Source: an uncultured Bryobacteraceae bacterium
GTDB taxonomy: Bacteria; Acidobacteriota; Terriglobia; Bryobacterales; Bryobacteraceae
DNA length: 64,000 bases
Direction: 5' to 3'
Assembly (NCBI GenBank): GCA_937920635.1
Contig: CAKZUE010000048.1
Location: forward strand, 1-64,000
Of this stretch, positions 1 to 64,000 are shown piece by piece. The notes under the pieces were generated by a model, which did not search any database, was not told where the DNA came from, and saw only the letters and a list, made by a program, of their open reading frames with translations. Within the stretch, counting starts at the first letter, position 1; each line of letters opens with the position of its first letter. The translations under genes and the position numbers were made by a program.

Positions 1-1
1 T

Positions 2-370
2 CTTGGTTTTGAGACGCAACCCAGCGGCGGCGGCGCCACCTGGATCTACGCCCATGCCTGGCGCACGCGCGACTGGAACCAGGTCTGGCGGCAGGTCAAG
101 AAGCCGGCGGAGGCCAACGCCGGCCTGCTTGGCTATGTCGCTGGCCTCCGGCCGCGCTTCGCCGAGCTGACCTTGTATGACATAAAAGTCAATTGGCGCA
201 CGGGCGAGCAGCACTGCGAGGTGCGGCTGGCGGTGGACTACAACGGATACCGGCGGGGATTCTTCACCGAAGGACCGGAGAGGTTTCGAAGCACGGGCGC
301 ACTGGAGCGCAAGATCCTTGAACTGATCCGGCTCCAGGTGTGGGCGAAAGGGTTCCTGGACGACAAATGA
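2..370 (+). CDS. Hypothetical protein, 5' end cut by the window
   Basis: An open frame runs from the left edge to a TGA at 368-370, so only the C-terminal ~122 residues are present. A TTG at 173 lies inside it, but the frame upstream is open and protein-like, with many Trp, Arg and Asn residues, so I treat the gene as entering from the left. The visible part is rich in aromatic and charged residues (YDIKVNWRTGE, WAKGFLDDK) and has no membrane segment or motif that I recognise. Function unknown. Confidence 0.6.
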   Translation, partial: LGFETQPSGGGATWIYAHAWRTRDWNQVWRQVKKPAEANAGLLGYVAGLRPRFAELTLYDIKVNWRTGEQHCEVRLAVDYNGYRRGFFTEGPERFRSTGALERKILELIRLQVWAKGFLDDK

Positions 371-821
371 GCGGCGGGAAGCCGTGCGGCCAGCCGCTCT
401 GACGCTATTGCAGACCCGCCAGCCCGCTGAGCTTGGCCTTGTCGACGGTGAACATGGCCCGCGTGATCGGATGGGCGGTGAGTGCGGCGGTGACTGAATG
501 GATCGGGGGCAATCACTTGCGGGGTGCTTTTCGAGGGGGCGGTTGCCCCGCGCACGGGCCGCGCCAGCACGCTTCTGCGCCGCGCACGCAGGCCGCGCCA
601 GCGGCCGGGGCAAGCGGTTGGCCTGCGGCTGTACGCGCCATCCTTGTCCCCGTTGGGCCGCTCGCCCCCGCGGCCTGCGGCCGCTTCGCCCGCGGCACGG
701 AACCGCGCCACGTTCCCCTTTCCGCGCCAGGCGGCCGGCAGCAAGGCGCAACGCCGAGACACCGCCGGTTTTCCAGAGAAGTACGCTGACGGCGGCAATG
801 GGTGGCGAGAAGGGTGGCGTG
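371..821. other. 450-bp gap with no convincing gene
   Basis: Very GC-rich stretch between the partial left-edge gene and the cytochrome-like gene. Several long frames are open here only because of the base composition; none has a plausible start or codon pattern. Two things stand out. On the minus strand, 405-512 encodes a 35-residue frame with protein-like composition (IHSVTAALTAHPITRAMF...), possibly the tail of a deleted gene. At about 673-725 lies a segment resembling another intergenic stretch at 43556-43603. Confidence 0.5.
673..725 (+). repeat. Candidate dispersed intergenic repeat, copy A
   Basis: Begins GCCTGCGGCCGC, continues through CGCGGCACGGAACCGC and ends near CCCCTTTCC. It aligns by eye with 43556-43603, which has GCCTGCGGGCGC, CGCGGCACAGAGCCGC and CCCCGATTTCC in the same order and spacing. 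Both copies lie in long non-coding gaps. With only two copies in view and high GC, chance similarity is not excluded. Confidence 0.3.
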
Positions 822-1466
822 TCAAAGCCCTCTGACGAAAACGACGACGGCTTCGATTTCCTTGCGCTTGTGGAAGCGGCCGCGGACGAGCACGTCATCG
901 TGGCCAAGTTCGCCAACTCGCATGCGCTCATAGATCTGGGCGGGCGTGAGGCGGTTGCCGATGCCGGTCAGAGGCTTCACGTCGCCGCAGATTTCCAGCG
1001 AGCCGTCGTCGCCGTGGCAGCGGGCGCAGGCGGAAAGGAACACCTCCCGCCCGAGGCGCCACTGCCCGGCGAACTCTTCCAGCTCCTTGCCTGCGAGCAA
1101 CCGGCCGGGTTCGATGCGCCGGACCACGCCGCCCGAGTCGACCAGCACGGTGGCTGGCGCGATGGGTTCCAGCCCGGGGCGACCGGGTTCGGGCTGAGGG
1201 GGAATGACGAGCAGATCCACGCCGAGTTCCCCAAGCCGCCGCGCAGCCGCCTCCAGGTCCGGCCGGGGAATCCATTGCCCCGGACGCGGCGCCAATAGCA
1301 CAGTGTCCCTTTTGTGATCGCGCAAGCAGCGTGACAGCGGCGCCTTGTTGCCGGCGACGCTCTGGACAGTCCAGTCCGGAGCGGGGGCGCCGAGGCGAAG
1401 CGGCGGGACAGCCGCCGCTGACAGCCAGGCAAAGCCTGCCAATAGGCCTCCGATCCTCGCCAGCAT
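822..1466 (-). CDS. Exported thioredoxin-like/cytochrome c protein
   Basis: 214 residues from the ATG at 1466, chosen because a GGAG lies 7 bases upstream; a TTG six codons earlier is also open. The N-terminus is a signal peptide ending around SAAA. Residues ~25-130 start with a peroxiredoxin-like LRLGAPAPDW and resemble a thioredoxin-fold domain, but no CxxC redox pair is visible. Residues ~140-214 hold one c-type haem site (CARCHGDDG) and resemble a small cytochrome c domain. The likely role is periplasmic electron transfer. The gene is divergent from the cobalamin-controlled receptor. The domain assignment of the N-terminal half is the weaker part. Confidence 0.75.
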   Translation of the reverse strand: MLARIGGLLAGFAWLSAAAVPPLRLGAPAPDWTVQSVAGNKAPLSRCLRDHKRDTVLLAPRPGQWIPRPDLEAAARRLGELGVDLLVIPPQPEPGRPGLEPIAPATVLVDSGGVVRRIEPGRLLAGKELEEFAGQWRLGREVFLSACARCHGDDGSLEICGDVKPLTGIGNRLTPAQIYERMRVGELGHDDVLVRGRFHKRKEIEAVVVFVRGL

Positions 1467-1579
1467 GGCAGCTCTCCGAAGCAATTATGATCCCCGGCCG
1501 GCACAGGCGCCAGTGGCGGACGAAACCGCGCCCACCGGTTGACGGCGGCCGGTTTCGGACGCCATAATCGCAAATGCGC

Positions 1580-1776
1580 GCGGTTGGGCGGCTCACAGGC
1601 CGCCCACGCAAGAGGGAACCCGGTGCAATTCCGGGACTGCCCCGCAGCGGTAAGCGGGAACGAACGCCGCACGAGAAGGCACTGGGAGCGCAAGCTCCTG
1701 GGAAGCCGCGGCCACTAGGAAGGCCGGCCTCGCAACGAGGCTGGCAGCGCCCGCGAGTCCGAAGACCTGCCGCCGC
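1580..1776 (+). promoter_or_regulatory. Cobalamin (vitamin B12) riboswitch
   Basis: Carries the conserved elements of the class in order: AGAGGGAA (1611-1618), CCGGTGCAATTCCGGG, the CTGCCCCGC core followed by GCGGTAA and GCGGGAACG, CACTGGG...CTGGGAAG, and the 3' hallmark GCGAGTCCGAAGACCTGCC (about 1752-1771). An upstream arm pairs GGGCGG with CCGCCC near 1587-1605. It ends about 55 bases before the receptor start, and the intervening CCGGGAG...CTCCCGG pair (about 1780-1796) could be the expression-platform hairpin. Cobalamin binding is expected to repress the downstream receptor. Confidence 0.95.
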
Positions 1777-1830
1777 CCCCGGGAGTGCTCTCCCGGCGGA
1801 ATCCAACCAAAGCTCTCGAGGGAGGAGCGA

Positions 1831-4233
1831 ATGAAACAATTCGCTGTATTTCTGATTTCCGCTTTTGGTGTCTTCGCACAAGGGCAGGAGGCAACCGGCA
1901 TCGCCGGCGTGGTCACCGATCCGTCCCGGGCGGCGGTGCCGCAGGCCACGGTGCGCCTGTTCACGCGCGACGCCACGATTCAACAAACAACGACCACGGA
2001 CGCGCAGGGACGCTTCCGCTTTGAACGGCTGGCGCAGGCCGAGTATCTGATCGAAGCGCGCACGGAGACGCTCGACCAGGCCAGCCCAGTGCTCGTGAAA
2101 GCCGAGCCCGGACGCCTGACCGAGATCGAACTGAAGCTCGACATCCGCGGGCTGGCGGCGCAGGTGCAGGTGACCGCGGCGGTGACGCCGCAGTCCACCA
2201 TCGAATCGGGCAAGGCCATGGACATCGTGGACGCGGCGATGCTCGAGCGCCGCGCCGAGATCCTGCTGTCGGAAGCGGTGCGGCTCGTGCCTGGACTGCG
2301 GGTCCAACAGCTCGGCGGGCCAGGCTCGTTCACGCGCATTCAGATGCGCGGGCTGCGCGCCGCCGACACGGGCGTCCTGATCGACGGCATGCGGCTGCGC
2401 GATCCGGCCAGCGTGCAGGGCGACGCGACGGGCTTTCTCGGCGACATGCAACTGATTCAGACCGACCGCGTGGAGATCCTGCGCGGGTTGGGGTCGAGCG
2501 TGTATGGAACCAACGCCACGGCGGGCGTGCTGAACCTGGTGACCGGCTCCGGCGGCGGGCGCACGCGCGGCGAGATCGGCGGCGAGGGCGGCGGGCTGGG
2601 GCTGGCGCGTGGCCTGGCGAAGATCGCCGGCGAAGCCGCCCGCAGCCGGCTGCACTATAGCGCGGGCGCCGCGCATCTGAACGTCAACGGCGGCGTGGAC
2701 GGCGTGGAGAGCGTACGCAACTCGAGCGCGCAGGGCCAGCTCCTGTGGCGCCCTTCGGCCACGGCGTCTCTCTCCGGACGAGTGTGGGCGGCGCTGAGCA
2801 CGGTGGGCGTGAATTCGGTCCCGTATGCGGCGCCGGCGGCGAATCTGCCCTCGGCGACCGTGATCCGCGCCATTCCGCTGGACGCCGCGCAGGCGCGGCT
2901 CGGTGACCGCGGGCTGCCCTTCCAGTGGGGCAATGCCACCTTCGCGCCCAACTTTTTCGATCCGGACAGCCGCCGCGAGGGCCGCTTCGTCACAACGCTG
3001 GTGCAGTGGGCGCAGCAGGCATCGCCGCGCTTCCATTACCGGCTCAGCTATCAGAACGTGGACACCGGGCGCGACAACCGCAACGGACCCGGCGGGCAGG
3101 GCTATCAGCCGCGGTTCAATTCGTCGAGCCTTTTCGGCGGGCGCATCGATACGGTGCAGGCGCGCGCCGACGCCGCGCTGGCGCGGTGGAACGCCTTCAG
3201 CGCGGGGCTCGAATGGGAACGCGAGTTCTACGAGAACCCCTCGCGCGATGAAAACCCGGACCCCTTGCAGCGGGTGAATGCGCGCGCCTCGGCGCACCAG
3301 CGCAGCCTGGCGGTGTTCGTGCAGGACCAGATCCGGCTGCTCAGCGAGCGGCTCCAGATCGGACTCACCGGGCGCTACCAGACGTTCGATCTGTCGAGAC
3401 CGAAGTTCGAAGGCGGCTTCCCGCTGTATCAGAACGCGCCGTTCTCCACGCCGCCGGACGCGCTCACCGGCGACGCCGCGGTCTCGTACTTCATCCCATC
3501 GGCGAACACAAAGCTGCGCGCGCACGCCGGCAACGGCTTCCGCGCGCCGGCGCTGTATGAGCGGCTGGGCAGCTCGTTCTTCTGGGGCGCGTTCAGCCCG
3601 CTGGGCGATCCGCAACTGCGGCCCGAGCGCACGGTGTCGTTCGACTTCGGCGCGGACCGCTACTTTGCGAACTCGCGCTACCGGCTGAGCTCGACCTACT
3701 TCTACACGCGGCTCCAGGAGGTGATCGGCTATTCGGGTCTCGTCAACGATCCGTACGGCCGCTGGGGCGGCTATGTGAACACGGGCGGCGGGCTGGCGCG
3801 CGGCGTGGAGCTGGCGGCGGAGGCGCGGCCGCAGCGCAACCTGCTCATCTCGGCGTCCTACACCTACACCAACGCCGACGAGCGGCGCAGCGCGCTGATC
3901 GGCGGCTCGTTGCGGTCGATCCGCGTCTTCCCGCACATGTTCACGCTCACCGCAACGCAGCAGTTGACACGGCGCCTGCAGGTGACCACGGATTTCCTCG
4001 CCGCCAGCGATTACGTCTCAGGCTCGTTCTTCGTGGGCAGCGGCAGCCGCCCGTATGAATTCCCGGGGCCGCGGCGGCTGGACATCGCCACCAGCTACAC
4101 GCTGCCTCTGGACGACATGCGCTCGCTGCGCTTCTATGTGCGCGCGGAGAACGTGCTGAACCAGCGCTACTTCGAAGACGGCTTCCGCACGCCGCGGGCG
4201 TGGGCGTCGGCGGGAATGAAGTTCCTCTTTTGA
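1831..4233 (+). CDS. TonB-dependent outer-membrane receptor, probably for cobalamin (BtuB-like)
   Basis: 800 residues. A signal peptide (to about residue 19) is followed by a carboxypeptidase-regulatory-like beta-sandwich (~22-105), a TonB plug (~110-240, ending SSVYGTNATAGVLNLVT) and a 22-strand-type barrel ending in the terminal aromatic (KFLF). The plug region includes QVQVTAAV, a possible TonB box. The start follows GGGAGGAG by 3-6 bases. The riboswitch just upstream gives the substrate: corrinoid uptake across the outer membrane, energised by TonB. No btuCDF genes are in view. The N-terminal sandwich is typical of acidobacterial and Bacteroidetes receptors rather than enterobacterial BtuB. 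No acquired or broken features seen. Confidence 0.9.
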   Translation: MKQFAVFLISAFGVFAQGQEATGIAGVVTDPSRAAVPQATVRLFTRDATIQQTTTTDAQGRFRFERLAQAEYLIEARTETLDQASPVLVKAEPGRLTEIELKLDIRGLAAQVQVTAAVTPQSTIESGKAMDIVDAAMLERRAEILLSEAVRLVPGLRVQQLGGPGSFTRIQMRGLRAADTGVLIDGMRLRDPASVQGDATGFLGDMQLIQTDRVEILRGLGSSVYGTNATAGVLNLVTGSGGGRTRGEIGGEGGGLGLARGLAKIAGEAARSRLHYSAGAAHLNVNGGVDGVESVRNSSAQGQLLWRPSATASLSGRVWAALSTVGVNSVPYAAPAANLPSATVIRAIPLDAAQARLGDRGLPFQWGNATFAPNFFDPDSRREGRFVTTLVQWAQQASPRFHYRLSYQNVDTGRDNRNGPGGQGYQPRFNSSSLFGGRIDTVQARADAALARWNAFSAGLEWEREFYENPSRDENPDPLQRVNARASAHQRSLAVFVQDQIRLLSERLQIGLTGRYQTFDLSRPKFEGGFPLYQNAPFSTPPDALTGDAAVSYFIPSANTKLRAHAGNGFRAPALYERLGSSFFWGAFSPLGDPQLRPERTVSFDFGADRYFANSRYRLSSTYFYTRLQEVIGYSGLVNDPYGRWGGYVNTGGGLARGVELAAEARPQRNLLISASYTYTNADERRSALIGGSLRSIRVFPHMFTLTATQQLTRRLQVTTDFLAASDYVSGSFFVGSGSRPYEFPGPRRLDIATSYTLPLDDMRSLRFYVRAENVLNQRYFEDGFRTPRAWASAGMKFLF

Positions 4234-4240
4234 GAGGCGT

Positions 4241-4295
4241 GCCGGATACCGGGACAAGGGAGCGGACACCTCCGCTCCCTGTCCCCGCATCCGGC
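4241..4295. terminator. Long hairpin between convergent genes
   Basis: A near-perfect stem: the outer arm GCCGGAT pairs with ATCCGGC, and the inner arm GGGACAAGGGAGCGGA pairs with TCCGCTCCCTGTCCC with a single bulge around a 4-base loop. It begins 8 bases after the receptor stop and ends about 10 bases before the stop of yggX, which comes from the other side. There is no T-tract on either strand. It probably acts as a bidirectional terminator or 3'-end stabiliser. Confidence 0.6.
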
Positions 4296-4305
4296 AGCGG
4301 GGAGC

Positions 4306-4596
4306 CTATTTCTGTGGCGGGACGTAATCCGGCGGAAGCTGCGCGCCCTCGCCGAAGAAGTACTGCTCCATCTGCTTGAGCAGGAACTCCTGCGCCTCGC
4401 GGGTGCCGAGGTTGAGGCGGTATTCGTTCATGATCATCTTCATGTGCTCGACCCACATGCGCCACGCCTCTTTCGACACGTTCTCATAGATCTTCTGGCC
4501 CAGCGGATGGTTGTCGAAGGGAGCTTCGTCGAGCCCTTCCATCTCGCGTCCGAACTTGACGCAGTGCACCATGCGCCTGGGTTTGTCTTCCGGCAT
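4306..4596 (-). CDS. yggX: Probable Fe(2+)-trafficking protein YggX
   Basis: 96 residues. Matches the YggX family over its length: HCVKFGREMEGLDEAPF near the N-terminus with the conserved Cys, KIYENVSKEAW in the middle and MNEYRL...FLLKQMEQYFF. The family protects Fe-S clusters from oxidation and helps in iron delivery. The start ATG at 4596 has GGAGG 10 bases upstream. It is the last gene of the minus-strand run that starts at 11.5 kb, 65 bases after the haem-binding gene, and may have its own transcription. The N-terminus is a few residues longer than usual (MPEDKPRRM) and the C-terminal tail QLPPDYVPP is typical. Confidence 0.92.
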   Translation of the reverse strand: MPEDKPRRMVHCVKFGREMEGLDEAPFDNHPLGQKIYENVSKEAWRMWVEHMKMIMNEYRLNLGTREAQEFLLKQMEQYFFGEGAQLPPDYVPPQK

Positions 4597-4661
4597 TCCG
4601 ATCAGGCCTCCAATAGAAGTTTCTCGCAAACAGCGGCCCGCGGTCACAGCGGGCGGGCGGT

Positions 4662-5099
4662 TCATTTCGCGCGGGCGCCCTGAGTCCACGCGCAGACGGT
4701 CTGGATCTCGGCGCCCGTGAGTTTCGCATCCGGATGGAGCAGCAGGTAGCCTTTGATGGGCATGGAGCCGGTGCGGATCTCCTGGCAGACGTCCTTGAGC
4801 GACATCTCTTCGTTGAAGTCGTCGATGTTGAAGTGGCGGCGCCCGTCTTTCACATGGTCCGCTAGAAGCCACGATGCCGGCGCCACCTGGCTGTACCACG
4901 GCCAGCGGGTGCGGTGGGAGTGGCAATCGGCGCAGGCGCGCTCGAGGACGCGCTGCACATCGTCCGGAACCTCGTATTGGGCGGCCAGCGTGAGCTCGGG
5001 GTTCACGGGCGGATTGGAACGTTCGGGCCGGACGGTTTGCATGCCGGCGAAAACGATCAGGATGCCCAGAAACGAGTAGCGGACCCAGCGCCTGTTCAT
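4662..5099 (-). CDS. Membrane-anchored haem-binding domain protein
   Basis: 145 residues: an N-terminal membrane segment (~7-22) and then a small haem-c domain with CADCHSHRTRWPWYSQVAP, the signature of the haem_bd family often found beside cytochromes and oxidases. Further conserved parts are ASWLLADHVKDGRRH and a C-terminal MPIKGYLLLHPDAKLT. One CxxCH site at ~56-60. It should face the periplasm. It lies 39 bases downstream of the KASIII-like gene, so co-transcription with the acylation cassette is possible, but the function does not obviously fit; it may simply be a read-through neighbour. Confidence 0.85.
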   Translation of the reverse strand: MNRRWVRYSFLGILIVFAGMQTVRPERSNPPVNPELTLAAQYEVPDDVQRVLERACADCHSHRTRWPWYSQVAPASWLLADHVKDGRRHFNIDDFNEEMSLKDVCQEIRTGSMPIKGYLLLHPDAKLTGAEIQTVCAWTQGARAK

Positions 5100-5138
5100 A
5101 GTGTTTATGATGCAACAGCGGGCGGCCAGGAATCAGGC

Positions 5139-6071
5139 TCAGACGCCGCGCGCCAGCAGCGCGCCCCAGTGGAAGCCCGCGCCGAAAGCGGCGAAGACCA
5201 CCGGCTCGCCGGGGTGGAACCCGTGCGCGCGGCTCCACTCGCAGGCGGCGATCAGCATGGACGCCGAGGAGGTGTTGCCGAAGCGGCGGATGTTGGAGAA
5301 GAAGCGCTCCTGGGCGACGCCAAGCGCGGAAGCGATCCGGTCGAGCAGGTTCTGGTTGGCCTGGTGGAGCAGGTAGGCGAGAACATCTCCGGGCGGCACG
5401 CCGTTTCTGTCGAGCACGGCGCGGATGGCGGCGGGAATCTTGCGCGATGCCTGGAGGATGACGCTGCGGCCGTTCATCTTCAGCGGCGCGCCGTTTTCCA
5501 GCATCAGGTCCTCGGCGTAGGTTCCGTCCGAGGCCAGCACCGAGTCGACGATCTCCGCCTGCCCCGCATCCGGCGTCACCAGGCACGCGCCCGCGCCGTC
5601 GCCGAACAGGATGGCGACTCCTTTCTCCCGCGGTTCGCGTTTGACGATGCGCGACATGATCTCGGCGCCGATGACGAGGATGGGGCCAAGCTGCGCCGTC
5701 AGGCGGGACGCCAGGCTGAGCGCGAACAGGGAGCCGGCGCTGGCCATGGGCACGTCCAGCGCGGGAACGCCTACCGCGCCGAGCAGGCGCGCCGCCGTGC
5801 AGGCCGGACCGGGGAAAGCACGCTCCGAGGTCCCGCTGGCGACGAAGATCATGCCGAGGTCTTTGGCCTCCATGCCCGCCCGTTGCAGGCAATCCGCGCC
5901 GGCGCGGGCGGCCAGGTCCGCCACGGTTTCGGTCTCCGCCGCGAACCGGCGTTCTTCGATGCCGGAGACGTTTCTGACCCACTCGGCGTCCGAGCCGACC
6001 CAGGCGCCGGCCTCCTCGCTTGTGACGATATGTTCCGGCAGCCAGCAGCCGAATTCTCTGAGAAATGCCAT
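5139..6071 (-). CDS. KASIII (FabH)-like protein with Ser in place of the catalytic Cys
   Basis: 310 residues, full length for the FabH/thiolase fold. The catalytic His (LLHQAN, His236) and Asn (GNTSSA, Asn266) are intact and the C-terminal FGAGFHWGALL is typical. The nucleophile position reads DVPMASAGSLFAL: Ser111 (AGC at 5739-5741) where FabH has Cys. Ser-type KASIII homologues such as DpsC of daunorubicin biosynthesis transfer starter acyl groups instead of condensing normally, so an acyltransferase or acyl-loading role is inferred. It lies 6 bases downstream of an acyl carrier protein gene and in one run with an MBOAT and two SGNH genes. Substrate not predictable from sequence. Confidence 0.85.
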   Translation of the reverse strand: MAFLREFGCWLPEHIVTSEEAGAWVGSDAEWVRNVSGIEERRFAAETETVADLAARAGADCLQRAGMEAKDLGMIFVASGTSERAFPGPACTAARLLGAVGVPALDVPMASAGSLFALSLASRLTAQLGPILVIGAEIMSRIVKREPREKGVAILFGDGAGACLVTPDAGQAEIVDSVLASDGTYAEDLMLENGAPLKMNGRSVILQASRKIPAAIRAVLDRNGVPPGDVLAYLLHQANQNLLDRIASALGVAQERFFSNIRRFGNTSSASMLIAACEWSRAHGFHPGEPVVFAAFGAGFHWGALLARGV

Positions 6072-6077
6072 AACCTT

Positions 6078-6311
6078 TCAGGCCCTTGAATCCAGATATT
6101 CCTCAATTCGCTCGATGGAATCGAATTTTCTCGGGTTCAGATCGGAATCCGGTATCTGAATTCCGAATTCCTGCTCCAGAGCGCTGACGAGATCGGGCAG
6201 CGCAAAGGAGTCGAGGATGCCGGATTCGAAAAGGGATTCGTCCGGAGCGGCGGCGACGTCTTTTTTCGTCACGGTCTTGAGGATTTCAATGAGTTTTGAC
6301 CGGCGGTCCAT
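6078..6311 (-). CDS. Acyl carrier protein, DltC-like
   Basis: 77 residues from the ATG at 6311, which has GGGAG 8 bases upstream; an ATG at 6317 and a GTG at 6338 are also in frame. The phosphopantetheine site is GILDSFAL with Ser35. Sequence around it (LFESGILDS, EFGIQIPDSDLNP) looks more like D-alanine carrier protein and secondary-metabolite carriers than housekeeping AcpP. It overlaps the 3' end of the SGNH gene by 26 bases and is followed after 6 bases by the KASIII-like gene, so the two are very likely translated from one message and work together. It would hold the acyl group as a thioester in the cytoplasm for the MBOAT. Confidence 0.88.
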   Translation of the reverse strand: MDRRSKLIEILKTVTKKDVAAAPDESLFESGILDSFALPDLVSALEQEFGIQIPDSDLNPRKFDSIERIEEYLDSRA

Positions 6312-7656
6312 TGCCATTTTCTCCCATGATTTTCTCACGGATGGTCACAAAAATGCCATACTGGCCCAGGATCAGATCGTAGAGCGCATCGCCTACCAGG
6401 CGGTAGCCGGCGGCGGTCAGATGGACGTAGTCGCCCTGCGCCAGCCCGGCACGGACCCATTGCTTCATCGAGCCCGGGCCGCCCATGGCGGCGCGAAGAT
6501 TCCAGAAGGCGCAGCGGTGCTCGAGCGCCGCTTTCCGCTGCGCTTCCAGAATCTGGTCCGTGCCCGCTGGGGCGACGGTGGAGCGCCGGGTGCGGATGTA
6601 CTGATCAGGCGCCCCGACGACGAGAATGCTGGCCACGGGCGCCGCCTCGCGCAGCAGGCGCAGCACGCCGTCGAGAGCCTGCTGGTAGCTTTCGAAGGTC
6701 CAGTCCATGCGGCGGGATTCATTGGTGCCGTAAGCGACGAGGATGAGGGCGGGGTTGCGCCGAGCGATGTGATCCTTGAGCAGAGCCGCGTCCTGCTTCA
6801 ACAGGAGATCGGCCTGCGCGCCGTTCAGACCGAGCGTCTCCCAGGTGATGCCGCTGCGGTGTTCCAGAACCCAGCCGAAAACGCGGACGGGCGCTTCGCT
6901 GAGCGTGCGGAGGGTGAGCGAATGCGGCCCCGCGGGCAGTTCCGCGCGGAAGTAGCCCGGTCCGAGGGGGCCATCGGTGGAGATTTCGCCAAGACCTGAT
7001 CCGTTGTCTTCCAAAGCAAAAGCGCCGCCGCCGGGCTGCCTCCAGTAGAAGAATTCGAGCACTTCGCCCTCGGCTTCGAGCGTCAGCGTTTCGCCCGCCC
7101 TGGCGGTAGTGAGACTGACGCCGGCGATGCCGTCGAAGCCGTCGCCGCCGCGGACGCCCCCAAGCGTCTGCCAGCCGCGGGACATGGACGATTTGACGTC
7201 GAGACGGCGGAAGCCCGCATACGGGCGGCCTGCCTGAACGAAGCCGGGGCCGCCGGAGCCGAAGCGCTGCTGGAAGCGCGCGCGCAACTGGCCGGGCCAG
7301 TCATCGGCGGCGGTGTGGGAATCGCCGAACTGGAGCACGCGCAGCGGCTGGCCGTTTTCGATGTGATTCTCCTGCCGGTACATCAGCTCGTACAGCGGCA
7401 CCATTGCGGCGGCGTTCTCGATGCCGGTTTCGGGAGCCGTCTTCACGCGCGATTCGACCGTTGCCGCGGCTTCGGCCCGGGCCTGAGGGGAAACCGGCGG
7501 CGGCTTGGGAACCGTGCGGCGCAGTTTGGCGGGCGCTTTGGCGGCAGTCTTCTTCGCGGTGGCGGCGGGCTGTCTGGGCGGCGGACTCTGCGGCAGCAGC
7601 GGGGCAACAGAAAAGGCCGCTGCCAGCAGAACCGCGGGCAGGAGCGTCTTCCTCAT
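6286..7656 (-). CDS. Exported SGNH-fold protein (GDSL/DltD/AlgX-like), copy 1
   Basis: 456 residues. Signal peptide (~1-22), then a long Pro/Ala/Lys-rich linker (~24-65), then the SGNH domain: block I FGDSHTA with Ser113, block III YGTNES with the Asn, and block V DYVHL with Asp409 and His412. A beta-rich insertion sits between blocks I and III (~160-260). These features fit a periplasmic O-acyl transferase or esterase. Its start codon directly abuts the stop of the second SGNH gene (TAAATG) and its 3' end overlaps the carrier-protein gene. By analogy with AlgX/AlgJ/DltD it would receive the acyl group exported by the MBOAT. Substrate polymer unknown. Confidence 0.85.
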   Translation of the reverse strand: MRKTLLPAVLLAAAFSVAPLLPQSPPPRQPAATAKKTAAKAPAKLRRTVPKPPPVSPQARAEAAATVESRVKTAPETGIENAAAMVPLYELMYRQENHIENGQPLRVLQFGDSHTAADDWPGQLRARFQQRFGSGGPGFVQAGRPYAGFRRLDVKSSMSRGWQTLGGVRGGDGFDGIAGVSLTTARAGETLTLEAEGEVLEFFYWRQPGGGAFALEDNGSGLGEISTDGPLGPGYFRAELPAGPHSLTLRTLSEAPVRVFGWVLEHRSGITWETLGLNGAQADLLLKQDAALLKDHIARRNPALILVAYGTNESRRMDWTFESYQQALDGVLRLLREAAPVASILVVGAPDQYIRTRRSTVAPAGTDQILEAQRKAALEHRCAFWNLRAAMGGPGSMKQWVRAGLAQGDYVHLTAAGYRLVGDALYDLILGQYGIFVTIREKIMGENGNGPPVKTH

Positions 7657-9045
7657 TTACGGCCTGACCGTCCCCGGCTGGCGGTCCACGGCGGCGGTTT
7701 GACGCAGCAGCCGCAGCTTGTAGGCGTTATAGCCGTCCATAAGGGCATTGTAGAGCAGCGTGCCCACGATGCGCCCTCCGGCGGGCAGCGGGTGGATGAA
7801 GTCGGCGCTGACAAGCCGGGGTTCGGCCGAGTACCACTTGCCCATGGTGCCGGGACCGCCCATGGCATCGAAGGTATTGAAGAAGGCGCACCCGTTCTCG
7901 GCGGCCAGCTTGGCCTGCACGGCCACCAGATGAGGGATGGAAGGCATGGTGCCGATGGTCCCGCCGGCCTCGCGGACGCCGCGGTCCATGGGGCTCATGA
8001 TGAGGATGGACGCTTCGGGCACGGCCGCGCGAATCCGGGTGATGATTTCGCGCACGTCGCGCGGGTAAGTGGTGTCGATGTAGTTGCGGTAGCCGCTTTC
8101 GTTGGTGCCGTAATTCACGATGACCAGGCTCGGCTTCGCCCGGCGCAACTGTTCGGCCCAATGGCGGCCGTTCATGTGCCAGGCGAGCACGCCGGCCCAG
8201 GTGCCGTTGAGGCCGATGCTGTCGTAGACGATGCCGGGGTTGGGCTTGAACAGTTCCACCTGGAACAGGCGCACCGGGCCGCGGGTGACGCGGAGATCGA
8301 TCTCCTGCGCCTCCGGCGGGATGTCAAAGGACTCCTGCGAGGCCGCGGGTTCAGACGCCGAAGTGTCGAGCACGCCCGCTTCGATGTCCCCCGCCAGAAC
8401 GCGCAGCTCTCCGCCTCCGGGCTGGGCCACAAAGGAGACCGCCAGCCGGGTGTGGCCCGGCCGCTTCAGGCGGATCCTGCTGAAGGCGCCGGTGTCGCCA
8501 GTGAAGCTGACGCCCCCCAGGCCATACCAGCCGTCCTTCTGTTTGCGCAGCGTGGCGGGATCGGCCCGCCAGCCGCCGGATTCCACATCGATGCCGCGGT
8601 GGTTGTACCAGGCCCAGGGTCTGGCGATCAGATAGGCGCCGTGGCCCGAGTCGCCGAAGCGCTCCTGGAGCAGGGCGCGGACGTCGGCGGTGATCAGGTC
8701 GGCCGTGACAGGGGAATCGCCGTAGTGCAGGATGCGCGTGACGGCGCCGGGCTCGCCGCGTTCCGTGCGCAGCAGGCTCGCGTAAAAGGCGTCCATGGCC
8801 CCGTGGGGGTCGGCGATCTTCGACGGATCCTGCCCGGGCTGAGGGGAGGCCGGGCGGAGGCGCGCCAGCTCCTCTTCCACCGGGCTTTCCTCTCGCATCC
8901 GGGGCTGGAAATCCAGCAGAGACGAAGCCGAGCGCCATTCGTAAACGCGCCAGTTGTGCCACTGCGGAATGAACTGCGGCAGAGTGATGAGCAGGCCGAA
9001 GCTGGCCAGGACGGCGAAGGGTTTCAGGGGCCAGGGCGGTTTCAT
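7657..9045 (-). CDS. Membrane-anchored SGNH-fold protein, copy 2
   Basis: 462 residues from the ATG at 9045; the upstream open frame overlaps the MBOAT gene and is not protein-like. One N-terminal membrane segment (~8-25) looks like an uncleaved anchor. The SGNH blocks are YGDSPVTAD (Ser111), YGTNES and DFIH (Asp415, His418). It is clearly a paralogue of the neighbouring 6286-7656 protein: same block spacing, same central beta insertion, same GTNES. The gene starts 7 bases after the MBOAT stop. The pair suggests one membrane-tethered partner for the MBOAT (DltD/AlgJ-like) and one more freely exported enzyme. Confidence 0.85.
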   Translation of the reverse strand: MKPPWPLKPFAVLASFGLLITLPQFIPQWHNWRVYEWRSASSLLDFQPRMREESPVEEELARLRPASPQPGQDPSKIADPHGAMDAFYASLLRTERGEPGAVTRILHYGDSPVTADLITADVRALLQERFGDSGHGAYLIARPWAWYNHRGIDVESGGWRADPATLRKQKDGWYGLGGVSFTGDTGAFSRIRLKRPGHTRLAVSFVAQPGGGELRVLAGDIEAGVLDTSASEPAASQESFDIPPEAQEIDLRVTRGPVRLFQVELFKPNPGIVYDSIGLNGTWAGVLAWHMNGRHWAEQLRRAKPSLVIVNYGTNESGYRNYIDTTYPRDVREIITRIRAAVPEASILIMSPMDRGVREAGGTIGTMPSIPHLVAVQAKLAAENGCAFFNTFDAMGGPGTMGKWYSAEPRLVSADFIHPLPAGGRIVGTLLYNALMDGYNAYKLRLLRQTAAVDRQPGTVRP

Positions 9046-9052
9046 GGCTTGC

Positions 9053-10459
9053 TCAGAACTGCGTGTACAGGAACGGCGCCGCGCCAGTGATGGCGACATA
9101 TTCGAGAGCCAGCACGAGCAGCGCCAGCGCCGCCGCCTGCGCGTAAAACGGCGCGCGGACATAGAGCGCCGCGCACCACTCGGCCCATCGCTTCGGCAGA
9201 TAGTGGGCCGTCACGGCGATGAGCAGCACGGCGGCGACAGGGATCGAGATATTGGCGAAACTGACCGTGAGCGAGGCGATCCTGCCGAGCACCTCCATGG
9301 CGTTTTCCAGCGACGAAGCGCGGAAGAAGATCCACGCGAAGATGACGAAATGCGCCGTCAGCAGGCGGCTTGCGAGCCGCGCGGGCCACGCGCCCGGAGG
9401 CGGGTTGCCGCGCGCCGAGCGGAAGCCGTGGTGGACGGCCAGCGCCAGGCCGTGCAGCGCGCCCCAGATGACGAACGTCCAGGCGGGGCCGTGCCACAGC
9501 CCGCCGAGCAGCATGGTCACGAAGAGATTGACATAGGTGGGCCACTTCCGCTTCGAGCGGAGGCCCGGCAGCGAGAAGTAGAGATAATCCCGCAGCCAGT
9601 TGGAAAGGCTGATGTGCCAGCGGCGCCAGAACTCGCTGATGTTGAGCGCCAGATAGGGCCGGTTGAAGTTCTCCGGCAGCCTGATGCCCAGCAGCAGCGC
9701 GCTTCCGATGGCGATGTCCGTGTAACCGGAGAAGTCGTAGTAGAGCTGCGCGGCGTAGGCGTAGACGCCGATCAGGGTTTCCATGCCGGTATACAGCCCC
9801 GGCGTGTCGAAGACGCGGTTGACGAGGTTCTCGGCCAGATAGTCGGCGATCAGGAATTTTTTCAGCAGCCCGAGACCGATGCGCCAGAAGGCGCGACCGC
9901 TGTCTTCCGCTGCGAGCGTCTTCTCCTTTTTCTCCAGTTGCGGCGCCAGCGCCAGCACGCGCGTGATGGGCCCGCTGAGAGTGGTGGGGAAGAAGGTGAC
10001 CGCGGCCATATGCGTGAGCAGGCTGCGCACGGGCTTGCCGTCGCGGCGGTACAGGTCGATGGTGTAGGTCATCGCCTGGAAGCAGTAGAAGGACAGGCCC
10101 AGCGGGAAGACCCAGTGCCATTCGGGCGCTTTGCCGCCCGTGGCCGACGCCCAGGTTCCGAGGAAGAAGGGCATGTACTTGAACGCCGCCAGCAGGCCCA
10201 GATTCAGGACGATGCTGGCTGTCACCAGCAGGCGCCGCAGCGGGCGGCTCTGCCAGGCGCCGAGGCCGCGGCCAATGAGATAGTCGAGGAACGCCGAGGC
10301 CGGGATCAGCGCCAGATAATGCAGATCCCATTTGGCGTAGAAGAACAGGTTGGCGAACAGAAGAAGCGCTACCGAGGCCAGGCGCCAGCGCGCCAGCGGC
10401 CAGTAGAGCAGGAAGACCGCGGCGAGAAATACGAAATAGAGAGAGCTTGAGAGAAGCAT
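9053..10459 (-). CDS. MBOAT-family O-acyltransferase (AlgI/DltB-like)
   Basis: 468 residues from the ATG at 10459; a GTG two codons upstream is also possible and neither has a strong ribosome site. Around ten membrane segments. Family motifs: FPLGLSFYCFQAMTY, TFFPTTLSGPITR, YDFSGYTDIAIG, RRWHISLSNWLRDY with His282 and LLGGLWHGPAWTFVIWG with the catalytic His323. AlgI and DltB pass acyl groups across the inner membrane onto alginate or teichoic acids. It heads a tight run with two SGNH genes, an acyl carrier protein and a KASIII-like gene, so the acyl donor is probably an acyl-carrier-protein thioester made by its neighbours. Confidence 0.93.
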   Translation of the reverse strand: MLLSSSLYFVFLAAVFLLYWPLARWRLASVALLLFANLFFYAKWDLHYLALIPASAFLDYLIGRGLGAWQSRPLRRLLVTASIVLNLGLLAAFKYMPFFLGTWASATGGKAPEWHWVFPLGLSFYCFQAMTYTIDLYRRDGKPVRSLLTHMAAVTFFPTTLSGPITRVLALAPQLEKKEKTLAAEDSGRAFWRIGLGLLKKFLIADYLAENLVNRVFDTPGLYTGMETLIGVYAYAAQLYYDFSGYTDIAIGSALLLGIRLPENFNRPYLALNISEFWRRWHISLSNWLRDYLYFSLPGLRSKRKWPTYVNLFVTMLLGGLWHGPAWTFVIWGALHGLALAVHHGFRSARGNPPPGAWPARLASRLLTAHFVIFAWIFFRASSLENAMEVLGRIASLTVSFANISIPVAAVLLIAVTAHYLPKRWAEWCAALYVRAPFYAQAAALALLVLALEYVAITGAAPFLYTQF

Positions 10460-10505
10460 GCGCACGCCCGCGGGCGTGTGTTTCCTATTCTATCCGGAGC
10501 GCAGA

Positions 10506-11513
10506 TCAGGGACGGTAGGTTTTCGCGAAATTATTGCGCTGATTGCGCACCGTGATCACCCCGCCGCGCGTGGCTTGCAGCTCGATGCCGAAGCCCTGGC
10601 ATTTCTCCTCGATATTGGCGATGCGCTCTTCGGCCACGTTGGCATCCTTGCCGCCCGCGAGCGAATAGTGGAGCTGCCAGAGATCTTGCAGTCCAGGCGA
10701 GGAAGAGACAATGCGCCACGCCGCCGGCGAGCCGCCCTTGCGGGCGCCGTTGTTCATGATGGCGACGCGCGGGCGCATCCCATGCACGATCTGCGGGCAG
10801 CCGCTCAGGTCGAGCCCGTGGTGCGTCGTCAGGTACAGATCCACGGGGCCGATGCGATGGTCCGGGCAGGCCAGATCGAGTTCCTTATTCCAGGTCAGGT
10901 CGCCGAGATCGGCGAAGCGGAAACGGCCAAAGGTGAGGACGAACCCGATGGAGCGGGCGTTTTCCGTGGGATCATCGGCCTTGCGTTCGGCTTCCGGACA
11001 CAGGGGGTTCTTCTGGCCGCCGCCCTTGACCGCTTTGGTCATCGTCTCGCCGCGGGCGGCGACGATCTCGATGCGGACATCCTTCAGGGGGAGCACGTCT
11101 CCCGGTTTGACGGTGAGCCGTTTCGCCCCGGTGGCGAGCACCTTGCGGTAGTTGTCTTCGAGCGCCCTGGCCTGCGGGGAGGTTTCCGTGTTGTCTCCGT
11201 GGTCGATGAAGGCGCCGATGGGGAATTTGGCCGCGAGTTCCGGCACGCCGCCCACGTGATCGAGATGATAGTGCGTCACCAGGAGCCAGTCGATGCGCTG
11301 GAGGCCGAGCTGCCTCGCCGCGGCGACGATGCGGTCCGAATCCCGCCCGTTGTTGCCGGGGAAGCCTGCATCCACCAGCAGCGACTCTCCGCGCGGCGTC
11401 AGGATCAGGGTCGCCTGGCCGCCCTCCGTGTCGACGAAAACCATCCTGAGGGGCTGCGCCAGAAGTCCGGAGGCAGCCAACAAGCAGAACAGGAAGGCGA
11501 GAACGCGCGGCAT
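10506..11513 (-). CDS. Secreted metallo-beta-lactamase-fold hydrolase
   Basis: 335 residues with a signal peptide (~1-19). The zinc-binding motif is HYHLDH (His81, His83, Asp85, His86), with the preceding strand FVDTEGGQATLI and a later TTHHGLD as further ligand motif. This resembles the ComEC/Rec2-type branch of the fold, which is used by exported nucleases and related hydrolases; no ComEC membrane part is present. Lies 46 bases upstream of the MBOAT gene on the same strand, so it may be the first gene of that operon, but a functional link is not evident. Substrate unknown. Confidence 0.85.
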   Translation of the reverse strand: MPRVLAFLFCLLAASGLLAQPLRMVFVDTEGGQATLILTPRGESLLVDAGFPGNNGRDSDRIVAAARQLGLQRIDWLLVTHYHLDHVGGVPELAAKFPIGAFIDHGDNTETSPQARALEDNYRKVLATGAKRLTVKPGDVLPLKDVRIEIVAARGETMTKAVKGGGQKNPLCPEAERKADDPTENARSIGFVLTFGRFRFADLGDLTWNKELDLACPDHRIGPVDLYLTTHHGLDLSGCPQIVHGMRPRVAIMNNGARKGGSPAAWRIVSSSPGLQDLWQLHYSLAGGKDANVAEERIANIEEKCQGFGIELQATRGGVITVRNQRNNFAKTYRP

Positions 11514-11589
11514 GGCGGCATCTTACCATGAGGCCCGCCCGGGGAACTTTCGTTACAAAAGCCTCGTAGTACACTACGGGAAACGAGAA

Positions 11590-12072
11590 ATGCCCTTCTG
11601 CACGCAGTGCGGCACGCAGGTGGATGAGCAGGCGCTCTACTGCCCCGCCTGCGGCGCGCCGCAGCGTGCCGGAGCGCCTCCGCCTCCGCCTCCACCCGGC
11701 GGCGCACAGGACCGGGCCGACGACTTCCTGTCGCGCATGCCGCCGAGGCGCGCGGCGCTGCTGTGTTATGTGCCGATCGTGGGCTGGATCATGAGCATCG
11801 TCGTGCTGGCGGCGGAACGGTTTCGCGAGGAGCGCATCGTCCGGTTCCATGCCTTCCAGGGGCTGTACCTGTTCGTCGTGTGGCTGTTTGCCGACTGGGT
11901 CTTCGGACCCATGACCGGCTACACGCCCGCGCTCAAGTTCGCCGGCGGCGCGATGAAACTGGCCGTGCTCTGCCTCTGGATCTACATGATGGTTCGGGTC
12001 AACGCCGGCGAGGACGTCCGCCTGCCTCTGATCGGCGACCTGGCGGAGCGCTCGGTCTCCGAACAACAGTGA
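11590..12072 (+). CDS. Zinc-ribbon membrane protein
   Basis: 160 residues starting at the ATG at 11590. N-terminal zinc ribbon with two CxxC pairs (FCTQCG and YCPACG), a short poly-Pro linker (~29-37), then about three membrane segments between ~57 and 135 resembling the DUF4870 type (RFHAFQGLYLFVVW). Function unknown. It has the same plan as the protein at 35207-35863: ribbon, proline-rich linker, membrane domain. Divergent from the metallo-hydrolase with about 75 bases between them. Confidence 0.8.
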   Translation: MPFCTQCGTQVDEQALYCPACGAPQRAGAPPPPPPPGGAQDRADDFLSRMPPRRAALLCYVPIVGWIMSIVVLAAERFREERIVRFHAFQGLYLFVVWLFADWVFGPMTGYTPALKFAGGAMKLAVLCLWIYMMVRVNAGEDVRLPLIGDLAERSVSEQQ

Positions 12073-12108
12073 AAGAAAAAAAGTGGGGACAGGCCCGCCC
12101 GGGCGCGA

Positions 12109-12133
12109 TTTTCACCCACATTCGTGGTGAAAA
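12109..12133 (+). terminator. Inverted repeat after the zinc-ribbon gene
   Basis: TTTTCACC and GGTGAAAA form a perfect 8-bp stem around a 9-base loop, followed by CTCTTTC. It starts 36 bases after the stop of the zinc-ribbon gene and about 60 bases before the arg promoter candidate. It could be a weak terminator or a regulator-binding palindrome; the sequence does not decide. Confidence 0.4.
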
Positions 12134-12188
12134 CTCTTTCTGCTGCTGGAGTTTACTGCATACACGCGCCGCATGAGCACCGCCCGTT

Positions 12189-12197
12189 TGTTATAAT
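12189..12197 (+). promoter_or_regulatory. Extended -10 promoter candidate for argCBA
   Basis: TGTTATAAT is a perfect extended -10 in an AT-rich pocket (12185-12222) inside otherwise very GC-rich DNA. No good -35 sits 16-18 bases upstream, as is common with extended -10 promoters. Transcription would start about 24 bases before argC. The following GTGAATAAATA resembles half of an ArgR box, so arginine control is possible but not shown. Confidence 0.5.
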
Positions 12198-12227
12198 TAT
12201 GCATTGAGGTGAATAAATAACCACGCC

Positions 12228-13244
12228 ATGAAGACGCGTGCCGGCATCGTGGGCTTCCGCGGCTACAGCGGAATGGAACTGGTGAAAATCCTGGCGGCGC
12301 ACCCGCGCATCGAGCCGGTGCTGATGGAGCACCGCTCGGACGCGGCGCCGGAGCTGCACCCGCTGGGCTGGCACGGACCGCAGCGGATCGCCGCCACGGC
12401 GGAAGCCGCGCGGGAGGCGGGCGTGGCAGCCGTGCTGCTGGCGACGCCTGCCGATGTCAGCATGCAACTGGCACCGGAGTTTCTCGAGGCGGGCATGCGG
12501 GTGATCGACCTGAGCGGCGCGTTCCGGCTGCGGACAGCGGAGCGCTACCGGCGCTGGTACAAGGAAGAACACACGCAGCCCGGGCTGCTGGCAGAGGCGG
12601 TGTACGGGCTGCCGGAGTTTTATCGCGATCAGGTGAAGGGCGCGCGGCTGGTGGCCAACCCGGGGTGTTATCCGACGGCGGCGAACCTGGCGCTGCGCCC
12701 GCTGGCAGCGGCAGGCTTGATCGACCGCGCGCACGGCGTGGTGTGCGACGCCAAGAGCGGCGTCAGCGGCGCGGGGCGCAAGCCCTCGCTGAAGACGAGC
12801 TTCTGCGAGGTAACGGAGAACTTCAGCGCCTACTCGATTCTCGGCCACCGCCATGTGCCGGAGGTGCTGCTGAACAGCGGTCTGGAGGAGCACGAGTTCA
12901 GCTTCACGGCGCATCTGCTGCCCATTCATCGCGGGATTCTGGAGACGATTTATTTCCGCGCTGCGGAGGGCGTCACTGAGGAGCGGCTGCTGGAGGCATA
13001 TCAAAGTGCATACAGGCAGGAGCCGTTCGTGAAGCTGTACCCGCCGGGCGCGATGCCGGATCTGCGCCCCGTCCAGCACACGAATCTGTGCCTGATCGGT
13101 CTCCGCCTGGACCCTGCGGGGCGGCGCGCGGTCGTGGTAGCCTGCATTGACAACCTCGGCAAAGGGGCGGCAGGGCAGGCGGTGCAGAACCTGAACCTGA
13201 TGCTCGGATTGCCCGAGACGGAGGGACTCGAATGCGCACAGTGA
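12228..13244 (+). CDS. argC: N-acetyl-gamma-glutamyl-phosphate reductase
   Basis: 338 residues, normal length. Reduces N-acetylglutamyl phosphate to the semialdehyde with NADPH, the third step of arginine synthesis. Visible motifs: the NADP-binding IVGFRGYSGMELVK at the N-terminus, the active-site Cys in ANPGCYPTA (Cys147), HRHVPEV and PIHRGI. First gene of an argC-argB-argA operon; its 3' end overlaps argB by 13 bases. A canonical ribosome site is weak; the extended -10 element upstream gives a short leader. Confidence 0.95.
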   Translation: MKTRAGIVGFRGYSGMELVKILAAHPRIEPVLMEHRSDAAPELHPLGWHGPQRIAATAEAAREAGVAAVLLATPADVSMQLAPEFLEAGMRVIDLSGAFRLRTAERYRRWYKEEHTQPGLLAEAVYGLPEFYRDQVKGARLVANPGCYPTAANLALRPLAAAGLIDRAHGVVCDAKSGVSGAGRKPSLKTSFCEVTENFSAYSILGHRHVPEVLLNSGLEEHEFSFTAHLLPIHRGILETIYFRAAEGVTEERLLEAYQSAYRQEPFVKLYPPGAMPDLRPVQHTNLCLIGLRLDPAGRRAVVVACIDNLGKGAAGQAVQNLNLMLGLPETEGLECAQ

Positions 13245-14038
13245 TCAAGCTTGGCGGGACGCTGCTGGATCAGCCGAAGACGCTGAAGTCGCTGGCGTCC
13301 CAGATTGCCGCCCTGCCGGCGGGCACGCAGCCCGTGGTGGTGCATGGCGGCGGCAGGCAGATGACGAAGTTTCTGGAAGAGCGCGGTGTGGAGAGCCGTT
13401 TTGTCAACGGGCTGCGGGTGACGACGGCGGAGGTGCTGGACGCGGTGCTCAAGATCTTCGCCGGCAGCGTGAACAAGCAGCTCGTGGCGGCGCTGGTGGC
13501 GGAAGGCGCGCCGGCGGTAGGGCTGAGCGGCATCGACGCGAAGCTGGCCGAGGCGCGGCAGATGAGCGCGGAGCTTGGCGCGGTGGGGCGCATCACGCGG
13601 GTCAACGCGGAGTTGCTCGAATTGCTCTGCGACGCCAGCTACCTGCCCGTAGTGGCGTGCGTGGCGGGCGACGCCGACGGCCACATTTACAACGTGAACG
13701 CCGATCAGATGGCATCCGCGCTGGCCATCGCTTTCGACGCCGACCGGCTGCTGTTTCTCACCGACGTCGAGGGCGTGCGCGGGGCGGGCGGGGCGATCCT
13801 GTCCCATCTGACGCCGGACGATGCAAAGAAGCTGGTGGCCTCCGGGGTGGCCACGGGCGGCATGCAGGCCAAGCTGGAGGCTGCGTGCGAGGCGGTGGAT
13901 CAGGGCGTCTCCGAGGTCGTCATTGCGCCCGGCGCCGCTCCGGGCATCCTCGACCGCATCGCCGCAGGCGAGGGGGCGGGCACGCTGTTGAGCTGGAACT
14001 GGGAGGCCGACGAGGAGGAAGAGGAGGCGGACGATTGA
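13232..14038 (+). CDS. argB: Acetylglutamate kinase
   Basis: 268 residues. Phosphorylates N-acetylglutamate with ATP. Motifs: IKLGGTLL at the N-terminus, VVVHGGGRQMTKFLEERG for substrate and phosphate binding, NVNADQMA and LTDVEGV in the middle, and GVATGGMQAKLEAA near the C-terminus. It ends in an acidic tail (EADEEEEEADD) that is not a family feature. The codons of that tail include AGGAGG 7 bases before the TTG start of the next gene, so the tail may exist to supply its ribosome site. Overlaps argC by 13 bases and argA by 4. Confidence 0.95.
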   Translation: MRTVIKLGGTLLDQPKTLKSLASQIAALPAGTQPVVVHGGGRQMTKFLEERGVESRFVNGLRVTTAEVLDAVLKIFAGSVNKQLVAALVAEGAPAVGLSGIDAKLAEARQMSAELGAVGRITRVNAELLELLCDASYLPVVACVAGDADGHIYNVNADQMASALAIAFDADRLLFLTDVEGVRGAGGAILSHLTPDDAKKLVASGVATGGMQAKLEAACEAVDQGVSEVVIAPGAAPGILDRIAAGEGAGTLLSWNWEADEEEEEADD

Positions 14039-14568
14039 CCCTGCGCAAGGCGCGCATGAGTGACATTCCGGGCATCCTGCGGCTGATCAACGGCTATGCC
14101 GCCCGGGGACTCATGCTGCCGCGCAACGGATTCGAACTGGCGGAGAACATCCGCGACTTCACCGTGGCAGTTGCCGGAGACGCCGTATACGGCTGCGCCG
14201 CCCTGCACTTCTACGGACCCACGATGGCGGAAGTCCGGTCGCTGGCGGTGGACGAGACGCTGAAAGGGGCGGGGATCGGAAAAAAGCTGATGGAGGCGCT
14301 CGACGCCGAGGCCCGCGCGTTTGATCTCGACCTGCTCTTCGCGTTCACCTATGTGCCGGAATTCTTTGCGCGTCTCGGCTACCGCCGGGTGGACCGCAGC
14401 GCGCTGCCCCTGAAGGCGTGGAAGGACTGCCTGCGGTGCCCGAAGTTCCAGGCTTGCGACGAGATCGCGGTGCTGAAGTGGCTGAAGCCGGAAGCCGAGC
14501 TGGCGGGACGCGCGCCTGGCGCCGACGCCGACGAGCTGATCCGGATCCCTGTGTTTCGAGGCAATTAG
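14035..14568 (+). CDS. argA: Short-form N-acetylglutamate synthase (GNAT family)
   Basis: 177 residues from a TTG at 14035 that overlaps the argB stop (ATTGA); the AGGAGG within argB sits 7 bases upstream. A GNAT domain: LRKARMSDIPGILRLINGYA, the acetyl-CoA loop VDETLKGAGIGKKLMEAL, and FAFTYVPEFFARLGYRRVD. The C-terminal CLRCPKFQACDE is typical of stand-alone ArgA acetyltransferases that lack the kinase-like half. Together with argC and argB this supplies the first three steps of arginine synthesis. Assignment rests on domain type plus operon position; another GNAT specificity is possible but less likely. Confidence 0.85.
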   Translation: MTLRKARMSDIPGILRLINGYAARGLMLPRNGFELAENIRDFTVAVAGDAVYGCAALHFYGPTMAEVRSLAVDETLKGAGIGKKLMEALDAEARAFDLDLLFAFTYVPEFFARLGYRRVDRSALPLKAWKDCLRCPKFQACDEIAVLKWLKPEAELAGRAPGADADELIRIPVFRGN

Positions 14569-14730
14569 AGGCCAAAACACGGGAGGCTGCGGCGTTTACC
14601 CGAAATAGGTACTAAAGGTACCAACGTCCCCTGAGATTTTTCCGAGGCGAGCGGCACTATTGTGGCGAGAATGGCGGCCGCGCCGTTCCCAAACCGGCCT
14701 CGGATCCGGTGGCGCGGCCGGGGAGGTTCC

Positions 14731-15702
14731 ATGCGCGCCCAAACGGTCGACGTCCGCCAGGCCCACGGCCGGATTCTTTCCTGTACGATCTTCCGTCCCG
14801 GCGGGAAGAAGCTGTTGTCCAAAGGGCACGTCCTGAGCGATGAGGACGTGCAACTGCTGGAGACGGAAGGGCTCAGGACGGTCTGGGTCACCGAGCTCGA
14901 GGAAGGGGAGGTGGCTGAAGACGAGGCCGTCAGGCAGGTGGCCACAACGATGGCGTGCGGCTCGGCGGAAGTGCGGCCGGCTGCGGGCGGGCGGGCCAAC
15001 CTGCATGCGACGGAAGACGTTTGCGTGCTGGTGGACGACGAACTGCTGCGGCAGATCAACTGCACGTCTTCGGTGGTGATCGCCACGGCGGCCAATTTCA
15101 GCTTTGCGCGCGCCGGAGACCGCATCGCCACGGTGAAGAGCGCGCCCTTTGCGGTGGCGCAACAGGAGCTCGAGGTGATCCTGGCGACGCTGAGCGAGCA
15201 CGGCCCGCTGTTGCAGGCGCGTCCGGTGCGCCATCCTTCCATCGCTCTGCTCTACAGCGACCACTACGACGGCGAGCGCGCGCGGATGATGTTCGAGCCG
15301 GTGGTGCGGCAGCGCATGGCGAGGTTCGGCATCCAGCCGCGCTACCGGCTCTCGTGTACCGAGAACGAGGCCGAAGTGATCAAGGCTCTGGGCTATCTGC
15401 TGCGCATGAATCCCGATGTGGTTCTGGTGGCGTCCACAACGGCGCCCGCAGGGCCCGAGGATGTCATCGGGCGCGCGATGCAGCGGCTGGGGGCGCACCT
15501 GGAGCGGTATCTGGCCCCCGTGGAGCCGGGCAACCTGCTCCTGCTCGGATACAAGGATTCGATTCCCATTATTTCTGCGCCGGGCTGCTTCCGCTCGGCG
15601 AAGCCGAATGTCGTCGATCTGGTTCTCCCGCCGCTGCTGGCACGGTACCGGGTTTCCGGCTGGGAGATCGCCTGTCTCGGCCACGGCGGACTGCTGGCCT
15701 GA
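14731..15702 (+). CDS. Molybdopterin-binding protein, MoeA/MoaB-like
   Basis: 323 residues from the ATG at 14731, preceded by GGAGG at 6 bases; the longer frame upstream is not protein-like. The first ~170 residues carry RILSCTIFRPGGKKLLSKGHVLSDEDVQLL, like proteins linked to molybdenum-cofactor cytidylyltransferases. Residues ~175-320 resemble the molybdopterin-binding fold: ALLYSDHYDG, then a stretch VVLVASTTAPAGPEDVIGRAM and GNLLLLGYKDSIPIISAPGC. The role is inferred to be cofactor maturation or handling; no molybdoenzyme is in the window. Followed by a good terminator. Confidence 0.75.
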   Translation: MRAQTVDVRQAHGRILSCTIFRPGGKKLLSKGHVLSDEDVQLLETEGLRTVWVTELEEGEVAEDEAVRQVATTMACGSAEVRPAAGGRANLHATEDVCVLVDDELLRQINCTSSVVIATAANFSFARAGDRIATVKSAPFAVAQQELEVILATLSEHGPLLQARPVRHPSIALLYSDHYDGERARMMFEPVVRQRMARFGIQPRYRLSCTENEAEVIKALGYLLRMNPDVVLVASTTAPAGPEDVIGRAMQRLGAHLERYLAPVEPGNLLLLGYKDSIPIISAPGCFRSAKPNVVDLVLPPLLARYRVSGWEIACLGHGGLLA

Positions 15703-15770
15703 ACGTTCGCACGCACCTTCCCGGATCAGGTCCCGCAGCGGCATCCCTCCTGAAGCAGACCCTGTGGCGC

Positions 15771-15812
15771 GCCGGCCGGAGGCTCCGAAAGGGGTTTCCG
15801 GCCGGCCTTTTT
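15771..15812 (+). terminator. Rho-independent terminator
   Basis: Perfect 10-bp stem GCCGGCCGGA / TCCGGCCGGC around a 16-base loop, followed by CTTTTTG. Lies about 70 bases after the molybdopterin-binding gene. Confidence 0.85.
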
Positions 15813-15942
15813 GTGCGCACACCGGCGCCGTGAGAATCGGGCCGAAGAGCAGGATCAGGGGAAACCGGATTCGGGCGGCGGCGCCTCGCGGGCTGGAGGC
15901 GCGGTTGCCGCCGGGCGATGATGGCAGTGGAGGAAGCGGGAA

Positions 15943-16698
15943 TTGGCGGGCCGCCGCGGCGAGCTACGGATCGGAACCTCGGGCTGGTCTTACGCTCACT
16001 GGCGGGGCGTGCTGTATCCGGAAGGGGCGAAATCCGCGGAGTATCTGGCCCTGTACGCGCACGTGTTCCCCACGGTGGAGCTGAACGCGAGCTTCTACCG
16101 CATGCAGCGGGCGGAAACGTTCCGCAAGCAGGCGGCGGCCGTGCCGGAGGGGTTCGTGTTCGCGGTGAAGGCGCACCGCTCGATCACGCACGAGATGCGG
16201 CTGGAGGGCGTCGAAACAAGATGGCACGAATTTGTTTCCGCCGCGCGGGCGCTCGGCGGAAAGCTCGGCCCCGTGCTGCTGCAATTCCCACCCTCGTTCC
16301 GCTGCCGGCCGGACCTGCTGGAGGCGTTTCTGGACGGGCGCCGCCGCGCCTTCGGGGAGACGCCCCGGCTGGCGTTCGAGTTCCGCCACGGCTCCTGGTT
16401 CGAGGCGGGCACGCTGGAACTATTACGGGCGCACGGAGCGGCGATGGTGGTGGCGGACTCGTCCCGGTATCCGCGGGCGCCGCTGGAGCCTGTGGCGCCG
16501 TTCGTCTATCTGCGGTTCCACGGTCCCGGGGCGCTGTTCGCATCCAGCTACACCGACGCCCAGTTGAGCGAGTGGGCGGAGCGCATCCGCGGATGGCTCG
16601 GCGCCGGGCTCGACGTCTACGCCTACTTCAACAATGACGCCGGGGGCTGCGCGGTGCGCAATGCGCTGCGGCTGCGGGAACTGGCGGAAGATCTCTGA
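15943..16698 (+). CDS. DUF72 family protein
   Basis: 251 residues from a TTG at 15943 with GGAGG 9 bases upstream. Matches the DUF72 (YecE) TIM-barrel family: RIGTSGWSYAHWRGVLYP, FPTVELNASFYRMQ, FVFAVKAHRSITHE, LGPVLLQFPPSF, LAFEFRHGSWF, and YAYFNNDAGGCAVRNA at the C-terminus. The biochemical role of the family is not established. Alone in its unit: it follows a terminator and converges on the methyltransferase gene; the 190 bases after it hold nothing that I can support. Confidence 0.92.
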   Translation: MAGRRGELRIGTSGWSYAHWRGVLYPEGAKSAEYLALYAHVFPTVELNASFYRMQRAETFRKQAAAVPEGFVFAVKAHRSITHEMRLEGVETRWHEFVSAARALGGKLGPVLLQFPPSFRCRPDLLEAFLDGRRRAFGETPRLAFEFRHGSWFEAGTLELLRAHGAAMVVADSSRYPRAPLEPVAPFVYLRFHGPGALFASSYTDAQLSEWAERIRGWLGAGLDVYAYFNNDAGGCAVRNALRLRELAEDL

Positions 16699-16888
16699 GC
16701 CCCGCCGTGGCGGATTCACGATAATGGACGAAGCCATGACTGCGCAGGGGAGAGACCGCCTGCTTGCAGCGGCCGCCGTGTGCGCGTCTGCGGCCTCGAA
16801 ACGATCCAAGTGCTGGTCGAGCCATCCTATGCCCAGATGCAGCCGCCGGCGCAGGGCCCGCGGGTGGCGGCAGGCCAGCCCGTGCCGC

Positions 16889-17542
16889 TCAGCGCTTCTG
16901 GGCGACCAGGCGCACGACGCGCGCCCGCGGGTCCTGCGAATCGTTGCCCCACTCGGAGGGCATCTGGCGGTCTTCATAGCGCAGGATGCGGAGCCGCTGG
17001 TACAGGTTCAGGAGCTGGTTGTCGTAAAAGCCGGTGACGGTGTAAGCTGCGGAAGCGGGCGAGAGGGCTTCAATGTGGCGGCCTTCGATGACGAGCAATC
17101 CGCCGGGCTTCAGGGCGTCGATGAACCTGCGGGCGGCGCGCAGGGCGAGCGGCTCGGTGTAGAGGCAGAGGATGAGATCGTAAGAGGCCCGGGGCAGCAG
17201 CATTTTCTCCACGTCGCCGACGTGAGCGTCGAACTCGACTTTGAGCCGCCCGGCTTCCTCGCGGGCGCGGCGCACGGCGGCTTCCGACAGATCGACGCCT
17301 GTAACCTTCCAGCCCTTGCGGGCGAGGTAGATGGCGTTGCGCCCGTTGCCCATGCCGGCGTCGAGCGCCACGCCCGCGGGCAGGTTGGCCGTGGTTTCCA
17401 GCACCAGAGCGCTGGGGTTCACCGGCACGCGCGCGTCGGGGTTGAGATAAATCTGGTCCCAGCTTTGCGGGGCCTTCTGCCGGGTCTGCGCCGGCACCAG
17501 GTTGAGCGAAATGAGCGCGGCGAGCACGGCGGCAGGTTTCAT
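16889..17542 (-). CDS. Exported class I SAM-dependent methyltransferase
   Basis: 217 residues from the ATG at 17542. N-terminal signal peptide (~1-22, ...LNLVPAQ), unusual for this enzyme class. The Rossmann motif I is ALDAGMGNGRNAIYLARKG, followed by VTGVDLSEAAVRRAREEA, YDLILCLYTEP and LKPGGLLVIEGR. Starts 4 bases after the copper lipoprotein gene, so the two are probably co-translated. The methyl acceptor cannot be read from the sequence; a thiol, metalloid or small metabolite is plausible given the copper context. A signal peptide on an enzyme needing cytoplasmic SAM is odd; it may be only a membrane anchor. Confidence 0.85.
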   Translation of the reverse strand: MKPAAVLAALISLNLVPAQTRQKAPQSWDQIYLNPDARVPVNPSALVLETTANLPAGVALDAGMGNGRNAIYLARKGWKVTGVDLSEAAVRRAREEAGRLKVEFDAHVGDVEKMLLPRASYDLILCLYTEPLALRAARRFIDALKPGGLLVIEGRHIEALSPASAAYTVTGFYDNQLLNLYQRLRILRYEDRQMPSEWGNDSQDPRARVVRLVAQKR

Positions 17543-17546
17543 CCCA

Positions 17547-17861
17547 TTACTCCACAACGATGTCGGTGAGCCAGTAGTTCAGATCGTTGACGTTGACGGT
17601 GGCGCGGATCACGGCGCCTTCCTTCAGTTTGGCGAAGTCCGCTTCCTTCGGGACCGGGAACTCCATGGTCATGGCCTCCATCCAGCCCTCGATCTTTTCG
17701 TGGTCGATGGAGGCGATGCGGGCTTCCGGGCGCAGGCGGAGGACCTTGCCGCGGAGCTGGTAGCGCTGCTTCGGCTCGCCGTAATCGAATTTGGGCTCGC
17801 GGCGCGTGCTGCAAGCCAGGGCAAAGACGGGGATCAGGGCCAGCCAGTGCCGGCGGTTCAT
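17547..17861 (-). CDS. CusF-like copper-binding lipoprotein
   Basis: 104 residues from the ATG at 17861, with GGAGG 7 bases upstream. Lipoprotein signal (IPVFALAC, lipid Cys ~17). Then the CusF/copper-binding fold: YQLRGKVLRLRPEARIASIDHEKIEGWMEAMTMEFPV, where His54, Trp60, Met64 and Met66 occupy the positions that bind Cu(I)/Ag(I) in CusF. The family usually accompanies SCO1/SenC copper chaperones or copper efflux pumps, none of which are in view. It lies 23 bases downstream of the acyl-CoA dehydrogenase gene and 4 bases upstream of a methyltransferase gene. Confidence 0.87.
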   Translation of the reverse strand: MNRRHWLALIPVFALACSTRREPKFDYGEPKQRYQLRGKVLRLRPEARIASIDHEKIEGWMEAMTMEFPVPKEADFAKLKEGAVIRATVNVNDLNYWLTDIVVE

Positions 17862-17884
17862 CGTCACACCTCCGGTCTTCAATC

Positions 17885-19054
17885 TTACTTGTAGGCGGCG
17901 ACGCCCGTCAGCCGCTCGCCGATGACCAGGGCGTGGATGTGATCGGTGCCCTCGTAGGTCTTGACGGTTTCCAGATTGCAGAGATGACGCATGACGGGGT
18001 AGTCGTCGACGATGCCGTTGGCGCCGAGCAGGTCGCGCGCCAGGCGGGCGCACTCGAGCGCGATGGCGACGTTGTTGCGCTTGAGCATCGAGATGTGGGC
18101 GAAGTCGAGCCGGCCCTGATCCTTGAGGCGCCCGCAGTGCAGCGCCAGCAATTGCCCCTTGGTGATCTCGGTGGCCATCCAGGCGAGCTTCTCCTGCACG
18201 AGCTGGTGAGAGGCGATGGGGCGGTTGTCGAACTGCTTGCGCTCGATCGAATACTGGCGCGCGACCTCGATGCACTCCATGGCGGGGCCCAGCACGCCCC
18301 AGCCGATGCCGTAGCGCGCCTGCGAGAGGCAGGAGAGCGCCGCCTTGAGCCCTGCGGCGCCGGGCAGCCGCATGGAGTCCGGGATGCGGCAGTCGCTGAA
18401 GGAAAGCGATGAGGTGACCGAGGCGCGCATGGAAAGCTTGCCGTGAATGTCGGAGGTTCGGTAGCCGGGCGTGCCCTTCTCGACCAGGAAGCCGCGGATG
18501 CCCTCCGAAGTGCGCGCCCAGACCACGGCCACATGGGACACCGTGCCGTTGGTGATCCACGTCTTCTCGCCGTTCAGCACCCAGGAATCGCCGTCGCGCA
18601 CGGCGGTGGTGGTCATGCCGCCGGGGTTGGAGCCGAAGCCCGGCTCGGTCAGCCCGAAGCAGCCGATCAGCTCGCCTGTGGCGAGCTTGGGCAGATATTT
18701 GTTCTTCTGCTCATCGCTGCCGAAGGTGAAGATGGGGTACATGACCAGCGCGCCCTGGACGGAGGCGAAGCTGCGCAGGCCGGAATCGCCGCGCTCGAGT
18801 TCCTGCATGATGAGGCCGTACTCGACGTTGGTCATGCCGGCGGCGCCGTAGCCTTCCAGGTTCGCGCCGAGGAAGCCCATTTCGCCCATCTCGGGGATCA
18901 GTTCCGAGGGGAAGCGGCCTTCGTTGTAGCAATCCTTGATGACCGGGATGACGCGGTCCTCCACCCACTGCCGGGTGGTCTGGCGGACGAGCTTTTCCTC
19001 ATCGCTCAACTGGGAGTCGACGAGCAGGTAATCGAACCCGTGGTAGGCGGCCAT
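17885..19054 (-). CDS. gcdH: Glutaryl-CoA dehydrogenase (acyl-CoA dehydrogenase family)
   Basis: 389 residues from the ATG at 19054. A full acyl-CoA dehydrogenase fold with FAD motifs CFGLTEPGFGSNPGGM and WVLNGEKTWITNG. The catalytic Glu368 lies in TYEGTDHIHALVIG, and the whole C-terminus is closest to glutaryl-CoA dehydrogenase, which oxidises and decarboxylates glutaryl-CoA to crotonyl-CoA in lysine and tryptophan breakdown. A related short-chain substrate cannot be excluded. No electron-transfer flavoprotein gene is nearby. Downstream, 23 bases away, is the copper lipoprotein gene. Confidence 0.85.
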   Translation of the reverse strand: MAAYHGFDYLLVDSQLSDEEKLVRQTTRQWVEDRVIPVIKDCYNEGRFPSELIPEMGEMGFLGANLEGYGAAGMTNVEYGLIMQELERGDSGLRSFASVQGALVMYPIFTFGSDEQKNKYLPKLATGELIGCFGLTEPGFGSNPGGMTTTAVRDGDSWVLNGEKTWITNGTVSHVAVVWARTSEGIRGFLVEKGTPGYRTSDIHGKLSMRASVTSSLSFSDCRIPDSMRLPGAAGLKAALSCLSQARYGIGWGVLGPAMECIEVARQYSIERKQFDNRPIASHQLVQEKLAWMATEITKGQLLALHCGRLKDQGRLDFAHISMLKRNNVAIALECARLARDLLGANGIVDDYPVMRHLCNLETVKTYEGTDHIHALVIGERLTGVAAYK

Positions 19055-19122
19055 ATTCCTCCATGGTAGCCGGACATACGGCGGGTGAGATTTCTGCCCG
19101 CCCGGGGCCACCTATTTCATGG

Positions 19123-20871
19123 ATGACGGCGATTGTCCTGCTGGCGCTCCTGATTGCAAGCTCCGCGGCGGAGGAAGCCGATCGCGGCTATGCGGCACTG
19201 CGCGCCGGCCAATACGATGCGGCGGTGGCGGCTTTCGAGCGCGCGCTGGAAGCGGACCCCGGGCTGCGGCACGTGCGCAAGGACCTGGCCTATACGCTGC
19301 TGCGGCGGGGCGACCGGGAGGCGGCGCGGGACCACTTCGACCGGCTGCGGCGCGAGGATCCCGGCGACGAGCAGTCGGCGCTGGAGTACGCGTTTCTCTG
19401 TTACGAAACGCGGCGGGTGCAGGAGGCGCGGCGGGCGTTCCATATGCTGCGCCTGGCGGCGAAGCAGGAGGCGGTGCGGCGGACGGCGGCGGAGGCGTTT
19501 GAAAACGTCGACCGCCCGCTGCGCGAGGGCATCGAGCGCTGGAGCGAGGCGGTGCGCCGCGCGCCGCAGCAATGGTCGGCGCATGAAGAGCTGGCGCAAC
19601 TGGCCGAAATGAGAGACGAGCTGGCGCTGGCGGCGGAGCACTACGAATTGGCGTGGAAGCTGCGCCCGCAAAAGCACGAACTGCTGCTGCGCCTGGCGCG
19701 GGTGTGGCGCGAACTGGGACGCGAGGATCAGGCGCGGGCGGCGCTCGCGACAGCGTGGAAGCATGGGTCGACACGGGTGAGCGAGCAGGCGCGCGAGATG
19801 ATGCAGGGCGAGCTGCCGCGCGCCGAGGATGCGGTTCTGGCGGTTGCCGCGCCTCCGCCGCAGGAGACCGTGCTGGCGGCGGCGCCCCTGCCGGCGCTGG
19901 AGATGGGGGAGCGGTCGCTGGCGGGCAGTTATCTGAATGACGCCTACCGCTACTTCCGCAAGGCGGTGGAGGAAGAACCGGACAACGCGCGGGCGCAGTA
20001 TCTGCTCGGCGTCACCGCCAACCTGTTGCAGCGCGACGAGGAGGCGTTGCGGTGGTTCGCCCGGGCGCGCCGCTCCGATGACGCGGCAATCGCCGCCCGG
20101 GCGCAGGAAGGCTACCTGGCGCTGAAGCCGAAGTTTAGCCGCTTCACCACGGACCTCTGGGCGATCCCGTTCTATTCCTCGCGCTGGCAGGGCGCGTTCG
20201 CCTACGGGCAGGTGAAGGGGCAGTGGCGCACGCGGCATCTGCCCGTGAATCCGTATGTCTCCCTGCGTTTCGTCGGCGACTCGGCGGGCGGGCGGCAGGC
20301 GGCCAAGGCGCTGCTGCCGCTGTATCTCAGCGAAAAGAGCGTGATTGCGGCGGCAGGGGCGAGCCGGGTGCTGCATCCGACCACCTTTGCCTGGTTCGAG
20401 GCAGGACGCTCGTGGGCGTACGGCGAACAGCGGTTTTACGAAGAGCGCTGGCGGTGGGACGCGCGGGGAGGCGTGTCTCTGCTGAAGGGCTGGGGGCGGC
20501 TTGCGGGCGGGCGCGAGCCGGGGCGTTTCCACGAAGTGAACGTGGACGGCGTCTATGCCTCGCGGTTCCGCCACAACATGCTGGTCTATGCGCAGAACCG
20601 CACGGGCTACACCTTCGCGCCCGCGCTGGGCGGCACGCAGTGGCAGGCGTACGCGGTGTGGAACGCGACCGTGGACCGGCGCGGCGAGTACTGGGGCAAC
20701 TTTGTGGAAGCCGGCTTCGGCGTCCGGCTGCACTCGCCCTCGCTGCCGCAGGGCATGAGCTGGCGGGCGGAGTTCGTGCGCGGCGCGCACCTGCGGAATG
20801 AATCGAATCCCTGGGCGGCGAACTATTGGGATTTCCGGACGGGCATCTGGTATGCACGCACGAGGTATTAG
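19123..20871 (+). CDS. TPR protein with C-terminal outer-membrane barrel-like domain
   Basis: 582 residues from the ATG at 19123; signal peptide ~1-16. Several tetratricopeptide repeats (~20-340; e.g. GYAALRAGQYDAAVAAFERAL, NARAQYLLGVTANLLQRDEEALRWFARA). From ~345 the sequence turns into alternating aromatic strands (WQGAFAYGQVKGQW, FAWFEAGRSWAYGEQRFYEERW, GEYWGNFVEAGFGVRL) ending in TGIWYARTRY, as in outer-membrane barrels. The plan recalls PgaA-type exporters and the phage N4 receptor NfrA. The next gene overlaps it by 20 bases and encodes a glycoside-hydrolase-like protein, which strengthens a polysaccharide-export or processing role; this remains inference. Confidence 0.75.
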   Translation: MTAIVLLALLIASSAAEEADRGYAALRAGQYDAAVAAFERALEADPGLRHVRKDLAYTLLRRGDREAARDHFDRLRREDPGDEQSALEYAFLCYETRRVQEARRAFHMLRLAAKQEAVRRTAAEAFENVDRPLREGIERWSEAVRRAPQQWSAHEELAQLAEMRDELALAAEHYELAWKLRPQKHELLLRLARVWRELGREDQARAALATAWKHGSTRVSEQAREMMQGELPRAEDAVLAVAAPPPQETVLAAAPLPALEMGERSLAGSYLNDAYRYFRKAVEEEPDNARAQYLLGVTANLLQRDEEALRWFARARRSDDAAIAARAQEGYLALKPKFSRFTTDLWAIPFYSSRWQGAFAYGQVKGQWRTRHLPVNPYVSLRFVGDSAGGRQAAKALLPLYLSEKSVIAAAGASRVLHPTTFAWFEAGRSWAYGEQRFYEERWRWDARGGVSLLKGWGRLAGGREPGRFHEVNVDGVYASRFRHNMLVYAQNRTGYTFAPALGGTQWQAYAVWNATVDRRGEYWGNFVEAGFGVRLHSPSLPQGMSWRAEFVRGAHLRNESNPWAANYWDFRTGIWYARTRY

Positions 20872-22684
20872 CGGGTTTCTGATTCTGTGGCTCTGGTCCG
20901 GCGCGCAGGCGGACGGTGGATGGCGGCGCGTGCTGGAAGCAACGGGGCTCGACGGCAGGCGGCTCGTCCTGCTGGAAGGAGACTCGGCGGAGGCGCGGGC
21001 GGCGGGGTTCGTGCCCGAAGGCGGACGCGTGGAGGTGCGGAGCGTGCGCGACACGCATCTGCCGTCGCTGGAAATCGTCTGGGAGAAGCCGGTGACGTTG
21101 CCACGCTTTCGCGTGCCGGAACGCGCGGCGGTGTTCACGCGCGAGCGCTGGACCGGAGCGCCTCTGGCGGCGGGGTTCCGCGACGGCGAGCGCGTCGTGT
21201 TCTGGACGGCGGCGCCGATCGGCGAAAGGGGCTATGAGCGGTACCCGTACCTGGCGCAGGCGCTGATGGAACTGGGGCTCGCGCCGCGGGCGGAGACGCG
21301 CGGGCTGTGGGCGTTTTTCGACTCCTCCTACCGGCTGCGGGCGGATCCCGAGTATCTGGCGGACCGGTGGAGAAGGGCCGGCATCGGCGCGCTGCATGTG
21401 GCGGCGTGGCACTACTGGGAGGCGGATCCGGGGCGGGACGCGTGGTTGAGGAACCTGATCGGCGCCTGCCACCGGCGGGCGATCCACGTCTATGCGTGGA
21501 TCGAGTTCCCGCACGTGAGCGAGGCGTTCTGGAGCGCGCATCCACAGTGGCGCGAGAAGACCGCCACGGGGCAGGACGCGCATCTGGACTGGCGCAAGCT
21601 GATGAACCTGGCCGATGCGGACTGTGCGGCGGCGGTGGAGGCGGGGCTGCGCGGACTGCTGGAGAGATTCGACTGGGACGGCGTGAACCTGGCCGAGCTG
21701 TACTTCGAATCGCTGGAGGGCTATCTGAACCCGGCGCGGTTCACGCCCTTCAATGAGCGCGTGCGGCAGGAGTTCCGGGCTGAATCCGGCATCGACCCGG
21801 CGGACTTCTACAACCCGGCTTCGCGCGCCTACCACGTCCGGGACGCGGCCCCGATGCGGCGCTTCCTCGACTACCGCGCGCGGCTGGCGCACCGGCTTCA
21901 GGTGGAGTGGCTGGGGCGCGTGCGCCGCATGGCCGATGAACGGGGCGGGCTGGATCTGGTGCTGACCCACGTGGATGACCGCTTCGATACGGCGATGCGC
22001 GACAATTTGGGCGCCGACGCGGCGGCGCTGCTGCCGGAGGCGGCGCGGTTCGGCGCCGCATTTCTGGTGGAGGATCCCGCCACCATCTGGAATCTCGGGC
22101 CGGAGCGGTATGCGGAGCTGGCGCGCCGCTATGCGCCCATCACTCCTGCGGGCGTGATGCTGGGCGCGGACATCAACATCGTCGAGCGATACCAGGACGT
22201 CTATCCGACCCGGCAGCAGACCGGCGGGGAGCTGTTCCAGCTTCTGCACTGGGCGGCGAGGTCGTTTCCGCAGGTCGCCATCTATTTTGAGAATTCGATC
22301 CTCGGGCCGGACTGGCGGCTGTTGGGCGCGGCGGCGGCTGCGGCGCAGGTGCGCGAACTGGACGGCGGGGAGCTGGAGGTGGAGTCGCCACGTCCGGTGG
22401 CGGTGGCGTGGCAGGGGTGCGCCATGGTAGACGGACAGCTATGGCCATTGTGGAGCCAGGGGAAGCTGTTGATCCCGGCAGGACGGCGGCGGGTGGCGCC
22501 GTGCGCCGATTCCGCGCCGCCCGTGCTCGAGGACTTCAACGGCAACATCCTGAAGCTGGAACAGTTGCACGGCATGTGGCGGCTGGAATATGAAAGCCGC
22601 GCCCGGGCGATCGCCGTGCTGGCAGGCGGACGGCGCGAGGTGCGATTCTTCCCGCCGGGGCGTCATCAGGTGTGGCTGCGGTAG
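20852..22684 (+). CDS. Exported glycoside hydrolase-like TIM-barrel protein
   Basis: 610 residues from the ATG at 20852 inside the end of the previous gene. Signal peptide ~1-19. The central part (~155-430) reads as a GHL10/PgaB-C-like TIM barrel: IGALHVAAWHYWEADPG, HRRAIHVYAWIEFPH, the WDGVNLAELYFES strand with a candidate acidic residue, and LDLVLTHVDDRFD. The C-terminal ~150 residues look like a beta domain. I infer a carbohydrate-active enzyme that works in the periplasm with the upstream TPR/barrel protein. Catalytic residues are not certain and the family assignment is weak. Confidence 0.65.
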   Translation: MHARGISGFLILWLWSGAQADGGWRRVLEATGLDGRRLVLLEGDSAEARAAGFVPEGGRVEVRSVRDTHLPSLEIVWEKPVTLPRFRVPERAAVFTRERWTGAPLAAGFRDGERVVFWTAAPIGERGYERYPYLAQALMELGLAPRAETRGLWAFFDSSYRLRADPEYLADRWRRAGIGALHVAAWHYWEADPGRDAWLRNLIGACHRRAIHVYAWIEFPHVSEAFWSAHPQWREKTATGQDAHLDWRKLMNLADADCAAAVEAGLRGLLERFDWDGVNLAELYFESLEGYLNPARFTPFNERVRQEFRAESGIDPADFYNPASRAYHVRDAAPMRRFLDYRARLAHRLQVEWLGRVRRMADERGGLDLVLTHVDDRFDTAMRDNLGADAAALLPEAARFGAAFLVEDPATIWNLGPERYAELARRYAPITPAGVMLGADINIVERYQDVYPTRQQTGGELFQLLHWAARSFPQVAIYFENSILGPDWRLLGAAAAAAQVRELDGGELEVESPRPVAVAWQGCAMVDGQLWPLWSQGKLLIPAGRRRVAPCADSAPPVLEDFNGNILKLEQLHGMWRLEYESRARAIAVLAGGRREVRFFPPGRHQVWLR

Positions 22685-22691
22685 GGCGGGC

Positions 22692-22712
22692 ACGCCGCCG
22701 CCGGCGGCGTTT
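22692..22712 (+). terminator. Short GC hairpin after the glycoside hydrolase-like gene
   Basis: ACGCCGCC and GGCGGCGT form an 8-bp stem with a 3-base loop, ending in TTTC. It lies 8 bases after the stop and 37 bases before the glutathione peroxidase start. Confidence 0.5.
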
Positions 22713-22748
22713 CTGCATCCCGGCGCGTCCGGGCTCATCCAACAGAAC

Positions 22749-23276
22749 ATGAACCGCCGATTTCTGCTCACAGGAGTTCTGCTGACTGCCATGTCCGCTC
22801 TGGCTGCTTCCTCCATCTACGACTTCACGATGAAGACCATCGACGGCGCCCCGGCGCCGCTGAAGCAGTACCAGGGAAAGGTGGTGTTGATCGTCAACGT
22901 CGCCAGCCGCTGCGGCTACACGCCGCAATATGCGGGGCTGGAACAGCTCTACCGCAAGTACAAGGACCGCGGCTTCGTGATCATCGGTGTGCCGGCCAAC
23001 AACTTCGGCGGGCAGGAGCCGGGCACGGAAGCGGAAATCAAGGAATTTTGCAAGCGGAACTACGACGTCACGTTCCCGATGATGTCGAAGGTTTCGGTGA
23101 AGGGCAGCGACATGACGCCGCTGTATCAGTACCTGACTTCCTCCGCCGGGGGTGACGTGAAGTGGAACTTCACCAAGTTTTTGGTGGGCAAGGACGGCAA
23201 GGTGATCGGGCGCTTCGAGCCCAATGTGAAGCCGGACGCGCCTGAGCTGCTGGCGGCGATCGAGAAAGCCCTGTAA
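22749..23276 (+). CDS. Exported glutathione peroxidase-family protein
   Basis: 175 residues from the ATG at 22749, with a signal peptide (~1-19). The peroxidase triad is present: Cys55 in NVASRCGYTPQY, Gln89 in PANNFGGQEPG and Trp139/Asn140 in VKWNFTKFLV. The active-site Cys (not selenocysteine) and exported location suggest a thioredoxin-dependent peroxidase removing hydroperoxides in the periplasm. A signal peptide is less common in this family. A clear terminator follows within 35 bases. Confidence 0.93.
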   Translation: MNRRFLLTGVLLTAMSALAASSIYDFTMKTIDGAPAPLKQYQGKVVLIVNVASRCGYTPQYAGLEQLYRKYKDRGFVIIGVPANNFGGQEPGTEAEIKEFCKRNYDVTFPMMSKVSVKGSDMTPLYQYLTSSAGGDVKWNFTKFLVGKDGKVIGRFEPNVKPDAPELLAAIEKAL

Positions 23277-23308
23277 ACGCCTGAATCCGGCAACCATCTG
23301 ATACGCTG

Positions 23309-23345
23309 AAGGGGGCAAGGCCCTGCGGGCCTGATGCCCCCTTTA
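23309..23345 (+). terminator. Rho-independent terminator
   Basis: AAGGGGGCA pairs with TGCCCCCTT, with a second stem AGGCCC/GGGCCT at the tip, and the sequence continues TTTA. It sits between the peroxidase gene and galE, whose ATG follows 9 bases later, so galE probably starts from a promoter upstream of or overlapping this hairpin. Confidence 0.8.
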
Positions 23346-23353
23346 CCGTATTC

Positions 23354-24331
23354 ATGGCCACGATTCTTGTCACCGGAGGCGCCGGCTACATCGGCGCCCA
23401 CACGGCGCGTCTTCTGCTGGAAGAGGGGCACGACGTCCAGGTGCTCGACGACCTCAGCAAGGGGTACGCGCACAACGTCCCCAAGGGGCGGCTGCACATC
23501 ATCAACCTCCACGACACGGCGTCTCTGGACGCCCTGTTCGCCGCGCACCGCTTCGACGCCGTGGTCCACTTTGCGGCGCTGATCGCGGTGGGCGAGAGCA
23601 TGCAGGAGCCGGAGCGCTACTTCCGCAACAACGTGGGCGGTTCGGTGGCGCTGTTGGAGATGATGCGCCGCCACCGCGTGCGCCGCTTGGTGTTCAGCTC
23701 CACCGCGGCTGTCTATGGCGACCCCGACACGGCGCCGATTCCGGAGGACGCGCCGCTCCGTCCCAAGAACCCGTATGGCGAATCCAAGCGGATGGTGGAG
23801 CGGATCCTCGAGTGGCTGGATCAGACCTCCGGACTGCGCAGCGTCTGCCTGCGCTACTTCAACGCCTGCGGAGCGGAGCCGCGCTATGGCATCGGCGAAG
23901 AGCATCAGCCTGAAACCCATCTGATCCCGCTCATTCTGCGCGCCGTGCAGACGGGGGAGCCGCTGACGGTTTACGGAGACGACTACCCCACGCCGGACGG
24001 TACCTGCATCCGGGACTACATCCACGTCTCGGATCTGGCGGAAGCGCACGCGCGGGCGCTGGATCATCTGATGAACGGCGGCGGCAGCGAAGTATTCAAC
24101 GCGGGTACCGGACGTGGCTATTCCGTGCTGGAGGTGATCCGGGCGGCGGAGAAAGCCACCGGTATGCCGGTGCCGTTCCGGTTTGGTCCGCGCCGCGAGG
24201 GAGACGCCGCCGTGCTCGTGGCCGATAGCTCCAAGCTCCAGAAAACATTGGGCTGGCGGCCCCAATACGAAACACTGGAGGCGATGGTGGGCACCGCCTG
24301 GGAGTTTGCACGGCAGCGGCGGCGGGGCTGA
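23354..24331 (+). CDS. galE: UDP-glucose 4-epimerase
   Basis: 325 residues. Interconverts UDP-glucose and UDP-galactose. NAD-binding TGGAGYIGAHTARLL at the N-terminus, the catalytic FSSTAAVYG and YGESKRM (YxxxK) pair, LRYFNACGA, and GTCIRDYIHVSDLAEAHA as in GalE rather than dTDP-glucose dehydratases. It supplies sugar nucleotides and may feed the UDP-sugar activities encoded at 25755-29929. Single gene between a terminator and the membrane-fusion-protein gene 90 bases away. Confidence 0.93.
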   Translation: MATILVTGGAGYIGAHTARLLLEEGHDVQVLDDLSKGYAHNVPKGRLHIINLHDTASLDALFAAHRFDAVVHFAALIAVGESMQEPERYFRNNVGGSVALLEMMRRHRVRRLVFSSTAAVYGDPDTAPIPEDAPLRPKNPYGESKRMVERILEWLDQTSGLRSVCLRYFNACGAEPRYGIGEEHQPETHLIPLILRAVQTGEPLTVYGDDYPTPDGTCIRDYIHVSDLAEAHARALDHLMNGGGSEVFNAGTGRGYSVLEVIRAAEKATGMPVPFRFGPRREGDAAVLVADSSKLQKTLGWRPQYETLEAMVGTAWEFARQRRRG

Positions 24332-24422
24332 GAGTCGCAGCCGAATGTAACCGGCAGCGCCCTGTTGTGCGCCTTTTCCGGGTAGAGCGCGTCTAAGCTG
24401 AGGAAAGGAACTTTGTGTCTCC

Positions 24423-25736
24423 ATGCCGGCGATGAGTCATCCAGCGCCTTTGACAGGACCGGGGCAGGCGCCTGAAACTCCGGTTCGCAAGAAGCCTTCC
24501 CTGATGCGCCCCCTTCTTGTGGTGGCGCTGCTGGTTGCCGCCGGGGCAGGCGCCTGGCTCTACCTCCGGACCGCGCGCGCATCCGGCGCGTCGCAGACGG
24601 TGCTGGCTGCCACCCGCACGGCCACGGTGCAACGCGGCACGCTCGATGTCCGGCTGCGGATCTCCGGCGCGACCACGGCGACGGACTTCATCAACATCAC
24701 CGCGCCGCAGTTGCGCGGCCCGGAAGCCGGCCCGATGGTCATTCTGAAGCTGGCCGATGCGGGCGCCATGGTGAATCCGGGCGACGTCGTGCTTGAGTTC
24801 GATCCGCAAAGCATGAAGGATCACCTCGACGACACCATCGACGGCCTCCGCGACCGGCAGAACGACCTGGCCAAGCGGAAGGTGAACAACGAGCTGAGGA
24901 TGGAAAACCTCCGCCAGTCCCTGCGCCAGGCCAAGGCTGCGGTGGACAAGGCCGCGCTGGACTACAAGACGCTCGATGTGCGCACCGACATCGACCGCGA
25001 ATTGCTGCGCCTGGCCTTGGAGGAAGCGGAGGCCGCCTACAAGGAAATGCTGGCTGAAGTGGCCCTCACCGAGCAGTCTCTGGCGGCGGATCTGCGCAAC
25101 GCGGAGATCTCCGTGAAGATGGAGGAACTCCACGTCGAGCGGCATGAGGTCGACCTGACCAGGCTGGTGATCCGCTCCCCGATCAAAGGCATGGTGGTGC
25201 TGCAAACGATGTTCCGTCCCGGAGGCGATCAGGTGACCGTAGCCGTGGGCGACCGGATGGGGCCAGGCCAGCCGGTGATGAAAATCATCAACCCCGCGAA
25301 GATGATGGTCGAGGGCACGGTGAATCAGGCCGAGGTGACGCGGCTCCGGATCGGCCAGGAGGCCGTCATCGGGCTGGATGCTTTTCCGGATGCCAGCTAC
25401 CGGGGCAAGGTTTACTCCATTGGCGCCATCGGCGTGGGCAGCCGCCGCGAGAATTATTACATCCGCAGCATCCCGGTCAGGGTGATTCTGGAGAATGCCG
25501 ACAGCCGCGTGATTCCGGATCTTTCAGCGTTCGCCAATGTTCTGGTGGAGCGCGAAGAGAATGTGCTTCTGGCGCCTGCCGCCGCCGTCGGCGAGCAGGA
25601 CGGCAGGCAATATGTTTTCGTCCGCACGCAGAAGGGTTTTGAGAAGCGCGAGGTCAAAGCCGGGCGCTCCAACGGCGTGCAGACGGCGATTCTCGAAGGG
25701 CTGAAAGAGGGCGACGTCGTCCGCGCCCAATACTGA
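24423..25736 (+). CDS. Membrane-fusion (HlyD/RND adaptor) protein, without its pump
   Basis: 437 residues. Cytoplasmic N-terminus, one membrane segment (~29-48), then the adaptor plan: a first beta/lipoyl half, a long coiled coil (~130-245; LDDTIDGLRDRQNDLAKRKV and onwards), the second lipoyl half (RLVIRSPIKGMVVLQTMF), and a beta-barrel (~290-375). Such proteins bridge inner-membrane ABC or RND pumps to the outer membrane. No permease, ATPase or TolC gene adjoins: the next gene is convergent. Start could also be the ATG at 24432. Confidence 0.85.
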   Translation: MPAMSHPAPLTGPGQAPETPVRKKPSLMRPLLVVALLVAAGAGAWLYLRTARASGASQTVLAATRTATVQRGTLDVRLRISGATTATDFINITAPQLRGPEAGPMVILKLADAGAMVNPGDVVLEFDPQSMKDHLDDTIDGLRDRQNDLAKRKVNNELRMENLRQSLRQAKAAVDKAALDYKTLDVRTDIDRELLRLALEEAEAAYKEMLAEVALTEQSLAADLRNAEISVKMEELHVERHEVDLTRLVIRSPIKGMVVLQTMFRPGGDQVTVAVGDRMGPGQPVMKIINPAKMMVEGTVNQAEVTRLRIGQEAVIGLDAFPDASYRGKVYSIGAIGVGSRRENYYIRSIPVRVILENADSRVIPDLSAFANVLVEREENVLLAPAAAVGEQDGRQYVFVRTQKGFEKREVKAGRSNGVQTAILEGLKEGDVVRAQY

Positions 25737-25754
25737 GCCGCGCGCCCCGCAGCT

Positions 25755-28700
25755 TCAGAACTCGCAAAGCTGTTCCACCCAGCCGGCGGAGCCTTCCCGC
25801 AGCCAGCCGTCCAGTTGCGCCACCTCCTTCAACTGCTGCCCGCGGCGGCGCTCCACCGCCACATACCCGCAGCGCCAGTCGGCAAGCGCGGTCATGTCGC
25901 CCCACAGCTTCTCGTACTGGCTGACAGGAAAGACGTCTTCCTGCCCCTTGCCCCATCGCTTCTTCACATCCTTCAGCGTGACGTAAGCAGGCATGCGCGC
26001 GGCCACGCGGCGCACGGCTTCGCGGGTGCGCTCCGCGTCCGCCAGGTCCGCGCGGGTCAGCCCGAAGACGCCGAGCAGCGCGTCGATGGTGAGCCACATC
26101 GTGTTCGTGTTGTAGAAGGAGAGATCGAACTCGAGCCGCTCCTCGGGCAGGGCCAGTCCTTCCACCAGGCGCACTTTCCCATCGACACGCGCCAGCCCGC
26201 CGCCGCGGTCCTCCATTTCGCGCGCGATCACTTCGCAGGTCATGGCCGCGCCGCTTTCGATGTGCAGCCCGAGCAGCGCCGGGTCGGCCCACGCGCCCAG
26301 CGTGTCGATGTTGTGCAGCAGCAGATACTGGAGTTTCGGCCGCTCCTCGAGCAGCGAACGTAGCACGCCGTTGAGGAGCAGGTTGGGGACTTCATACCAG
26401 TGGCCGACCGGATGGACGCATTGCTCGGGCAGGTTGTCCGTGTAATCGGCGCCTTCGCCGGAAGAGACCGCCCACTGGATCAGGGCGGCGCGGGCGCTGT
26501 CGCGGACCTTCTGCTTCTGCTCGTCGAGCATCTGCTGGGGCATCTCCTCCCAGGCGAAGCGCAGATCGCGCGCCATGGGGACGAGCCGCAGCCCGATGGA
26601 GCGGCCGGGGGAGAGAACCACGCGGCCCTGGTAGCCGTAATGGTTCTCCCGCCGCAGCCATTGCTCGACGGGTGCATGCGTCATGAAACTCGTCGTGAAG
26701 ATGTGCACCGGCCCCATGCCGTAGCGGGCCAGCAGGCGTCGGCTCTTGGCCAGGTGGATCTCGACGAAGTTCCGCCAGCGGCCGCGCAGGCGCACAAAAG
26801 GGTTGAGCGCTTTGACGACTCCCGCCCCGCGCGTCCATCGCGTGCCCATGCCGCCCGCCAGCGTGAGAATGGCGAGCGCGCCGGAGGCGAGCGCCTCTTC
26901 CCCCACGCGCACAAGAGCTGGGGAGAGGCCGGCGCGCGCGTCGGTCACATCGCCTTCACGCACGTCTTCGATCGAGGTGGTGACCGGCAGGCGGTTCTGC
27001 GCCAGGCCGATGCGGCCGCTGCGCAGGTCGGCGCGGATCTTCTCATGCTGCACGCGGTCGAAGCCGTTGGCGGCGAGCAGCTCCTCGAGCGCCTGCCGGC
27101 TGGAAGAAGACGCCGATTCCGTGCCGGGCAGCAGGCGCTCGAACATGGCATAGGCCATGCCGCTCCATTCGGAGCGCGAGCGGGCGGCGGCGGCGAACAC
27201 CTCCAGTTCGCGGCGCTGCCCGGGGGTGAGTTGGCGCGCCTCGCGCCGCAGCAGCGACGGGCCGCGCAGCGTGTAATAGCCGGGCGGCATCAGGGCATCC
27301 GCGCCGGTGAGACACTCGGCCCAGGCGCCGCGCTCGTTGATCGAGAAGTCGTAGACCACCGGATCCATGGCGAACGGCACGCCGCGCTCCAGCCTGCGTT
27401 TCGTTTCGAGCAGCAGCTCGCCCAGCGTGTCCCGCCCGCCCGAAGCCGCCTCCGGCTCGAGCAGGAACCCCATGCCGCCGCCCGCCATGCCGCCCAGCAT
27501 CCAGAAGCCCCAGAAGCCTTCGCCGAACGCGCGGCGCGCTCCGGCGATGAGCAGGTCCGTGTAGGAGTTGCCGGCCCAGGGGATGATGGTCTGGATCGGG
27601 CCTTCAAAGTTGCGGTGGGTGCAGGCGCCGAGGCCGCGGATGTCGCCCCGCTTCAGGCAGGCGATGATTTCATCCAGGATGCGGCCGGCGTCGAGCCGCG
27701 CGCGCCACTCCGCATCCAGCCGCAGCAGGTAGCGCTCGGTCACCATCTCGAGCACCGGGCCCACGTCCTGCGCCATGCCGCCATGCACGAGCACGAGGCT
27801 CTGCTGGAGCCGCTCTCTCGTCTCCGCCGTGATTTCCTCGAGCGGATACACACGGTGGCGCGGCAGCAGACAGCCGCGGCTGATGCCGTATTCCACGTCG
27901 CCCGGCTGCGCCGGGACGCCTTCGATGAGTTTCATGCCAGGCCAGACGCCGCCGGAGTCCTGCCAGCCGCCGCCGCTGCCGCCGAGCCACTCGCCGAGGA
28001 TGGCGCGGGCGGCGACAGTGCGGCGCTCGGGTTCTTCCAGTCCGCCAGTGAGGCGGCTGATCTGAGCCGTGGCGCGCATGCACGCCGTGATCAGACAGGC
28101 GAGCAGGCTGGTGGAGACGGCGAGCCGGGAGCCCTTGGGAATGTCGTGCACGCGGCTGACAAGTTCAATGCCGAGCCCGCGGCTGCCGGTGAGGCGCTCG
28201 AGCAGTCCCGCCAGGTCCAATCCGCTGCCTTCCATGCCTGGCGGCACAAGCCCGGAGGCGATGACGGCGGCCTTCAGCAGCCCGAGGTAGTCGCGCGCAA
28301 AGTCGAAGATTTCGGACGTCGAGCGGATGTCGGCCGAGGCGCCCAGATCGACGCTCACCAGGCGCAACACGGGCTCGTCGATGATGCGGAAAGACGCTTC
28401 CACAGGCGGGCGCGGCGCGCCCGAGCCGCGCACGGCGAGGTTGATGGAGGTGTTGAAGACGCGCGCCCCCTCCGGGTAGTCCATCCCCAGAAAGAAGATG
28501 TCGCTCCAGGCGCTGTGCGAGAAGTCCATGCGCACGGGCGTCGATTCGCGCAGCACGGGGAACAGGCCCGTGGCGGGGTCCGGCGTTAGCAGCTCTCGCC
28601 GGACGCGCAGCGGCGTGTCGAGCGGATGGCCGGCGCGGAACATCCACTGGTTGCCGCGCGTGCTGCGGACGCTGCGGCGGACCTGGTCGGCGAGCGTCTG

Positions 28701-29075
28701 GAAACCGAGGCTGCGGTAAGCGGCGGCCAGCGCGCTGGACAGAGCCGCGCCGGGGCCCTGCCGCTGCTGTTCGGCGAGGAATTCGCGGATGGCCTCTTCA
28801 AAGCGCCGCTCCAGCAGATGGACATAGCCTTGGAAAGGGATGCGGCCCTGCGCCGCCCCGGTCCCGCGCTGCGGGATGTGGAAGCGGTGGATCGCATAGA
28901 GGAAGAACAGCGCGCGGACGCGCTCATAGAGGTTGTCCGAGCGGCGGCGGAACTCCTCCAGTGCGGCGCACTCCTGCAACAGTTCCGCCAGCGGAAGCTC
29001 CGCGCAGAGCGCCTCCAGCGGCTGATTGCGGACCTCCGGCTCCGCCGCGGTGATGACGCGGATCAGGCGGCTCAT
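25755..29075 (-). CDS. Fused GHMP sugar kinase and UTP-sugar pyrophosphorylase
   Basis: 1106 residues from the ATG at 29075, which overlaps the upstream stop (ATGA). Residues ~180-570 form a GHMP kinase of the fucokinase/heptose kinase branch: [16 protein letters not shown] (~313-328), [10 protein letters not shown] (~371-380) and [12 protein letters not shown] (~528-539). Residues ~660-1106 are a UDP-glucose-pyrophosphorylase (UGP/USP) domain with LAGGMGTRW (739-747), ALNPF and [12 protein letters not shown]. So one chain could phosphorylate a free sugar and then activate it to a UDP-sugar. The order is the reverse of Bacteroides FKP and of human fucokinase. The first ~150 residues have no assigned domain. 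Sugar unknown. Confidence 0.82.
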
Positions 29076-29929
29076 GACCTGTCTCCGCTGCCGCCTGGCT
29101 GGAGCGCCAGCATCTCGACCAGCGACGAGAGAATCTCGGCGCGGTCCGCGCCGGAGAGCGCGAGCGCGAGCTGCGCGTGCAGCAGCCCGTAGCGCGCGCC
29201 GAGGTCGTAGCGGCGGTCCTGCAATTCCAGCGCGAGGTAGCGCTCGGAGCGCGCGAGCGCATCCAGAGCCGCCGAGACCGAGCACGGGCCAGACGCCTGC
29301 CGGAGCAGCTCTTCCACCCGGTCCATCACCGCGGGAGTGAAGACGTGAAGCCCGAAGAAGCAGAGATAGTGGCCCGCGCGCAGTCCCGGGACAAAGAGCC
29401 GCTGCTCGGCCTCGGTGGGAGTGGGCTTCTCGAGCACGGCGTCGATGCGGTACAGGCCCGGCTTGCCCGCCACGGGCTGTCCGCCGATGGCGCCAAATTG
29501 CGTGAGCTGGCCCTCGCGCGTGGCCTGCACGGCGGAGATCGCGCAGTCCTCCTGCTCGGCCAGAGCCACCAGGCGGGCGGCGCAGCCTCCGCCGTCATGG
29601 CTCACAAAGAGGTGATCGCCCACCATGTGAAGAAACGGCTCGCCCGCCGTGAACGGGCGCGCGCAGGCCAGAGCATGCGCGTAGCCGCGCGGCTCGGGCT
29701 GCTCAATGAACCGCACCCGCGCCGCGTGTTCGCCGGCCACGGCGGAGTAGGCTTCTCCGTCTCCAGGACACACCACGACGGCAATCTCCTCGATGCCGGC
29801 GCGGGCGGCTTCTTCGAGAAGAATCGCGAGGACGCTGCGCTCCACGCCGTCGCGGTCGATCAGCATCTGGAGAGGCAGCCGCCGCTGCGGCGGAGCGGCC
29901 GCGGTGAGCACGCACTTTTTGACCCGCAT
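29072..29929 (-). CDS. GalU-like nucleotidyltransferase with a degenerate nucleotide loop
   Basis: 285 residues from the ATG at 29929 (a TTG one codon earlier is also open). Overall a GalU/UTP-glucose-1-phosphate uridylyltransferase fold: [43 protein letters not shown] and LEKPTPTEA. The N-terminal loop, normally GxGTR, reads [14 protein letters not shown] and lacks the glycines, so catalysis is doubtful. It overlaps the GHMP kinase/UGP fusion by 4 bases and may be a regulatory or substrate-binding partner whose enzymatic role has passed to the fusion, which has an intact loop. Confidence 0.8.
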
Positions 29930-29953
29930 CAATCCTTGTGTACCATCGAATCG

Positions 29954-30436
29954 ATGTCCGTGCCGAAGACCAACGCCATCCGGCTGCTGGAGAGCCTCGG
30001 CATCGCGTTCGAAGTGCGCACTTACGAAGTGGACCCGGACGATCTGTCCGCCGAGTCAGTGGCGCGCAAGATCGGCTTCCCGCTGGAGCAGACATTCAAA
30101 ACGCTGGTGGCGCGCGCCGACGAGACGGGCGTCTGCCTGGCGGTGATCCCGGGCGACGCCGAGCTGGACCTGAAGGCGCTGGCGCGCGCCGCCGGCGGCC
30201 GCAAGGCGGACGTGGTTCCGCTCAAAGAGGTGCAGCCGCTCACCGGCTATGTGCGCGGCGGAGTGACGGCGCTGGCGTGCAGGAAGGCCTATCCGGTGTT
30301 CCTCGACGAGTTCGCGCAGTTGTATGACCGGATCTCGGTATCCGCGGGCGCGCGCGGCATCCAGGTGCTGCTGAGCCCGGAGGACTATGTGCGCGCCACC
30401 GGCGCGCGCTATGCGGCGATTGCGAAAGAGAGGTAG
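29954..30436 (+). CDS. ybaK: Cys-tRNA(Pro)/aminoacyl-tRNA deacylase, YbaK family
   Basis: 160 residues from the ATG at 29954. YbaK/EbsC fold: [20 protein letters not shown], the conserved [12 protein letters not shown] with the functional Lys, [38 protein letters not shown] and the C-terminal [16 protein letters not shown]. Hydrolyses mischarged Cys-tRNA(Pro) in the cytoplasm. Divergent from the GalU-like gene with about 25 bases between, and convergent with the beta-lactamase-like gene. Confidence 0.93.
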
Positions 30437-30454
30437 CGCGCCGCGGGCGCCGGA

Positions 30455-31363
30455 TCAGGCGGGCGGCGGCGCGAGCAACACATCCACCAGCAGGCGGGCG
30501 AGGCTCGCGATGAGCAGCAGTCCGGCGTTGTCTTCGGTGTAATCGACTTTCTTCATGCCGTCCACCGTGATCGCCATGGCGATCGCGCCCTTGGGCGTGT
30601 ACACAAGGCCGACGTCGGAGCGAAGCGCGTCCAGCGCGCCGCTCTTGCTGGCGACCCTGTATGCGGAGAGCCTGCGCCCGATGCCGTCCTTGTACTGCTG
30701 GCGTTCGAGTATGGCCAGCATCTCGCGCGAGTCCTCCGGCGAGACCACCTTGCCCTGCTCGAGCAGCGCCAGCAGCTCCACCATCTCGCGCGAGGTGGAG
30801 ACGCCGAGCCCGAAGCGGCGGTTCTCCTCGAGCAGCCCCGCTTTGCTCCAGCCGGACGCCGCTTTCAGATCCGCGCCGTCGCCGCGCACCTTGCGCAGCG
30901 AGCGCGTCTGTTTCAGCCCCAGCGTGTCGAGAAACGCGTTCACCGCATCGGCCGTGATGCGGTCCAGCACGAGGTTGGTGGCCGTGTTGTCGCTGATGAC
31001 GATCATCAGCCGCACGAGGTCGCGCAGCGGGAGTTTGAGGCCGGGCGACAGTTCGCTGAGCACGCCGGAGCCGGAGACCTTGTCCTGCTCGCGCAGCTCG
31101 ATCGGCTCGTCCCAGCGGGCTTCGCCCCGGCGCACTTTGTCGAACACGGCGGCCATGATCGGCAACTTGATGGTGCTGGCCGTGCGGACGCGCTCGTTTT
31201 CGCGCCAGCCGTAAGCCAGCCCCGTGCCGAGATGGCGCGCGTACAGGAAGACTTCGCCCTCGAACAGGGCGATCTGGCGGCGGATCTCGTCGCGCGGATC
31301 GGCAGACTGGCCCACGGAAGCGAGTCCGGCGGCGGAGAGAGAGAAGAACGTTCTGCGGCGCAT
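30455..31363 (-). CDS. Class A beta-lactamase-like serine hydrolase
   Basis: 302 residues with a twin-arginine-like signal (MRRRTFFSLSAAGLAS). Active-site motifs: STIK (Ser63, Lys66), SDN (Ser124-Asn126) and KSG (Lys240-Gly242) in place of KTG. An omega-loop Glu is probably in GLLEENRRFG (~176-185), but the usual ExxLN pattern is not obvious. It could be a chromosomal beta-lactamase or a related peptidase/esterase; the motifs alone do not show which antibiotics, if any, it hydrolyses. Convergent with ybaK, 18 bases apart. Confidence 0.85.
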   Translation of the reverse strand: MRRRTFFSLSAAGLASVGQSADPRDEIRRQIALFEGEVFLYARHLGTGLAYGWRENERVRTASTIKLPIMAAVFDKVRRGEARWDEPIELREQDKVSGSGVLSELSPGLKLPLRDLVRLMIVISDNTATNLVLDRITADAVNAFLDTLGLKQTRSLRKVRGDGADLKAASGWSKAGLLEENRRFGLGVSTSREMVELLALLEQGKVVSPEDSREMLAILERQQYKDGIGRRLSAYRVASKSGALDALRSDVGLVYTPKGAIAMAITVDGMKKVDYTEDNAGLLLIASLARLLVDVLLAPPPA

Positions 31364-31403
31364 GGTCTGCTGCCATCATGCCACCGCCGCGGGCGGCGGG
31401 GCT

Positions 31404-31724
31404 TCAGGCCTTCTTCTTGCGGGCTGTCTTCGCCGCGGGCTTGCGGGCGGGCTTCTGCGAAGCGCGCCGGGCGGGCTGCGCTTCCACTACGGGCGGAGGC
31501 GGCGCGGGCGCCTGCTCCGTCATCTGCTTCAGCAACGCCGCCTTCTGGAGTTCGCGCTTGGAAGGAGGAACGACGCAGCGGCGGTAGGGGCCTTCGTTAT
31601 AACAACTGCGGCAGCGGACTTTCACGGGTTCGCCGTCGACGATGGCCAGAATGGAGTGGTTGGTGACGCGCTTGCACTTGATGCAGTAGTCGTCGATGTC
31701 ATCGCCGAGCCGCAAAACACGCAT
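31404..31724 (-). CDS. Small zinc-ribbon protein with a basic tail
   Basis: 106 residues. The first half has two CxxC pairs (CIKC, CRSC) that form a zinc ribbon, with a further Cys in RRCVVPPSKREL. The second half is a Pro/Ala linker followed by a Lys/Arg/Ala-rich tail like those of histone H1-like proteins (RKPAAKTARKKKA). Nucleic-acid binding is a reasonable guess; no family name is recognised. Downstream of the sulfatase on the same strand and 40 bases before the beta-lactamase-like gene. Confidence 0.75.
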   Translation of the reverse strand: MRVLRLGDDIDDYCIKCKRVTNHSILAIVDGEPVKVRCRSCYNEGPYRRCVVPPSKRELQKAALLKQMTEQAPAPPPPVVEAQPARRASQKPARKPAAKTARKKKA

Positions 31725-31789
31725 CGGGGCTCCTCCCCGCTGAGCGTATCACCGCAACGGCTTCGCGTACAAACCGGCGGCGCGGCGTC

Positions 31790-33208
31790 CTATGCGGGGG
31801 GCGTAGGCGGCTCGGCGCCCGTCAGTCCGAGGCCGGGCCACGCTGGATCGGCGTCCGGATTGGGCTGCGGCAGGCGGGCGTCGGTCTGGCGCAGCCACTG
31901 GTGCAGCGCCAGACTGAGCTTTTTCGTCACGGACTGCTGGGAGGCGGCCAGGTTGCGCGTCTCGCCCGGGTCATTGCGCAGATTGAACAGTTCGCGCCGG
32001 CCTCCATGGTAGAACTCGATGAGCTTCCAGTCGCCCTCGCGGATGGCGCTGGAAGGCTCGCCTCCCTGGTTCGAATAGTGCGGGTAGTGCCAGAAGAGCT
32101 GCCGCGGACGCATGGCGGCTCCGCGCAGCAGCGGCAGCAGGCTTGCGCCATCGACATTGCGGGCGCGGACGCCTGCGGCTTCGCACAGCGTGGGGAACAG
32201 ATCGATGCTCGAAACGGGCGCATCGATCGAGGCGCCGGCGCGGACGAGGCCGGGATAGCGCAACAGCAAAGGCACGCGGATGCCGCCATCATAGAGGTGC
32301 CCCTTGCCGGCGCGCAGCGGCGCGTTGCTGGTGACGCGTTCCTTCGAGACGCCCTCGAAACACAGCCCGCCGTTGTCGGAAAAGAAAACGACGAGGGTGT
32401 TGCGGGCGAGCCCGTTTGTCTCGAGCGCCTCCAGGACGCGCCCCACGCTCTGGTCGAGCGTCTCCACCATGGCGGCATACACGGGATGGTAACGGCCTCC
32501 GGCGCGGGCGCGGTGGCGTTCGACGAGTTCCTGTGGGGCGTTCAGGGGGATGTGGACGGTGAAATGGGACAGCAGCAGAAAAAACGGATTCTGCCGGTTT
32601 TGTTCGATGAAGCGCACGGCCTCGTCCGTGAGTTTGGCGGTGAGGAACTCGTCTTCTGAGGCCTTCATGCCCGGCAGTTCGAAGGGGCCGAAGTAAGGGC
32701 GCGGCGTGCGCGGCGGGCTGCCGCTTTCCGTGCCGGCGATGTTCAGGTCGAAGCCCTGATCGCCCGGCAAAAAGCCCTGCCCGCCGAGATGCCACTTGCC
32801 GATGTTGGCGGTGCGGTAGCCGGCCTGGCGCAAAGCTTCGGCGAGCGTGGTCTCTTCCAGAGGCAACTGGCGCGCCGTGGTGGGAGTGACAAGAGGGCCG
32901 CGAGCAGGCGATTGCCGGCCGGGGATCCAGTCGGTGACGCCGGTGCGGGCGGGCCAGCGTCCCGCAAGGATGCTGGCGCGCGTCGGCGAGCAGACCGGGG
33001 AGGCGGCGTAGGCATGCGTAAACCGCGCGCCCTCGGAGGCAAGCCGGTCGATGTTGGGCGTGGAGTGGAACTCGTTGCCGTAGCAGGCGAGGTCGCGCCA
33101 GCCCAGATCATCGGCGAGGATGAACACGATGTTCGGCCGACGGGCGGGGGACTGCGCATGGATCATGCCGCCGCCCGCTGCCGCGAGGAAGCTCCGTCTG
33201 TCCAGCAT
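31790..33208 (-). CDS. Exported sulfatase
   Basis: 472 residues. Tat-like signal (MLDRRSFLAAAGGG). The formylglycine signature is CSPTRAS with Cys73, preceded by metal ligands in FILADDLGW and followed by LAGRWPARTG. GKWHLGG and SDNGGLCFEG supply further active-site residues. It should hydrolyse sulfate esters of a sugar or other organic substrate in the periplasm, after conversion of Cys73 to formylglycine; no maturase gene is seen here. About 45 bases downstream of the threonine dehydratase-like gene. Confidence 0.93.
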   Translation of the reverse strand: MLDRRSFLAAAGGGMIHAQSPARRPNIVFILADDLGWRDLACYGNEFHSTPNIDRLASEGARFTHAYAASPVCSPTRASILAGRWPARTGVTDWIPGRQSPARGPLVTPTTARQLPLEETTLAEALRQAGYRTANIGKWHLGGQGFLPGDQGFDLNIAGTESGSPPRTPRPYFGPFELPGMKASEDEFLTAKLTDEAVRFIEQNRQNPFFLLLSHFTVHIPLNAPQELVERHRARAGGRYHPVYAAMVETLDQSVGRVLEALETNGLARNTLVVFFSDNGGLCFEGVSKERVTSNAPLRAGKGHLYDGGIRVPLLLRYPGLVRAGASIDAPVSSIDLFPTLCEAAGVRARNVDGASLLPLLRGAAMRPRQLFWHYPHYSNQGGEPSSAIREGDWKLIEFYHGGRRELFNLRNDPGETRNLAASQQSVTKKLSLALHQWLRQTDARLPQPNPDADPAWPGLGLTGAEPPTPPA

Positions 33209-33254
33209 GGCTACTCTTCCTTTCCGGGCCGGGATGCGCGGCCGGCGCGGGCCG

Positions 33255-34205
33255 CTACAGTCCGGCGAGCGTTTCCAGATCCACGTTGCCGCCGCTCAAA
33301 ACAATGCCCACGCGCGCGAACCGCTCCGGCAGCTTGCCGGCCAGCACGGCGGCGGCGGCCACCGCGCCGCTGGGTTCCACCACCAGCTTCATGCGGGTGA
33401 GGATGAACCGCGCCGCCTCGCGGATCTCGTCTTCGCTGACGAGCAGCACATCGTCCACGAGGCGTTGAATGATGGGGAAATTCCACCGGCCGGGCTTTGT
33501 CGTGCGAAGACCGTCGGCGATGGTGGACGGCGGCGCGATCTCCACCGGCTCGCCACGGCGCAGAGAGAGCCAGTAATCGTTGGCGGTCTCCGGCTCCACG
33601 CCGTACACGCGAGTGGACGGCCGCAGCGCTTTGGCGGCGATGGCGCAACCGGCCAGCAGCCCGCCCCCGCCAAGGCAGACAACAAGGGCGTCCAGATCCG
33701 GCTGCTGCTCGAGCAGCTCGAGAGCGCAGGTGCCCTGTCCGGCGATGATCCAGGGATGATCGAACGGCGGCACCAGCGTGGCGCCGCTTTCTTCCGAGAT
33801 GCGGCGGCCGATCTCCTCGCGCGAATCGCGCAGGCGGTCGTAGAGGACGATGCGCGCGCCCTGCGCCTGGGTCGCTTCGAGCTTGGAGCGCGGCGCGTCC
33901 GTGGGCATCACCAGCGTGGCGGGGATGCCCGCATGGCGGGCGGCGATGGCGACCGCCTGCGCGTGGTTGCCGGACGAGTAAGCCACCACGCCGCGCGGGC
34001 GGTCCGATGCGGGAATCGAAAAAATGAAATTGGCCGCGCCGCGGATCTTGAACGCGCCGCCCTTCTGGAGGTTTTCGCACTTGAAGAACGCCTCGCAGCC
34101 GGCGCGAGCGTCGAAGCTGCGCGAGCGCCAGACGGGAGTGCGCTGCGCCAGCGGGGCGATGCGGCCGGCCGCCTCGCGGATCGAATCGATCGTGATCTCT
34201 TCCAT
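33255..34205 (-). CDS. PLP-dependent serine/threonine dehydratase
   Basis: 316 residues, fold type II PLP enzyme. The Schiff-base Lys53 lies in KGGAFKIRGA, the substrate loop is YSSGNHAQA and the phosphate cradle CLGGGGLLAG. There is no C-terminal regulatory ACT-like domain, so it belongs with catabolic threonine dehydratases, serine racemases and hydroxyaspartate ammonia-lyases; the exact substrate is not clear. Its start overlaps the stop of the dehydrogenase gene (TGATG), implying translational coupling. Confidence 0.88.
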   Translation of the reverse strand: MEEITIDSIREAAGRIAPLAQRTPVWRSRSFDARAGCEAFFKCENLQKGGAFKIRGAANFIFSIPASDRPRGVVAYSSGNHAQAVAIAARHAGIPATLVMPTDAPRSKLEATQAQGARIVLYDRLRDSREEIGRRISEESGATLVPPFDHPWIIAGQGTCALELLEQQPDLDALVVCLGGGGLLAGCAIAAKALRPSTRVYGVEPETANDYWLSLRRGEPVEIAPPSTIADGLRTTKPGRWNFPIIQRLVDDVLLVSEDEIREAARFILTRMKLVVEPSGAVAAAAVLAGKLPERFARVGIVLSGGNVDLETLAGL

Positions 34206-35134
34206 CAGTAGCCCGCCTTCTTGTTGACCACGTTCCTGAGCGGTTCGCCGGCCGAGTAGCGCGCGAAGTTCTCCAGGAAAAGCTGCATGGCTTCGTCGAG
34301 CCAGGTGGGCGTGTTGTCGGCGCAGTGCGGGCTGAGGAGCACGTTCTCCATGCTCCAGAAGGGGTGGCCGGGCGGCAGAGGCTCCTGATCGTAAACGTCG
34401 AGCACGGCGCCGCGGATGCGGCCTTCCCGCAACGCCGCGATGAGCGCCGCTTCCTCGACCACCGGCCCGCGGCCGACGTTGATCAGCACCGCCTCCGGGC
34501 GCATGCGGCGGAATTCGGCTTCGCCGACGAGCCCGCGCGTCTCCGGCGTGAGCGGCGCGCTGACGAGAATAAACTCGCTCTTTTCGATCACCTCGTCAAA
34601 CTCTTCGCGCGGCGAGGCGCGCCCCACGCCGATCACCTTCATGCCGAAAGCGGTGGCCAAAGCCGCCACGGCGCGGCCGATGGAGCCATGCCCGATGATG
34701 CCCAACTGCTTGCCGAAGAGCTCCTCGACGAGGAACTTCTCCCACCGCTGCTCGCGCTGCTGCCGCCGCATGCGGCGGATGTCTTTGGCGAACCACAGCA
34801 TGCCGGCGATGACGAACTCCGCCAGCGACCGCGCGAAGACGCCGCGCCCGTTGGTCAGCGTCACGGGGCTCTCCACCAGAGCGGGGAACAGCAGCGTATC
34901 GAGCCCGGCCCACATCACGTGCATCCATTTGAGCCGCGGCGCCATCGCGAAGACCTCTTCCACCAGTTCGCGTGGAACCGCGCCCACCAACATCGCGTCG
35001 GCTTCCGGCGCCGCCTGCCGAAACGCTTCGGCGGAGGCCCCGGCGGCAATGCGCGTGCCCGCCGGGAGCTTGTCCAGCCACTTCAGATACGGGGCCGCGG
35101 GGTCGTTGAGGACGAGGAGCGTGTGGGGAGGCAT
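34205..35134 (-). CDS. D-2-hydroxyacid dehydrogenase
   Basis: 309 residues. NAD(P)-binding GKQLGIIGHGSIGRAVA, VSAPLTPETRGLV, INVGRGPVVEEAALIAAL with the catalytic Arg in the preceding loop, LDVYDQEPLPPGHPFW with the Glu and LSPHCADNT with the catalytic His. Reduces or oxidises a 2-keto/2-hydroxy acid such as glyoxylate or hydroxypyruvate (GhrA-like). It is translationally coupled to a serine/threonine dehydratase, so the pair may convert a hydroxy amino acid to a keto acid and then to a hydroxy acid. Confidence 0.9.
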   Translation of the reverse strand: MPPHTLLVLNDPAAPYLKWLDKLPAGTRIAAGASAEAFRQAAPEADAMLVGAVPRELVEEVFAMAPRLKWMHVMWAGLDTLLFPALVESPVTLTNGRGVFARSLAEFVIAGMLWFAKDIRRMRRQQREQRWEKFLVEELFGKQLGIIGHGSIGRAVAALATAFGMKVIGVGRASPREEFDEVIEKSEFILVSAPLTPETRGLVGEAEFRRMRPEAVLINVGRGPVVEEAALIAALREGRIRGAVLDVYDQEPLPPGHPFWSMENVLLSPHCADNTPTWLDEAMQLFLENFARYSAGEPLRNVVNKKAGY

Positions 35135-35206
35135 CTCTCGTTTCCAGAATAGTCCTGCGGGGCCGTTGCTTGCCCCTGCATGCCGGGGTACGGGAGACTA
35201 AGAACA

Positions 35207-35863
35207 GTGGAGCCTTTCTGCACTTGCGGCGCGAAGCTGGTGGAAGACGCCCTCTTCTGCCACCGTTGCGGCCGTCCCGTGCGCGCGCTCACCGCCGAAG
35301 AGCACGGCGAGGCCGAAACACAGGAGGAGCCGGAAGCGGTATCTGCCGCGCCTGTTCCGCCGGCGCCGGAATTCCAGGCGCCCGGCTTCCAGAGCAGCAC
35401 CGCCGTGCGCGTCGGATTCGTGGCGGCCGTGCTGGTGCAGTTGGCCTCCATCCTGAGCGCGATTGCGGGCGCATCCCTGCTGATGCCTTTGCTGCTGCTT
35501 GGCGGCGGCTTTTACTCGGCCGTGCTGTATATGCGGCGGACCGGCGCGCCGCTCAGCGCGGTGGAAGGAGCGCGGGTGGGGTGGATCACCGGCATCTTCA
35601 CGTTCGTCATCGCCACGGTTTTCTTCACGGCGGGCATGGCGCTGCTGAGCTCGAGCGGAGAGCTTGTCAAGGCATACGAGGAGAGCCTGGCGAAGATGAA
35701 CCTGCCCTCGGATTCCGCGGAGAAGCTCCGCCGGCTGCTGGCGGAGCCGCGATCGTTTGCGCTGACGCTGATCGCGGGCCTCGTGTTCCAGTTTCTGTTC
35801 CTGACCATCTTCTGCTCGCTCGGCGGAATGTTGGGCGCGCGTCTGCGCGGGCCCCGGCAGTAG
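35207..35863 (+). CDS. Zinc-ribbon membrane protein
   Basis: 218 residues from a GTG at 35207; an ATG at 35180 is also open. I prefer the GTG because the ribbon then starts right after the initiator, as in the paralogue-like protein at 11590. Zinc ribbon FCTCG...FCHRCG, an acidic Pro-rich linker (~30-65), then about four membrane segments (~68-215). One soluble helix (~145-185) lies between the last segments. Function unknown. Confidence 0.78.
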   Translation: MEPFCTCGAKLVEDALFCHRCGRPVRALTAEEHGEAETQEEPEAVSAAPVPPAPEFQAPGFQSSTAVRVGFVAAVLVQLASILSAIAGASLLMPLLLLGGGFYSAVLYMRRTGAPLSAVEGARVGWITGIFTFVIATVFFTAGMALLSSSGELVKAYEESLAKMNLPSDSAEKLRRLLAEPRSFALTLIAGLVFQFLFLTIFCSLGGMLGARLRGPRQ

Positions 35864-35866
35864 CCG

Positions 35867-36757
35867 TCACCGGTTGGCCTGCATGCGCTTGACGAGCGCC
35901 ACGCCGGCGAAGATCACCAGCATGGCGGCGGCCTCGCGCCAGCCGAACGGCTCGCGGTAGAATGTCCAGCCCAGAATGACCGCCACCACGGGATTGATGT
36001 AGTTGTAGATCGAGACGACGGCAACGGGCAGCCGCTCCAGCGCGAAGATGTAGCTGGAGTAGCCGACGATGGAGCCAAACACGACCAGGTACAGCAGGGC
36101 CCCGAGGCCGCGCGTGGAGAAGTGAATCTCGCCCGGCCAGAGCAGCGACGCCGGAATGAAGGCAAGCCCCGCGGCCAGTTGCTGGATGCCGCCGGAGACG
36201 ATGGGGTGGGAACGCGTGGGCAGCCGCTTCTGGAGCAGCGAGCCCAGCGACCAACTGACGCAGCCGAGCTGGAGAATCAGCGCGCCCTTGAGCAGGGCGG
36301 TTCCCGCGGCGCCGCCCTCCAGCGCCCCCGGCCCCACCAGCAGCACCGCGCCGGCCAGTCCGATGGCCATGCCGGCCAGCGTCGGCGGGTGCAGCGGCTC
36401 GCGCGGCGGCAGCAGGGCGTTCAGCCCAACCATCCAGAACGGGCTGACAGTGATGATCAGCGCCGCCAGACCACTGGGAATCCACGTCTCGGCCACGACC
36501 AGCGCGCCGTTGCCCACGCCGAGGATGATCACGCCGTAGAAGGCGGTCAGCGCCAGTTCGCGGCCGCGCGGCATCTCGGCCTTCAGCAGCAGCGCACCGG
36601 CCATCAGGATGCCGCCGGAGAGCAGAAAGCGCACCGCCACCAGCGTCATCGGCGGCCACATCTCCAGCGCCATCCGGATGCCCAGATAGGTGGTGCCCCA
36701 GAAAAAACAGACCGAAATCAGGGCCGCGTAGGCCCAGAATTGCGGATGGCGTTTCAA
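35867..36757 (-). CDS. EamA/DMT-family transporter
   Basis: 296 residues with ten membrane segments in two EamA repeats (first ~10-135, second ~155-290). Conserved CFFWGTTYLGIR at the start and YNYINPVVAVILGW near the end. These carriers export or import small metabolites; the substrate is unknown. Start is a TTG at 36757: an in-frame stop lies four codons upstream and the next Met is after the first membrane segment. Confidence 0.9.
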   Translation of the reverse strand: MKRHPQFWAYAALISVCFFWGTTYLGIRMALEMWPPMTLVAVRFLLSGGILMAGALLLKAEMPRGRELALTAFYGVIILGVGNGALVVAETWIPSGLAALIITVSPFWMVGLNALLPPREPLHPPTLAGMAIGLAGAVLLVGPGALEGGAAGTALLKGALILQLGCVSWSLGSLLQKRLPTRSHPIVSGGIQQLAAGLAFIPASLLWPGEIHFSTRGLGALLYLVVFGSIVGYSSYIFALERLPVAVVSIYNYINPVVAVILGWTFYREPFGWREAAAMLVIFAGVALVKRMQANR

Positions 36758-36802
36758 ATGCCCAGATTAGCACCGGCCCCGCATTCACGATAAAATGAGG
36801 CG

Positions 36803-37735
36803 TTGATCCTCACTCTGACAGCCAATCCAGCCATCGACCGCAATGTGACGGTGGACCGGCTGGTGTTCGACGACCGCGCCTATATTCTCGACACCCGGAA
36901 ATCGGCAGGAGGGCGCGGCATCAACGCCTCCTGCGTGATTCACTCGTTCGGCGGGCAGACGCTGGCCATCGCCATCTGCGGCGGCAAAGCCGGAAAGCAA
37001 CTGGAGGAGTATCTCGGCTGCTGCGGATTTCCGTGCGAGTTCGTCCGCGTCCGCAGTGAAATCCGCACCAACCTCACGATCGCCGACCGGCACGGGCTGG
37101 CCATCAAGCTGAACGAAATCGGGCCGGAACTGACGGCAGCGGAAGTGACGAAGCTCGAAAAGGCCGTGCGGTCGAAACTCGGCGGCGCCGAGTGGCTGAT
37201 GCTGTGCGGGTCGCTGCCGCCCGGCGTGCCGCCGGACTTCTACGCCCGCCTGATCCGCGCCGCCGCGGACGCCGGCGTGCATACGCTGCTCGACGCCGAC
37301 GAGACGGCGCTGGAAGCCGCCATGGAAGCGCATCCCACCGTGGTCACGCCAAACCAGCAGGAGGCCGAGCGGCTGTTGAGCCGCGCCCTGCTGACGCGCG
37401 CTCACTTCCAGGAGGCGGCGGAGCGCATCCGCGGCATGGGTGCGCGGAACGTGGTGCTCTCGCTGGGCGCCAGAGGCGCGGTGGGAGCGTTTGAGGACGG
37501 CTCCGCGTGGGAGGCGATCCCGCCGCGGGTGGAGGCGCTGTGCCCCATCGGCGCGGGCGACGCGCTGGCCGCCGCTTACGTCTGGGCGCTGACGAGCGAT
37601 GCGACGCAGCCGGAGGCGCTGCAATGGGGCGTCGCGGCGGGCACGGCATCGGCGCGCCTGCCGGGCGTCAGCTTCGCTTCCCTCGAACAGACGCGGGAGA
37701 TCCTTGCCCGGGTCACGCTCGAGCGCGCAGCCTGA
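36803..37735 (+). CDS. PfkB-family sugar kinase, 1-phosphofructokinase/tagatose-6-phosphate kinase-like
   Basis: 310 residues from a TTG at 36803; the nearby ATG at 36795 is out of frame and stops at once. Motifs: LTANPAIDRNVTVDRL, AGGRGINAS, CGSLPPGVPPDFY, VTPNQQEAERLL and the catalytic PIGAGDALAAAYV with Asp253. This is the FruK/LacC/PfkB branch, phosphorylating a phosphorylated ketose. No PTS or fructose operon is nearby. Divergent from the EamA gene (45 bases apart). Confidence 0.88.
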   Translation: MILTLTANPAIDRNVTVDRLVFDDRAYILDTRKSAGGRGINASCVIHSFGGQTLAIAICGGKAGKQLEEYLGCCGFPCEFVRVRSEIRTNLTIADRHGLAIKLNEIGPELTAAEVTKLEKAVRSKLGGAEWLMLCGSLPPGVPPDFYARLIRAAADAGVHTLLDADETALEAAMEAHPTVVTPNQQEAERLLSRALLTRAHFQEAAERIRGMGARNVVLSLGARGAVGAFEDGSAWEAIPPRVEALCPIGAGDALAAAYVWALTSDATQPEALQWGVAAGTASARLPGVSFASLEQTREILARVTLERAA

Positions 37736-37753
37736 ACTTCGCGCGCCGGCGCT

Positions 37754-38011
37754 CTATTCCTTGTCCGCCTCGCCAGTCTCCGTTTTTTTCGGGCGGCGCC
37801 TGGCGAGAAAGTCGCGCGGCTTGATCCACAGAGCCAGAAGCAGTCCAAACACGGCTCCTAGCATAAGGAAAGTCGCCACCGATCCGATGACCAGATAGTC
37901 CAACTGCGTGCGCGGCTCCGGCGTGAGCTGCAAACCCACGATAACGGAGAGCGCGAACACGCCGGCCGCAGCCGCGGTGATGGCAAGCGCACGGCGGAAG
38001 GATTGGCTCAT
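37754..38011 (-). CDS. Small two-pass membrane protein
   Basis: 85 residues from the ATG at 38011. Two membrane segments (~9-28 and ~40-63) and a basic then acidic C-terminal tail (RRRPKKTETGEADKE). No family recognised. It lies 11 bases after the flavin reductase gene on the same strand, so it is probably co-transcribed. Confidence 0.75.
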   Translation of the reverse strand: MSQSFRRALAITAAAAGVFALSVIVGLQLTPEPRTQLDYLVIGSVATFLMLGAVFGLLLALWIKPRDFLARRRPKKTETGEADKE

Positions 38012-38022
38012 CAGCTTCGATT

Positions 38023-38712
38023 CTAGTCGTATTTCTCGGCGATGATCTGCCGGCGCTCGAAGCCGCGCTCTTTCAGCAGGCGCCGGATGTCGTCCACCAT
38101 TTCCCGCATGCCGCAGAGGTAAACGTCGAGGTCTGCGCGCCCCTCCAGCGCCTCGTCCAGATGCGCCTGCACGCGCCCCGTGCGCCCCTGCCATCCTTCA
38201 GGCGGGCGCGTCAGCGTGGGCATGTAGCGGAAGCCCGGCCTGATCCGCTCCAGTTGTTCGAACTCCGCCCGGTACAGCAGCGACTCTTCCTGCCGCGCCC
38301 CGAACAACAGGGTGATCCGCGCGCCGCTGGCAAGAACCGCTTCTGATTGCAGGAATGCACGGAACGGCGCCACCCCCGTGCCGGTGGCCACGAGGACGGA
38401 ATCGCGGAACGGCTGGCGCGGGGTGAAGTAGCCGAGCGGCCCCTGCATGGCCACTGTCTGGCCGGGCTCGAGCTCGAACAGCCATGGGGAGAAGAGCCCC
38501 TCTTTGACGCGGTTCAGGCACAGCTCGAAGCGGTTGCCCTGCGGCAGCCCGGCCAGCGAGTAAGGCCGGGTGACGCGCCGGCCGCCCACTTCTCCGGTGA
38601 AAGAGACGAACTGTCCCGGCAGGGCCGGCAGCGCGTCCGCGCCGGGCGCCTCGAAGACGAAATGACGCACTTCGACACCGATGTCCTGATACGAGACCAG
38701 CCGCGCTTCCAT
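38023..38712 (-). CDS. FAD-dependent ferredoxin/flavodoxin--NADP reductase-like oxidoreductase
   Basis: 229 residues. FAD-binding barrel with RPYSLAGLPQGNRFEL (RxYS) and the NAD(P) domain with GTGVAPFRAFLQ, LLFGARQEESLLY and DVYLCGMREMVDDIRRLL. The C-terminus ends IIAEKYD. Transfers electrons between NAD(P)H and a ferredoxin, flavodoxin or oxygenase; partner not in view. No iron-sulfur domain is fused. Followed by a small membrane protein gene. Confidence 0.9.
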   Translation of the reverse strand: MEARLVSYQDIGVEVRHFVFEAPGADALPALPGQFVSFTGEVGGRRVTRPYSLAGLPQGNRFELCLNRVKEGLFSPWLFELEPGQTVAMQGPLGYFTPRQPFRDSVLVATGTGVAPFRAFLQSEAVLASGARITLLFGARQEESLLYRAEFEQLERIRPGFRYMPTLTRPPEGWQGRTGRVQAHLDEALEGRADLDVYLCGMREMVDDIRRLLKERGFERRQIIAEKYD

Positions 38713-38735
38713 ACGCCTCTGTTCTTACGGATGCG

Positions 38736-39377
38736 TCAGGCGAGGACGGGATTCTCCGGCGGTGGCGGAGGCGGCAGCAGGCCGATCAGGCTCTCCAGAA
38801 ACGCGCGCCCCTTGCGCCGCCCGTTGTTCCGCTGCCACTCCATGCGCTGCCAGAACACGAGCGAGCCGAGCAGGTCCTGATCGCGGACGCTGTGCACGCC
38901 GGTCTGCTGCGCCACGCGCTCGCGGAAGTCGGCCATCTCCTTCTGGAACCGTTCGACAATCGCTTCCGCGATCCGGTTCGCCGGGCGGCTTTCGTAGATC
39001 AACCCGCTCGAGGCCGTGCGGTAGGTGCGCGTCAGGGAATCGAGCGCGTCCCGCAGGTCGGAGTCGACGGCGCCCGCCGTTTGCAGGGCCGCCACGGCGA
39101 GCACTCTCCCTGAGAGCACCACCAGCGGTTCGTTTTCGGCCAGGAAGCGCTCGGTGACTTCGATGTCGGCGTTTGGCAGCGTCTTCGCGTCCCGCGCCGG
39201 CGGCCGTTCATGCTGCCGGGCCTCGCGCAGGTGCGGGCACTCGAGCGGGCAGTCGATGGACTCTTCCCTCTGCTCGCCGCAGCAGACGGCGCAGATGTCG
39301 CGCCCGAGGGCGGGGCAGGCGCGGCGGGGCGGCCGCGTCTCGCATAAATGACACTTGGCGCGCTGCATTGCTTTCAT
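38736..39377 (-). CDS. Cysteine-rich N-terminal protein of unknown function
   Basis: 213 residues from the ATG at 39377 (ATG at 39368 is an alternative). The first ~55 residues hold many Cys in pairs (CHLC, CAVCCGEQREESIDCPLECPHL), probably a zinc-binding module. The rest is helical and soluble (EVTERFLAENEPLVVLSGRVL onwards) and ends in a Pro-rich tail. I recognise the layout from conserved acidobacterial hypotheticals but cannot name a function. It lies 23 bases upstream of the flavin reductase gene on the same strand and starts divergently from the small gene at 39393. Confidence 0.75.
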   Translation of the reverse strand: MKAMQRAKCHLCETRPPRRACPALGRDICAVCCGEQREESIDCPLECPHLREARQHERPPARDAKTLPNADIEVTERFLAENEPLVVLSGRVLAVAALQTAGAVDSDLRDALDSLTRTYRTASSGLIYESRPANRIAEAIVERFQKEMADFRERVAQQTGVHSVRDQDLLGSLVFWQRMEWQRNNGRRKGRAFLESLIGLLPPPPPPENPVLA

Positions 39378-39392
39378 CGTATCATTCGGACG

Positions 39393-39557
39393 ATGAGCGC
39401 CGTGGATATTTACCTGAAAGTGGAAGCCGATCTGGACGAAAGCGAAAATGCGCGCCGGTTCGCCGCAGAACTGTGCCGGATTCTGGAGCGCGTCTATGGC
39501 GTCCGGAATGCGGAAGTGATGAGCCTGCACGAGCGCGAAACCGGCGGGCAGGCATGA
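39393..39557 (+). CDS. Small hypothetical protein
   Basis: 54 residues from the ATG at 39393. Composition is protein-like and mixed (VDIYLKVEADLDESENARRF, RILERVYGVRNAEVM), with no competing frame on the other strand; it fills the gap between two minus-strand genes. Divergent from the Cys-rich gene with 15 bases between start codons. Function unknown. Confidence 0.6.
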   Translation: MSAVDIYLKVEADLDESENARRFAAELCRILERVYGVRNAEVMSLHERETGGQA

Positions 39558-39571
39558 TGAGGCGGCGGGAC

Positions 39572-40684
39572 TCAGAGGAGCAGGCGGCTGGCGGTGCGGC
39601 GGAAATAACCATCCGTCATGCCGGCAATATAGTCGCAAACCACGCGAGAAAGCGGGAAATCTTCTAATCTTTTCTGATGGTTTTCCGGTAATTCTTCCGG
39701 GTGATTCATAAAAAACTGAAACAGGGCGGCGATTCGCTCCATGGCTGCCCGGCGTTCCTCAGCGAGCATCGGGATGGAGTAGAGGCGGGCGAACAGGAAC
39801 CGCTTCAGCGCCTGGTTGGTCTCGGCCGCAGCCGGGGTCATCCCGGCCAGCCGCGGCATGCGCCGGACGTCGCCGGCGGTCTCCGCTCCGCTGGCTGCGG
39901 CTCTTTCCGCGGTGCCCTGAATCAGCGCAGTGGCCAGGAAATCGATGAGACGCCGCTGCGACTCGAGAAACAGCGCCCGCCCGGAAGCCTGGGGGAAAAG
40001 CCTGCGCGTCTGGGCGGCAATCTCCGCGAAACCGGGGACAGCCGCCTCGATCTCCTCCATGGTGAACAGCCCCGCGCTCCAGCCGTCGTCGAGGTCGGCG
40101 GTATTGTAGGCCACTTCGTCGGCGAGGTCGATCAGTTGCGCCTCCAGCGGCGGCCGCAGCCCCGGCAGGAACTCGTCGAGCTCGGGATGTTCGCCGGGCT
40201 CGAAGTCGCGGGAGTGCTTCACCATGCCTTCGCGGACCTCGAACGTGAGATTGAGTCCCGGGAAGCCGGCGTAGCGCTGCTCGAAGCTCTCCACCAGCCG
40301 CAGCGCGTTGATATTGTGGTCGAACCGGCCGCCATAGCGGCGCATCTGCGCGTCCAGCGCCTCCTCGCCGGCGTGCCCGAACGGCGGATGTCCGATGTCG
40401 TGGGCCAGCGCCAGCGCTTCCGTGAAGTCTTCGTCGAGGCCGAGCGCCGCGGCCACCGTGCGGGCGATCTGCGCCACTTCGATGGTGTGCGTGAGGCGGT
40501 TGCGGAAGTGGTCGCTCAACCGCTCGCTGAACACCTGGGTCTTGTCTTCCAGACGGCGAAAGGCGCGGGCGTGGATGATGCGGTCGCGGTCGCGCTGAAA
40601 TTCGTTGCGGTAGGGATGAGGGGGCTCCGGATAACGGCGCCCCCGCAGTTCATGCAGAGGAAACCGGAGCCTGGAGAGTATCAC
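39572..40684 (-). CDS. dgt: Deoxyguanosinetriphosphate triphosphohydrolase-like protein
   Basis: 370 residues from a GTG at 40684 overlapping the upstream stop (GTGA). HD-domain metal ligands: RLTHTIEV (His66) and LAHDIGHPPFGHAGE (His95, Asp96), with ADEVAYNTADLDDG in the second half supplying the last Asp. Entry motif FRRLEDKTQVF is typical of the family, which hydrolyses dNTPs to nucleoside plus triphosphate. Translationally coupled to the TPR membrane protein gene. Confidence 0.92.
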   Translation of the reverse strand: MILSRLRFPLHELRGRRYPEPPHPYRNEFQRDRDRIIHARAFRRLEDKTQVFSERLSDHFRNRLTHTIEVAQIARTVAAALGLDEDFTEALALAHDIGHPPFGHAGEEALDAQMRRYGGRFDHNINALRLVESFEQRYAGFPGLNLTFEVREGMVKHSRDFEPGEHPELDEFLPGLRPPLEAQLIDLADEVAYNTADLDDGWSAGLFTMEEIEAAVPGFAEIAAQTRRLFPQASGRALFLESQRRLIDFLATALIQGTAERAAASGAETAGDVRRMPRLAGMTPAAAETNQALKRFLFARLYSIPMLAEERRAAMERIAALFQFFMNHPEELPENHQKRLEDFPLSRVVCDYIAGMTDGYFRRTASRLLL

Positions 40685-41391
40685 GACCCCTGCTTGCGAT
40701 TGACCTCGGCCATGATGCTGACCGCGATGCGGCCGACGGCGCCCGGCTTGCTTGCCAGCGGACTGACGAGCTTGCGGGCCTCTTCGGGATTCTTCCTCAG
40801 CAGCAGCCGGGCCAGTTCCAGAGTGGCCTGTTCCTTGGTCACCAGCACCGTGGGTTTGTCCGACAGCGCGCGGAGGATCTTCTCCGCCTCCGCGTCCTTG
40901 CCCTGCGAAACGTACAACTGCGCGAGGGCGAACTGCGCGAGAGACGCGTAATCGCCGCTGCCTTTCCCCGCCGCCTGCTTCAGATAACGCTCCGCCGCCT
41001 CGATGTCGCCTTCATCGGCGGCATGGGTGCCCAGCAGCATGGTGGCGGCGGCGGCTTCGTCGCTTCCGGGATACTTCTGGATCAGCTCGTTGCAGGCTTT
41101 CAGGAGGGCTTCATTCTTTTCCTGCTCGGTCCGGAAGGCGCGGATCTCCGGGGGAGCGTCCTCCATGACCGGGGCGTTGTAGGTGTCGAGCGCCTTGCCC
41201 AGCGCCAACTGGCGCTCCGCCCGCTTCGAGCGCATATAGCCGTATCCGGCTGCCGCCAGGACGATCAGCACCAGCGCGATGGATCCGTAGCGGATGAGCG
41301 CCTGCCGGTGCTCTTCCAGGAAATGAACGGTTTGACCGACCTCTTCCACGAACTTGTCGGTCTTCAGATCATGTCTTGTCAGGCGGTCCAC
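40681..41391 (-). CDS. YfgM-like membrane-anchored TPR protein
   Basis: 236 residues from a GTG at 41391. Cytoplasmic N-terminus (~1-35), one membrane segment (~37-55) and a periplasmic TPR-like domain (LLKACNELIQKYPGSDEAAAATMLLG, AERYLKQAAGKGSGDYASLAQFALAQLYVSQGK, EEARKLVSPL). YfgM homologues interact with the Sec translocon and periplasmic chaperones. No BamB gene follows here; instead it overlaps the dGTPase gene. Divergent from squalene-hopene cyclase. Confidence 0.82.
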   Translation of the reverse strand: MDRLTRHDLKTDKFVEEVGQTVHFLEEHRQALIRYGSIALVLIVLAAAGYGYMRSKRAERQLALGKALDTYNAPVMEDAPPEIRAFRTEQEKNEALLKACNELIQKYPGSDEAAAATMLLGTHAADEGDIEAAERYLKQAAGKGSGDYASLAQFALAQLYVSQGKDAEAEKILRALSDKPTVLVTKEQATLELARLLLRKNPEEARKLVSPLASKPGAVGRIAVSIMAEVNRKQGS

Positions 41392-41461
41392 AATGCTCTC
41401 CGCAACTCAAACTTCCCAGTTTACCATGGGGTCCGCGCCAGGCCCGCCGCGCAGCAGAGCG

Positions 41462-41491
41462 GCGGATGAATGACAATGGATATTTTCATCC
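41462..41491 (+). promoter_or_regulatory. Inverted repeat just upstream of the shc ribosome site
   Basis: CGGATGAA and TTCATCCG form a perfect 8-bp stem with a 14-base AT-rich loop, ending directly at the GGAG (41491-41494) that serves the squalene-hopene cyclase start at 41504. It could be an operator or an RNA hairpin that gates translation. Confidence 0.4.
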
Positions 41492-41503
41492 GGAGAACCG
41501 CCG

Positions 41504-43507
41504 ATGGATTCAGTATGGTTTGAAAACGTGAACCGGCGGGTGACGCGGCGCACGGTGTCCGTGGCTGCGGCAACGAGGCAGAGCCTCGCCCAGGCATGCA
41601 CGGAAGCGCTTGGGCGCGCCGGCGAAGCGCTGCTCGATCTTCAGAAGCCGGAAGGCTACTGGTGCGGCGATCTGCTGGCCGACACGACGCTCGAATCCGA
41701 CTATATCCTGCTCCAGCTCTGGCTGTATCCGCCGGATTCAGGCGGCTGGAATCCGCCTTCGAAAGCGCGGATCGAGAAGGCGGCGCGTTCCATTCTGCGG
41801 CGCCAGCTACCCGATGGGGGGTTTGACATTTATCCCGGCGGCCCCGCTGACCCCAGCGCCAGCGTCAAGGCGTATGCCGCGCTGAAGCTGGCCGGCCTGG
41901 ATCCGGCGGGTCCGGAGATGACGCGGCTGCGGGAATGCATTCTCCGGCTGGGCGGCGTGCAGGCGGCCAACAGCTATGTGAAGATCAACCTCAGCCTGTT
42001 CGGGCTGTATCCGCGCGAGCATGTGCCCACGATTCCGCCGGAGCTGGTGCTGCTGCCTGGCGGGGTGCTCTACGAGATGTCGTCTTGGACGCGCGCCATC
42101 GTGGTTCCGCTGTCCATCGTGCAGGCGCGCGGCGGCACGCGTCCGGTGCCGCCGGGGTTCCACCTGAATGAGATCGTCGCGCCAGGCAAGAGCTTCCGCC
42201 TGCCGCGCCGGGACAAGCTCTCGTTCCTGTTCTATGGCATCGACCGCGGGCTGAAGATCTGGCAGGACCGGGGCAATTCGCGCGTCAAGAACGCCGCCAT
42301 CCGCGCCGCCGAAAAGTGGATGCTCGACCACACGCGCTACTCCGAGGGGCTCGGCGCCATCTACCCGTCGATGATGTATCTGGTGATGGCGCTGGATGCG
42401 CTCGGCTACCCGCGCGATCATCCGGATCTGATCGATGCCATCCGCCAGTTTGAAGCGCTGCTCACCGAGCGCGGCGACGAATTGTACTTCCAGCCCTGTT
42501 TCTCGCCCGTCTGGGACACGGCTTATGCCGCGTTTGCGCTGGGCGAGATGGGCCACGCGCCGCAGGAGCGGCTCCGCCGCGCCGCCGACTGGCTGATCGC
42601 GCGCGAGGTGCGCCGCAAGGGCGACTGGAGCGTCAAACGCCCGGATCTCGAGCCGTCCGGCTGGGCGTTCGAATTCGCCAACGAACACTATCCGGACATC
42701 GACGACACGGCAATGGTGCTGCTGGCGCTGCTGCATGCCCGCGCGAGCGACCCGGAGGCGCAGGCGCGCTGCGAACGCCGCGCGGTGAACTGGCTCATCG
42801 GCATGCAGTCGAAAGACGGGGGCTGGGCCGCGTTCGACGTGGACAACGACTGGCAATTGCTGAACAAGGTCCCCTTTGCCGATCACAACGCCATGCTCGA
42901 TCCCACGTGCCCCGACATCACGGGCAGGGTGCTGGAGGCGCTGTGCCGCCGCGGGCTGGGGCAGTCGCACCCCACCGTGCGCCGGGGCGTCGAATATCTC
43001 CTGAAGACGCAGGAGCGGAACGGAAGCTGGTACGGGCGCTGGGGCGTGGACTACATCTACGGGGCGTTTCTCGCCATGCGCGCCCTGAAATACTCCGGCG
43101 CGCCCAACGTGCAGGAGGCGGTGCGCAAGGCGGCGCGGTGGCTTGCCGCCGTGCAGAACCCCGATGGCGGCTGGGGCGAGAGCTGCGCCAGTTATCTGGA
43201 GGACCGCTTTGTGCCCGCGCCCAGCACGCCGTCGCAGACCGCCTGGGCGCTGCTCGGCCTGCTGGCGGCAGGGGAATCGTATTACGACGGCGTGCGCCGA
43301 GGCATTCAGCATCTGATTGAAACGCAACAGCCCGACGGAACCTGGAAGGAAGATCTGGCCACGGGCACCGGCTTCCCGAACGTCTTCTACCTGCGGTACA
43401 CGCTCTACAGCAAGTATTTCCCGATCCTCGCCCTGACCCTGGCACGCCGGGCGCTGGGCCGCGACGAGCCGGAAGTGCTCCACGCGGCTGCCGGCTTTCC
43501 GATCTGA
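41504..43507 (+). CDS. shc: Squalene-hopene cyclase
   Basis: 667 residues, normal length. Cyclises squalene to hopene and hopanol for membrane hopanoids; a peripheral inner-membrane enzyme. The catalytic DxDD motif is DIDDTA (Asp398, Asp400, Asp401). QW repeats are clear (LLDLQKPEGYWCGDLL, QSKDGGWAAFDVDND, TQERNGSWYGRWGVDYIYG, VQNPDGGWGESCASY). Start has GGAG at 9 bases. No hpn genes for squalene synthesis or hopanoid modification are in the window. Confidence 0.97.
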   Translation: MDSVWFENVNRRVTRRTVSVAAATRQSLAQACTEALGRAGEALLDLQKPEGYWCGDLLADTTLESDYILLQLWLYPPDSGGWNPPSKARIEKAARSILRRQLPDGGFDIYPGGPADPSASVKAYAALKLAGLDPAGPEMTRLRECILRLGGVQAANSYVKINLSLFGLYPREHVPTIPPELVLLPGGVLYEMSSWTRAIVVPLSIVQARGGTRPVPPGFHLNEIVAPGKSFRLPRRDKLSFLFYGIDRGLKIWQDRGNSRVKNAAIRAAEKWMLDHTRYSEGLGAIYPSMMYLVMALDALGYPRDHPDLIDAIRQFEALLTERGDELYFQPCFSPVWDTAYAAFALGEMGHAPQERLRRAADWLIAREVRRKGDWSVKRPDLEPSGWAFEFANEHYPDIDDTAMVLLALLHARASDPEAQARCERRAVNWLIGMQSKDGGWAAFDVDNDWQLLNKVPFADHNAMLDPTCPDITGRVLEALCRRGLGQSHPTVRRGVEYLLKTQERNGSWYGRWGVDYIYGAFLAMRALKYSGAPNVQEAVRKAARWLAAVQNPDGGWGESCASYLEDRFVPAPSTPSQTAWALLGLLAAGESYYDGVRRGIQHLIETQQPDGTWKEDLATGTGFPNVFYLRYTLYSKYFPILALTLARRALGRDEPEVLHAAAGFPI

Positions 43508-43555
43508 CCGGCGGAGTTGAGCCGGGAGGCCGAAGGCAACGTCGGCGGCTGGCTC

Positions 43556-43603
43556 GCCTGCGGGCGCCTGACTCGCGGCACAGAGCCGCACCTGCCCCGA
43601 TTT
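43556..43603 (+). repeat. Candidate dispersed intergenic repeat, copy B
   Basis: Aligns by eye with 673-725: GCCTGCGG, CGCGGCAC, GCCGC and CCCC..TTTCC blocks in the same order. Lies in the 290-bp gap after shc. Evidence is similarity to one other place only. Confidence 0.3.
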
Positions 43604-43636
43604 CCAGGGCAGGCCCGCCTGGTGCCGCTTTTTGCG

Positions 43637-43679
43637 GCGCGGAAAAAGGGGAATTGTGTTCCTGTCCCCTTTTCTGCGC
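43637..43679. repeat. Imperfect inverted repeat in the shc-phosphodiesterase gap
   Basis: The arm GCGCGGAAAAAGGGG (43637-43651) pairs with CCCCTTTTCTGCGC (43666-43679) with one mismatch and one extra A; a smaller GGAA/TTCC pair sits in the loop. Such A/T-tract-plus-GC hairpins often act as bidirectional terminators or as REP-like elements. Confidence 0.5.
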
Positions 43680-43799
43680 GGCAGGCGGGCGGGCCGGGCG
43701 ATATCATTGTGTTTCCGGCGGCCGCTCACGGCTTCTGAGGATTCGCCTGCCCTTTGCCGCAGGGAGGCTGCCTGGGAACGGCTGGAAACGGATGCTCGC

Positions 43800-45512
43800 A
43801 TGGTTCAGATAACACGGCGCCGGCTGATGCCGGCACTCGCCCTGCTGTGGGCGCTGCCTGTTGGCGCGCAGCGCGTGGTGCTCGTCAGCTTCGACGGGCT
43901 GGGAGCGGAAACATTCTTTGATGATCCCGTTGCAGCGGAGCTGACCGTGCTCAAAGAGACCGCCCGCCGCGGGGCGGCTTCGCGCGGCGTGCAGCCCGCG
44001 TTTCCATCCACCACGGCCAATTCCCACGCGGCGCTGTGGACGGGCTGCTACGGCGACGTGAACCACATCACGGCCAATGCGCCGCCGGTGCTGCCGCGCG
44101 GAGAGCACACCGTGTTCGAGCGCGGCAACGGCTTCCGGGCGGAACAATTAGCCGCGGAAACGTTCTGGGTGGCGGCGGCGCGGGCGGGCGTCGCCTCGGT
44201 GGCGCACCAGCCGACGCAGGGCTACCCGTTTACGCGCTTCAACTCCGCGCCCGGCGCCGTGGTCGTCAACGGCTATCAGACGCGGCTGCTCGCCCCGCAT
44301 GCGCTGTGGACGCCTGCCACGGGCAAGCGGATGCCGGACGGCTCGTATCTGTTCGAGCACGGACCGGCGTCGTTCCGCGTGATTCCGGGCAAGAAATCGG
44401 TGCGGGTTGCGCTCACGTCGGGCAAGCAGTCGGTCAGCGTGCCGTATGCGCCTGTGGAATCCGAGCCGCCGCGGACGCGCGGTCTGGCGAGGCGGTTCAG
44501 CGCGCCGCTGCTGCTGGAATCGCCGGCTCCCGCCGCCCTTTACTTCCGGCTATTCGAGCTTGGCGACAACGGCTTCCGGCTGTATGTGACGCCGTGGCAG
44601 GAACTCGGCTCGTCCGTGCCGCTCGAGAGGATCTTCCGCGAGGCGGGCGGCTTCATCGGCAACGGTCCCGCGGCGCTGCTCGAGAAGAAGCTGATTTCTG
44701 AAACCGAGTATCTGGAGGCGATGGAACTGGTGATCCGGCAGATGACCCGCCACGCCATCTGGCTCCAGAAGAAGTTTCAGCCGAAGCTGATGCAGAGCTA
44801 CCTGCCGTTTCCGGACGAGATCGACCACATGTGGCTGCCAGCGGCGCGCTCCGGCGACGGGCAGGCGCGCGAGTGGCGGCGCTGGGGCTACATCGCCATC
44901 GACCGCGGCGCTGCCGAGTTCGCCAAACTCGCCGGAGACAAGAACAAGGACCATCTGCTGTGGGTCTCCGATCACGGCATGGCGCCGGTGGCGAAGTTCG
45001 TGCCGGTCCAGGCGGCGCTGAAGCAGGCGCAACTGGACTCCAAAGCGGCCTACCTGTACCACTCGATTCTGATCAACACGGCCGACTGGAAGGACGGAGC
45101 GGTGCCGCCGCAGGATCGGGACAGCGTGGTGGAACAGGCGCGGCGCGCGCTTTCCGGCGTGGAGGGCGTCGTCTCTTTCTTCACGCCGGGGCAGGACGGC
45201 GAGCGGCTGGGCATCGGCGGGCCGGCCGGAGGCGACTTGTATTTCGATTTTGCGCCCGGCTACGGCCCCGCCGCGCGCGGCGGCGGCCGGGGCGCCGGCG
45301 AGGCGCGCCCGCGCGGGGTGCACGGATTCCTGCCCACGCGCCGCGACATGCAGGCGATCTGCATCGCCGCCGGGCCGCGCATCCGTGCGGGCGCGGAGTG
45401 GCCCGAGCTGCGCATCATCGACATCGCGCCGATGATCGCCGAACTTCTGGGCTTCCCCGCTCCGCCCACCTTCCGTGGCCGTTCTCCGCTTGCGATAGTA
45501 TCGAAGCCATGA
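43800..45512 (+). CDS. Exported alkaline-phosphatase-superfamily phosphodiesterase
   Basis: 570 residues from the ATG at 43800. Signal peptide with a basic start (TRRRLMPALALLWALPVGAQ). Type I phosphodiesterase/nucleotide pyrophosphatase motifs: VLVSFDGLGAE with the first metal Asp, FPSTTANSHAALWTGCYG with the nucleophile Thr, DEIDHMWL and WVSDHGM for the second metal site. Likely a periplasmic phosphodiesterase or phosphatase. Its stop overlaps the next start (ATGA), so it is coupled to a sugar isomerase/epimerase-like gene. The natural substrate is unknown. Confidence 0.88.
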   Translation: MVQITRRRLMPALALLWALPVGAQRVVLVSFDGLGAETFFDDPVAAELTVLKETARRGAASRGVQPAFPSTTANSHAALWTGCYGDVNHITANAPPVLPRGEHTVFERGNGFRAEQLAAETFWVAAARAGVASVAHQPTQGYPFTRFNSAPGAVVVNGYQTRLLAPHALWTPATGKRMPDGSYLFEHGPASFRVIPGKKSVRVALTSGKQSVSVPYAPVESEPPRTRGLARRFSAPLLLESPAPAALYFRLFELGDNGFRLYVTPWQELGSSVPLERIFREAGGFIGNGPAALLEKKLISETEYLEAMELVIRQMTRHAIWLQKKFQPKLMQSYLPFPDEIDHMWLPAARSGDGQAREWRRWGYIAIDRGAAEFAKLAGDKNKDHLLWVSDHGMAPVAKFVPVQAALKQAQLDSKAAYLYHSILINTADWKDGAVPPQDRDSVVEQARRALSGVEGVVSFFTPGQDGERLGIGGPAGGDLYFDFAPGYGPAARGGGRGAGEARPRGVHGFLPTRRDMQAICIAAGPRIRAGAEWPELRIIDIAPMIAELLGFPAPPTFRGRSPLAIVSKP

Positions 45513-46384
45513 ACCGCCGTTCGTTCCTGGCCGCCTCCGCGGCGCTGCCCGTGGGCCTTGCTTCCGCGCAACCGGCCGGCAACCCGCCGAAGCGGGCGCG
45601 GCTGAAGCCCGCCCTGTGCGCCTATTCGTTCCGGCAGGATCTCCAGTCGAAGGCGCGCACCTATGAGGATCTGGTCCGTTCCTGTGTGGAGTGGGACGTC
45701 GACGGGCTCGATATGACCGTCTACTGGGTGCCCTCGACGGAGCGCGCGTGGCTGCACTCGCTGCGGCGGCTGGCCTACCGCTGCGGTGTTCAGATTTATT
45801 CGATCGCCGTGCGGACGGAGCTGACCCGCGCCGAGCAGAAAGACCGCGATGCGGAGGTGGAAAACATCCGCCGCTGGGTGGACGTGGCCTCGGCGTTGGG
45901 CGCGGGCCACATTCGCGTGTTCGGGGGCAATCTGCGTGGCGGCGCCACAGATGAACAGGCCGTGCCGTGGGTGGTGGAGTGCCTCCAGCGGGGCGCCGAG
46001 ATCGCGGGCTCGCAGGGCGTGATTCTCGGGCTGGAGAACCACGGCGGCATCACCCTGCGCGCCGAGCGGATCCTGGAGATTGTGCGGAAGGTCAACTCGC
46101 CCTGGGTGGGCATCAATCTTGACACGGGCAACTTCCCGCAGGACCCGTTCCGCCAGATGGAGATGTGCCTGCCTTACGCGGTGAACGTGCAGGTGAAGTC
46201 GGAGATGGTTCACGAAGACGGCACGCGCGGGCCGCAGGACTGGGACCGGGTGGTGAAGCTGGTGGCCTCGACGGGCTACAAGGGCTACCTGTCGCTCGAG
46301 TATGAAGCCAAAGAACCCGCCGCCACCGCCGTGCCGCGCCTGCTGGCCGAGCTGCGCGGGCTGTGCCGGAAGTACTCGGCGTGA
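45509..46384 (+). CDS. Exported sugar phosphate isomerase/epimerase-like TIM-barrel protein
   Basis: 291 residues from the ATG at 45509. Tat-like signal (MNRRSFLAASAALPVG). Xylose-isomerase-like TIM barrel: CAYSFRQDLQ, VEWDVDGLDMTVYWVPS, GAGHIRVFGGN, LGLENHGGITL with a metal-binding Glu, VGINLDTGNFPQDP and YLSLEYEAKEP. Such exported members are common in Acidobacteria and Planctomycetes; their sugars are mostly unknown. Translationally coupled to the phosphodiesterase, suggesting that both act on one exported sugar-phosphate-type substrate. Confidence 0.85.
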   Translation: MNRRSFLAASAALPVGLASAQPAGNPPKRARLKPALCAYSFRQDLQSKARTYEDLVRSCVEWDVDGLDMTVYWVPSTERAWLHSLRRLAYRCGVQIYSIAVRTELTRAEQKDRDAEVENIRRWVDVASALGAGHIRVFGGNLRGGATDEQAVPWVVECLQRGAEIAGSQGVILGLENHGGITLRAERILEIVRKVNSPWVGINLDTGNFPQDPFRQMEMCLPYAVNVQVKSEMVHEDGTRGPQDWDRVVKLVASTGYKGYLSLEYEAKEPAATAVPRLLAELRGLCRKYSA

Positions 46385-46427
46385 ACCTCGGCCTCTTGCC
46401 ACTCCTACGCTAGTTTTTTCGACCACC

Positions 46428-46467
46428 GGAGGTGAAGCGGCTCCCGTGCCGAGCCAACGGAACCTCC
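46428..46467. repeat. Two-part inverted repeat in the intergenic region
   Basis: Outer GGAGGT / ACCTCC (46428-46433, 46462-46467) and inner GGCTC / GAGCC (46439-46443, 46451-46455) nest into one hairpin with an internal loop. A TTTTTT run lies just before it (46414-46419). It may be the 3' end of the isomerase unit or a structured leader. Confidence 0.4.
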
Positions 46468-46543
46468 ACCAATAAAAGGGCAGGCGCATCACCCGCCGCA
46501 AACTGCGAAGACCCAATTGAAAGACATTTAATCTATGCTCACC

Positions 46544-46573
46544 TTGACAGCCCGGGCAGACTGAACTAGTCTG
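46544..46573 (+). promoter_or_regulatory. Promoter with overlapping palindrome for the low-GC gene
   Basis: A perfect -35 TTGACA (46544-46549), 17-base spacer and -10 TAGTCT (46567-46572). The palindrome CAGACT-N5-AGTCTG (46557-46573) covers the -10, as a repressor site would. The start codon lies 35 bases downstream of the -10. Confidence 0.6.
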
Positions 46574-46607
46574 ACTGCAGTTTGACTACACATTGGAGGT
46601 CGCTAAG

Positions 46608-47384
46608 ATGACCGTAAAGATGCCAATGATCGCGGAAGTCGCTCAAGGCATTTGGATTGCGCAGGTTGAACCCGCGGACCTGCTGGCCTTCGGAACCGCC
46701 TACAGTCAAATTGGTGTCAGGAGCGTTTTGCTGGTTCCGAATGCGTCTGTGAGTGCCGACGGAAGATATGTGGAATTGCCGTTGCGGGATTGCCGCCTTG
46801 CTAATCAAGGCTCAAGCGCCGAAGTCGTCGTTGTGGAGGTAAGCAGACACTCGCGAAACGGGGCGATGCAGGAGGCTTCTGCTGAGTCTGCAGATCCGTC
46901 ACAGAGCGCAGGGGTGGACATCTGCTCTCAGTCAGCCTCAGAGAAACAACCATTCACCGGCGTGGTGGTAGATACCCAAGTTTCTGGCACCGCAGGCGCG
47001 AGTCCCTATCGACCTGGTGTATTGACGTCCCCGACTTCGGGAGACGATGAATTCAGGAAAGACCTCGAACGGTTGCCCACACCCATCCGGAATATTGGCA
47101 TGTCGATCCTTCAGGGTGTAAGAGAGGTTTATCCTCACGGTTGTCTCAATTATCGCCCCAAGTGTGGCCGGTACATTGAGCGGCCGGATAATTTCTGGAC
47201 CATCAAGCCCCAGCCAAGGGCCGAGTCCTTTGCCATTACAGTGAGAGGCACCTTCGACTCGTCGAAGTTCTCCCTCATTGAAGTAAAGCCCGATCGGGGC
47301 TCGTACTCGCGGTTTGTCGTGAGGGACCAGAATCAGGTTGAGGAAGCAATTCGCGTCATCCTTTCGGCGAGGAGGCGTTGGTAA
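46608..47384 (+). CDS. Unrecognised protein in a low-GC segment
   Basis: 258 residues from the ATG at 46608, which has GGAGG 8 bases upstream (a TTG five codons earlier overlaps that site). Codon use and base composition differ from every neighbour: AT-rich third positions, many Ser, Gln and Asn. There is no signal peptide. Residues ~1-80 form a beta-rich N-terminal part (IAEVAQGIWIAQVEPADLLAF), ~85-145 is a Ser-rich linker and ~150-258 is a compact domain (CGRYIERPDNFWTIKPQPR, EVKPDRGSYSRFVVRD). I do not recognise either domain. It has its own promoter and putative operator. Probably acquired by transfer. Confidence 0.75.
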   Translation: MTVKMPMIAEVAQGIWIAQVEPADLLAFGTAYSQIGVRSVLLVPNASVSADGRYVELPLRDCRLANQGSSAEVVVVEVSRHSRNGAMQEASAESADPSQSAGVDICSQSASEKQPFTGVVVDTQVSGTAGASPYRPGVLTSPTSGDDEFRKDLERLPTPIRNIGMSILQGVREVYPHGCLNYRPKCGRYIERPDNFWTIKPQPRAESFAITVRGTFDSSKFSLIEVKPDRGSYSRFVVRDQNQVEEAIRVILSARRRW

Positions 47385-47418
47385 TGCCCCCCGTGTTCCC
47401 TATCGCGAACTGCCCCCG

Positions 47419-48465
47419 CTAGAGGTTGCGCAGGACGAAGTTCACAAGCTGGTAGCCGTCGATGAACTTGAAGGGCGACTCGCCCAGGGTGTAGTGGCCG
47501 CAGGGCAGCACCACCTCGCGGAAGTCGAGTTCGAACTTGCGGCACAATTCGATCGTCTGGCGCGACAGCTCGGGCAGGAACGTGGTGTCGTACTTCGCGT
47601 ACAGGAACAGCGATTTCTTCGGCTTCGCCCGGAACCTGTCGAAGTACGCCGTGGGACTGATGCAGAGCCACAGCTCACGCAGCGTGTCCAGATCGACATG
47701 GCCTTCCAGCCCCTGCTTCACATGGAGCGTGGACAGCCCCGTCCAGACGACATCGGCGAAGTAGGTGGAGCAGTGGTTGAAGGCATTGACGGCGAAGCGC
47801 GCATCGTGGGCGCTGGCCAGGAACGCATAGCAGGAGCCCAGGCTGGTGCCGACAATGGCGATCCGCTCCGCGCCCTGCTGCTCGAGCCAGTCGGCGGCCG
47901 AGCGGATGTCGATCACCGCCTGCCGCGTCGCATCGATCGTGCGGCCGATGTTCGAGCTTACCGCGTAATCGGCGCGCTGCAACTCCGCCGGCATCCGGTA
48001 GTCGTGATACGGCAGGCTGAGGCGCAAAGCGCTGACGCCGAACTTCTGGAACGCCCGGGCCAGCGCGTTATGGGCGTCATGGGGGGCGTTCCAGTGGGGC
48101 AGCACGAGCACGGCCTTCTTCGGGTTCTTGCCCGGAAACCACTGGCCGTGCACGACGTTGTTCTCTTCGTAGGGGGTCCTCACCGCTGAGGTGAACCGCA
48201 ACAGCCCGCCCGCAAGGTGATAATCGCGGACCGGTTCGTAGCCGAAGAACTCGTCGCTGTGCTCGATGGCCAGGCGGCTCAGGCGCAGCAACCGCTCCCG
48301 CGGAGGCAGCCCATCGCACGATCCCAGCCGCCGCGCGACGGGCCAGGCATCGGTCCACTCGAGTCCCCACTCGAACGGACGCACCACGCGGTTGGTGGCC
48401 GCAAAGCACATCCGCTCTTCCCACTGCTCCATCCAGCGGGCATACCATGACCCAATCCAGCCCAT
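47419..48465 (-). CDS. Alpha/beta hydrolase
   Basis: 348 residues. The nucleophile elbow is IVGTSLGSCYA, preceded by VLVLPHWNAP for the oxyanion region; the catalytic His is probably in LPCGHYTLGESPF near the C-terminus and an Asp in FLYAKYDTTFLPE. No signal peptide; the N-terminal ~100 residues are a family-specific extension rich in Trp and Arg. Resembles the ABHD18-type group of hydrolases. Substrate unknown. It converges on the low-GC gene and is divergent from clpB. Confidence 0.83.
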   Translation of the reverse strand: MGWIGSWYARWMEQWEERMCFAATNRVVRPFEWGLEWTDAWPVARRLGSCDGLPPRERLLRLSRLAIEHSDEFFGYEPVRDYHLAGGLLRFTSAVRTPYEENNVVHGQWFPGKNPKKAVLVLPHWNAPHDAHNALARAFQKFGVSALRLSLPYHDYRMPAELQRADYAVSSNIGRTIDATRQAVIDIRSAADWLEQQGAERIAIVGTSLGSCYAFLASAHDARFAVNAFNHCSTYFADVVWTGLSTLHVKQGLEGHVDLDTLRELWLCISPTAYFDRFRAKPKKSLFLYAKYDTTFLPELSRQTIELCRKFELDFREVVLPCGHYTLGESPFKFIDGYQLVNFVLRNL

Positions 48466-48631
48466 GTTGTCCGGAACTCTTCAGGGTAGCATCCCCGCGC
48501 CCGGCGTAGCGCTTCCCCTCCAGGGCAGCCGGAGGGCGGGATTGCTGAGGGGACGACGCGACGTTGATAGCTTTCGGAAACCGGGAACGGGGGCAAGGCA
48601 TCCAATCTTGATAGAAAGACACTAAAGAATC

Positions 48632-48660
48632 TAGACAACGAAAGGCTAATCTGGTATCCT
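48632..48660 (+). promoter_or_regulatory. Promoter candidate for clpB
   Basis: TAGACA (5 of 6 to the -35 consensus) and TATCCT (4 of 6 to -10) are separated by exactly 17 bases; the ribosome site GGAG follows at 48683-48686 and the ATG at 48696. No CIRCE element or clear heat-shock sigma motif is visible in the 230-bp gap. Confidence 0.5.
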
Positions 48661-48695
48661 CCCTCTCAGGAGACCAGTCACCGGAGTTCGCCATT

Positions 48696-51245
<2,550 letters not shown>

Positions 51246-51293
51246 CGCGCGCGGCGCGTCTCGCAATATGATTTCCGCAGGACAGAGGCAGAC

Positions 51294-53672
51294 ATGAGCG
51301 AACCCGTCACGCAGAACCAGGAAACGAATCTCCTTACGCTGCCCGTTCTTCCGCTGAAGAACGTGGTGCTGTTCCCGAAGCTGATCCTGCCTCTGTCGGT
51401 GGGCCGCGACGCCTCGCGCGCCGCCGTCGAGGCCGCCATCAAGCACCATGAGGGCCACCTCATCCTGTTGACGCAGAAAAACCCCGAGACCGAATTGCCC
51501 GGCCCGGAAGACCTGCACTCGGTGGGCACGCACGCCAAGATCCGCAAGGTGCTGCGCTCGACGCCCTCGCTGATCGAGATTGTCGCCAGCGGGCTGGAGC
51601 GCGTCGGCGTGCTTTCGATCGAATCCACGGGCCAGTATTTGCAGGCCAAGGCGCAGGCGATGCCGCTGGTGCCGGACCACTCGACCGAAGAGCGCGCCCT
51701 GCAAACCGCTCTGTTCGAACTGGCCGCCAAGACGCTCGAGCGCATCAATCCGCAGGCCGCCGAGCAGATCTCGAACCTGCTGTCGAGCGCCGATGATCCG
51801 CAGCAGCTCATGTGGCTGCTGGCGACGGCCTTCAACCTTGGCTCGGACAAGCTCCAGCATCTGCTGGAATCGCCCACGCTCAAGGACGCCTTCCAGCTTG
51901 CGGTGCAGTACATCACCGAGGAAGCGCGCATCCTCGAAGTGCGGCAGAAGATCGTCAGCGAGGCGCAGGAGGAGATGAGCAAGGAGCAGCGCGAGTATGT
52001 GCTGCGCCGCCAGCTCAAGGCCATCCAGCAGGAGCTGGGCGAGGAGGATCCAGCCAAGGCGGAAGCGGAGGAACTGCGCAAGCGGCTCGACGAAACGAAG
52101 CTGCCGGAGGAGGCGAAGAAGGAGGCCGAGCGCGAATTCCGCCGCTTCGAGCGCCTGCCGGACCAGAGCCCGGAGCGCCACGTCATCCGCACATGGCTCG
52201 ACCTCGTGCTCGAACTGCCGTGGTTCACCGAGACGGAAGACATCCTGGACATCGCGCGCGCCCGGCAGGTGCTCAACGACGATCACTACGGGCTGGAAGA
52301 CGTCAAGGAGCGCATCCTCGAGCACCTCGGCGTGCTTCAGCGGAACCCGTCGGCGAAAGCTCCCATCCTGTGCTTCGTCGGGCCTCCGGGCGTCGGCAAG
52401 ACGTCGCTCGGGCAGTCGATCGCCCGCGCGCTGGGCCGCAAGTTCGAGCGTTTCTCGCTTGGCGGCATGCACGATGAGAGCGAGCTGCGCGGCCACCGGC
52501 GCACTTACATCGGGGCGCTGCCTGGACGCCTGATCAACGCCATCCGCCGCGCGGGCGCGCGCAACCCGGTGCTGATGCTCGATGAAGTGGACAAGCTGGG
52601 CCGCGACTTCCGCGGCGATCCGGCTTCGGCGCTGCTGGAGGTGCTCGACCCCGAACAGAACCACTCTTTCCGGGACAACTATCTCGACCTCGCCTTCGAC
52701 CTCTCCAAGGTGATGTTCATCACCACGGCCAACACGCTGGAGACGATTCCGCAGCCGCTGCTCGACCGCATGGAGGTGATCCGGCTGGCAGGGTACAGCG
52801 AGGAAGAGAAGGTGGCCATCGCCAACCGCTACCTGATACCGCGGCAGCTCAAGGAGACCGGACTGACGGCGGAGATCGTGCAGTTCCCGGAAGCGGGCAT
52901 CCGCAAGATCATCGAAAGCTACACACGCGAGGCGGGGCTGCGGAACCTCGAGCGCAACATCGGCAGCCTGTGCCGCAAGGCGGCGCTGAAGTTCGCCGAA
53001 GGGCGCACGGAGCCGATCGTGATGGACCCGGAGACGATCGTCGAGCTGCTCGGTCCGGAGACGTTCCTGCCCGAAGAGGCGCGCAAGGATCTGCCGGCGG
53101 GCGTGGCGACGGGGCTGGCGTGGACTCCGTCCGGCGGCGACGTGCTGTATGTGGAGGCGATGCTGCTGCCGAAGGGCAAGGGGCTCACGCTGACCGGGCA
53201 GCTCGGCGACGTGATGCAGGAGTCGGCCAAGGCGGCGCAGAGTTATCTGTGGGCGCACGCCGAGGCATACGGAATCGATCCAGCCCTGTTCAGCGACTAC
53301 GGCGTGCACATCCACGTTCCGTCCGGCGCGATTCCCAAGGACGGCCCGTCGGCGGGCATCACCATCGCCGCGGCGTTGGCTTCGCTGTACACGAAGAAGC
53401 CTGTGCGCAGCGATACGGCGATGACGGGCGAGATCACGCTCACCGGGCGCGTCCTGCCCATCGGCGGCGTGAAAGAAAAAACGCTGGCGGCGCGCCGCGC
53501 CGGCATCCGCCGCGTGATTCTGCCCAAGCGCAACGCCAAGGATCTGCGCGACCTGCCGGAGAACGTCCGCCAGGAGATGGAGTTTCTGTTTGCAGAAACC
53601 ATCGACGACGTGTTCCGCCAGGTGATTCCGGGCCTGATGCCCGAGCCGGCGCCGGCCGCGGCTTCATCCTGA
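51294..53672 (+). CDS. lon: ATP-dependent protease Lon
   Basis: 792 residues. N-terminal substrate-binding domain (LPVLPLKNVVLFPKLILPLSVGR), coiled-coil region with LRRQLKAIQQELGEED, AAA+ domain (GPPGVGKTSLG; MLDEVDKLG) and protease domain with the Ser-Lys dyad: Ser686 in KDGPSAG and Lys729 in GGVKEKTLAARRAG, 43 residues apart as in E. coli Lon. Degrades misfolded and regulatory proteins in the cytoplasm. Immediately downstream of clpB. Confidence 0.97.
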   Translation: MSEPVTQNQETNLLTLPVLPLKNVVLFPKLILPLSVGRDASRAAVEAAIKHHEGHLILLTQKNPETELPGPEDLHSVGTHAKIRKVLRSTPSLIEIVASGLERVGVLSIESTGQYLQAKAQAMPLVPDHSTEERALQTALFELAAKTLERINPQAAEQISNLLSSADDPQQLMWLLATAFNLGSDKLQHLLESPTLKDAFQLAVQYITEEARILEVRQKIVSEAQEEMSKEQREYVLRRQLKAIQQELGEEDPAKAEAEELRKRLDETKLPEEAKKEAEREFRRFERLPDQSPERHVIRTWLDLVLELPWFTETEDILDIARARQVLNDDHYGLEDVKERILEHLGVLQRNPSAKAPILCFVGPPGVGKTSLGQSIARALGRKFERFSLGGMHDESELRGHRRTYIGALPGRLINAIRRAGARNPVLMLDEVDKLGRDFRGDPASALLEVLDPEQNHSFRDNYLDLAFDLSKVMFITTANTLETIPQPLLDRMEVIRLAGYSEEEKVAIANRYLIPRQLKETGLTAEIVQFPEAGIRKIIESYTREAGLRNLERNIGSLCRKAALKFAEGRTEPIVMDPETIVELLGPETFLPEEARKDLPAGVATGLAWTPSGGDVLYVEAMLLPKGKGLTLTGQLGDVMQESAKAAQSYLWAHAEAYGIDPALFSDYGVHIHVPSGAIPKDGPSAGITIAAALASLYTKKPVRSDTAMTGEITLTGRVLPIGGVKEKTLAARRAGIRRVILPKRNAKDLRDLPENVRQEMEFLFAETIDDVFRQVIPGLMPEPAPAAASS

Positions 53673-53726
53673 AATCCGGGACGAACCAGCCCGCGCCCGG
53701 GGACAACGCGCCGGTATGATGGCTGC

Positions 53727-54734
53727 ATGCCAGCCGTGAACATCACGCGCCGGGCGTGGCTCGCCGCGCCGCTCGTGACCGTTGCGCAATCAGAAGAAGG
53801 CCGCGTGATGACCGTGCGCGGTCCGGTTGTGCCGGAGGCGCTGGGCCTGATGCTGCCGCACGAGCATCTGTTTTCCAACTTCGGCGAAGATCCGGCCGAG
53901 CCCCCGCACTACGATGAACCGGCGTTGCTGGGGGCTGTTGAGCCTTACGCCCGGCGCCTGCGGGAACTGGGTTGCGGCGCGGTGGCAGATGCCACCGCCG
54001 CATGGTTCGGCCGCAGCCCGGCGCTGCTGCGGACGATCTCGGAGAAGTCCGGCCTGCACATCCTGACCAACACGGGCTACTACGGGGCGGCATCGGACCG
54101 GTATGTTCCCAAGCATGCTTTCGAAGAAGACGCCGCACGGCTCGCCGCCCGATGGGTGCGGGAGTGGCGCGAGGGCATCGGCCGCACGGGCATCCGGCCG
54201 GGGTTCATCAAGACCGGCGTGGATGCGGGGCCGCTGTCGGAGATCGACGCCAGACTCGTGCGCGCCGCCGCGCTGACCCACCGCGACACGGGGCTGACGA
54301 TCGCGGTGCACACGGGCGGCAACCCGGAATCGGCCATGCGGCAGATGGCCATTCTGCGGGAGGAGGGCGTCTCGCCGGAGGCGTGGATCTGGGTGCACGC
54401 CAATCAGGTCAAGCGCGGCGAGGAGGAAGCGCTCGGGCGCGCGGCCGCGGCAGGCGCCTGGATCAGTCTCGACGGGCTGGATGAAACGACGATGGAGCGG
54501 CACCTCGAACTGGTGATGCAGATGCGCGCTTCCGGCCATCTGGCCCGGCTGCTTCTATCGCATGATGGCAACAGCTTCCGCGCGGGCGGCAAGCGGCCCA
54601 TGCGGCCGTACACGCTGCTGTTCGAGCAGTTCCTGCCGCAGCTTCGGAAGGCGGGGCTCGAAGAGAACGAGATTCGCCGGCTGACCCGGGACAACCCGGC
54701 GCGGGCGTTCACGGTGCGGCGCCGCGGCGCGTGA
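53727..54734 (+). CDS. Exported phosphotriesterase-like lactonase/amidohydrolase
   Basis: 335 residues with a Tat-like signal (NITRRAWLAAPL). Binuclear-metal amidohydrolase: LPHEHLF (His45, His47), the bridging carboxylated Lys in GFIKTG (Lys162), AVHTGG (His195), WVHANQ (His224) and LLSHDGN (Asp280). This matches the phosphotriesterase/PLL family, whose native activity is often lactone hydrolysis. Start 54 bases after lon; the two are probably separate units in function. Confidence 0.9.
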   Translation: MPAVNITRRAWLAAPLVTVAQSEEGRVMTVRGPVVPEALGLMLPHEHLFSNFGEDPAEPPHYDEPALLGAVEPYARRLRELGCGAVADATAAWFGRSPALLRTISEKSGLHILTNTGYYGAASDRYVPKHAFEEDAARLAARWVREWREGIGRTGIRPGFIKTGVDAGPLSEIDARLVRAAALTHRDTGLTIAVHTGGNPESAMRQMAILREEGVSPEAWIWVHANQVKRGEEEALGRAAAAGAWISLDGLDETTMERHLELVMQMRASGHLARLLLSHDGNSFRAGGKRPMRPYTLLFEQFLPQLRKAGLEENEIRRLTRDNPARAFTVRRRGA

Positions 54735-54803
54735 AATTTCCGGCCCCGGCCAGAACCGCATTCCGGCAGCGCTCCGGCCGCGGTGCGGATGGGGCTCCGC
54801 CGG

Positions 54804-57617
54804 CTAAAAGATCAGCGGCTTGCGCGAATAGGGCGGCGCTTTCCCGAGTTTGACGTCGTACAGGCGCCGGTGGGTCTCACGGGCGTATTCGACCAGCGGC
54901 TTGTAGGGCAGATCCAGCACGTTCAGGAAGCCGTAATTGAGGCGTTCAAGATCGGACGGGCGGCCGGTGGGCAGATCATCGACGAGCTGGAACCAGTGCG
55001 CGCCGATCATGGCCGGATGGGCGGCGGCGTTCTCGACGTAGTAGCGGTAGGCGATGCCGCGCTGCGTCTGGTCCTTCACTTTGTGGGTCCAGTAGAACAG
55101 GCCCTGCAAGCCGCGCCCGGGCGCGCAGGCGGTGAATTCGCCGATCAGAATAGGCTTGCCCGACAGTTGCGCGTAGTGGTCGAGCTTCGCCGGATTCGGG
55201 CGGAAATCCGCGTCGTAAATGTTGATCGAAAACACGTCGAACAAAGACGACATTTTCACCCACTCATCCAGCGGCGTGCCGGCGTAGCGGATGCCGAGCA
55301 CCAGGTGATTCGGATCATGGCGGCGGATGGCGGCGGTGATGGTTTCGAAGTACTTCCGTCCGCAGGTGAACACCCACTCGCGCTTGATCTGCTCGGCCTG
55401 CGCTGGCATCTCTTTCAGACGCCGCAGCAACTCCGCCTTGGTGGCGGAGGGTTCGGGGTCTTCCAGCAGCATGTCGGCCCAGGGCTTCAGCGAGCCGAAC
55501 TCGCGGGCCCAGTGCGGTTCGTTGCCGATGAACCAGCCGATCAGGTTGGCATCTTGAGCCAAGGGAGCGCACTGCCGGCGCGCGGCCTCGTCCACGTTGC
55601 GTTCGAACTCTTCACTGAAGACGTCGGGAAAGTCCCAGGGGAAAGGAAAGACCTTCTTCGTCGTCCAGCCGCTCAGGGGAATCACATACGGCATTCCGGC
55701 GGTGGTGGCGATGTCATGATCCGACCAGTTGCCGATGGTGTTGAAGCCCCAGTTTTTCAGCCTCTCGATCATCGCCTTCTTCCACTCCTGCTGCCAGTTG
55801 TCTCCATGCCGGCGCATGATGTTGGCCACGTGGAAGGACACGTCCCGGCCCGGCGTCAGCCAGGCGGGTCCGGCGGGCGGCAACTGCTCGAACAGAAACT
55901 CGCGGCCAGTCACGCGGGTGGCAAACGATCCCTGCTTCCACCCCACCAGGTCCATGCCGGCGGAGAAAAACGGGTGCCCGTGCGGATCGAGCAGAAACCA
56001 CCGCCCGTCCAGTTTCGCCACCCGGAAGAAGCCCGGCTTGCCTGCCGCGTCCGGCGGATTCACGGTCAGCCGGCGGTAGCCGCCCAGCGGGCAGAAATCG
56101 GGATATTTCGCCGGTGGCAGCCTGTCCTCGGCCCACAGTTTCTTCAGCTCTTCCAGCGAGTGCGCCTTGCCCGGCCAGTCTTCTCCCATCCACTGCCCGA
56201 AGGCGTCGATCACCGGCTTCCTGTCGAGGATGTCGTCCTCGCCCGCCACGGGTGTCAGAGCGAGGTTCGAGAGGGTCAGCGTCGAATCGGCAGCGGGGTA
56301 TTTCATGCGCACCACGATCTCATCCACGCGCTCGAATGTGAACAGCCGCTCCGGCCACACCTTGTAGCCCAGGGGCAGCAACGGCGTCATGGTCCGTGTC
56401 TGGAAGAACGTCTCGAACGGGATCACGGCGCGCATCCGCAGCCCCGGCAGAGGCTCGATAATGGCGCTCTTGACCTGGCGGCCATCCGAGAAGCCGAAAG
56501 AGAAGGCTTCCAGCGACGATGCGGTGAACTCAAACTGGATCGCCTGCCAGCTCCTCCAGTCGGAAGGCCAGCCGAGCCTGGCGACGGGCAGGCGGTGTTC
56601 GGGCAGCGGCTCACCGGCGCCGAAGCGCAGCACAAACGGCCCTGCGGCAGGGGGAGGCGCCGGCGCGCGGTAGTTCCACAGCAGCTCGATGTCTGTGCCC
56701 CCGATCGCGTGCGCGTCCACATACGCGAAGCGCCCGCTGCCGGCTTTGCCATGTTCGCCCCAGCCGCCGGACATCGTCATCGGGTAGCCGAGAGACTCCC
56801 AGCGGCGGATGGCGGCGTCCATGTCCTCGACGTCGAAGGCGAGGTGGTGGAAGCCTTCGCCGTGCTTTGCCAGGTGATCGTCGTAGACATTGGGCCCTTT
56901 CAGGGGCTGAATCCACTCGAACGGCATCTGCGCGTGCCGCTGCCAGCCCAGGCGCATTTCGAACCCGGCTGGACGCCGCCGGTACATTCTGTCGGTCAGG
57001 TCCGGCCGCGTGAAAGTGAATGCCGGGAATCCCAGCCGCGCCCAGTATTCGGAAACAGGCTCGGGATCGCGCACGGCGAAGGCGAGCTGCGACACGCGCA
57101 TCGCGTTGCCCGCAACCGGCGCCCGCGGAGGCGGGGTCATCAGGGCCAGCACGAACTTGCCCTGCGCGGCGGTGTCGAGCCAGACGTACCCGGACTTCTC
57201 GGCGCCGGCAACCATGGCGCCGCGTTCGATGGGGCGCACGCCGAGCGATTCATACCGCTCCGTCTCTCCTTGCAGCGCCGCGGCGTCCGGCATCTCGTAC
57301 ACCAGCGCGTAGACTCCCTCGCCGCGCTCGCGCAGGAAGGCCGCCAGGGGACCCGCGGCATTGGCGGGTTGCACCCAATCGACACGGAGATTCGAGAAGT
57401 GCCCGGCGGCCATCAATGCCCGATGGGAGGCGCCGCCGGCGGCGCGGAACTCCGCCTGTGCCGCCTCGTCCACCGGCACGCCGATCCTGCGCCAGGCATC
57501 CGCGGTCCGCTCGACATCGGAGACGACCCAAAGCAGCCTCGCCACGCGCTTGTACGCCTCCGCCGGCTGAGCCAACATGGGCGCCGCCGCCAGCAACAGA
57601 AACGCCAGGACTCGCAT
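54804..57617 (-). CDS. VOC-VOC-glycoside hydrolase (GH50-like agarase) fusion
   Basis: 937 residues, signal peptide ~1-16. Two glyoxalase/VOC-type domains come first: ~22-155 (LLWVVSDVERTADAWRRIGVPV) and ~170-325 (QLAFAVRDPEPVSEYWARLGF, HHLAFDVEDMDAAIRRWESLGYP). Residues ~330-460 look like a carbohydrate-binding beta domain and ~470-937 like a GH50-type TIM barrel: IGWFIGNEPHW with the acid/base Glu700 and PILIGEFTA with the nucleophile Glu827, plus RGLQGLFYW. GH50 enzymes cleave agarose or related galactans from the chain end. VOC domains on such an enzyme are unusual; a role in handling an unstable sugar product is conceivable. The start has GGGAGGGAGAC just upstream. Confidence 0.8.
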   Translation of the reverse strand: MRVLAFLLLAAAPMLAQPAEAYKRVARLLWVVSDVERTADAWRRIGVPVDEAAQAEFRAAGGASHRALMAAGHFSNLRVDWVQPANAAGPLAAFLRERGEGVYALVYEMPDAAALQGETERYESLGVRPIERGAMVAGAEKSGYVWLDTAAQGKFVLALMTPPPRAPVAGNAMRVSQLAFAVRDPEPVSEYWARLGFPAFTFTRPDLTDRMYRRRPAGFEMRLGWQRHAQMPFEWIQPLKGPNVYDDHLAKHGEGFHHLAFDVEDMDAAIRRWESLGYPMTMSGGWGEHGKAGSGRFAYVDAHAIGGTDIELLWNYRAPAPPPAAGPFVLRFGAGEPLPEHRLPVARLGWPSDWRSWQAIQFEFTASSLEAFSFGFSDGRQVKSAIIEPLPGLRMRAVIPFETFFQTRTMTPLLPLGYKVWPERLFTFERVDEIVVRMKYPAADSTLTLSNLALTPVAGEDDILDRKPVIDAFGQWMGEDWPGKAHSLEELKKLWAEDRLPPAKYPDFCPLGGYRRLTVNPPDAAGKPGFFRVAKLDGRWFLLDPHGHPFFSAGMDLVGWKQGSFATRVTGREFLFEQLPPAGPAWLTPGRDVSFHVANIMRRHGDNWQQEWKKAMIERLKNWGFNTIGNWSDHDIATTAGMPYVIPLSGWTTKKVFPFPWDFPDVFSEEFERNVDEAARRQCAPLAQDANLIGWFIGNEPHWAREFGSLKPWADMLLEDPEPSATKAELLRRLKEMPAQAEQIKREWVFTCGRKYFETITAAIRRHDPNHLVLGIRYAGTPLDEWVKMSSLFDVFSINIYDADFRPNPAKLDHYAQLSGKPILIGEFTACAPGRGLQGLFYWTHKVKDQTQRGIAYRYYVENAAAHPAMIGAHWFQLVDDLPTGRPSDLERLNYGFLNVLDLPYKPLVEYARETHRRLYDVKLGKAPPYSRKPLIF

Positions 57618-57786
57618 GTCTCCCTCCCTGCTGAAACCGCTGTCATTCTATCAGCGGGGCCAAGGGAAGAGAACCCGTGACCGGGGGGTTGGCGCGAATG
57701 GCGGCGCTGTCCGGCGGGGCGAGTTGCAGGGGAGCGGGCTGCCGCCTCGCCGCTGGCGCTTTCCGCGGGAACGCCCGTGCCGGGCG

Positions 57787-60700
57787 TCACCCTGCGGCGA
57801 GGCGGCTGCCCCGGCGGATGGCGAGGCAGTTGCGCAGTTCGGCGACGAGCAGCTCTTCCGGACAGGGTTTCACCAGGTAGCGGTCCACGCCCAGTTGCAG
57901 CGCCTTCTGGCGGTGCTTCTCGCCGGCGCGGGAGGTCAGCATCAACAGAGGCACCGTCTCGAACTCAGGACGGGCGCGGAGGGCCGCGGCCAGTTCATAG
58001 CCGTCCATGCGCGGCATCTCGATGTCCATGACAATGGCGTCGGGAGGCGTAGCACAGTGATCGAGAAACTCCAGGGCCTCCATGCCGTCCCTGGCCTCGG
58101 CCGTCCGCCAGCCCGCGGCGCGCAACAGGTTGGCCACCGAACGGCGGATCGAGATGGAGTCATCGACGATGAGGACGGTTTCCTGGCGGGTGGCGCGCCG
58201 CCGGAGGGACTCGACGGGCGCCGTCACCGCCGGGTCGAGATCGAGCGCCGACGGGTTGAGAACCAGCACCACGGAGCCGTCTCCAAGGATCGTCGCGCCG
58301 GAGAAGCGGTTCAGGCTGGCCAGCAGCCCTGACAGCGGTTGAATGACCACTTCCCGGGCCTCGATCACTCGGTCGGCCAGCATCGCCAGTTCATGCTCGC
58401 CGTTGCTGACGAAAAGAAGGGCGCAGCGCGCCGGGCGGTCTTCGGCCGAAGAGACGCCCAGCCACTCGCCCAGCCGGCAGGCCGGCAGCCATTGTCCGTC
58501 CACCTCCACTCCCTGCCGGCCGTTGCGCTCCACCGTCTCGGAATCGAAGACGCGCATCTGCCTCGTCATCGCCGTCAAGGGCAGTGCGAACCTCTCGCCG
58601 CCAGCCTCGAGGATCAGGACGCGGTCGACGGCCATGGAAACCGGCAGGACAAAGGTGAATGTCGTTCCAGCGCCAGGAGCCGTCTGCACGGAGAGGCGGC
58701 CGCGGAGCTTTTCGATGGTGCTGCGGACAATGTCCATGCCGACGCCGCGGCCGGAGATCTCGCTGACCGATTCCGCGGTGGAGAATCCGGGCTCGAAGAT
58801 CAGGCGGATGAGCGTTACCCGGTCGGCGGATTCCGCCTGCTCGGGAGTCATCCAGCCGAGCTCCGCCGCGCGCTGGGCGATCCTTCCGAAGTCGAGCCCG
58901 GCTCCGTCGTCGCTGAGCTGGATGGAGACGTGGGCGCCCTGGCGCGAGGCGGCGAGCCGTACGAGGCCTGTTTCCGGCTTGCCCGCCGCGATCCGTGCCT
59001 GGGGCGGCTCGATGCCATGGCCGATGGCGTTCCGCAGAAGGTGTTCGAGTGCGGGAGCGAGCTGCTCGACCACGGTCTTGTCAAACTCCGTGTTCAGGCC
59101 GGACGTCTCCAGGCGCACGGACTTCCCGGTCTTGCCCGCAGTCACCCGGACCGTGCGGTCCAGCCGGTTGGCGAGGCTCGCCAGCGGCACCATGCGGAGC
59201 CGCATGAGCCGGTCCTGAGCCTCGCCGCTCAAGCCGCGCTGGCGCGTCGCCCACGCGTCGAACTGCGCGCGCATGGACTGCAGCTGCGCGCTGAGCGAAG
59301 ACAGGTCGGCGGTGGCTTCGGCCAGGTCGCGGGCGATCAGATTGAGCCGCGTGTAGCGGTCGAACTCGAGCACATCGAATTCCGAAGCCGACGAGGTGGA
59401 TTCATGCGCGCCCTGCGCGCCGCCGGCGCCGGGAACGCCGCTTTCCTGGGCTTCGGCCAACTGGTGCGAAATGCGCCGCATGCGGGCCAGGTTCAGCGCC
59501 AGCTCGTCCAGCTCCTTGCGGAAGGCTTCGATCTGCTGCTCGAAGCCCGAGGCGTTCATGAAGATTTCGCTGAGAATTCGTGCGATGCCGGCCAGGCGGT
59601 CGACGGGCACGCGCACGGCGGTCTGCGGCTCGGGCGCCTCCTGCCTCGGTGGAGCCTCGTCGGCGCGGGGCGCCGGCCGGGCCGCCTCGGGCGCCGGCGC
59701 GGCCGCCGCCGTCTCGGCCGATGCCGCGGCGGCGATCTCGTCCAGGGCCGCCCGGGCGCGGTCCAGCAGGGACTCGTTCTCGCCTTGGGCGGCGACGAGC
59801 TCCCCCAGCACGTCGAAGCCCGCGTTCATGGCTTGCAGGCAGGCGTCGCCATAGGCCGCCGTGCCGTTCAGGACCGCGTCCAGCAGGAACTGAAGCTGGC
59901 GCGCCACCGTGCTGGCGCTGTCCAGCCCCACCATGCCGGCGGCGCCTTTGATGGTGTGAACCGCCCGCCGGAACGTCTGCAAATGCGGCCTGGGATCAGC
60001 CGGGTGCGAGCACAGTTCGCGCAGCGCCGACTCCGCCCCCGCCAGGTTGGATTCGGCTTCAGCCAGGAACGTCTCGAGCAGGAACGGATCGGTTTCCTCG
60101 CGCGCGCACAAGGGAGGTTCTTCTCCCGACCGCGCGGCGGCGGTCGGCTGCGCCTGCGTCTGCTCGGCGCAGATGGCCAGCAGGGCGTCGAGCTGACCGA
60201 GCAGGTCCCGGACGCGGGGCCGGAGCGCGCGGTTGTCGCCGCGGGCGGCGGCCAGATCCGCCAGGCAGTCGTGGACGCTCTGGAGCAGGTCCAGGACTTC
60301 ATTTTCGGCCGGAAGGCTGCCGCCGATCAGCAGATCGAGCAGATCCTCCATGCGGTGCGCTACGCGGGCGGCGGTTTCAAGCCCGGTCATCGCGGCCGCG
60401 CCCTTCAGCGTGTGCGCATGGTGCCGGAGATCCCTCAGGGCGGACTCCGGCGAAGCCGGATGCGCGCGCAGCGCCGCCACTCCCGCGTCCATCCGGTCGA
60501 GCAGATGCTCGGCTTCCGACAGGAAGGTGTCGAGCAGCTCGGCAGCCACGGGGTCCGTATCCGGAATGGGCGCATCCTCAGCGCCGCCAGCCGTGGGCCG
60601 CATTAGGACAGCCGCCTCGCCCTCCTCCTGGACCGCGCCGGGCTCCGGCCCGAGACCTTGCCGCAGCGCCTCCAGGGCGCCATCGAGCACGGCCAGCCCC

Positions 60701-60957
60701 GCTTCGTCCAGCCGGTGTTCGCCGAACAGCGCGGGCTCAGCCAGTTGCTCCACCTCCCGGGCCGGGCCGGCCAGGGATTCCAGCCCGATCATGTCGCAGG
60801 CGCTGCGGATGGAATGGGCCAGCCGGTGGATCTCGGCCAGCGCCTCCGGCGCCCCGCCGCCGCGCAAACGGGCGGCTTCCCGCTCGAGCGAAGGCAGATA
60901 GCTGCGGACTTCCTCGAGGAAGCTGTGCAGAACCGCGGGATCGAGTGCGTGGCTCAT
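57787..60957 (-). CDS. Hybrid CheA-type kinase with three Hpt domains and a receiver (ChpA/PilL-like)
   Basis: 1056 residues. Three Hpt domains: the first is degenerate (AHSIRSACDM, His48, Arg for the usual Lys-Gly), the second and third are canonical (AHTLKGAAAM, His182; VHTIKGAAGM, His334). Then an Ala/Pro linker, dimerisation helices (~450-600), HATPase (LRNAIGHGIE with Gly replacing the usual Asp; SDDGAGLD), CheW-like domain (~770-905) and a C-terminal receiver with VMDIEMPRMDGY (Asp978) and LVKPC. This is the plan of the Pil-Chp kinase that controls twitching motility and surface responses. Genes upstream encode an MCP and a CheW-like adaptor. Confidence 0.93.
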   Translation of the reverse strand: MSHALDPAVLHSFLEEVRSYLPSLEREAARLRGGGAPEALAEIHRLAHSIRSACDMIGLESLAGPAREVEQLAEPALFGEHRLDEAGLAVLDGALEALRQGLGPEPGAVQEEGEAAVLMRPTAGGAEDAPIPDTDPVAAELLDTFLSEAEHLLDRMDAGVAALRAHPASPESALRDLRHHAHTLKGAAAMTGLETAARVAHRMEDLLDLLIGGSLPAENEVLDLLQSVHDCLADLAAARGDNRALRPRVRDLLGQLDALLAICAEQTQAQPTAAARSGEEPPLCAREETDPFLLETFLAEAESNLAGAESALRELCSHPADPRPHLQTFRRAVHTIKGAAGMVGLDSASTVARQLQFLLDAVLNGTAAYGDACLQAMNAGFDVLGELVAAQGENESLLDRARAALDEIAAAASAETAAAAPAPEAARPAPRADEAPPRQEAPEPQTAVRVPVDRLAGIARILSEIFMNASGFEQQIEAFRKELDELALNLARMRRISHQLAEAQESGVPGAGGAQGAHESTSSASEFDVLEFDRYTRLNLIARDLAEATADLSSLSAQLQSMRAQFDAWATRQRGLSGEAQDRLMRLRMVPLASLANRLDRTVRVTAGKTGKSVRLETSGLNTEFDKTVVEQLAPALEHLLRNAIGHGIEPPQARIAAGKPETGLVRLAASRQGAHVSIQLSDDGAGLDFGRIAQRAAELGWMTPEQAESADRVTLIRLIFEPGFSTAESVSEISGRGVGMDIVRSTIEKLRGRLSVQTAPGAGTTFTFVLPVSMAVDRVLILEAGGERFALPLTAMTRQMRVFDSETVERNGRQGVEVDGQWLPACRLGEWLGVSSAEDRPARCALLFVSNGEHELAMLADRVIEAREVVIQPLSGLLASLNRFSGATILGDGSVVLVLNPSALDLDPAVTAPVESLRRRATRQETVLIVDDSISIRRSVANLLRAAGWRTAEARDGMEALEFLDHCATPPDAIVMDIEMPRMDGYELAAALRARPEFETVPLLMLTSRAGEKHRQKALQLGVDRYLVKPCPEELLVAELRNCLAIRRGSRLAAG

Positions 60958-60974
60958 GGCGCTTCCCTGCGTCT

Positions 60975-63191
60975 TCAGGCGGTCTCCACGATCTCAGCCT
61001 CGTGTTCGGGCCGGGCTTCGTGGCCGGGCACGCGGAAGCGGGAAAGCGACTCGTTCAGCGTGTTCACCATCGATGCCAGGCGCCGGATGTTCTCGGCCGC
61101 CTGGAGCGCGCCGGACGCCGTGGTCTGCGTGGCGTGCGAGACCTCTGCCACGGTGGAGGCCACCTGCTCGGAGCTTTCCGCCTGGCGGCGGGCCACCTCG
61201 GAGATGCCGCGCACCAGGTCCGAGATGTGCTGGGAGACCGTTTCGATCAGGCTCAGGCGCTCGCCGGCCTCGCTGGCCACGGCCGAGCCTTCCACCACCT
61301 CGCGCGTGGTCGCCTCCATGGCCGAGATGGCCTCGTTGGTTTCGGTCTGCACGGACTGGATGAGAACGGTGATGCGGCGCGTGGCCTCGGTGGCCCGCTC
61401 GGCCAGCCGCTCCACCTCTTCGGCGACGATGGCGAAACCTTTGCCCGACTCGCCCGCGGCCGCCGCCTGGATGGAGGCGTTCAGCGCGAGGATCGACGTG
61501 CGGTCGGAGATGTCCGAGATCAACTGCACGATCTCGCCGATCTCCTGCGAGCTCTCTCCCAGCCGTTTCATGCGCCGGGCGGTCTCCTGGACGTGGCGGC
61601 GGATGTTGTCCATGCCCGCCACCGTGCGCCGCACGGAGTCGCCGCCGGCCAGGGCGGCGGCCAGGGCATCCTCGGCCACTTTGGCGGCCGCGTTGGCCTG
61701 CTCGGCCACCTTGCGGATGGATTGCGCCATGGCCTGGAGCGCGTTGGACGCCGCCAGCACCCGCTGCGACTGGGTCTGGCTGCTCTCGGCCAGCGATTCG
61801 GTCACCTCGCGCACCTGGAAGGCGCTCAAGTTGACCCGCGCCGTCGTGTCCTGCACCGCGCCGATGATGGTGCGCAGCTCGCCCAGCATGTAGTTGAACG
61901 CGTCGGCAATGGCCCCGGTCATCTCGGCGGTGACCTCGGCTTCCTTGGTCAGGTCGCCCGCGGCCACGCCGCTCACATCATCGAGCAGCTTCAGAATGCT
62001 CTGCTGAATGCGGTCGCGCTCTTCGCGCGACTGGATCAGCGACAGCGTGTTGGCCAGCATCTCGTTGGTCGACTGCGCCATCATGCCCAGCTCGTCCCGG
62101 CTGTAGACCTCGGCGCGGGCGTCGTAGTTGCCGACCCGGATCTGCTCGAAGGTCTCCCGCATCGAGCGGATCTGCCGGGTGATCCCCCGCTGGATGAGAA
62201 AGACGAACAGGGCCGACATGGCCAGCAGCAGCAGCGCGGTCTGCAACTGGGAGTTTTTCTCCGCCGCCAGCCGCATCAGCCGGGCGTCGAAGAGGCGCCG
62301 CACCTGCCCGGCTGTGGCGTCGTGCAGCGTGAACAGCTTCTGGACCGCCGACGAGCCGTTCTCGATATAGCTCAACGGCTGCACCTGAATCGCCCCGCGT
62401 TCGAGCAATTCGCGCTGCGTGATGTTGCGGAGGAACCCTGCCGAATTCAGGGCCGTGGCGAGCGCGTCGTCCAGGTTCTCGCGCAGCTCTTCGTTGTAGC
62501 TGAAGGCGGCCTGATAATTGCGCTGGAGGGATTCCAGCGAAGAACTCACCTGGCGCACCAGATAGCGGATCTGGGCCTCCTCAGCCGCGCTCATGGATTG
62601 ACGGGCGGCCACGGCGGAACCGTGCGAGGCCAGTTGCCCGAGGTACTCCACCGTCGAGGGAATCTGCTGCAGAATCGAATCCACCAGGTAGAACGTATCC
62701 AGTTCGGGATCCGTTGTCAGCCCCGTCTTGTCGCCAACCAGCCGGATGTGCCGGAGGATCAGGGACAACAGTTGGGTGTGTCGCTGATAGCTGTCCTCTG
62801 GCGAGAGTTTCCTGTAGGCGCCCCGCAGATCGTTCCAGGTGGCCCGGATCGCCTCCCACGGCGCCGTCGTGCCCAGTTTCCGGCCCAGGCGCGCGTCCAC
62901 CCGGCCGACGGCTTCCATCGCCTCCTCAATCTGCTTCTGCGTGCGCTCCAACACCGGCGCCACGCTCGAATCGCCGTTCAGGTAAGCGCTGGCGGCCACG
63001 CGGTGGTGCGGCACGCGCTCGAGCAGGCTCCGCAGCGGCAAAACATACTCGAGTCCTTCGCGCTCGGCTTCCGTGCGCGCGATCTGCTCGTTCTGCGCAT
63101 TCAGGAACAGATACAGCAGGGTGCCGACCGGAATGGCCGCCAACAGGCCGGCGGCGACCAGCTTCTGCCAGATTTTCAGACTGCCTAGCAT
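60975..63191 (-). CDS. Methyl-accepting chemotaxis protein (PilJ-like)
   Basis: 738 residues from the ATG at 63191, with GGAGG 10 bases upstream; the longer frame lacks a ribosome site. First membrane segment ~12-30, periplasmic helical sensor (~35-310), second segment ~315-335, HAMP domain ([21 protein letters not shown]) with a second HAMP-like stretch, and a signalling coiled coil whose tip is [22 protein letters not shown]. Large helical sensors of this kind are typical of PilJ. It would feed the hybrid CheA encoded 17 bases downstream. Confidence 0.93.
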
Positions 63192-63248
63192 CTTCCCGCT
63201 ACCTCCAGCCCGGCCTTGGCCGGACATCCTCGCGATGGCCGGACGGCC

Positions 63249-64000
63249 TCATTCGCTCTTCTCCAGACCGCCCGATTGTCCAACGCCCGCCGCCTTCTCC
63301 AGAGCCGCCGCCCCGAAGACGGCAACCGGATCGATCCACCAGACGCGGCGGTCCCGGTGTTCGAGGCTGCCCCGCACCGGTCCCGGTTGCGGCGGCGGTT
63401 GCACCTCGGTTTCATGGAAGGGCGCCAGCCCGTTCAACTCCTCCACCATCAGCGCCACCACAGGATCGGTGGAACTGGCCTGCGCCACAATCAAACGCGG
63501 CGCCGGCGCTTCCCTCTTGCGGCCGAACAGCGCCGCGAGATCGAGCAGAGGCAGAATCTCGCCCCGCAGGTTCACCAGTCCCTGGACAAAAGCCGGGGCG
63601 CCGGGCACCGGAGTGACCCGGCTCACCCGCTCCACCTCCCGGACGCATTCCATGGACAGGGCGTAGGACTCGCCTCCGGCGCGGAACACCAGCAGCCTCG
63701 GCTTCCGCTCCAGCGCCGGCTCCTGTGCCGCAGGGCTCCTCAGAATCTGCCCGACGTCTCCGAGGCTCTCCAGGCGCGCCCGCAGCCGTTCCGGCAGCCC
63801 CAGCGCCATGAGCGCGGCGGCGGGCGGAATGGGCGAGGCCTCCGCGGAGCGGTCCTCGGCGTTTCTTCGCGGAACCGGCTCGCGCATCCACGGCTCCCCC
63901 GCTGCCGCCCGGGCAGCCGGCAGCGCTGTCTTCCACTCCTCGATGGAGGCGGGGGCCTCGGGCGGGCGGTTGCCAGCCAGCGCGGGGCCTGGCTCGGCCG
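63249..64000 (-). CDS. CheW-like adaptor protein (PilI-like), 5' end possibly beyond the window
   Basis: A CheW domain fills the C-terminal part: LLVFRAGGESYALSMECVREVERV, VQGLVNLRGEILPLLDLAALFG and VALMVEELNGL. Upstream of an ATG at 63887 the frame stays open to the right edge for 37 more codons with protein-like content (ASIEEWKTALPAAR), so the true start may lie outside. The ATG has GGGAG 6 bases upstream and would give 212 residues. CheW links receptors to CheA; here it is 57 bases from the MCP gene. The long N-terminal extension is unusual for CheW. Confidence 0.85.
   Translation of the reverse strand, partial: AEPGPALAGNRPPEAPASIEEWKTALPAARAAAGEPWMREPVPRRNAEDRSAEASPIPPAAALMALGLPERLRARLESLGDVGQILRSPAAQEPALERKPRLLVFRAGGESYALSMECVREVERVSRVTPVPGAPAFVQGLVNLRGEILPLLDLAALFGRKREAPAPRLIVAQASSTDPVVALMVEELNGLAPFHETEVQPPPQPGPVRGSLEHRDRRVWWIDPVAVFGAAALEKAAGVGQSGGLEKSE

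Follow-up and report, generated by a model that had tools for sequence, protein, structure and literature searches.

A conserved five-gene module of Acidobacteriota suggests carrier-protein-fed O-acylation of the cell envelope

Five genes of an uncultured Bryobacteraceae bacterium form a module that is conserved in Acidobacteriota and that, on balance, probably O-acylates the cell envelope with groups fed from a carrier protein (ACP); a KASIII-fold protein with a serine nucleophile (Ser-KASIII) would load this carrier, and the modified polymer would likely be peptidoglycan. Acidobacteriota rank with the most abundant bacteria of soils, and little is known of the chemistry of their envelope. 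A bolder proposition, which we hold at slightly less than an even chance, is that the module feeds its MBOAT-SGNH machine in a second way that does without DltA, a KASIII-derived acyltransferase or decarboxylase selecting the acyl group and loading it onto a private carrier. If true, an envelope glycan of Acidobacteriota, peptidoglycan or other, bears an acyl group that is set by fatty-acid metabolism and may be new to bacterial cell walls.

A compact cassette on the minus strand

The window analysed is a stretch of 64,000 nucleotides (contig CAKZUE010000048.1, positions 1 to 64,000). An ORF check and profile matches showed that the five minus-strand genes which an initial annotation had placed at 5139-10465 are all present, and the Pfam matches of all five proteins exceed the family cut-offs. 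They are given here with the gene upstream of them:

9053..10465, minus strand: MBOAT, GTG start, with an equally good ATG at 10459; PF03062, 107.7 bits
7657..9045, minus strand: SGNH1, Lipase_GDSL_2 (PF13472), Ape1-like predicted fold
6286..7656, minus strand: SGNH2, Lipase_GDSL_2 (PF13472), Ape1-like predicted fold
6078..6317 (alternative start 6311), minus strand: ACP, PP-binding (PF00550), 43.2 bits
5139..6071, minus strand: KASIII-fold protein, ACP_syn_III_C (PF08541), 88.3 bits
10506..11513, minus strand: metallo-beta-lactamase-fold protein, directly upstream of MBOAT on the same strand; PF00753, 61.4 bits

The two SGNH proteins score 59 and 54.7 bits against Lipase_GDSL_2 (Pfam). The tight packing first described stands for the gaps of 7, 0 and 6 bases, whereas the SGNH2/ACP overlap measures 26 bases only if ACP starts at 6311 and 32 bases otherwise. 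Promoter and terminator scans gave no usable signal above chance.

Conservation across Acidobacteriota

We collected 80 loci by similarity to KASIII, using two search patterns, both of which were free of the Ser position. The order MBOAT, SGNH1, SGNH2, ACP, KASIII, which the initial annotation had proposed as one cassette, recurs in 45/80 of them, and this recurrence puts the cassette far beyond chance. ACP lies upstream of KASIII in 76/80 loci, within 100 bases of it in 73. One of the loci, L192, comes from a cultured bacterium, Granulicella rosea DSM 18704, which has the cassette. The metallo-beta-lactamase-fold gene is an occasional sixth neighbour: its homologues occur in 5/80 loci and, in the three of these five from which its placement was taken (L115, L119, L172), lie directly upstream of MBOAT. 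In a draw of 297 genomes of the phylum, cassette-type KASIII was found in 13, MBOAT (E <= 1e-100) in 12 and both in 11 (Fisher p 2.8e-17, uncorrected for kinship); the co-occurrence on which the cassette idea had been made to depend is thus seen in 11 of the 12 MBOAT genomes. The nucleophile, read for the best 30 KASIII matches of this draw (those made into loci), is Ser in 8 and Cys in 3 of the 11.

In some genomes, the module is divided, MBOAT-SGNH-SGNH standing apart from ACP-KASIII. The full order is missing from 35 loci; MBOAT was sought elsewhere for 23 of them, leaving out 12. Among these 23 genomes without a full cassette in the fetched stretch, 19 hold an MBOAT elsewhere at E <= 1e-120, and SGNH1 adjoins this distant MBOAT within the fetched stretch in 18/19. 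In 10/23, at least 7 kb of MBOAT-free DNA lies upstream of the ACP-KASIII pair, with an orthologue elsewhere in 10/10. At one locus (L153), Ser-KASIII is present and neither ACP nor MBOAT was found. Plasmid records also gave matches, to KASIII (below 60% identity) in 168 records and to MBOAT in 134; no ACP or KASIII match was detected in the 3-8 kb flanks of ten plasmid MBOAT records.

A KASIII-fold protein with a serine nucleophile

Comparison with E. coli FabH (1hn9) bore out the earlier reading of Ser at the KASIII nucleophile site. This position is Ser (Ser111) in 81/81 members of the clade and Cys in 47/47 of the canonical KASIIIs compared. His236 and Asn266 are each present in 81/81; the Cys-His-Asn triad expected of a FabH is therefore not matched, and Ser-His-Asn is found in its place in 81/81. 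In the tree, the Ser group falls on one side of a branch with an SH-aLRT of 99, its neighbours being Cys-type KASIIIs of related cassettes. Ser-for-Cys KASIIIs form a natural family with a guessable partner protein. By profile, both KASIII domains, PF08541 and PF08545, are above cut-off, the score against NF006829 is 244.1 bits, just under the cut-off of 249, and the closest solved sequences carry ordinary KASIII names.

Three positions by which FabH docks the fatty-acid ACP set the clade apart. Arg36 is found in 0/81 Ser-KASIIIs vs 46/47 canonical proteins, Arg249 likewise in 0/81 vs 46/47, and position 214 holds 0 Lys and 5 Arg among 81 Ser-KASIIIs vs 43 Lys and 3 Arg among 47 canonical ones: the docking residues have been replaced in the Ser-KASIII clade. 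The residues that contact CoA in FabH (Trp32, Arg36 and Arg151) give a mixed picture, Trp32 being retained in 77/81, Arg36 gone in 81/81 and Arg151 occupied by Arg or Lys in 58/81. Phe87 is retained in 68/81.

Could the KASIII simply be the organism's FabH, which the MBOAT genes adjoin by accident? It is the sole PF08541 protein found in this genome, as is its counterpart in G187 (E <= 1e-10), so that no second such protein was found in two of the nine family genomes, this one included, and in these two a housekeeping role is possible. However, 7/9 family genomes carry another, much higher-scoring PF08541 protein, and the nucleophile of the second protein was read as Cys at L098, L104 and L110. 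AcpP-like and FabF-like ORFs (names by our own reading) lie elsewhere in this genome, and the five-gene order recurs as described. We consider this explanation very improbable, and a housekeeping FabH was rejected as the main reading on the strength of the lost docking residues and the other PF08541 proteins. A neighbour of the G289 fabH, sought in this genome, gave no match, a result that carries no weight either way.

A serious rival, to which we nevertheless give only a modest chance, is that Ser-KASIII is a malonyl-ACP decarboxylase: FabD would load malonyl on ACP and KASIII would make acetyl-ACP for MBOAT, the rest of the scheme being unchanged. In KASIII enzymes, His and Asn stabilise the enolate in decarboxylation and Cys is needed for condensation; in the clade, the former two are invariant and the latter is gone from all 81 members. 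Since the His and Asn of the condensing and decarboxylating pair are invariant, the protein would be suited to decarboxylation at least as well as to acyl transfer. There is a precedent in the KSQ domains of polyketide loading modules, where Cys is changed to Gln and the domains are decarboxylases. To our knowledge, however, KSQ-type decarboxylases carry Gln and not Ser, which could still be a nucleophile, and the retention of Trp32 and Phe87, residues typical of a CoA-using acetyl KASIII, speaks for such an enzyme and against a decarboxylase.

There is also a slim chance that KASIII and ACP together supply MBOAT with an acyl group out of the ordinary, namely a 3-oxo-, 3-hydroxy-acyl or branched one, by slow condensation through Ser. 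The retained fold with its His and Asn, and the dedicated ACP, would suit this, and DpsC, a KSIII with a Ser-His-His triad, is counted as a condensing enzyme (PMC9573744). On the other hand, no ketoreductase-like neighbour is common, a single SDR-like cluster in 3/80 loci being the nearest case (by our own reading of the 30 clusters listed), and the docking residues for the ACP of fatty-acid synthesis are lost. A loading role for Ser-KASIII is the preferred reading.

A dedicated carrier, with no DltA found

The carrier had been called DltC-like, and DltC is indeed its best NCBIfam match; at 51.9 bits, below the cut-off of 68, it nonetheless fails the DltC equivalog test. Its phosphopantetheine site is Ser37 in DSF, a motif found in 77/77 cases. 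That ACP is the dedicated carrier of the cassette is supported. The reported absence of DltA also holds, as far as the search went: the cassette contains none, and four AMP-binding genes turned up in the assembly, all on other contigs, whose best matches are CoA ligases for acetate or fatty acids, with no DltA name among the 25 best families for each.

The MBOAT and its cytoplasmic loop

The MBOAT belongs to the PatA/AlgI/DltB superfamily; its best solved relative is DltB (E 1.2e-29), and by analogy His325 in WHGPAW would be the catalytic residue. Its C-terminus, FLYTQF (with Tyr467), is a PatA-type FxYxxF acyl-tyrosine motif that had escaped the initial annotation. This motif is present in all 44 readable MBOATs of full cassettes, one of the 45 cassettes having no readable MBOAT frame.

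The cytoplasmic loop that carries an LGG[NS] motif corresponds to the place where DltC docks on DltB. The motif is missing from 42/42 readable cassette MBOATs (the loops of L124 and L159, from incomplete sequences, being unreadable among the 44) and from 19/19 unlinked orthologues, and it is present in 18/18 MBOATs without a neighbouring ACP, which were hand-picked as 8 paralogues in genomes with an ACP-KASIII pair and 10 plasmid records. The comparison was conceived after the first sequences had been seen and is descriptive; its counts omit the Cys-type MBOATs and L232, L045 (G146), L046 (G008), L070, L135, L199 and L201. Exceptions are found: L135 and L232 read GANR although ACP adjoins, the L070 MBOAT also contradicts the rule, G100 reads GGNR 3 kb from its own ACP-KASIII, and G146 is without GGN, yet no cassette KASIII was found there. 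The MBOATs of L199 and L201 have no GGN and lie near ACP-KASIII; at L046, GGN is present and a cassette KASIII is missing. The loop may be a sequence mark that separates carrier-fed from CoA-fed MBOATs, which would make donor choice open to a test by mutation.

In DltB, the residues that dock DltC are Met302, Val305, Ile306 and Met309 (PMC11035591). In the alignment, these four are not retained in the cassette MBOAT, and Lys312 and Arg317 of DltB align with a Lys and an Arg. As far as the alignment can tell, the cassette MBOAT does not bind its carrier exactly in the Dlt way.

Two Ape1-like SGNH proteins and the probable acceptor

Alignments revealed invariant Ser111, Asn315, Asp415 and His418 in SGNH1 (36 and 33 sequences) and invariant Ser113, Asn312, Asp409 and His412 in SGNH2 (29 sequences). 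The predicted folds of both proteins resemble that of Ape1, a peptidoglycan O-acetylesterase, a likeness that the initial annotation had missed: the SGNH1 model (pLDDT 86.2) matches Ape1 with Z 41.5 over 344 residues and the SGNH2 model (pLDDT 86.5) with the same Z over 341 residues, 27% of them identical, and profile matches to Ape1 reach 4.7e-29 and 5.9e-54, respectively. Among the structures listed for both SGNHs, the next solved structure outside Ape1 gives Z 19.2 and 18.2. PatB (DUF459) has Z 15.4 for SGNH2 and is not among the best 50 matches for SGNH1; DltD and AlgX are missing from the fold-match lists, an absence that does not amount to exclusion. An N-terminal helix of SGNH1 suits a membrane anchor, and this protein is a putative SGNH acyltransferase/esterase; SGNH2 is probably exported.

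Because both SGNHs have the predicted fold of a peptidoglycan esterase, peptidoglycan MurNAc is favoured as the acceptor. We consider it less likely, though a real possibility, that the carrier-fed route instead serves another periplasmic or exported glycan, such as O-antigen, exopolysaccharide or a flagellar glycan. The Ape1 fold does not by itself fix the polymer, and several MBOAT-less ACP-KASIII pairs adjoin glycosyltransferase or nucleotide-sugar genes (L143, L150, L154 and L176, and L152 by cluster alone), with fliD-like genes near three pairs (L150 by Pfam, L152 and L181 by cluster). Against such an acceptor stand the Ape1 scores, far above those of the other structures listed, and the neighbourhoods, in which no family occurs in more than 11/80 loci and two nucleotide-sugar clusters occur in 5 each (names partly our own reading).

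Proposed mechanism

With peptidoglycan as the favoured acceptor, Ser-KASIII would take a short acyl group, acetyl as a first guess, from acyl-CoA as a Ser ester and then transfer it to the dedicated ACP, onto its phosphopantetheine. Acyl-ACP would then dock on the cytoplasmic face of MBOAT, which, as in PatA and DltB/DltX, would move the acyl group to Tyr467, on the periplasmic side, in the FLYTQF motif at its own C-terminus. Membrane-anchored SGNH1 would accept it on Ser111 and deliver it to a glycan hydroxyl, most likely of MurNAc, and SGNH2 would be an esterase that removes the acyl group, or a second transferase; the choice of SGNH1 over SGNH2 as the transferase is a guess. The whole would amount to a cluster of OAP-like (Pat/Ape) type in which a private carrier with its own loader has taken the place of the acyl-CoA supply. 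We infer the loading of the carrier by KASIII, as well as the identities of the acyl group and the acceptor.

Comparison with known systems

No description of a KASIII- or carrier-fed MBOAT-SGNH system was found in the open-access journal literature searched. The cassette had been labelled Dlt/Alg-like; by predicted fold, gene content and the acyl-Tyr motif on its MBOAT, the core appears instead to belong with the OAP (Pat/Ape) clusters, and a DltC-like carrier and Ser-KASIII have been added to it.

Alginate and cellulose acetylation (AlgIJXF, WssFGHI) likewise use an MBOAT and SGNH proteins, whereas the cassette has a carrier and a KASIII, and a Pfam scan of 17 genes of the window gave no AlgF or AlgX/AlgJ-type match. 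In a minor variant, L135, the ACP-KASIII pair is found with an MBOAT and an ALGX-family protein. As in the D-alanylation system Dlt (DltABCD, DltX), a small carrier resembling DltC apparently serves the MBOAT, which has an SGNH partner. Unlike Dlt, however, the cassette and the AMP-binding genes of the assembly yielded no DltA-like ligase, the acyl-Tyr motif is the C-terminus of the MBOAT itself and not a separate DltX microprotein, the SGNHs are Ape1-like, KASIII is extra, ACP stays under the DltC cut-off, and the DltC-contact residues of DltB are mostly not retained.

For the loader, parallels come from proteins described in PMC9573744: ChlB3 is a KSIII-fold protein that loads an ACP, ChlB3 and CerJ are acyltransferases with a Cys-His-Asp triad, and in DpsC, counted among condensing enzymes, Ser replaces Cys. 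The KASIII fold thus serves acyl transfer there too; in contrast to the Cys-His-Asp and Ser-His-His triads, the cassette has Ser-His-Asn, with Asn266 invariant.

By gene content, the core resembles the OAP clusters of Gram-negative peptidoglycan O-acetylation (patA/patB/ape1, and the ape1b-ape1c-pat type of Bacteroides), which similarly combine one MBOAT bearing an FxYxxF tail with two SGNHs (PMC1199599 and PMC12148441). An OAP cluster is defined in PMC1199599 as an MBOAT O-acyltransferase beside at least one Ape-family SGNH, and the cassette MBOAT does adjoin Ape1-like SGNHs. Bacteroides, Parabacteroides and Sphingomonas have three-gene cores recognisably homologous to that of the cassette, whose MBOAT carries the acyl-Tyr motif within its own chain, as PatA does. 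The differences lie in the feed: the cassette adds a dedicated ACP and Ser-KASIII, and its MBOAT is without the LGG[NS] loop motif. PMC12148441 gives acetyl-CoA as the acyl donor of PatA and states that no carrier protein takes part in other MBOAT/SGNH pathways; a cassette in which ACP sits upstream of KASIII in nearly all loci runs against that statement.

A conserved five-gene cassette

The assembly (4.15 Mb, 98.4% complete) carries, on a contig of 77.5 kb, five minus-strand genes at 5139-10465. Their products are an MBOAT, a pair of SGNH proteins, a small carrier (ACP) and a KASIII-fold protein; three of the junctions are gaps (7, 0 and 6 bases) and the fourth is an overlap of 32 (or 26) bases:

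4662-5099, minus strand, haem-binding-domain protein, just downstream of KASIII
5139-6071, minus strand, KASIII
6078-6317, minus strand, ACP
6286-7656, minus strand, SGNH2
7657-9045, minus strand, SGNH1
9053-10465, minus strand, MBOAT
10506-11513, minus strand, metallo-beta-lactamase-fold protein, 40 bases from the MBOAT on its upstream side

Searches of the assembly for MBOATs and for PF08541 proteins each returned a single match, located in the cassette. We scanned a collection with the KASIII patterns AILFGDGA and GNTS[SA]AS[MVL]LI, neither of which covers the nucleophile position, and took the best 80 of 550 relatives; among these, the nearest named ones are Bryobacterales (Acidobacteriota), such as a Paludibaculum MAG (76% identity). 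The order MBOAT>SGNH1>SGNH2>ACP>KASIII is found on one strand in 45 of the 80 loci. SGNH2>ACP>KASIII accounts for 12, SGNH1>SGNH2>ACP>KASIII for 4, ACP>KASIII alone for 12, KASIII alone for 3 and four other forms for one locus each; some of the fetched stretches stop at contig ends. ACP lies upstream of KASIII in 76/80 loci, at most 100 bases away in 73. The packed cassette proposed in the initial annotation is thus real and conserved. Homologues of the metallo-beta-lactamase-fold protein occur in 5/80 loci, immediately before the MBOAT in the three that were mapped (L115, L119, L172).

Linkage of the two halves

Of the 35 loci that lack the full order, 23 had their whole genomes searched for an MBOAT; a match was obtained in 21 genomes at E <= 1e-15 and in 19 at E <= 1e-120, with SGNH1 in the stretch beside 18 of these 19; no MBOAT was found in the genomes of L153 and L190, the latter having SGNH1 at a contig end. 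Ten of these 23 loci (L142, L143, L148, L150, L152, L154, L175, L176, L183, L188) have no MBOAT in the at least 7 kb read upstream of the ACP-KASIII pair, and all ten genomes encode an orthologue elsewhere. In an even draw of 297 Acidobacteriota genomes, a KASIII with Ser at the nucleophile position (Ser-type) was present in 10, a related Cys-type in 3, an MBOAT at E <= 1e-100 in 12, and such an MBOAT together with a KASIII of either type in 11. The exceptions are G193, with an MBOAT on a 3.5 kb contig and only an ordinary Cys KASIII found, and G136 and G100, with weaker MBOATs. In genomes G187 and G289, ACP-KASIII lies on one contig and MBOAT-SGNH1-SGNH2 on another. That the two halves have been inherited jointly even where they are not adjacent is, in our view, the strongest argument that they function as one system.

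Several loci stand apart. L153:10001-10927 encodes a Ser-type KASIII for which no ACP and no MBOAT were found, the single orphan in the searched set; its neighbours encode a PMT_2-family protein and a PLP-dependent decarboxylase. Near MBOAT-less ACP-KASIII pairs lie fliD-like genes (L150 by Pfam, L152 and L181 by cluster) and nucleotide-sugar dehydratase/epimerase genes (L150, L152). In L135:9757-13596, the genes right after ACP-KASIII encode an MBOAT and an SGNH protein of the ALGX family, another kind of acylation pair that the same loader apparently serves. L181, titled a Bordetella parapertussis MAG, is probably a mislabelled record; its ACP-KASIII is the same as on contig C4 of G187, a genome of the window's own family. 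The Verrucomicrobia label of L160 is doubtful, since its cassette groups with Acidobacteriaceae ones.

The KASIII-fold protein and the carrier

Aligned to FabH (1hn9), the window KASIII has Ser111 at the nucleophilic Cys112 and retains His and Asn; all three residues are present in 81/81 KASIIIs (80 loci plus the window). We compared these 81 proteins with 47 canonical Acidobacteriota KASIIIs at Arg36, Lys214 and Arg249, with which FabH docks fatty-acid ACP. Arg36 and Arg249 are each kept in 0/81 Ser-type versus 46/47 canonical proteins; position 214 is Lys in 0/81 and Arg in 5/81, versus 43/47 and 3/47. Trp32 and Phe87 are retained in 77/81 and 68/81 Ser-type proteins. In a tree made by a quick method with midpoint root, a branch supported at SH-aLRT 99 separates the Ser-type proteins from the rest. 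Beside them are three Cys-type KASIIIs (L012, L016, L028, from G063, G291, G075), which have Cys in odd contexts (ACCN, ACAA) and whose genomes all contain the cassette's MBOAT-SGNH genes. Since these sisters share the changed docking positions, docking loss seems older than, or separate from, the Cys-to-Ser change.

The ACP is nearest to DltC among NCBIfam profiles, with a score below cut-off; among solved structures, D-alanyl carriers are closest to it, and the DSF site is conserved in 77/77 ACPs. The initial annotation was right to stress the carrier and the Ser-KASIII. Four AMP-binding proteins were found in the assembly, and DltA is not among the 25 best-scoring families listed for each. 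Another contig holds ORFs that we read as AcpP-like, then FabF-like. No PF08541 protein besides the Ser-type one was found in the window's assembly or in G187, two nearly complete genomes.

ACP loading by a KSIII fold is described for ChlB3, and Ser in place of Cys for DpsC (PMC9573744). A malonyl-ACP decarboxylase, rather than a loader, is a real rival for the Ser-type protein, because the His-Asn pair is kept. Either way, acyl-ACP would be produced on the spot.

The MBOAT and the SGNH proteins

The window MBOAT ends in FLYTQF, and FxYxxF is present in 44/44 readable MBOATs from full cassettes; in PatA the Tyr of this motif bears the acyl group, while in Dlt the motif is on the separate DltX (PMC12148441). 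DltC docks on DltB at the HC helix (Met302, Val305, Ile306, Met309, Lys312) plus Arg317 (PMC11035591). The aligned stretch of the window MBOAT is shorter and lacks the four hydrophobic residues, but its final two positions are still Lys and Arg. In this cytoplasmic stretch, the loop motif LGGN or LGGS is present in 18/18 MBOATs without a neighbouring ACP and absent from 42/42 cassette MBOATs and 19/19 unlinked orthologues. Against this rule stand L135 and L232 (GANR, ACP adjacent), G100 (GGNR, with ACP-KASIII 3 kb away) and G146 (GGN lacking, and no KASIII of the cassette type found); the MBOAT of G075, with a Cys-type cassette, is intermediate (GGLR). We read the loop difference as a change of donor site; a role of GGN in binding CoA is conjecture.

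AlphaFold models from cassette alignments of 29 (SGNH2) and 33 (SGNH1) rows had mean pLDDT of 86.5 and 86.2. Each predicted fold resembles Ape1 (4k3u), the peptidoglycan O-acetylesterase, at Z 41.5, the match extending over 341 (SGNH2) and 344 (SGNH1) residues; the next matches outside Ape1 reach Z 19.2 and 18.2. Profiles match the same Ape1 chains at 5.9e-54 (SGNH2) and 4.7e-29 (SGNH1), and neither alignment shows any variation at the active-site Ser, Asn, Asp or His. The helix predicted at the start of SGNH1 would suit a membrane anchor, and SGNH2 opens with a hydrophobic stretch that resembles a signal peptide.

Proposed mechanism and relation to known systems

In the simplest account, KASIII would load ACP with an acyl group, acyl-ACP would supply the MBOAT, the group would move across to Tyr467 of the MBOAT, and SGNH1 would transfer it onto a periplasmic glycan, most likely peptidoglycan, with SGNH2 removing the group or acting as a helper. 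The initial label, a Dlt/Alg-like system, needs revision: with both SGNH proteins Ape1-like and FxYxxF on the MBOAT itself, the parallel is better drawn with the peptidoglycan O-acetylation (OAP) cluster than with Dlt or alginate. That cluster was defined as an MBOAT-family O-acyltransferase beside at least one Ape esterase, and the order ape1b-ape1c-pat is described, with Bacteroides among the bearers (PMC1199599). Similar three-gene cores were seen in Bacteroides, Parabacteroides and Sphingomonas records, with no ACP or KASIII match in the stretches read. In the literature searched, we found no paper on a carrier-fed MBOAT-SGNH system outside Dlt; such a system would run counter to the recent general statement that MBOAT/SGNH pathways other than Dlt have no carrier protein (PMC12148441).
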